IMG/VR virus record: IMGVR_UViG_3300008952_000353
Coordinates: 1 to 20,987 of that record
Origin: a virus
Strand: one strand, 5' to 3'
DNA length: 20,987 nt
A program made the translations under genes and the position numbers. Positions 1 to 20,987 of the stretch are shown here, piece by piece. The notes under the pieces were generated by a model, which worked only from the letters and a program-made list of their open reading frames with translations, had not been told where the DNA came from and did no database searches. Within the stretch, counting starts at the first letter, position 1; every line of letters begins with the position of its first letter.

Positions 1-190
1 CAACTGTTTTTTCTTTTATGTCGTCGGTGGCTTTATTTATAGTAGAGTCTACTGCTTTTTCAATGACAGTTTCGACGGCTTTTTCTTTTAGTGTTTCTTT
101 GTTATTGGAAAACCAGTACCAGCCTCCAATGGTTGCTGCCACAATAATAATGATTATATAATTTTTTGTTGTTAAAACTTTCTTTTTCAT
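1..190 (-). CDS. Small one-helix membrane protein (3' end cut by window edge)
   Basis: The reading frame starts at the ATG at 188-190 and runs off the left edge without a stop, giving 63 codons. The protein starts MKKKVLTTKNY, then has one hydrophobic stretch at about residues 12-26 ending in GGWYWF. A charged, probably helical tail follows (KEKAVETVIEKAVDSTINKA). A positive N-terminus before the helix suggests the tail is outside the cytoplasm or periplasmic (inference). Only one base separates the start from the stop of the MscS-like gene, so the two are co-transcribed and probably translationally coupled. I recognise no family. A role in lysis (spanin-like) or in the envelope is possible but unsupported. 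Confidence 0.6.
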   Translation of the reverse strand, partial: MKKKVLTTKNYIIIIIVAATIGGWYWFSNNKETLKEKAVETVIEKAVDSTINKATDDIKEKTV

Positions 191-191
191 G

Positions 192-620
192 TTATTTTGT
201 TTTAGGATTGAACTCTGGGTCCCCGCCTTTAGGTAAATAAGGCTCACGTCCATTTTGAGGCAATGTTTTTTCGATGGTAAGCTCTTTTAATTGCTCATTG
301 GGTACGACCATCTTACTTTTGCGATCTGTCATGTAAAAAGTAGTGCTGGTTAAGCCAACCCTAACTATTCGAGCTTGACGCCCGCTAATATAAATGATAT
401 CATCGTTATTGAAATGAGACCCATAAAATATTAAAATCCCTTTGGCAAAATTCATCATTACATCTTTAGCTAAAATCACAGCTACGCCAGCTGCAAACAT
501 CCATCCATATTGAGAGAACAAATGTTGAGCAATGTTTTCTATTTGTTCAGGTTGTAACCCCAGTTGCTCTGTTAAGTTGGTGTTATTAAGTAGATTTGTA
601 AGTGCATTAATATTTTCCAT
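192..620 (-). CDS. Miniature MscS-like membrane protein (one helix plus beta domain)
   Basis: 142 residues. Residues about 39-66 form a hydrophobic, glycine- and alanine-containing helix resembling the pore-lining third helix of MscS. It is followed at about 70-120 by a segment typical of the MscS beta domain: DDIIYISGRQARIVRVGLTS, then TTFYMTDRKSKMVVPN with the family's conserved VPN (residues 106-108). Bacterial MscS proteins are usually about 280 residues with three helices and a C-terminal cytoplasmic cage. Here the first two helices and the cage are missing, so the protein resembles a core cut from the channel. The N-terminal 35 residues are polar and asparagine-rich. The gene lies between a lipoprotein gene (2-base gap) and another membrane protein gene, pointing to an envelope function. 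Whether it gates anything is unknown; the family call rests on the beta-domain pattern. Confidence 0.65.
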   Translation of the reverse strand: MENINALTNLLNNTNLTEQLGLQPEQIENIAQHLFSQYGWMFAAGVAVILAKDVMMNFAKGILIFYGSHFNNDDIIYISGRQARIVRVGLTSTTFYMTDRKSKMVVPNEQLKELTIEKTLPQNGREPYLPKGGDPEFNPKTK

Positions 621-622
621 TT

Positions 623-838
623 TTATTTTTTATCTTTATTCATTGGCATTAATTTAGGAAGATGAGTATCAAAACCTTCAAAAATACTTGGTTCTTCTTG
701 GTACGGATGAGCAGGATAATATTCCAGTTCAATTCCTGTTAGACTTACATCTACCTCTTTTAGGTTAGCGCATCCGGTAAGAAAGACCATCAAAATGAAA
801 TATTTTAAAAATTTTTTCACAATAAATTTTACACTCAT
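623..838 (-). CDS. Small lipoprotein
   Basis: 71 residues from the ATG at 836-838. The sequence has a basic N-terminus (KKFLKYF), a hydrophobic core (FILMVF) and a lipobox LTGC with the cysteine at residue 23. Signal peptidase II would leave a lipid-anchored mature protein of about 49 residues, rich in acidic, aromatic and proline residues. An alternative in-frame GTG start at 818-820 gives a cleaner signal peptide (M/V-KKFLKYFILMVFLTGC). It also lies 7 bases after a TGTAAA core of the recurrent promoter-like motif, which overlaps the ATG. I consider the GTG start at least as likely. This is the first gene of the minus-strand envelope operon running to the left edge. No further family similarity is recognised; an outer-membrane spanin is one option, untested. 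Confidence 0.65.
   Translation of the reverse strand: MSVKFIVKKFLKYFILMVFLTGCANLKEVDVSLTGIELEYYPAHPYQEEPSIFEGFDTHLPKLMPMNKDKK
822..836 (-). promoter_or_regulatory. Phage promoter-like motif, lipoprotein operon
   Basis: On the minus strand the bases read GAGTGTAAAATTTAT, one base longer than the shared consensus AAGTGTAATTTAT. The TGTAAA core at 828-833 is 7 bases from a GTG codon (818-820), the same kind of spacing as at other copies. The motif overlaps the first codons of the longer lipoprotein frame, so this copy is weaker evidence than the intergenic ones. Confidence 0.35.
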
Positions 839-934
839 TGGGGATTATTTACCTCAACTTATTTTAAATCGGGGAATATCCCTCACGTAAATTATTTTGT
901 TGCAAGAAAATAAAAGAAAAACGGAAAAAAAGTT

Positions 935-951
935 CTGGCACAATTCTTGCA
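935..951 (+). promoter_or_regulatory. Sigma-54-type promoter (-24/-12)
   Basis: The bases read CTGGCACAATTCTTGCA. Against the known sigma-54 consensus YTGGCACGRNNNTTGCW this differs at one position only (A for G after CAC). The GG (937-938) and GC (949-950) elements are at the required 12-base offset. Transcription would start near 962, just ahead of the ATG at 971. A small inverted repeat (GGGA-3-TCCC, 872-882) lies upstream; whether it is an activator site is speculation. The bases after the box (AGTGTATACAT) also resemble a degenerate copy of the phage motif, so a dual promoter is possible. Confidence 0.5.
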
Positions 952-970
952 GTGTATACATGATATGTCT

Positions 971-1480
971 ATGAAACATTTAATAAAAGTCGGGTTAGTA
1001 GCTGCCATTGCAGTTTCGCTAACATCAGTTCAAGCCCACCCTCAAAAAGATAAAGAAAAGCCGGAACGTCCCAAACATGAAAAGAAAATTGATCATAAAA
1101 AGATAAAAGAACGATTGAAGGCGGCTTTCGAAAAGCGTAAAAAGAATCGTGGTGAATCTAAGAGGAAAGGCCACAAAGTGCGCCATAAGGGAAATGCGTT
1201 TGGTAAGCTTGTTTTGGATGACGCCAAGATCAAGGAATTACGTGAAGCTTTTAAGGAAGCTTCTAAAAAGCATTGGGCCGGTTTCGATAGAGACAAGTGG
1301 AAGGATGCCACAGACGATGAGAAAAAGATTCTCAGAGAGCAAATGGCGGCTTCCAGAAAAGAGTGGATGGAAACAATGAAAAGTCATCGCACCGAAGTTC
1401 ATGCTCGTATTAAAGAGATTCGCGAAGAGTTCAAAAATAAAAGAGATGAAGTCATTGATGGCAACCAACCCGGAGAATAA
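971..1480 (+). CDS. Secreted lysine-rich helical protein
   Basis: About 169 residues from the ATG at 971. The frame is open upstream to a TTG at 947 and another ATG at 965, but only the start at 971 gives a clean Sec signal peptide: MKHLIKVGLVAAIAVSLTSVQA, cut here as MKHLIK, then a hydrophobic core, then VQA before HPQKD. The mature part is extremely rich in Lys, Arg, Glu and His, with long predicted helices and no cysteines, so it is probably an extended basic helical protein exported to the periplasm or cell surface. There is no convincing Shine-Dalgarno site. It is followed after 3 bases by a second secreted basic protein, and both sit between a sigma-54-like box and a strong terminator as an independent unit. 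Function is unknown. General similarity to helical periplasmic proteins of the Spy/CpxP kind is possible, but I do not see their LTxxQ motifs. Confidence 0.6.
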   Translation: MKHLIKVGLVAAIAVSLTSVQAHPQKDKEKPERPKHEKKIDHKKIKERLKAAFEKRKKNRGESKRKGHKVRHKGNAFGKLVLDDAKIKELREAFKEASKKHWAGFDRDKWKDATDDEKKILREQMAASRKEWMETMKSHRTEVHARIKEIREEFKNKRDEVIDGNQPGE

Positions 1481-1483
1481 TTT

Positions 1484-1945
1484 ATGAAGAAATATATTAT
1501 ATTCATTATTACGGCAGCCTTATTTTTAGGAGGCAGTACAGTTCAAGCCGACAAAAGCCATAAAACTAATAAAGTAGCACACGCTAAAGGAAAAGCTTCC
1601 CCCAATCAAGCTAAAGCAGCAGAAGCTCGAAAGAAATATGCTGCTGCGGCAAAAAAAATCAGAGAAGCAGTGAAAACTGGAAAACTTACCGAAGCTCAAG
1701 CTAAGGAAAAGTATGCCGCCCTCCGAAAGAAGATGGCACCGCATAGAGCTTCTAAAGAGGCAATCCTTAAGAGGTTTGATAAAAACAAAGATGGCAAATT
1801 ATGTGATCAAGAAAAAGCTGCCATGCGTAAAGCTATAGCAGAGAGAGTGAAAAGAGGGGCTCAAAAGGGCAGTAAGTCGCGTCGCGAACGAGGAGATCGT
1901 TCTCGTCGAGGAGGAGATCGAAAGAAAAGACCAGTGCGCAAGTAA
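1484..1945 (+). CDS. Secreted basic protein with one EF-hand
   Basis: 153 residues. A signal peptide (MKKYIIFIITAALFLGGSTV, with VQA-D as likely cleavage site at 22/23) precedes an alanine- and lysine-rich helical region (about 40-90). A canonical EF-hand calcium loop follows, with D99, N101, D103, G104 and E110 in DKNKDGKLCDQE. The last 30 residues are very basic with RRERGDRSRRGGDRKK-type repeats. Calcium binding outside the cytoplasm is a reasonable inference. Translation is supported by a GGAG at 1472-1475, 8 bases before the ATG, overlapping the end of the preceding gene. Two adjacent exported basic proteins suggest a shared role at the host surface, perhaps altering the envelope or attachment. 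EF-hand proteins with signal peptides are common in bacterial genomes but not in phage morphogenesis modules, so host origin is likely. Confidence 0.65.
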   Translation: MKKYIIFIITAALFLGGSTVQADKSHKTNKVAHAKGKASPNQAKAAEARKKYAAAAKKIREAVKTGKLTEAQAKEKYAALRKKMAPHRASKEAILKRFDKNKDGKLCDQEKAAMRKAIAERVKRGAQKGSKSRRERGDRSRRGGDRKKRPVRK

Positions 1946-1964
1946 TCAACCTGTAGAGTCTAAG

Positions 1965-1993
1965 AAAAAAGCCCCGCTTTCGCGGGGCTTTTT
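1965..1993. terminator. Bidirectional intrinsic terminator
   Basis: The arms GCCCCGC (1971-1977) and GCGGGGC (1982-1988) form a perfect GC stem with a TTTC loop. It is flanked by A-runs on the left (1965-1970) and T-runs on the right (1989-1993), so a U-tract follows the hairpin in both directions. It sits between the convergent genes ending at 1945 (plus) and 2000 (minus). Confidence 0.9.
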
Positions 1994-1999
1994 GTTTGT

Positions 2000-2434
2000 T
2001 TACATGTCGTGAGGATCTACTGGGGGAAATAGGGGATCACCTGAAGGGTACGGAAAATTAGTGTCTCTAACTGGGCTTTGAATTTTGCCTGAAATTTGAC
2101 CAGACAATTGATGACACCAACATAGGGCGGAAGCGTAGTCGTTGGCTATTCCGCTAATATTGTCTGTTACATATTCTGGGGTAAGATTGATAGAGACCGC
2201 GGCCATTCCTGTGGTTCCCGAGGTGGGAAAATCCGGGGTTGGTACGTATTCAACAAAACCAGTGGTTCCGTCTATGTAAGAGCTTTCTGTTATCGGGTTA
2301 GATTGTTCGTCTACTCCTGAAAATTGGCAGTTCATTCCAACGACCAATGAAGAGATGCCGGTTTTGTTGCTGTTATTGTAGAAAGGTTCTAGTCTAACGA
2401 AGGAATAAGTATAGGTTCCGGAAATATGACTCAT
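2000..2434 (-). CDS. Hypothetical protein, possibly virion-associated
   Basis: 144 residues with no signal peptide or membrane segment. The sequence is rich in Ser, Thr, Gly, Asn and Pro, with alternating beta-type segments and a proline-rich C-terminus ending in LFPPVDPHDM. This composition is typical of small phage structural or accessory proteins, but I recognise no family. A cysteine cluster (CWCH) lies near residue 108. The gene has its own sigma-70-type promoter whose -10 box is only 5 bases from the ATG, and it ends at the bidirectional terminator, so it is probably a single-gene unit. No Shine-Dalgarno site precedes the start. Confidence 0.55.
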   Translation of the reverse strand: MSHISGTYTYSFVRLEPFYNNSNKTGISSLVVGMNCQFSGVDEQSNPITESSYIDGTTGFVEYVPTPDFPTSGTTGMAAVSINLTPEYVTDNISGIANDYASALCWCHQLSGQISGKIQSPVRDTNFPYPSGDPLFPPVDPHDM

Positions 2435-2439
2435 TATTT

Positions 2440-2467
2440 ATGATACTTTTAAATGTGAATTTGTCAA
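2440..2467 (-). promoter_or_regulatory. Sigma-70-type promoter
   Basis: On the minus strand, TTGACA (2467-2462) is followed after 16 bases by TATCAT (2445-2440). The -35 box is a perfect match and the -10 box matches four or five of six positions. The expected transcription start falls at or within a base or two of the ATG at 2434, implying a nearly leaderless mRNA. Confidence 0.6.
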
Positions 2468-2472
2468 TTTTA

Positions 2473-2790
2473 TTATGGTGTTTTTTTTGGCGTATTTTTG
2501 CTGTCTTTAGCGCTATGACGAGCGAGCTCTACTTCTATTAATCGGAGGCGAGTTTCAAGGTCATCTATGTCTACAGTATTGCCGGAGATGGCATTTTGCA
2601 AAACCGCCATTTCGGTAATTTTTTTGTCCATTTGAATAAGCTTATCGTGAACTTTATCGAACTCCACTTTACTCGGGAATAAAGTTTGAAGATAAGCTAT
2701 AATAGCTAATCCGACAATAGGGGCGATTTTTAAAAAGGTATCTAAGTCCCCAAACCCAACCTTAGATGTTTCCTTTTTGATTGTGGTCAT
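2473..2790 (-). CDS. Small membrane protein with coiled coil (holin- or spanin-like candidate)
   Basis: 105 residues. An amphipathic N-terminus is followed by one hydrophobic segment at about residues 20-40 (LKIAPIVGLAIIAYLQTLF). A long heptad-like helix rich in Lys, Glu and Asp follows (about 45-95), and the protein ends with a basic KNTPKKTP tail. One helix plus a coiled coil fits several phage lysis proteins (some holins, inner-membrane spanins), but these features are not specific and I see no endolysin in the window. AGGA lies 5 bases before the ATG, one of the few plausible ribosome-binding sites here. A copy of the phage motif stands 12 bases upstream. Confidence 0.6.
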   Translation of the reverse strand: MTTIKKETSKVGFGDLDTFLKIAPIVGLAIIAYLQTLFPSKVEFDKVHDKLIQMDKKITEMAVLQNAISGNTVDIDDLETRLRLIEVELARHSAKDSKNTPKKTP

Positions 2791-2798
2791 ATATCCTA

Positions 2799-2811
2799 AT
2801 AATCTACACTT
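2799..2811 (-). promoter_or_regulatory. Phage promoter-like motif, membrane/coiled-coil gene
   Basis: The minus strand reads AAGTGTAGATTAT, two changes from the consensus AAGTGTAATTTAT. The TGTAGA core (2808-2803) is 12 bases from the ATG at 2790. It lies in the 47-base gap after the glycosyltransferase gene, where no -35 box is visible. Confidence 0.5.
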
Positions 2812-2837
2812 ATTTTTGATTTTTGTTGTTTAAAATT

Positions 2838-3941
2838 TTATTTAACTAAAAAATTACATTTTTCCCGTACTGCTCCGAGCCCGTAACGTTTCGTTGTAAT
2901 TAAATACTCAAAGTAATTTTCATACATTTTAGCCACCAAGTCAATGGTGAAGTTCTCTTCCGCATAGAGGCGACATTCTTTAGGGCTAATGGTTTCAATG
3001 ATGTTAAGAGCGTGATAAAACTCATTTAAGGAACGGCACCTAAAGCCTGTTTTTCCGTGAATATTATATTCTGCTAAGCCTCCCCAATCAGTTGATAAAA
3101 CCGGAGTACCAGAAATGAAAGCTTCTATCATTGCCCATCCACACGGCTCCGCATAAAGACTGGGCATTATTAAAGCTTTGGCGTTGGCGAGAAGCTCTTT
3201 GCGTTCATCGCCGCTTACGGTAGATATATATTCCGCCAGAGGGTTGTTTTTTTTGAGTTCATTTTTTAAGTTCTGTGGGCCCACAAATTTGATTGGAGTA
3301 GAAGAGGCTTTAGATAAATTTTGGGCAATATCAATCCCTTTGTTGTTTATCATACGCCCCAAGAACAGCAAATAGTTTTGTTTTTTATTTTGGTAGGTGA
3401 AATCCTCAAAATAGAAACCCGGAGGGATAACGTGATCGGTAAAAGGCGGAAAATTATTTTTATGTATAGAAAATTGTAATTTATGGAGCTGCGCGTAACT
3501 TTCGAAAACCTTGAACGGAGCAAAAGCCGAATCGTATCCAATGCTGGGCTCCACAATGGTAAAATCTTTAATAAGTTGGTCGCAGCAGGATTGATGACCA
3601 ATACCCCAAAAAGCTAAAACAAAATCATTTTCACCTTGTTTGTTTTTTTTAATTAAATTGGCGGAATTTTTATTAAATTCTTTATGAACCTCATTTTCAA
3701 TACTTTGAGTCAGAAAATTTTTCCATGATTGTTTTTTATAAACTTCTTCGTGGGTGGAGCGTGAAACCACATTAAAGTGTTGAGTGCAAGGCACTTTTGA
3801 GTCGGGATGACCATAGTGAAAAACAGTATGACCCCTGTGGGTCATGGCTTTGCAAAATTTATAAACTTTTTGCGTGAAAGCACATAAGGTTATTTCTTTG
3901 CGTGTAGGATGAACAGGAATCGATAAAACATGAAAAACCAT
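2838..3941 (-). CDS. Glycosyltransferase, GT-B fold, GT4-like
   Basis: 367 residues. The N-terminal half has a Rossmann-like start (FHVLSIPVHPTRKE) and an FWGIGH segment. The C-terminal half carries the nucleotide-sugar site: YLLFLGRMINNKG at about 190-205, then MPSLYAEPCGWAMIEAF with the retaining E-x7-E pair (E265, E273), then GTPVLSTDWGGLAEYN. These are hallmarks of the Glycos_transf_1/GT4 group, which transfers sugar from an activated donor with retention of configuration. Donor and acceptor cannot be read from sequence. In a phage it could modify host surface sugar, virion protein or DNA. It has its own sigma-70-type promoter, overlapping back to back with the promoter of the phoH operon. 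The gene is more AT-rich in places than the capsid genes, with many lysine AAA and isoleucine ATA/ATT codons. Confidence 0.88.
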   Translation of the reverse strand: MVFHVLSIPVHPTRKEITLCAFTQKVYKFCKAMTHRGHTVFHYGHPDSKVPCTQHFNVVSRSTHEEVYKKQSWKNFLTQSIENEVHKEFNKNSANLIKKNKQGENDFVLAFWGIGHQSCCDQLIKDFTIVEPSIGYDSAFAPFKVFESYAQLHKLQFSIHKNNFPPFTDHVIPPGFYFEDFTYQNKKQNYLLFLGRMINNKGIDIAQNLSKASSTPIKFVGPQNLKNELKKNNPLAEYISTVSGDERKELLANAKALIMPSLYAEPCGWAMIEAFISGTPVLSTDWGGLAEYNIHGKTGFRCRSLNEFYHALNIIETISPKECRLYAEENFTIDLVAKMYENYFEYLITTKRYGLGAVREKCNFLVK

Positions 3942-3953
3942 TATTTATTTTTA

Positions 3954-3981
3954 ATAATAAAGGGTTTTAGTGCCCAGTCAA
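3954..3981 (-). promoter_or_regulatory. Sigma-70-type promoter of the glycosyltransferase
   Basis: On the minus strand, TTGACT (3981-3976) and TATTAT (3959-3954) are separated by 16 bases. The predicted start is about 5 bases from the ATG at 3941. The -35 box shares bases 3980-3981 with the divergent phage-type motif. Confidence 0.55.
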
Positions 3982-3992
3982 GTGTAATCTTT
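3980..3992 (+). promoter_or_regulatory. Phage promoter-like motif, phoH-terminase operon
   Basis: The bases read AAGTGTAATCTTT. AAGTGTAAT is identical to the copies before the portal and protease genes. The core is 8 bases from the ATG at 3997. No further copy of the motif is seen until 9732, so this one would drive the whole phoH-to-terL operon. Confidence 0.6.
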
Positions 3993-3996
3993 GTAG

Positions 3997-4719
3997 ATGA
4001 GTAGAAAAAAAAGATCTACGGCGTCGGGAAAAATAATATCACTTGCGGAAAATAAATACAAGCTTTATCTTAAAAATTTTGAGTTAACAGAAAAACAACA
4101 TCAGTTTCTAAAAATAGCCTTTGACAAAAACACTAAAATAGTTTTTGTGTCGGGTCCAGCAGGTTCCTCCAAGACCTTCATTTCTATTTACGCTGCATTG
4201 CAATTGTTTAACATGAATATGAATCAAGATTTATTTTATGTTCGCACTATAGCAGAAAGCGGAGAAAGAAATTTAGGGAGTTTACCGGGGGATGTGGATG
4301 AAAAATTTCACCCATTCATGATGCCCCTTCAAGATAAGCTTACGGAGCTTTTATCTACAGACCAAATAAAAATGCTTATGGAAGAAAAAATAATACAGTG
4401 TGCTCCTATTAATTATTTACGAGGTGCAAGCTGGGACAATAAATTGATTATTGCTGATGAGTCTCAAAATTTTACAAGAAAAGAGCTCGTGACATTGATT
4501 ACCCGTATTGGAAATAATTCTAAATATTTTATATGTGGAGATCCTATGCAATCAGACATTAACGGTAAAACAGGTTTTGCCCCCGTTATGGAGCTTTTTG
4601 ACGATAATGAGTGTAAAGAAAAAGGTATACATACATTTCGTTTCTCTGAAGAAGACATCCTGAGAAGTGAAATTTTAAAATTTATAGTAAATAAACTAGA
4701 AAACAACCCAATAAAATAA
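3997..4719 (+). CDS. phoH: PhoH-like P-loop ATPase
   Basis: 240 residues. The Walker A motif is GPAGSSKT (G53-T60), with Ser in place of the usual Gly before Lys. Walker B is LIIADESQNFT (D154, E155) and is followed by LITRIGNNSKYFICGDPMQS, the PhoH signature with a conserved GD-x2-Q. PhoH-family proteins are ATPases found in many aquatic phages. Their exact task is unsettled, with RNA metabolism and phosphate stress proposed. The length matches the phage short form, which lacks the PIN domain of PhoH2. The gene is first in the plus-strand operon that continues through terL. The start at 3997 is fixed by the motif 8 bases upstream; no Shine-Dalgarno site is visible. Confidence 0.93.
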   Translation: MSRKKRSTASGKIISLAENKYKLYLKNFELTEKQHQFLKIAFDKNTKIVFVSGPAGSSKTFISIYAALQLFNMNMNQDLFYVRTIAESGERNLGSLPGDVDEKFHPFMMPLQDKLTELLSTDQIKMLMEEKIIQCAPINYLRGASWDNKLIIADESQNFTRKELVTLITRIGNNSKYFICGDPMQSDINGKTGFAPVMELFDDNECKEKGIHTFRFSEEDILRSEILKFIVNKLENNPIK

Positions 4720-4729
4720 ATTATAAAAA

Positions 4730-5131
4730 ATGGCTAGTATATTTTGTCCAGAATGTGGAGCTAAAAATAGTTACACTTTAAAGAAACCCAACTTCTGTCA
4801 AAGCTGTGGGGAAACCTTTGCAGCTTTTGGAATGTTGAGTGCGTCGGCGTCCAAGTCTAGTCTAAGAGCATCAGCTGGGAAAGAAGGGGAAGAAGTTATC
4901 CCTACATTATCTAAGTTAGAATATGATATTGATTTGTCCTCGTCGGCAACCAAAACCACTTTAGAGGATTTGGTTAATAACCCTATAAAGCCCGAAGATA
5001 TAACCTATAGGGCCACGGCCAAAACCAAACATAAAAAAATGTCTCCTGAAGATTTCGCCAGAGTCTCCCAAGCTGAATGTGCCTCTTCCCAAGGTAAGTC
5101 TAGGGACATTAGCAGTGGAGAAAAAGAATAA
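4730..5131 (+). CDS. Zinc-ribbon protein
   Basis: 133 residues. The N-terminus has two cysteine pairs, CPECG (residues 6-10) and CQSCG (23-27), forming a zinc ribbon. The rest is low-complexity, Ser-, Ala- and Lys-rich and probably disordered, except for short helical parts near EYDIDL and SPEDFARV. Zinc ribbons of this sort often mediate contact with RNA polymerase or nucleic acid. The direct overlap with a sigma-like gene makes a transcription cofactor role worth considering, but this is inference. It starts 10 bases after phoH ends. The A-rich sequence before the ATG holds no Shine-Dalgarno site. Confidence 0.7.
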   Translation: MASIFCPECGAKNSYTLKKPNFCQSCGETFAAFGMLSASASKSSLRASAGKEGEEVIPTLSKLEYDIDLSSSATKTTLEDLVNNPIKPEDITYRATAKTKHKKMSPEDFARVSQAECASSQGKSRDISSGEKE

Positions 5132-5831
5132 AGAGAGATATGAAGATAAATGTGATGTTATAGACAACGAGATAAGAAAGAGGTACTACAAATGGCATCT
5201 TCATGCTTTGGCGTGGATAGACTTTGATGACGTATCACAAATTATTCGGACTCACATTTACAACAAATGGAATCAATGGGATCAATCTAGACCGATAGAG
5301 CCATGGATAAATAAAATTATATCCAACCAGTTAAAAAATATTCTTCGTAACAATTATTCTAATTTTGCTCGCCCTTGCATAAGTTGTCCGCACAACCAGT
5401 CAAAGGAACAAGGAAAAGGGCAAATATCCAATTTATGTTCCGTAACTAAAAGTGGGCTACAATCTGAAGAATGTGATTTGTATGCTAAATGGTACAAAAC
5501 ACGAAAACAAGCTTATGATATTAAAATTCCTGTTTCATTAGAGACGAATGTTTATGATCGATGTACGTCACCAGAGGACCATTATGACATCGGGAGCGCT
5601 GTATCATCTATGCATTTAAGAATGCGACAGTTTTTAAACGATCGTCATTACATTATTTATAAAATGCTTTTTATTGACCATATCGAAGAAGATGTTGTTG
5701 CACGGGTATTAGGTTACAAGAGTAACGAAAAGGGGAGGAAGGCTGGATACAAACAAATTAAAAACTTAAAAAACTTTTACAAAAAAATTGCTAAAAAAAT
5801 ATGCAACGAGACAGATGTTTTTTTTGAATGA
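5079..5831 (+). CDS. Phage sigma-like factor with four-cysteine insertion
   Basis: 250 residues. Residues about 45-95 (WIDFDDVSQIIRTHIYNKW, then QWDQSRPIEPWINKII, then NQLKNILRNN) match sigma-70 region 2, which binds RNA polymerase and the -10 element. A segment with C100, C103, C119 and C131 follows, likely a zinc-binding insertion. The C-terminal part (about 195-245) has an HTH pattern, EEDVVARVLGYKSNEKGRKA, like region 4. It is probably the middle/late sigma factor that redirects host polymerase to phage promoters. The ATG at 5079 overlaps the zinc-ribbon gene by 53 bases. A GTG at 5115 with AGGGA 8 bases upstream is an alternative start that loses only 12 non-conserved residues. Its stop overlaps the next start (ATGA). 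Confidence 0.8.
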   Translation: MPLPKVSLGTLAVEKKNKERYEDKCDVIDNEIRKRYYKWHLHALAWIDFDDVSQIIRTHIYNKWNQWDQSRPIEPWINKIISNQLKNILRNNYSNFARPCISCPHNQSKEQGKGQISNLCSVTKSGLQSEECDLYAKWYKTRKQAYDIKIPVSLETNVYDRCTSPEDHYDIGSAVSSMHLRMRQFLNDRHYIIYKMLFIDHIEEDVVARVLGYKSNEKGRKAGYKQIKNLKNFYKKIAKKICNETDVFFE

Positions 5832-6898
5832 AAGAGTATATTTTAAAACCAGAAGAGAAAGAAAAAAGTCTTCAATTATTTGAGGAGCTTAATGGAGACT
5901 TAAGCGCAACCACCAAGAAACTTTTCAACGACGAAAATGAAAAGGGTAGTACGGTCCGCGGAAGAGCATTGCGAAAATATTGGATAGAGAAGGGGTTAAG
6001 TTATAGGACGAAAGTAAAAAAAAGAGTGGTCAAACACTTTTTAACGGATGACGAAAAAATTTTTGTAAGAAAGCATTATTGCCCTGAGATGACAAAACTA
6101 GAGGTAGGGCAATTGCTATGGCCTAAAGACGCGGAGAGTAAAGGTTTTCCTGAAACAGATAAGTTTATAGCTTTGTGCGAATACATCTCTAAAGAATTCC
6201 CTTCTGCGGTTAACATGCGGGATGACGCAGCTGGGGAAAAATATACTCCCCCTCAAATTTTATCCACCGCGGTGAAGAGGTTAAACAAAGTGGCCTCACA
6301 AGAATTCGATACATCCAAAATGAATTTGCAGGATCGTAAATGTGTAGAAAAATTAATTACATATTTGAATGCCCCTAGGTTTGTTCAGGTTATTGGTTCT
6401 TATATAACCAAGCAAAGCCGGGATCTTTTTGAATCTGAGTATATTCGAAGTACGTGGGACAAACCGGATTTAACTTCTGATGAATTGAATTTGTATGTGA
6501 ATGTATGTATGGATTACGTCAACCTTAAGGAAATAGAACAGCAAAAACAAAAATTAAATCTTATGTTTGATGATACGGAAGGTCAAAATGATTTAACTAT
6601 GAGGTTAACAGAGATGCTTAAAACGAAAGCTGAAGAATATAACCAATGCATTAATCGTATAGACAAAATGCTCGCAAAATTAAATGGGGAGAGGGCGAAA
6701 CGTATAGCTAACCAACAACAACGTAATGCTTCTGTTATTTCATTGGTTCAACTTTTTCAAGACGAAGAAGAGAGAAAGCTGATGATAAAAATGGCGGACA
6801 TGCAAAAAAGGGCCGTGAAAAAGGAAGCTGACGAAGTAGAAAAGATGCCGGATTGGAAGGCTCGCGTGTTGGGGATTAGCAAAGAGGACGCGATATAA
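5828..6898 (+). CDS. Candidate terminase small subunit / DNA-binding protein
   Basis: 356 residues with no recognised catalytic motif. The N-terminal 50 residues (EEKEKSLQLFEELNGDLSAT, then TVRGRALRKYWIEKG) suggest a helical DNA-binding domain. A middle domain contains DRKCVEKLITYLNAPRF. Residues about 230-330 form a long charged coiled coil (MLKTKAEEYNQCINRIDKML). Helical DNA binding plus an oligomerising coiled coil, two genes upstream of terL, fits a small terminase subunit, but most are 100-200 residues, so this would be unusually large. The start overlaps the sigma stop by 4 bases and the stop overlaps the next start (TAATG), implying coupled translation. Alternatively it is a regulator of the sigma-like factor. 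Confidence 0.5.
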   Translation: MKEYILKPEEKEKSLQLFEELNGDLSATTKKLFNDENEKGSTVRGRALRKYWIEKGLSYRTKVKKRVVKHFLTDDEKIFVRKHYCPEMTKLEVGQLLWPKDAESKGFPETDKFIALCEYISKEFPSAVNMRDDAAGEKYTPPQILSTAVKRLNKVASQEFDTSKMNLQDRKCVEKLITYLNAPRFVQVIGSYITKQSRDLFESEYIRSTWDKPDLTSDELNLYVNVCMDYVNLKEIEQQKQKLNLMFDDTEGQNDLTMRLTEMLKTKAEEYNQCINRIDKMLAKLNGERAKRIANQQQRNASVISLVQLFQDEEERKLMIKMADMQKRAVKKEADEVEKMPDWKARVLGISKEDAI

Positions 6899-7845
6899 TG
6901 GAAAGGGTGGTTACTAAAATTTATCCTTGTGCAAATTGTAAAAAAGAATTTACGAGTAGAGCTTCTTTACATAAGCATCTTAAACAGCATGATTTGAATT
7001 TAGCTTCCTATTATACTAAGTATTACCCCCGACTTAATAAGCTTACTGGAGACCCTCTTCCTTTTAAGAGGTTTGAAGAATATTTTGAAAGAGATTTTTC
7101 CACCAAGCAACAGTTGTTGAAATGGTGCGAAGAAAACCCAAGAGAGGAAGTGAAAGAATATATACTTTCGTTATTGCAAAAAAGGCATTGGAAAAAACAA
7201 AGAAAATACGGCCCTTTCCATTTAGAAACAACAAACTCCTTTATACCTTCAATTCAAATTTATAAGCAACTCTTTGGGAGTTATAATGCGGCTTGCGCAG
7301 CTATTGGGTGTGAGCCTTTATATGACAAGAATTTACCTAAAGATTTCTTTACGAAAAAGGTTCCGGAAGACTTGACTATTGCTATAGATACCCGTGAGCA
7401 AAAGCCCTTGAAATTTAGCTGTAAAAGCAAAATTTTAAAACTTGACATAGGGGACTATACAACCCTTGGAGATCATTATACTTATACATTTGTGGATAGA
7501 AAGTCCGGAAGCGATTTGCAGGGCACATTGAATAAGCATAACGTAGACCGATTTAAACGCGAGATTGAACGCGCCAAGGAAATGGATTCTTATTTGTTTG
7601 TTGTAGTTGAATCTAGCGTCCAAAAAATAATTAAAGAAAATAAAATTTTTAATCGTCGGACTAATATGGATTATGTGCTAAAACAGGTGAAAGAAATTTC
7701 TCATGAGTATGATCGCGTGTGTCAATTTATTTTTGCAGAAAACAGGGAAAGATCTGCCGCCTTAATTCCGCGTTTATTGATGCACGGAAAGAAAGTTTGG
7801 CAAACGGACGTACAGTATTTTTTAGAAAAAAATGAGCTGGGATGA
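6898..7845 (+). CDS. C2H2 zinc finger fused to ERCC4-type nuclease
   Basis: 315 residues. The N-terminus is a classical C2H2 finger, C-x2-C-x3-F-x5-L-x2-H-x3-H, with C11, C14, F18, L24, H27 and H31. The middle (about 110-145, with FGSYNAACAAIGCEP) resembles the repeats associated with HNH/homing endonucleases. The C-terminal domain is an ERCC4/XPF nuclease: IAIDTREQKPL with D164, GDY with D186, and VDRKSGSD giving D200-R-K202-x3-D206, the ERKx3D active-site motif. Such nucleases cut branched or junction DNA. The gene overlaps terL by 14 bases, so it is made with the packaging motor; trimming of branched DNA before packaging is a plausible role. A selfish homing-type origin is the alternative. 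Confidence 0.8.
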   Translation: MERVVTKIYPCANCKKEFTSRASLHKHLKQHDLNLASYYTKYYPRLNKLTGDPLPFKRFEEYFERDFSTKQQLLKWCEENPREEVKEYILSLLQKRHWKKQRKYGPFHLETTNSFIPSIQIYKQLFGSYNAACAAIGCEPLYDKNLPKDFFTKKVPEDLTIAIDTREQKPLKFSCKSKILKLDIGDYTTLGDHYTYTFVDRKSGSDLQGTLNKHNVDRFKREIERAKEMDSYLFVVVESSVQKIIKENKIFNRRTNMDYVLKQVKEISHEYDRVCQFIFAENRERSAALIPRLLMHGKKVWQTDVQYFLEKNELG

Positions 7846-9697
7846 AGGACAGCAACAACGTTGTGCGCCAAGACTGCGTAGCAACAAGGAGCTTTCAGAG
7901 CTACAAGGGTTTCTTCAAGAAAAAGAAGCTAAAATAGCTTTGTATGAATTTCTGAGAAACAACATCACTTTTACTGCTGATTTAATTTTGGGGGTAAAGC
8001 TTTTCCCTTTCCAGCATATGGCCATCAAATCGATGTTTGAAACTGATTATTTTTTAGGGGTTTGGGCTCGAGGAATGTCTAAATCTTTTACAACGGGGGT
8101 ATTTGCAGCTTTAGATGCTACGTTAAACCAAGGCGTAGAAATAGGGATATTGTCAAAATCGTTTCGGCAAGCCAAAATGATTTTTAAAAAAATCGAAGAT
8201 ATAGCCAACAAGCCTGATGCTGCCTTTTTTAGGCAATGCATAACAAAGACGTCTAAAAGTAACGATGAGTGGTTGATGGAAATTGGGGCTAGCCGCATTC
8301 GAGCTCTTCCGTTAGGGGATGGTGAAAAGTTGCGTGGCTTTCGTTTTCATAGAATAATTATTGATGAGTTTTTGTTGATGCCGGAAAGAATTTATAATGA
8401 GGTTATAGTTCCGTTTTTGTCCGTGGTGGAAAACCCCACCCAAAGAGATGATCTTTTTAAATTAGAAAATCGTTTGATAAAAGAAAAAAAAATGAAGGAA
8501 GAGGACCGTTATGTGTGGCCGAACAATAAGCTAATAGCTCTTTCTTCGGCTTCTTATAAATTTGAATACCTTTACAAGCTTTACACTCACTTTGAGCACC
8601 TTATTACTCTAGATGCTACTAAAGATAAAGCCTCTCGCTGTGTGATGCAATATAGTTACGATTGTGCTCCACGGCAATTATACGACGAAAATCTCATCAA
8701 TCAGGCGAAAGCAACAATGAGTCAATCTCAATTCGAACGAGAATTTGGAGCTATTTTTACAGATGATAGTTCGGGGTATTTCAAAACCAGTAAGATGGCT
8801 TTGTGTACTGTACCCGACGGGGAGCTGCCTTGCATTGAGGTAAAAGGAGATCCTGACAGCGAGTATATTTTAGCTTTTGATCCTTCGTGGTCTCAAACAG
8901 AAAGTTCTGATGATTTTGCAGTCCAAATACTAAAACTAAACCCTGAAAACCAAAGTGTTACTTTGGTTCATAGTTATGCATTGTCTGGCACATCTTTAAA
9001 ACATCATATTAAATATTTTTTATTTTGTTTGGAAAATTTTAACGTGGTTGCTGTGTGTGGTGATTATAACGGAGGAGTCCAATTTATGCAAGCTTGCAAT
9101 GAAAGCGACACCTTTAAACAAAAAAATATTAAATTGCAAACTATTGATGTGGGGCTTGATAAACCCGAGGAATATCAACACGATTTAAAATCATACAAAC
9201 AACAATACAACAAACAGGACTATAAACACGTTATTTTAAGGAAGCCTACAAGCAATTGGATTAGACAGGCAAACGAATTGCTGCAAGCAAATTTTGATCA
9301 TCGGAGATTATATTTCGCGAGCAGAGCAATTGACGACTCTTATTCTAAACAAAAACGTCAAAGTATTCCGATAACCGATATTAAATTTTTACGTACTTCA
9401 GAGGAGTCCAAACAAAGTCCTGCGGCCAAAATGATCGATTTTATTGAGCATCAATCTGATATGCTCGAATTAACCAAAAACGAATGCGCTTTGGTTCAGA
9501 TTACAACTACTTCCCAAGGAACTCAAACCTTTGATTTACCCCCTAATTTACGGAGACAAAGTGGACCAGATAAGGCCCGTAAGGATTCTTATTCGGCTCT
9601 TGTTTTGGCCAATTGGATGGCCAAAGTCTATATGGATGCCCAAGATTTTAAAGTTGAAGATGTTATAGAAACCTTTGTTCCGGAGTTTATAATGTAG
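7832..9697 (+). CDS. terL: Terminase large subunit
   Basis: 621 residues. The ATPase half has an adenine-binding FPFQ (58-61), a Walker A variant ARGMSKSF (R80-S85, Ser where Gly usually precedes Lys), Walker B RIIIDE (D178, E179) and a coupling motif LIALSSAS. The C-terminal half is the RNase H-like nuclease, with acidic residues at D350 (ILAFDPSW), D411 (VCGDYNGG) and D585 (RKDSYSALVLA). It powers DNA translocation through the portal and cuts the concatemer. The frame begins inside the preceding nuclease gene (14-base overlap), and there is no strong ribosome-binding site. It is followed by a palindrome cluster and a new promoter-like motif before the portal gene. Length and motif order agree with phage large terminases. 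Confidence 0.95.
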   Translation: MSWDEGQQQRCAPRLRSNKELSELQGFLQEKEAKIALYEFLRNNITFTADLILGVKLFPFQHMAIKSMFETDYFLGVWARGMSKSFTTGVFAALDATLNQGVEIGILSKSFRQAKMIFKKIEDIANKPDAAFFRQCITKTSKSNDEWLMEIGASRIRALPLGDGEKLRGFRFHRIIIDEFLLMPERIYNEVIVPFLSVVENPTQRDDLFKLENRLIKEKKMKEEDRYVWPNNKLIALSSASYKFEYLYKLYTHFEHLITLDATKDKASRCVMQYSYDCAPRQLYDENLINQAKATMSQSQFEREFGAIFTDDSSGYFKTSKMALCTVPDGELPCIEVKGDPDSEYILAFDPSWSQTESSDDFAVQILKLNPENQSVTLVHSYALSGTSLKHHIKYFLFCLENFNVVAVCGDYNGGVQFMQACNESDTFKQKNIKLQTIDVGLDKPEEYQHDLKSYKQQYNKQDYKHVILRKPTSNWIRQANELLQANFDHRRLYFASRAIDDSYSKQKRQSIPITDIKFLRTSEESKQSPAAKMIDFIEHQSDMLELTKNECALVQITTTSQGTQTFDLPPNLRRQSGPDKARKDSYSALVLANWMAKVYMDAQDFKVEDVIETFVPEFIM

Positions 9698-9699
9698 AG

Positions 9700-9722
9700 A
9701 AAGTAACTTTGAAAGTCACTTT
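9700..9722. repeat. Tandem palindromes AAAGT-N-ACTTT
   Basis: AAAGTAACTTT (9700-9710) and AAAGTCACTTT (9712-9722) are two perfect odd-centred palindromes separated by one base. Together they can also form an imperfect hairpin. A related ACTTTAAGT follows at 9728-9735, running into the promoter-like motif. They could be an operator for the portal promoter or a weak terminator for terL; no U-tract supports the latter strongly. Confidence 0.5.
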
Positions 9723-9731
9723 ATTAACTTT

Positions 9732-9744
9732 AAGTGTAATTTAT
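9732..9744 (+). promoter_or_regulatory. Phage promoter-like motif, portal gene
   Basis: Exact consensus AAGTGTAATTTAT, with its core 11 bases from the ATG at 9752, in the 54-base gap after terL. No TTGACA-type -35 box is found 16-18 bases upstream. Confidence 0.65.
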
Positions 9745-9751
9745 TTTTAAC

Positions 9752-11800
9752 ATGGCGGAAAAAAGAAAATATACCAAAAGATCAGATTATTGGAATAAGT
9801 TCAAGGCACAGCAAGAGAAAATGGCGGAAAATCTCTCGTACACCCAAGGGGGTACGATGCCCAACTACAAACCAGAGTTGATTGGGGAGTCTTTTTATAA
9901 TTACGAGTCTAAGGCGTATGCTCGGGCGGGAGGCCCTTCGTCGAGTACCACAAGCCGTCGTAATAATATTGCGATTGCTCCTAAATTGTTTAAGTACGCC
10001 AATATTCGGGCGGGAATGCTTCCTTATGAATACGCTTTAGATGGGGTTAATGTTAGGGACGCAATAGAGCTTGCTCAAAAAGCTTATTGTAATATAGCGG
10101 TTTTTAGAAATGCTATTGATATGATGGCTGATTTTGCTAATTCTACCATGTATCTTGAAGGGGGTAACGCAAAATCTAGGGCTTTTGTTAATGCATGGTT
10201 GAAAAAAATTAAAATTTGGAATTTAAAGGATCAGTTTTTTAGAGAGTTTTATAGAAGTGGAAATGTCTTTTTGTATACCATCGAAGGAAAAATAAATGTA
10301 GAGGACTTTTCTAAAGTGAGAAACTTTGGTTTGAGTTTGAAAACCAACAAGTTACCTGTTCGTTACATACTTTTGAATCCTTTCGATATAGTGGCAAAAC
10401 GGGCCACTTCTTTTGACATTGGGCTATATGCAAAAGTGCTAAGCGAATACGAAGCAGAAAGGCTTAAAAACCCAAAGACAGATGAAGACATAGAGCTCTA
10501 CGAAGCTTTAGATCCAGACATTAGAAATAAAATTAAAAATGATTCTTGGGCGATGAATGGGTTAAGGGTGGACCTTGATCCAAAACGGTTAAAGTATGCT
10601 TTTTATAAAAAGCAGGATTATGAGCCTTTTGCCATTCCTTTTGGTTTTCCCGTTTTAGACGATATTGAGTTTAAATTGGAAATGAAAAAAATCGATCAGT
10701 CTATTTGCAGGACAATCGAAAACGTAGTCTTGATGATTACCATGGGTACCACGCCGGATAAGGGAGGGGTTAATCCTCGAAATATTCGAGCTATGCAGTC
10801 TTTATTTCAAAATCAAAGCGTAGGCCGTATTCTTGTTAGCGACTATACAACCAAGGCAGAATTTATTATCCCAGATATTCAGAAAGTGATTGGTCCCGCC
10901 AAGTACGAAGTAGTTAATCAAGATATTAAAGAGGGGCTTCAGAACATCATCCTTAATCAAGAAAAATTTGCAAGCACAGAGGTTAAAGCTCAAATGTTTT
11001 TGCAAAGGCTGAAGGAATCTAGAGATGCGTTTTTGAACAGTTTCTTGCAGCCCGAGATAAAACAGCTTTGCAAAAATTACGGTTTCCGAAACGCTCCTGT
11101 GGCTAAATTTGAGACTATAGATTTGCAAGACCAAGCTCAAGTACAAAGGGTTATTACGCGTATGATGGAGTTAGGCGTCTTACCTCCCAATGAAGGAATT
11201 AAGGTTATTGAAACCGGGGTATTTCCTACTCCAAAAGAACTAGACGAAGCTCAAGAAAAGTTCGTGGAAGATCGGCAAAAGGGGTATTACAATCCTATTG
11301 TGGGTGGCACCCCGATGCCTTTAGATCTTCAAGAAGAGGTGGAGATGGAAGAAATCAAACACCCCACTAGCATGAAAATGTTAGAAGAAGAAAAAGAAAA
11401 AGAAGCAAGAAAAGCTAATAGGAGCGCTTCTAACCCGGGGCGTCCTCAAGGCTCTAGAACATTAGCTCACAAAGCATATTCGGTGTCTGCGATTAAGGAG
11501 ACAGCTGATATTACTAATGATCTTTTTGTGTCTCTCACTACAGAAGCCAAGAAAGTTTTTAAGAAAAAAAGGTTGAATAAGCACCAAAAGGAAATGTTAG
11601 AAAGGGTGTGTGAGTCTGTAGTTGTAGCCAAAGAAAGAAAAGATTGGTTAAAAATAGGTAAAAAATGTATAAATAACCCTCAAGAACTAACCAAATTGTC
11701 ACCCATGCCACAGATTTTAGATATCAGTACAGCGCACCAGCTGGATGATTATGCCGCAGCCATTTTGTACCACAGTAGAAAAAATTCTCTCCCTAAATAA
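9752..11800 (+). CDS. Portal protein
   Basis: 682 residues. It starts MAEKRKYTKRSDYWNKF, followed by a disordered N-terminal arm. The body from about 85 contains AYCNIAVFRNAIDMMADFAN and STMYLEGG, then REFYRSGNVFLY, a pattern seen at the start of portal wing domains. A stem/crown region follows (about 290-500). The last 150 residues are very charged (EEEKEKEARKANR) and then form a helical lysine-rich domain not needed in most portals, making it longer than typical 450-550-residue portals. Its position directly after terL and before the protease is the standard order. The portal ring would form the DNA channel at one capsid vertex. The call rests on gene order and the N-terminal pattern, not on a short diagnostic motif. 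Confidence 0.85.
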   Translation: MAEKRKYTKRSDYWNKFKAQQEKMAENLSYTQGGTMPNYKPELIGESFYNYESKAYARAGGPSSSTTSRRNNIAIAPKLFKYANIRAGMLPYEYALDGVNVRDAIELAQKAYCNIAVFRNAIDMMADFANSTMYLEGGNAKSRAFVNAWLKKIKIWNLKDQFFREFYRSGNVFLYTIEGKINVEDFSKVRNFGLSLKTNKLPVRYILLNPFDIVAKRATSFDIGLYAKVLSEYEAERLKNPKTDEDIELYEALDPDIRNKIKNDSWAMNGLRVDLDPKRLKYAFYKKQDYEPFAIPFGFPVLDDIEFKLEMKKIDQSICRTIENVVLMITMGTTPDKGGVNPRNIRAMQSLFQNQSVGRILVSDYTTKAEFIIPDIQKVIGPAKYEVVNQDIKEGLQNIILNQEKFASTEVKAQMFLQRLKESRDAFLNSFLQPEIKQLCKNYGFRNAPVAKFETIDLQDQAQVQRVITRMMELGVLPPNEGIKVIETGVFPTPKELDEAQEKFVEDRQKGYYNPIVGGTPMPLDLQEEVEMEEIKHPTSMKMLEEEKEKEARKANRSASNPGRPQGSRTLAHKAYSVSAIKETADITNDLFVSLTTEAKKVFKKKRLNKHQKEMLERVCESVVVAKERKDWLKIGKKCINNPQELTKLSPMPQILDISTAHQLDDYAAAILYHSRKNSLPK

Positions 11801-11802
11801 TT

Positions 11803-11815
11803 AAGTGTAATTTAT
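11803..11815 (+). promoter_or_regulatory. Phage promoter-like motif, protease/scaffold gene
   Basis: Exact consensus AAGTGTAATTTAT, identical to the portal copy over 17 bases including the following TT and preceding T. The core is 12 bases from the ATG at 11824, which favours that start over the GTG at 11818. Confidence 0.65.
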
Positions 11816-11823
11816 TTGTGCGT

Positions 11824-13401
11824 ATGGCGGATAATTTTAAATATAAGACAAAGTATAGTTTTGATATTTATGCGACAACTGATTTACAAAATGATCTTAA
11901 TATAAGTTTAGCTTCTTTAGAAAATCTTCGTCCACTTATTCCCAAGTCAATAGATTTGGAGAGAAATATTGATTTAGTCGGGGCGGCTTTCAATGCTGCA
12001 GTTGTCAATAAGTTCAATAGAAACGGGGATGGCATCAATTCTGAAACTGCCGTAGACCTTATAGAATATTTTGTCAACAAGCCCACCAACATAGAACATA
12101 AAAAACAAAAGGTGGTAGGGCATATCGTGAATGCAGGGTTTACTGACAGAGAAAACAATAAAATTATAGGAAATGCCGCCGCTCTCGCTAATAAAGACCC
12201 TTACTACATATCTTTGGCGGCTGTTATTTACAAGACTGTAAACAAGGATTTTGCGGATGTCTTGTTGCAGTCCAGCGACGAAGAAAGCGAGTGTTTTAAA
12301 CAAATTTCAGCTAGTTGGGAGTTAGGGTTTAATGATTTTGTGTTAGCTGTTGGCTCGCAAGACCTAAAAGACGCTGATATTATTACCGACCCAGCCCATA
12401 TTAATGAAATGAAGCATTATTTGAAAGCTTTCGAGGGGGCGGGAAAATTAAACGACGGTACCCCCATTTACAGGTTGGTGGTAGGAGATGTGTTTCCTTT
12501 AGGGATTGGTTTTACTACCAATCCGGCGGCGGATGTAAGCGGCTTAATTGTTAAAAAAAATATTGATTTAGAGGTGAACGATCATCGGGATGCTCAAGGA
12601 GAAGAGAATAATTTTAAAAATAATATTTTAAAAATTTCACAAAGTGAAATAAATAATGTAAAAAATACTAATACTATGGATATTACAGAGTTCAAAACCG
12701 AGTTCGAGAAGATCCTCGATTCGAAGTTGGCGGACAATGCTGAATTCACTCAGGAAGCTGTAGCAAGTGTTGCATCTCATCTAATCGATAAGATTCGTGA
12801 GAAAGACGAGGCTTGGAGCGCTGAAAGAGGGGCCGCTGAGGCTGCAAAGACTCAGGCCGAGAAGGACGCAAACGAAGCTAAAGCTTCTATCGAAGAGCTT
12901 CAGAAGAAGTTGGAGGACGCTAATGAAAAAATTAATTCGTTAGAATCTTCCATCCACACTGCTGCGGCAGAACAGTTATTCAATAGCCGTATGGAAGTTA
13001 TCGATGAGCTTTACGATCTTTCGGATCAAGACAGAACTGTCTTGGCGAACGAGGTGAAGACCCTTGATGCTTCCGATGCGATTTTTGAAGATTATCAATC
13101 CAAATTGTCTTCTTTACTCCAACATAAAAGCAAAGCTTTTAAGGTGGAGCAGGAAAAACAATTTGAAGCAAAGGTTCAGGAAGAGCTTGAGAAACGTTTG
13201 GCCACAGCTTCGCAAGAGGTGCAGGCTGCGGTTACAGAGCCCGTTACTGCAACTGATGAAGTCGTAGAAGATGTAGTTGATAATGTTGAAGTGCCACACT
13301 CCAGCATTGCTAACAACAACGAAGCTTCTTCTACGGAAGAGTCCTTGAGTGACCAATTCAAGAAGGCTTTTAATACTGAAAATATTTCAATAACCTATTA
13401 A
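11824..13401 (+). CDS. Prohead protease fused in frame to scaffold
   Basis: 525 residues from the ATG at 11824. The first 260 residues look like a capsid-maturation protease: NIEHKKQKVVGHIVNAGF carries the candidate catalytic His, and about 80 residues later ISASWELGFNDF carries the candidate Ser, the usual H...S layout of U35/U9-type proteases. An AT-rich, Asn-rich linker (about 262-284) leads to a charged, Ala-, Glu- and Lys-rich coiled coil (about 300-380) and an acidic C-terminus typical of scaffolds. The gene lies between portal and capsid genes. The C-terminal part can probably also be made alone from an internal ATG at 12676. The protease would cut itself and the scaffold during maturation. 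The protease call is by pattern and position; catalytic residues need checking. Confidence 0.75.
   Translation: MADNFKYKTKYSFDIYATTDLQNDLNISLASLENLRPLIPKSIDLERNIDLVGAAFNAAVVNKFNRNGDGINSETAVDLIEYFVNKPTNIEHKKQKVVGHIVNAGFTDRENNKIIGNAAALANKDPYYISLAAVIYKTVNKDFADVLLQSSDEESECFKQISASWELGFNDFVLAVGSQDLKDADIITDPAHINEMKHYLKAFEGAGKLNDGTPIYRLVVGDVFPLGIGFTTNPAADVSGLIVKKNIDLEVNDHRDAQGEENNFKNNILKISQSEINNVKNTNTMDITEFKTEFEKILDSKLADNAEFTQEAVASVASHLIDKIREKDEAWSAERGAAEAAKTQAEKDANEAKASIEELQKKLEDANEKINSLESSIHTAAAEQLFNSRMEVIDELYDLSDQDRTVLANEVKTLDASDAIFEDYQSKLSSLLQHKSKAFKVEQEKQFEAKVQEELEKRLATASQEVQAAVTEPVTATDEVVEDVVDNVEVPHSSIANNNEASSTEESLSDQFKKAFNTENISITY
12634..12650. repeat. Inverted repeat in protease-scaffold linker
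   Basis: ATTTCAC (12634-12640) and GTGAAAT (12644-12650) are perfect 7-base arms with an AAA loop, 26 bases before the internal ATG at 12676. It lies inside the coding linker. Its right half, AAGTGAAATAAAT, weakly resembles the promoter-like motif. Confidence 0.4.
12676..13401 (+). CDS. Internal-start scaffold protein (nested in protease gene)
   Basis: The ATG at 12676 is in frame with the protease gene (codon 285) and would give a 241-residue scaffold beginning MDITEFKTEFEKILDSKL. Three things support an independent start. The protein begins exactly where the Asn/Lys linker ends. Codon use switches at this point from AT-rich to the GC-richer set (TTC, GAG, AAG, ATC) seen in the capsid gene. 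Other phages, such as lambda C/Nu3, nest a scaffold in the protease gene so that scaffold is made in excess. No clear Shine-Dalgarno site precedes it, as elsewhere in this window. The coiled coil (residues about 45-105 of this product) and acidic tail fit a scaffold. Confidence 0.5.
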   Translation: MDITEFKTEFEKILDSKLADNAEFTQEAVASVASHLIDKIREKDEAWSAERGAAEAAKTQAEKDANEAKASIEELQKKLEDANEKINSLESSIHTAAAEQLFNSRMEVIDELYDLSDQDRTVLANEVKTLDASDAIFEDYQSKLSSLLQHKSKAFKVEQEKQFEAKVQEELEKRLATASQEVQAAVTEPVTATDEVVEDVVDNVEVPHSSIANNNEASSTEESLSDQFKKAFNTENISITY

Positions 13402-13415
13402 CACTTAAAACTACT

Positions 13416-14078
13416 ATGGCACTTAGATTATACCCATTTAGGCAATATAACGAATCGGATGTCATCAACCTGTTTGCAAATCAGGTCGTAGATGACAATC
13501 CGTCGACTGACGGCAACGGTAGCGCAGGCGTAATGGTAAAGGTATTGAGCGGTAACTTGAACCAAGATACTTTCGATCTTATCGGAAGTGACTACTTGGG
13601 CAAAACCGATTATCCGTTCTTGGGTGCTGACAAGTATCCTACGGTGCCTTTACGATTTGTCGCTGCTACTACTGGGGCCCCAGTATTAGGCGTCACTCTT
13701 AATCAAACGCTTAAGAATGACGAGAACGGAGAAAAACTCCTCTATAACCCAGTCAAGAAGGACGAATTACAAGCAGTTCTTAGCGGTCAGGCTTGCCCGG
13801 TCGCCACAAGAGGTTTGTTTACCTTCGACGAGGCCGCTTACGAAAAGGATACCAATTTCGTTCCCGGTAATGTTGCGGCTATTTCTGCAAACGCTGGTAA
13901 ATTGACAGGGGTTACACGAGAAGGTCTCGCTGATTTGGTCGGTACTTTGGTTGGTCACATTTTGGCCACCGGTAATAGAACCTCCCAGAATGGCCAGTCC
14001 GATGTTTTCGCTGGAACAGGAACCGCGCAGTATGCGATGGTCGCATTAGAATGCTCTAATTCTATTGATGTTGCTTAA
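13416..14078 (+). CDS. Structural protein, probable head decoration
   Basis: 220 residues starting MALRLYPFRQYNESDVINLF. Composition is virion-like: Gly, Ala, Thr, Val and Asn rich, no membrane segments, single Cys residues and mostly beta-type segments. It lies between the scaffold and the major capsid gene, 14 bases after the scaffold stop, where many phages place a decoration or head-stabilising protein. Codon use is of the high-expression type (GGT, TTC, GTC, AAG), supporting an abundant virion protein. No Shine-Dalgarno site is visible in the short gap. No sequence motif identifies the family, so the role is by position. Confidence 0.65.
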   Translation: MALRLYPFRQYNESDVINLFANQVVDDNPSTDGNGSAGVMVKVLSGNLNQDTFDLIGSDYLGKTDYPFLGADKYPTVPLRFVAATTGAPVLGVTLNQTLKNDENGEKLLYNPVKKDELQAVLSGQACPVATRGLFTFDEAAYEKDTNFVPGNVAAISANAGKLTGVTREGLADLVGTLVGHILATGNRTSQNGQSDVFAGTGTAQYAMVALECSNSIDVA

Positions 14079-14110
14079 TCATTTAAATAACGAAAGGAAA
14101 TTTAATTAAC

Positions 14111-15277
14111 ATGAAAATTACATTAAAAAGAACCGATGAGCAGGTCGAACTGGTGAAAGCAATGGGTTCTCGCAATCGCGAAACTGCCTATGCAGCTCAA
14201 ATTGCTTTAGCAGAGTTTATTGGTCCGGTTTTGGCCGAGGTGATCAATAACGCTCCAACTATTAGTAATTTATTTACTCCGTTAGAGTATAATGCTGACG
14301 ACAATCCTTCGATTCCGTTAGATTTATATTATGATGTTTTTGATGAGGACTATATCCGCGTTTACAGCCAGTCTGTGGCGGGCGGTCTTCCTACCAACTA
14401 CATTCAACCCACAGCTTCCGAACTGAAGTTCGCTACTTACAACTTGGATAGCGCGGTGTCTTTCGATAGAAAGTACGCTTCTCGCTCTAGACTTGATGTT
14501 ATTGGTAAAACTTTTACTCGGGTGGCGCAGGAAGTTCTCCTTAAACAGGAGAGGACATCCTCAAACCTCTTGATGACAGCTCTAGCGAACGCGACAAACG
14601 GTAATGCGGCATTTAGTGCTAAAAACCGTAACGTGTTCAGGACTGCTCAGGCTAACCGTTTCTTGATTGACGACTTAAACAAGTTGTTCACCAAGATGAA
14701 GAGAGTTAATGCTTCATGGTCCGGTGGTACGCCCGCTGGTGCCCGTAAGGCCTTGACTGATCTTTTGGTTTCACCTGAAGTGGTTGAGCAGATCCGCAGT
14801 ATGGCTTACAATCCGGTCAGCACCGTTGGTGCAGCTGGTGCGGCTTCGGCCATCACGGATGGTGCTGGTGGCGCAGGTATTCCTGCGACCGATGCCGTCA
14901 GAAATTCAGTGTTTAGCCAGAGCGGCTTAACTGAATTCTTCGGCGTGGCTATCATGGAAGTCCTTGAGTTAGGTGTTGGCAAGCGTTTCAATGATGTTTT
15001 CGATACAGTCGCTGGTACTACTGATTATCTCGATCATAGTTCTGTCGCGGCGGCCAGTGCCTTCAATGGCGCTACCGAGGAAATCATTGTTGGTCTTGAT
15101 CGCAGTCGTGACGCGATGATTCGCGCTATCGCTGTAGATTCCGAAACTGGATCTCAATTCAATTTGGTCGCTGATGATCAGTTCTCTAATAGACAGCAGA
15201 GAATCGGTTATTACGGTGCATTGGAAGAGGGACGTATGGTCTTGGACAACAGAGCCTTAGTGGGCTTGATTATGTAA
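14111..15277 (+). CDS. Major capsid protein (HK97-fold expected)
   Basis: 388 residues. The N-terminal helix (LKRTDEQVELVKAMGSRNRE) is followed by AYAAQIALAEFIGPVLAEVI and a long body with Ala/Gly-rich and Asp/Asn-rich segments. The C-terminal QQRIGYYGALEEGRMVLDNR fits an axial-domain end. Length, position after scaffold and decoration genes, the immediate downstream terminator and strong codon bias toward GGT, CGT, TTC and AAC all fit the most abundant head protein. AAGGAA at about 12 bases upstream may be a weak ribosome-binding site. Cleavage by the protease, if any, would remove an N-terminal piece, but no site is evident. The HK97 fold is inferred from the phage class. Confidence 0.8.
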   Translation: MKITLKRTDEQVELVKAMGSRNRETAYAAQIALAEFIGPVLAEVINNAPTISNLFTPLEYNADDNPSIPLDLYYDVFDEDYIRVYSQSVAGGLPTNYIQPTASELKFATYNLDSAVSFDRKYASRSRLDVIGKTFTRVAQEVLLKQERTSSNLLMTALANATNGNAAFSAKNRNVFRTAQANRFLIDDLNKLFTKMKRVNASWSGGTPAGARKALTDLLVSPEVVEQIRSMAYNPVSTVGAAGAASAITDGAGGAGIPATDAVRNSVFSQSGLTEFFGVAIMEVLELGVGKRFNDVFDTVAGTTDYLDHSSVAAASAFNGATEEIIVGLDRSRDAMIRAIAVDSETGSQFNLVADDQFSNRQQRIGYYGALEEGRMVLDNRALVGLIM

Positions 15278-15295
15278 TCGGTATCATACTGATTC

Positions 15296-15330
15296 AACTC
15301 CGCTCCTTTCGGGGAGCGGAGTTTTTTTTT
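15296..15330 (+). terminator. Intrinsic terminator after the capsid gene
   Basis: The stem AACTCCGCTCC (15296-15306) pairs with GGAGCGGAGTT (15313-15323) across a short TTTCGG loop and is followed by an uninterrupted run of T. It closes the head operon 18 bases after the capsid stop. Confidence 0.92.
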
Positions 15331-15346
15331 GGAAAAATGCTTTTTT

Positions 15347-15359
15347 AGTTGTAATATAT
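15347..15359 (+). promoter_or_regulatory. Phage promoter-like motif after terminator
   Basis: AGTTGTAATATAT, with the TGTAAT core 8 bases from the ATG at 15364. It sits 17 bases after the U-tract of the capsid terminator, so transcription of the next gene must restart here. This is strong context support for a promoter role. Confidence 0.6.
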
Positions 15360-15363
15360 TACC

Positions 15364-15798
15364 ATGGCAGCGAAAAAGAAAACTAAGAAAAAGACCTCGA
15401 AAAAAAGGTCTACAGCCAAGCGTACCACCAAAAAACCTGCTTTGGAAGATCTTCAAAATTTTACTACAGGTAAATTAGATGACGACGCCATAGAAAAAGT
15501 CAAAAAGCTCGAAGAAGTGCTCGGTATTAAAACGGTCAATCCGTTCGGGACGAATGACCCTAATGTTTTTGAGGAAGAGCTGAAGGGGTCTAATTTAAGT
15601 GATTTGCAGACTTTAGCTATGAAAGTAGGTGTTTTTCCTGATGGCGTATTAGCCAGATTAAAGCAAAAGCTTCGCGAAGAGTTTAAGCGTACCACCAAGG
15701 GCTCTCGAACTGTTAGTATGGAGGACCCTTTGCCTATTCATGATCCGAATCATCCAAATCACGAAAAAGCTAAAAAATTAATGAGCGAAGGTTTCTAG
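15364..15798 (+). CDS. Basic-tailed small protein
   Basis: 144 residues. The first 25 residues are a lysine/arginine/threonine tail (MAAKKKTKKKTSKKR and onward) like histone H1-type or nucleoid-binding tails. A helical part follows (KLDDDAIEKVKKLEEVLGI). Residues about 78-110 (LSDLQTLAMKVGVFPDGVLA, then RLKQKL) have a helix-turn-helix-like or SAP-like rhythm. The C-terminus is His- and Pro-rich (DPNHPNHEKAKKL). Binding to DNA or to another polyanion is inferred. It stands between capsid and connector-type genes with its own promoter-like motif, so it may be a minor head or internal virion protein. No family is recognised with confidence. Confidence 0.6.
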   Translation: MAAKKKTKKKTSKKRSTAKRTTKKPALEDLQNFTTGKLDDDAIEKVKKLEEVLGIKTVNPFGTNDPNVFEEELKGSNLSDLQTLAMKVGVFPDGVLARLKQKLREEFKRTTKGSRTVSMEDPLPIHDPNHPNHEKAKKLMSEGF

Positions 15799-15801
15799 TT
15801 T

Positions 15802-15814
15802 TGGTGTAAATATA
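15802..15814 (+). promoter_or_regulatory. Phage promoter-like motif, connector-like gene
   Basis: TGGTGTAAATATA, with its TGTAAA core 8 bases from the ATG at 15819. It lies in the 20-base gap after the preceding stop, which has no terminator. Confidence 0.5.
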
Positions 15815-15818
15815 TTGT

Positions 15819-16361
15819 ATGCCAGACCGATCTAAAACCCCGTATTTAGTGAGCACTCTTGCTACGGGCATTTATAACGACGAGTTTGATTCAGACACGG
15901 GCTTTGCAACACTCACTTCGATATCTGGGTGGTTGGCCAATAATGTAGGTTTATTAAATACGACCTTATATACGGCTTTTTCTGGTTCAGGGCAAAGCTC
16001 TACAGACGATACCGTATTTCAACCTTCTGGTCAATTTAGGTTTGAAGAGGGAGATATATATAAACAATTGTATTTAACCAACTATTATACAAAAAAAGCT
16101 CGAACTATTCTTAAAGGCATTGGAAGTTCTGTTGATTTCATTACATTGCGAGAAGGGGATTCCACAATTACGCGTACCAACAAAAACGAAGTAGCTAAGA
16201 CTTACAGAGGGTTCGCTAAGGACGCTCAGGAGCGATTAGAGCTACTTGTAGCTAAATATAATATCTACGATGCGGCCCCTGTCCAAGTAGCCGGTACAGA
16301 CGCCGCTATCAGTGCTAGTGGCGATATTTATTCTGCTTATGATTATCGAGGGTACGGTTAA
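15819..16361 (+). CDS. Head-tail connector or neck-type structural protein
   Basis: 180 residues. It lacks signal and membrane segments. The N-terminal half has beta- and Thr/Ser-rich segments (SDTGFATLTSISGWLANNVG). The C-terminal half is helical: FITLREGDSTITRTNKNEVA, then KTYRGFAKDAQERLELLVAK. A short charged 'REGDSTI' turn followed by a long helix is common in adaptor proteins that join portal and tail, and the gene lies downstream of the head genes, where adaptors usually are. This is a positional inference. Its stop codon overlaps the stop of the convergent tail-type gene by 4 bases, with no terminator between them. Confidence 0.55.
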   Translation: MPDRSKTPYLVSTLATGIYNDEFDSDTGFATLTSISGWLANNVGLLNTTLYTAFSGSGQSSTDDTVFQPSGQFRFEEGDIYKQLYLTNYYTKKARTILKGIGSSVDFITLREGDSTITRTNKNEVAKTYRGFAKDAQERLELLVAKYNIYDAAPVQVAGTDAAISASGDIYSAYDYRGYG

Positions 16362-17947
16362 TCCTCGTATCCCGGAGGAACTCCTTTGTAAGCCCCGTCT
16401 TTAGTCTTATTTTTGCCTAATGGGAAATAATTGATGCTAGGAAACCTAAAGTAACTTCCGTTCATAAATAACCCATTGTCAGTATCATTGGAGCCCCCTA
16501 CTTGGGTAGAAAAAGCAATATCTACAGTTTCATTATCTCCTATAGCGCTACTAAAGGTTTCGCTTTCGAGCCTAGCATTTTTAACTTCAAATACTAGTGC
16601 TATTGGTCCTTTTGCTCCACTGGAAGCGGCTTCATGAAGAGTTAATGTGAAAGTATGTTTTTGTGGTGAAGCTAAAGCTTCAAACAAATTATTTTTGTTA
16701 AGTTCTGAGACAACCGCCGACAAGCTTACATCTATATTCATGGGTAAGTCTATAACCCGCGCATAGCCGAAGGTGTTTCCTAGGCGTTGCAGAATAGTGC
16801 GCGTCATTGGTACGCTGATGGTCATGCTTTGCAAGTGAGCTTCACCGTCTCCGTTCATATCCGTAAAGCCTTGGTAATCTCCCGAATTACTCATGGAAAA
16901 TGTAATATCTCCCGGTCGTAAAGCGGCCATTTTAGCGGTTCCCGTCTCGTACATCGGAACACTAAAACGAAGGAATCTTGGAACATTCTTCCACGGACCG
17001 GAAGATTGGCTAAATATGTAATCGGCGCTATCTACACCCGCGATCCCGGTTTGGCCGTTTACTTGGTCTACAGCAGGGATAGCAGGAAAATTAAGACCAT
17101 TGCCAGATACTAGCGGACTAGTTGCCGACGGGCCACTGGAACCACCCTCGAAAGGAAAGTAGGTTCCTGATGCAGAGCTATCGGTTTTTATATTAAACCC
17201 TTCCACAGAAAGGGAAGCTGTAGGAATAGCTCCAACAGCAGCATTTACGTTATAGTCAGAAATGAATCCGTTTCCAATGCTGATAACTTGAAAGTCTTTT
17301 GAGCTAGGAGAAACATATTTGGTGATAGGATCATTGTCCAAATCTCTCGACTCCCTTCCTACCAAAATAAAATAATTGTTTCCTATGGTGTCTTCGATTA
17401 GGCCCGATAAAGCGCTGTACCCTGACACAGCCAAATCGCCTGTCCAATAACCTGCTGAAGCTGGTCTAAATCCGCCTTCCCAGTCGCTCGTAGGGATATT
17501 AAATCCTAATTTTCTTTCATTTTGTCCGTCTGTTAAATAGTAATCGAAGTTTAAATTAACAGTAGGAGACTCCATTACAATGGAATCAAGCCTTGATAAT
17601 TTGCCGAATTCATTAATATCTTGCCTGTTGATAGTAAAATCAAAATTTACAGATTGTATTCGATTCAATGGTTCCACCAAGGTTCTGTATACGCTACCGC
17701 TTGGTCCGTAAACTTTCTGAGTGGAGAAGTTGGCGTCAACAGCTCCGGTGGCAGGATCATTAATACCGCTCCAACGTAAAGAGCCCGTTTGAAAAGCTGA
17801 ATTTTGGGATAAATTAAGGTTATAGGTCCATTGTCCCGGACCTGAAGATTGATCTACTTCCCCTTGACCCGACTGCAGATGATAACCTGTGGAAGCGGGC
17901 GAAACGTAAAGCGCTTCGCTTTGATAGATGATACGATTACGAGCCAT
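16358..17947 (-). CDS. Tail-type structural protein, paralogue A
   Basis: 529 residues, start MARNRIIYQSEALYVSPAST. It is a clear paralogue of the gene upstream at 18036-19517. Shared blocks include the N-terminus, RQDINEFGKLSRLDSIVMES (about residue 105), GYSALSGLIED, GIGNGFISDYNV/AAVGAIPTAS and RLGNTFGYARVIDLP near the C-terminus, then GDNETVDIAFSTQVGGSNDT. Between these blocks the copies differ in length and sequence. Size, beta-rich composition and lack of cysteines fit a major tail or tail-tube-type protein with inserted domains; no family name can be given from motifs alone. It has its own promoter-like motif after the terminator of its paralogue, so the two are transcribed separately. 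Confidence 0.7.
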   Translation of the reverse strand: MARNRIIYQSEALYVSPASTGYHLQSGQGEVDQSSGPGQWTYNLNLSQNSAFQTGSLRWSGINDPATGAVDANFSTQKVYGPSGSVYRTLVEPLNRIQSVNFDFTINRQDINEFGKLSRLDSIVMESPTVNLNFDYYLTDGQNERKLGFNIPTSDWEGGFRPASAGYWTGDLAVSGYSALSGLIEDTIGNNYFILVGRESRDLDNDPITKYVSPSSKDFQVISIGNGFISDYNVNAAVGAIPTASLSVEGFNIKTDSSASGTYFPFEGGSSGPSATSPLVSGNGLNFPAIPAVDQVNGQTGIAGVDSADYIFSQSSGPWKNVPRFLRFSVPMYETGTAKMAALRPGDITFSMSNSGDYQGFTDMNGDGEAHLQSMTISVPMTRTILQRLGNTFGYARVIDLPMNIDVSLSAVVSELNKNNLFEALASPQKHTFTLTLHEAASSGAKGPIALVFEVKNARLESETFSSAIGDNETVDIAFSTQVGGSNDTDNGLFMNGSYFRFPSINYFPLGKNKTKDGAYKGVPPGYED

Positions 17948-17951
17948 TTAG

Positions 17952-17964
17952 ATAAATTACACCT
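17952..17964 (-). promoter_or_regulatory. Phage promoter-like motif, paralogue A
   Basis: The minus strand reads AGGTGTAATTTAT, one change from the consensus, with its core 8 bases from the ATG at 17947. It lies 17 bases downstream of the U-tract of a minus-strand terminator, so it must restart transcription. Confidence 0.65.
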
Positions 17965-17981
17965 AAACAAGGTTTTTACAT

Positions 17982-18012
17982 AAAAAAAACCCCGCTTTTA
18001 CAAGCGGGGTTT
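17982..18012 (-). terminator. Intrinsic terminator after paralogue B
   Basis: On the minus strand, AAACCCCGCTT (18012-18002) pairs with AAGCGGGGTTT (17997-17987) across a 4-base loop and is followed by a run of T (17989-17982). It ends the transcript of the 18036-19517 gene. Confidence 0.92.
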
Positions 18013-18035
18013 ATGTTTAATTAGAACTGTTTGTT

Positions 18036-19517
18036 TTAGGTTATGCTATTAACAAACCCAGTGCCCGTCCACGAGCCTTGTTTGGTTTTAGCGTCACCTA
18101 GCACCCAATAAGGAAGGGTTGTCCATCGTCCATAAGAACCGCGCATAAAGATACCGTTGGAGGTATCGTTAGCCCCACCAACTTGGGTGGAGAAGGTGAT
18201 ATCTACAGTTTCATTGTCTCCAATAGAACTACTGTAGCTTTCTCCTTCGAGGCGAGCTCCTTTAACATCAATAACCAAGGCGTCAGCCCCGGGTTGGCCT
18301 GTGCCCGCTGATCTACGCAGTGTTAAACGGAAATCCGTTTTGTTTGTAGAAGCAAGCTTTTCAAACAGATTGTTTGTGTTTAATTCAGAAACAATAGCAG
18401 AAACCGTTACATCAATATTTAATGGAAGGTCAATAACTCGGGCGTATCCGAACGTATTACCTAGTCTCCCCAGAATCGTGCGGCTCATTGGAACAGAAAC
18501 ACCGAAGCTTTGGATATGAGCTTTGCCGTCTCCGCTTAAAACAGTGAAACCGTCATAAGAATCATTTACACTTTCGTCTTCGTCTGCGTCAATAAACTCA
18601 AGCAAAAGATCTCCCGGTCGAAGAGCCGTGATCGTGTTGTCTGCAACAGTGTTTCCGTCAACATAATCTCCTGTGGTGGATATTGTCCCGCCCCGGAAGT
18701 TATAGTTGATGGCAACTTGTTGACCGTCGGTATCGTTAACACCGGGAACTTGGTTGCCGGTTACATTGCCGTCTCCAGCGGCTCCTTGATCGAGAGCCCC
18801 GGAGATTTTGTCGTCTACGCGAATATTGAAAGCTTCAACCGTAACGCTGGCCGTTGGGATAGCGCCTACCGAAGCATCGATTGAATAGTCACTAACAAAG
18901 CCGTTTCCGATGCCAATAACATCAAAATCGTTTGCGGTTGTAGTGACCGTATCTCCTTGAACATCAGTTCCTTCTTTAGAGGTGACAATAAAATAATTAT
19001 TTCCTTGCGTATCTTCAATTAGCCCCGAAAGAGCCGAATAGCCGGATACACATCCGTCACCCGTCCACGCAGCTTCGTTTGCCGCCCGTGCAGCACTGCC
19101 AACTGGTATTCCGGTGCTCCCTGAACAGTTTGTGGGAAGGTTGAATCCCATCTTTCGTTCGTTTCCGCCGTCACAGAGATAATAATTGAAATCCAAACCT
19201 ACCGTTGGAGATTCCATCACTATAGAATCCAAACGTGAAAGTTTGCCAAATTCATTGATATCTTGACGGTTAATAGTGAAATTAAAGTTTGCAGACTGTA
19301 CGCGATGCAAAGGCTCAATTAAAGTGCGATTAAGCAGGTTGTCCAAGTTTGTCCCATCTGCTCCATCAGGGAAAGTTATCCCTGTGACTCCTGTCCAGTT
19401 GGTATTACCTGCAGTATCAATACTTGTGTTAGCATTGCCTGTTTGCATATGGTAACCAGTGGATGAAGGCGATATGAATAACGCCTGACTTTGATAAATT
19501 ACTCTGTTTCTAGCCAT
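18036..19517 (-). CDS. Tail-type structural protein, paralogue B
   Basis: 493 residues, start MARNRVIYQSQALFISPSST. It shares blocks with paralogue A along its whole length: RQDINEFGKLSRLDSIVMES (about residue 85), YYLCDGGNERKMGFNLPT, GYSALSGLIEDTQGNNYFIV and RLGNTFGYARVIDLPLNIDV. The middle (about 250-310) is Asp-, Asn- and Gly-rich and quite different from A. The codon choice is slightly richer in GC than in A, with more GGT, ACC and GTT, which suggests it is the more strongly expressed copy. Tandem duplication followed by divergence is the simplest explanation. A major tail protein and a minor variant, or two layers of the same structure, would both fit. Confidence 0.7.
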   Translation of the reverse strand: MARNRVIYQSQALFISPSSTGYHMQTGNANTSIDTAGNTNWTGVTGITFPDGADGTNLDNLLNRTLIEPLHRVQSANFNFTINRQDINEFGKLSRLDSIVMESPTVGLDFNYYLCDGGNERKMGFNLPTNCSGSTGIPVGSAARAANEAAWTGDGCVSGYSALSGLIEDTQGNNYFIVTSKEGTDVQGDTVTTTANDFDVIGIGNGFVSDYSIDASVGAIPTASVTVEAFNIRVDDKISGALDQGAAGDGNVTGNQVPGVNDTDGQQVAINYNFRGGTISTTGDYVDGNTVADNTITALRPGDLLLEFIDADEDESVNDSYDGFTVLSGDGKAHIQSFGVSVPMSRTILGRLGNTFGYARVIDLPLNIDVTVSAIVSELNTNNLFEKLASTNKTDFRLTLRRSAGTGQPGADALVIDVKGARLEGESYSSSIGDNETVDITFSTQVGGANDTSNGIFMRGSYGRWTTLPYWVLGDAKTKQGSWTGTGFVNSIT

Positions 19518-19537
19518 AATGGTATATTAAATTTAAA

Positions 19538-19550
19538 ATAATTTACAACT
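19538..19550 (-). promoter_or_regulatory. Phage promoter-like motif, paralogue B
   Basis: The minus strand reads AGTTGTAAATTAT, with the TGTAAA core 24 bases from the ATG at 19517. This is the longest spacing of all copies and would give the only transcript with a leader of more than about 12 bases. The bases further upstream are rich in AAAGT, as before the portal gene. Confidence 0.5.
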
Positions 19551-19571
19551 TTTTTTTGACTTTGAGAACTT

Positions 19572-20426
19572 TTAACTTCTAGGAAGTCGATATTTGTAGA
19601 TTTCAAAGTCAACAAACCCAACAAAAAGATCAACAGGTATAACTTTATTGGAACTATCAGAAATTTTGGAAACATTAACAGAATTAATAATATACTGATC
19701 TCCGCTTGCTTCCGAGGCTACGTTAATGTAGTCATAACCTGTTGAATATGCTGATTTTACATCTCCGTATTCTGTAAGAGGGGACCCGGTAAACGGAATA
19801 TTACCGAAAACAGTTTCCGCCGAATCCGCCATAACCGACAAAGCGCCATCTAATTGATAAATATTTTCTGCAAAAATAACCGCCGTGATATCTGTTATGG
19901 TGTTATCCAAGCCGCCAAAAGCAAAAGGTTCATTGGTGGTAGCGCCTAAAGAAAGAAAGGCTGCCGGAGTTGCTTGGTCATAAGGAGGAACATATGTTAA
20001 GGTTCGTCCGTAACGACTATTGGTTTTGTATTTTCCTGCAGTAATCAAAGCTTCTTCGGTCTGATTTCCTATGTAAACATTAAAATCTTTAACTGTAAAA
20101 GTGCCGCTGATATTATTACCTGTATCAAAATCAGAGTCGAAAAGTATCCTGCCGTTATCAAAATCAAAGGTAAGGCCGCTAGTCCCTTCGGCAATAGCCC
20201 CCGAGTCACCACTAATAACTGGGTTGATTGTTGTATTGGATATATTTTTATCATATACCCATTGTTTATAAGGGGAGCCAAAAACAACTTTGTTTTGCAC
20301 TCTTTCGTCTGTGTAATAATAAAAATCGGTGCTATAATCCTTGTGTGCTTGAGCCTTTTTTAAAAGAAAATTGTCGAACCAAAGGTAGAAGCTATTTAGA
20401 AGTCCATGTTGATATACTGTTTTCAT
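19572..20426 (-). CDS. Structural protein, neck/tail region
   Basis: 284 residues, start MKTVYQHGLLNSFYLWFDNF. There is no signal peptide; the first helix is amphipathic rather than membrane-spanning. The body is rich in Tyr, Asp, Thr, Gly and Ser with beta-type segments (GTFTVKDFNVYIGNQTEEAL) and a C-terminal VDLFVGFVDFEIYKYRLP. It resembles tail-completion or neck proteins in composition, but no diagnostic motif is seen. The start ATG shares its A with the stop of the upstream gene (TAATG), so the two are translationally coupled and probably interact or are needed in similar amounts. It is followed by an A/T-rich 54-base gap with the promoter of paralogue B. Confidence 0.6.
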   Translation of the reverse strand: MKTVYQHGLLNSFYLWFDNFLLKKAQAHKDYSTDFYYYTDERVQNKVVFGSPYKQWVYDKNISNTTINPVISGDSGAIAEGTSGLTFDFDNGRILFDSDFDTGNNISGTFTVKDFNVYIGNQTEEALITAGKYKTNSRYGRTLTYVPPYDQATPAAFLSLGATTNEPFAFGGLDNTITDITAVIFAENIYQLDGALSVMADSAETVFGNIPFTGSPLTEYGDVKSAYSTGYDYINVASEASGDQYIINSVNVSKISDSSNKVIPVDLFVGFVDFEIYKYRLPRS

Positions 20427-20987
20427 TAAAATGTTTTATTTTCTAGTTTTTGTATTTTTTTATAATAATCATTGAGTAGAGCTGACATATATGGAGTATT
20501 AGAAAATTTTCCACCTCTAATCCTACCTTTAACTTGGATGGCGCGTCCAGATTTGGATTGTCTAATTTTATCGGTTTTTACCAAATATTGCCCAAGGCCC
20601 GATATGCCGCGCTCAATTCCTCTAGCCCAGCTTCGTCCACTAGCCCAAGGCAGCGGAGTGGCAGCAAAAACTTTTTCCTTGGTAGGGACATTGATATTTA
20701 CACGCAAGGATTCGGCTCTGGGGTGATATTGTATTTCATAGTTTCGAAGTAGTTCTCTTAGAGGTTTTATTGGGTCGCTCCCTTCATTAAAACCAATGTA
20801 AGTAAATAGATTTCCTGTTCCGCTCAATGTTCTGCTGAGGTTGGAGGCTCCGGAGCCGCCTTTAATTTCTAGGGTAACAGGGTGGTTGTCAAAAGCCGCT
20901 AAAAACTCCTTATGAATTTGAGAAAATTCTTTTTCGACAATACGCCTCACTTCTTTCTTGAAAGTGTTTTCGCGTATAATTTGGCTT
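20426..20987 (-). CDS. Structural protein, neck-type (5' end cut by window edge)
   Basis: The frame is open to the right edge of the window, so the true start lies outside. A GTG at 20948-20950 would give 174 residues, but 12 more in-frame codons (SQIIRENTFKKE) precede it and read as normal protein. The N-terminal part is a charged helix, and Gly/Ser-rich loops lie near GGSGASNLSRTLSGTGNLFT. A central segment has WASGRSWARGIERGISGLGQ, and the C-terminus is basic and helical. Such proteins next to neck and tail genes often complete the tail or join it to the head. The call is by position and composition. Its stop overlaps the next start. Confidence 0.55.
   Translation of the reverse strand, partial: SQIIRENTFKKEVRRIVEKEFSQIHKEFLAAFDNHPVTLEIKGGSGASNLSRTLSGTGNLFTYIGFNEGSDPIKPLRELLRNYEIQYHPRAESLRVNINVPTKEKVFAATPLPWASGRSWARGIERGISGLGQYLVKTDKIRQSKSGRAIQVKGRIRGGKFSNTPYMSALLNDYYKKIQKLENKTF

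Follow-up and report, generated by a model that had tools for sequence, protein, structure and literature searches.

A large group of uncultured, mostly marine phages encodes its own sigma factor, in which a module of four cysteines lies between regions 2 and 4, and a short, strand-oriented motif, GTGTAAT, precedes genes in the same genomes. The explanation that we favour, and consider probable, is that of a phage late sigma factor that redirects the host RNA polymerase to GTGTAAT, with a metal-stabilised linker replacing the sigma finger. It rests on the sigma homology, the cysteine invariance, the conserved neighbourhood of the gene, and the motif together with the way in which it is oriented and distributed. 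The stretch analysed here (the window) is a 20,987-bp virus record (IMG/VR IMGVR_UViG_3300008952_000353, positions 1 to 20,987), which derives from a long-tailed phage, as judged from its relative G001 with a 2,273-aa tape measure protein.

An earlier sequence-only reading had placed a sigma-like gene at 5079-5831. Gene and open reading frame are real, the mechanical start being GTG 5079, but this start is probably too long; the true start is likely GTG 5115, which yields an ECF-type sigma factor of 238 codons (5115-5831, plus strand). This start was chosen because the codon at 5115 sits at a conserved position, with ATG instead of GTG in one clade, and the frame is closed just upstream in several relatives, an in-frame stop directly preceding the equivalent codon in L016, L020, L025, L032 and L034. 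Region 2 was located at 5214-5354 (plus strand, residues 34-80) by a match to Sigma70_r2 (PF04542) at 0.0029, below the curated cut-off, and would be expected to serve -10 recognition and core binding. A region 4-like helix-turn-helix domain with an invariant GYKQIKN helix follows at 5586-5810 (plus strand, residues 158-232). While the window protein alone stays under the curated cut-offs of Pfam and NCBIfam, PF04542 is matched above its cut-off by 6 of 13 related records in one set and by all 5 in another. Moreover, the sigma70-ECF profile TIGR02937 spans both region 2 and region 4 of the relative L103 (NZWA01000041.1; E 1.7e-9, residues 29-191), the alignment covering profile positions 24-148 of 165, with scores under the curated cut-off of 42.9 bits (37.6 bits for L103, the best member tested, and 17.0 bits for the window protein).

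The relatives were drawn from IMG/VR and one metagenome-assembled genome, and two partly overlapping scans confirmed 490 and 443 of them. Searching the GenBank phage set by tblastn returned no relative of the four-cysteine sigma, and a match to the T4S1 sigma was rejected as short region-2 similarity only. L103 is a 77-kb phage contig of the four-cysteine sigma group that had been binned in a Flavobacteriales MAG; this assignment may be wrong, the early promoters of the relative G011 being of the TTGACT/TATACT type and not Bacteroidota-like.

An AlphaFold model of the window protein, built with 59 relatives, shows two helical domains at modest confidence (mean pLDDT 76, pTM 0.43), joined by a linker that is partly disordered (residues 131-151, pLDDT under 50) and modelled without metal. 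Structure prediction of the protein alone had been proposed as a check by the sequence-only reading, and it returned a sigma-like fold: the leading PDB fold matches (Foldseek, VIA) are sigma factors, region 2 of the model lying on SigR at 2.7 A over 76 residues and residues 161-233 on region 4 of SigW at 2.5 A over 63 residues. Since the VIA Z-scores of 7-8.5 are modest and in a range that can reflect a common arrangement, the sigma identity rests on the profiles and the fold together, which confirm its product as an ECF-type sigma factor made up of two domains, region 2 and region 4. The region-2-like and region-4-like parts noticed earlier were thus borne out by PF04542 in relatives, TIGR02937 in L103 and the SigW superposition. 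A profile search of solved-structure sequences gave no match to the four-cysteine sigma, and SATB1, which had appeared as a solved-structure relative in a sequence search with the single protein, was discarded as spurious.

The genes of the window follow in the order PhoH, zinc-ribbon, sigma-like, a 356-aa protein of unknown family, ERCC4-type nuclease, large terminase and portal. The PhoH-like ATPase (3997-4719, plus strand) is the first gene of the putative sigma-containing operon. It is followed by the zinc-ribbon gene (4730-5131, plus strand), whose product combines an N-terminal CxxCG-x12-CxxCG with a variable tail. The reported overlap of this gene with the sigma gene holds, and amounts to 17 nt with the corrected start GTG 5115. 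It lies immediately upstream of the sigma gene in all 154 loci with enough flank (154/154), and a cofactor role for its product is possible. The ERCC4-type nuclease (6898-7845) carries an N-terminal C2H2-like zinc finger, lies directly upstream of the large terminase and is conserved in both clades, and a small membrane protein at 192-620, which by its sequence resembles an MscS-type channel fragment, is conserved across clades beside the packaging operon. The position of the sigma gene between PhoH and the packaging genes is kept from the window to G009 and G011. This location, together with the wide occurrence of region 4-like folds as DNA-binding modules, would suit a DNA-binding packaging or replication protein with borrowed sigma-like helices that is not a transcription factor. 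We regard such a role as very improbable, because region 2, the sigma-specific part, is the best-conserved part of the protein (21 of 53 columns invariant); in addition, both domains are present in sigma order, and the putative late-promoter motif described below needs a reader.

The four-cysteine module occupies 5373-5477 (plus strand) in the region 2/4 linker, with codons for C88 (5376-5378), C91 (5385-5387), C108 (5436-5438) and C120 (5472-5474), so that the spacing in the window protein is CxxC-x16-C-x11-C. The sequence-only reading had named C100, C103, C119 and C131; counted from 5079, the first two stand, while the last two were off by one, the four being C100, C103, C120 and C132, which equal C88, C91, C108 and C120 from GTG 5115. 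It had also held that cysteines varying among homologues would speak against its reading, and all four were found to be kept in 173/173 full-length relatives. Across 59 sequences, down to 43% identity, the cysteine segment has 6 invariant columns of 35, of which four are the cysteines, and the loop between the second and third cysteine varies in length between clades. Compared with TIGR02937, the insertion between region 2 and region 4 adds 38 residues in L103 and 49 in the window protein. As read from the alignment, the four cysteines are not a chance feature, and because they are invariant while the remaining loop is variable, the module is probably a structural metal site, most likely for zinc. 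The region 2/4 linker of characterised ECF sigmas passes into the active-centre cleft and out through the RNA-exit channel (PMC6372665), and the four-cysteine module should hence sit in or near this path.

Set beside named families, the protein resembles the ECF (group 4) sigmas, such as Mtb SigH and SigL and E. coli SigE, in having region 2 and region 4 only, in the same order and with the same predicted folds, and its linker is likewise expected to run through the active-centre cleft (PMC6372665). It differs from them in that their short, metal-free linker is replaced by an insertion of about 38-49 residues with four invariant cysteines, in that no -35 element is detectable, in being phage-encoded within a structural-gene operon, and in scoring under the family cut-off. 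Cysteines in the region 2/4 linker also occur in CorE and CorE2 (former ECF44, now ECF238), in which the CXC cysteines of the linker matter for activity, and CorE additionally needs a C-terminal cysteine-rich domain (PMC8999054). The present protein lacks such a domain, a single, non-conserved cysteine (C230) following region 4, and its linker pattern is CxxC-x16-C-x11-C instead of CXC. A four-cysteine cluster inside a sigma factor is likewise found in OrbS, the iron-starvation sigma of Burkholderia, but there the cluster (CX2CX3CX5C) lies C-terminal to region 4 and senses iron (PMC9023288), whereas here the cysteines stand between regions 2 and 4. ECF52 (SCO4117) shares a zinc-finger domain within an ECF sigma polypeptide, zinc being presumed here from the cysteine pattern; the zinc finger of ECF52, however, belongs to a long extension at the C-terminus and precedes transmembrane helices (PMC5826349), whereas in the present protein 6 residues follow the long region-4 helix seen in the model. 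These precedents, including the CXC of the CorE linker, establish that ECF sigmas with metal-sensing cysteine clusters exist (PMC8999054; PMC9023288), and by analogy with CorE, CorE2 and OrbS the cysteines might serve not as a structural zinc site but to sense a metal or the redox state (through iron, Fe-S, copper or a disulfide) and so turn the sigma on or off. This we hold to be improbable: the CxxC...C...C pattern, with its pairs far apart, contrasts with the tight clusters of CorE and OrbS, the strict invariance of the cysteines and the variable loop between the pairs look structural, and a late sigma of a lytic phage would have no obvious need for a sensor. A structural zinc module thus remains the preferred reading, and the architecture as a whole is without a named counterpart among the families searched here.

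The sequence-only reading had proposed the sigma gene as the best candidate to read a repeated motif. The motif is real: by an unbiased ranking of all 7-mers in the 30 nt before genes, GTGTAAT/AAGTGTAA was found as the top 7-mer upstream of the window genes (5.1e-7, Bonferroni 8e-3), and four of the five GTGTAAT copies in the window fall within 30 nt before genes. A first EM motif search, which converged on GC-rich noise, was superseded by this ranking. Putative late-promoter motifs of the window include GTGTAAT at 3982-3988 (plus strand), 8 nt before the PhoH start, at 9734-9740 (plus strand), 11 nt before the portal start, at 11805-11811 (plus strand), before the gene at 11818, and at 17956-17962 (minus strand), before the gene 16358-17947, as well as GTGTAAA at 15804-15810 (plus strand), before the gene at 15819. 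The portal motif (9734) occupies the same place in G001 (26549), and a motif also precedes the portal gene in G009 and G011. The gene 16358-17947 and its neighbour 18036-19517 are adjacent minus-strand paralogues (529 and 493 aa, 70-74% DNA identity in blocks) that both match one same gene in G001 and in G008, which points to a probable lineage-specific duplication.

The same word recurs across the relatives. In the distant relative G009, AGTGTAA is the top 7-mer upstream of genes (7.6e-17), with AAGTGTA and GTGTAAT-type words also high; GTGTAAT is the top 7-mer in G014, G015 and G016, and GTGTAAT/AAGTGTAA is among the strongest 7-mers in every long relative checked. In nine long records, the motif precedes 69 of 538 genes in the forward orientation and 10 in reverse, the reverse cases partly reflecting divergent pairs; several of the nine are close relatives, so that they are not nine independent tests, the divergent groups among them being G009, G011, G014-G016 and the window's clade. 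In five unrelated phage control stretches, by comparison, it precedes only 2 of 199 genes, and the same 7-mer procedure recovered TATAAATA, a T4-type late promoter, in the T4-like pelagiphage HTVC008M. Divergent pairs of the form ATTACAC-N1 to N39-GTGTAAT were observed in 22 non-redundant cases (L134, L140, L195, L203, L262, L268 and others), some with 1, 7 or 8 bp between the boxes. A reading of the motif as a palindromic operator was ruled out, since the sites are strongly gene-oriented and the spacing of the divergent pairs ranges from 1 to 39.

The motif most often stands 7-11 nt from the start codon, and Shine-Dalgarno-like words are less frequent downstream of it (3/48 versus 94/390, p 0.003), which together point to leaderless or near-leaderless messages. 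No informative upstream position that could represent a -35 box was found in 96 and then in 132 non-redundant motif sites, and the one word clearly enriched upstream of the motif, TTACAC, is the motif in reverse, contributed by divergent neighbours. In G011, host-type promoters (TTGACN-N17-TATACT) occupy 9.8-22.9 kb and GTGTAAW sites follow at 27-53 kb; in G014, at 116 kb the longest record, the motif is restricted to the structural part, every site lying beyond 32 kb. This segregation of host-type promoters and GTGTAAW looks like an early/late division. In the window itself, the PhoH late motif (3982, plus strand) overlaps, within 3942-3996, a minus-strand host-type TTGACT with an AT-rich, -10-like TATTAT, which could drive the glycosyltransferase gene 2838-3941, and the same arrangement, a TTGACT/-10 match overlapping a late motif, is seen in G003. 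The left end of G001 (L184:437-6400) carries a series of short minus-strand ORFs with a repeated 'VMRD/VMRE' stretch in common; the repeated DNA element behind it may surround start codons, possibly representing early promoters or translation starts.

Which factor reads the motif bears directly on the explanation. The enrichment of the motif, its orientation and its near absence from controls indirectly support the sigma gene as the best candidate reader. That it is the only sigma-like gene, as the sequence-only reading had it, is correct for the window, where it gives the sole PF04542 match, and no other sigma was found in the 13 related records of the first set; across the group, however, a second sigma is present in relatives beyond the window's clade, namely in 3 of 18 related records (G014, G015 and G018). 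Those of G014 (L282:4930-5820, primary-like, about 296 aa) and G015 (L289:4213-4818, short, about 201 aa) lie away from the four-cysteine sigma and suggest a sigma cascade in some members. Another motif reader is therefore possible: the sigma may be real and serve other promoters, while GTGTAAT is read by a host sigma, by a second phage sigma or by a host polymerase that a further phage protein has modified. The virus records, classed as linear, are often fragments, so that early genes and other factors may be missed, and the sigma operon of the window itself bears the motif. Nevertheless, each of the nine long records, which span divergent clades, contains both the motif and the four-cysteine sigma, whereas a second sigma is confined to those three records; the host-type promoters of G011 and G003 differ in consensus and lie mostly in another part of the genome, and the five control stretches are nearly devoid of the motif. 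We therefore consider a different reader unlikely, and retain the four-cysteine sigma as the probable one.

From these data we infer zinc, polymerase binding, motif recognition, leaderless transcripts, linker position and positive feedback as the parts of a mechanism. The host holoenzyme would read early genes from ordinary promoters, and the phage sigma, once made, would capture the host core RNA polymerase in late infection. An RNA-polymerase beta subunit (PF00562) was found in none of 18 related records, which is consistent with use of the host enzyme; the single-subunit polymerase profile PF00940 gave 0 matches, as did its control, and this search is uninformative. Region 2 would read GTGTAAT as a -10-type element (TGTAAT aligned to TATAAT), giving late transcripts that are leaderless or have leaders of a few nucleotides, and region 4 would dock on the beta flap. 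As no -35 sequence is detectable, region 4 would be expected to bind the core or to contact DNA non-specifically. The compact four-cysteine linker module, probably zinc-stabilised, would stand in place of the extended sigma finger. The motif at 3982, before the operon of PhoH, zinc-ribbon and sigma, suggests positive feedback, with the sigma under its own control. Several observations count against this explanation, among them that the recognition helix of region 4 is invariant while no -35 box turned up, and that the sigma gene is preceded by a putative late promoter of its own.

A functional parallel would be T4 gp55 with its coactivator gp33, likewise a phage-encoded late-gene specificity factor. 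The T4 late promoter is short and consists of a -10 element without a -35 element (PMC2988020), and GTGTAAT, as a putative promoter, is similarly short with no detectable -35 partner. In T4, however, gp55 and gp33, which resemble region 2 and region 4, respectively, are encoded by two genes, whereas here both parts form one chain, connected by the cysteine module. No match was found to a PHROG described as T4 late sigma, and a search for the bacterial-type clamp (PF02767) found none in six records, which are often fragments. A review of T4 late transcription raises the lack of any known fused late sigma as a question (PMC2988020), and the four-cysteine sigma family is a natural candidate for one. 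More tentatively, and with less than even confidence, we propose that in this one-piece late sigma the zinc module of the linker, in or near the cleft or the RNA-exit channel, does the job of the sigma finger, so that leaderless late mRNAs would arise from a 7-bp promoter that consists of a -10 element alone and coincides with or adjoins the start codon.

In the open-access literature, we found no description of a four-cysteine sigma or of the GTGTAAT motif, an absence that is not thereby proven. Hundreds of uncultured phage contigs carry the four-cysteine sigma and none in the GenBank phage set searched does. The motif offers a sequence-defined candidate late promoter for a phage group without a cultured member in that set. 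One protein and one 7-bp element make up a simple bench system, in which two questions could be put to the test: what may substitute for the sigma finger, and if -10-only promoters can be served by a late sigma consisting of one chain, the latter a point that the T4 review raises explicitly (PMC2988020). If the tentative proposal is true, the one-piece zinc-linker sigma would resemble archaeal TFB and eukaryotic TFIIB in function, with their combination of a zinc ribbon and a reader.
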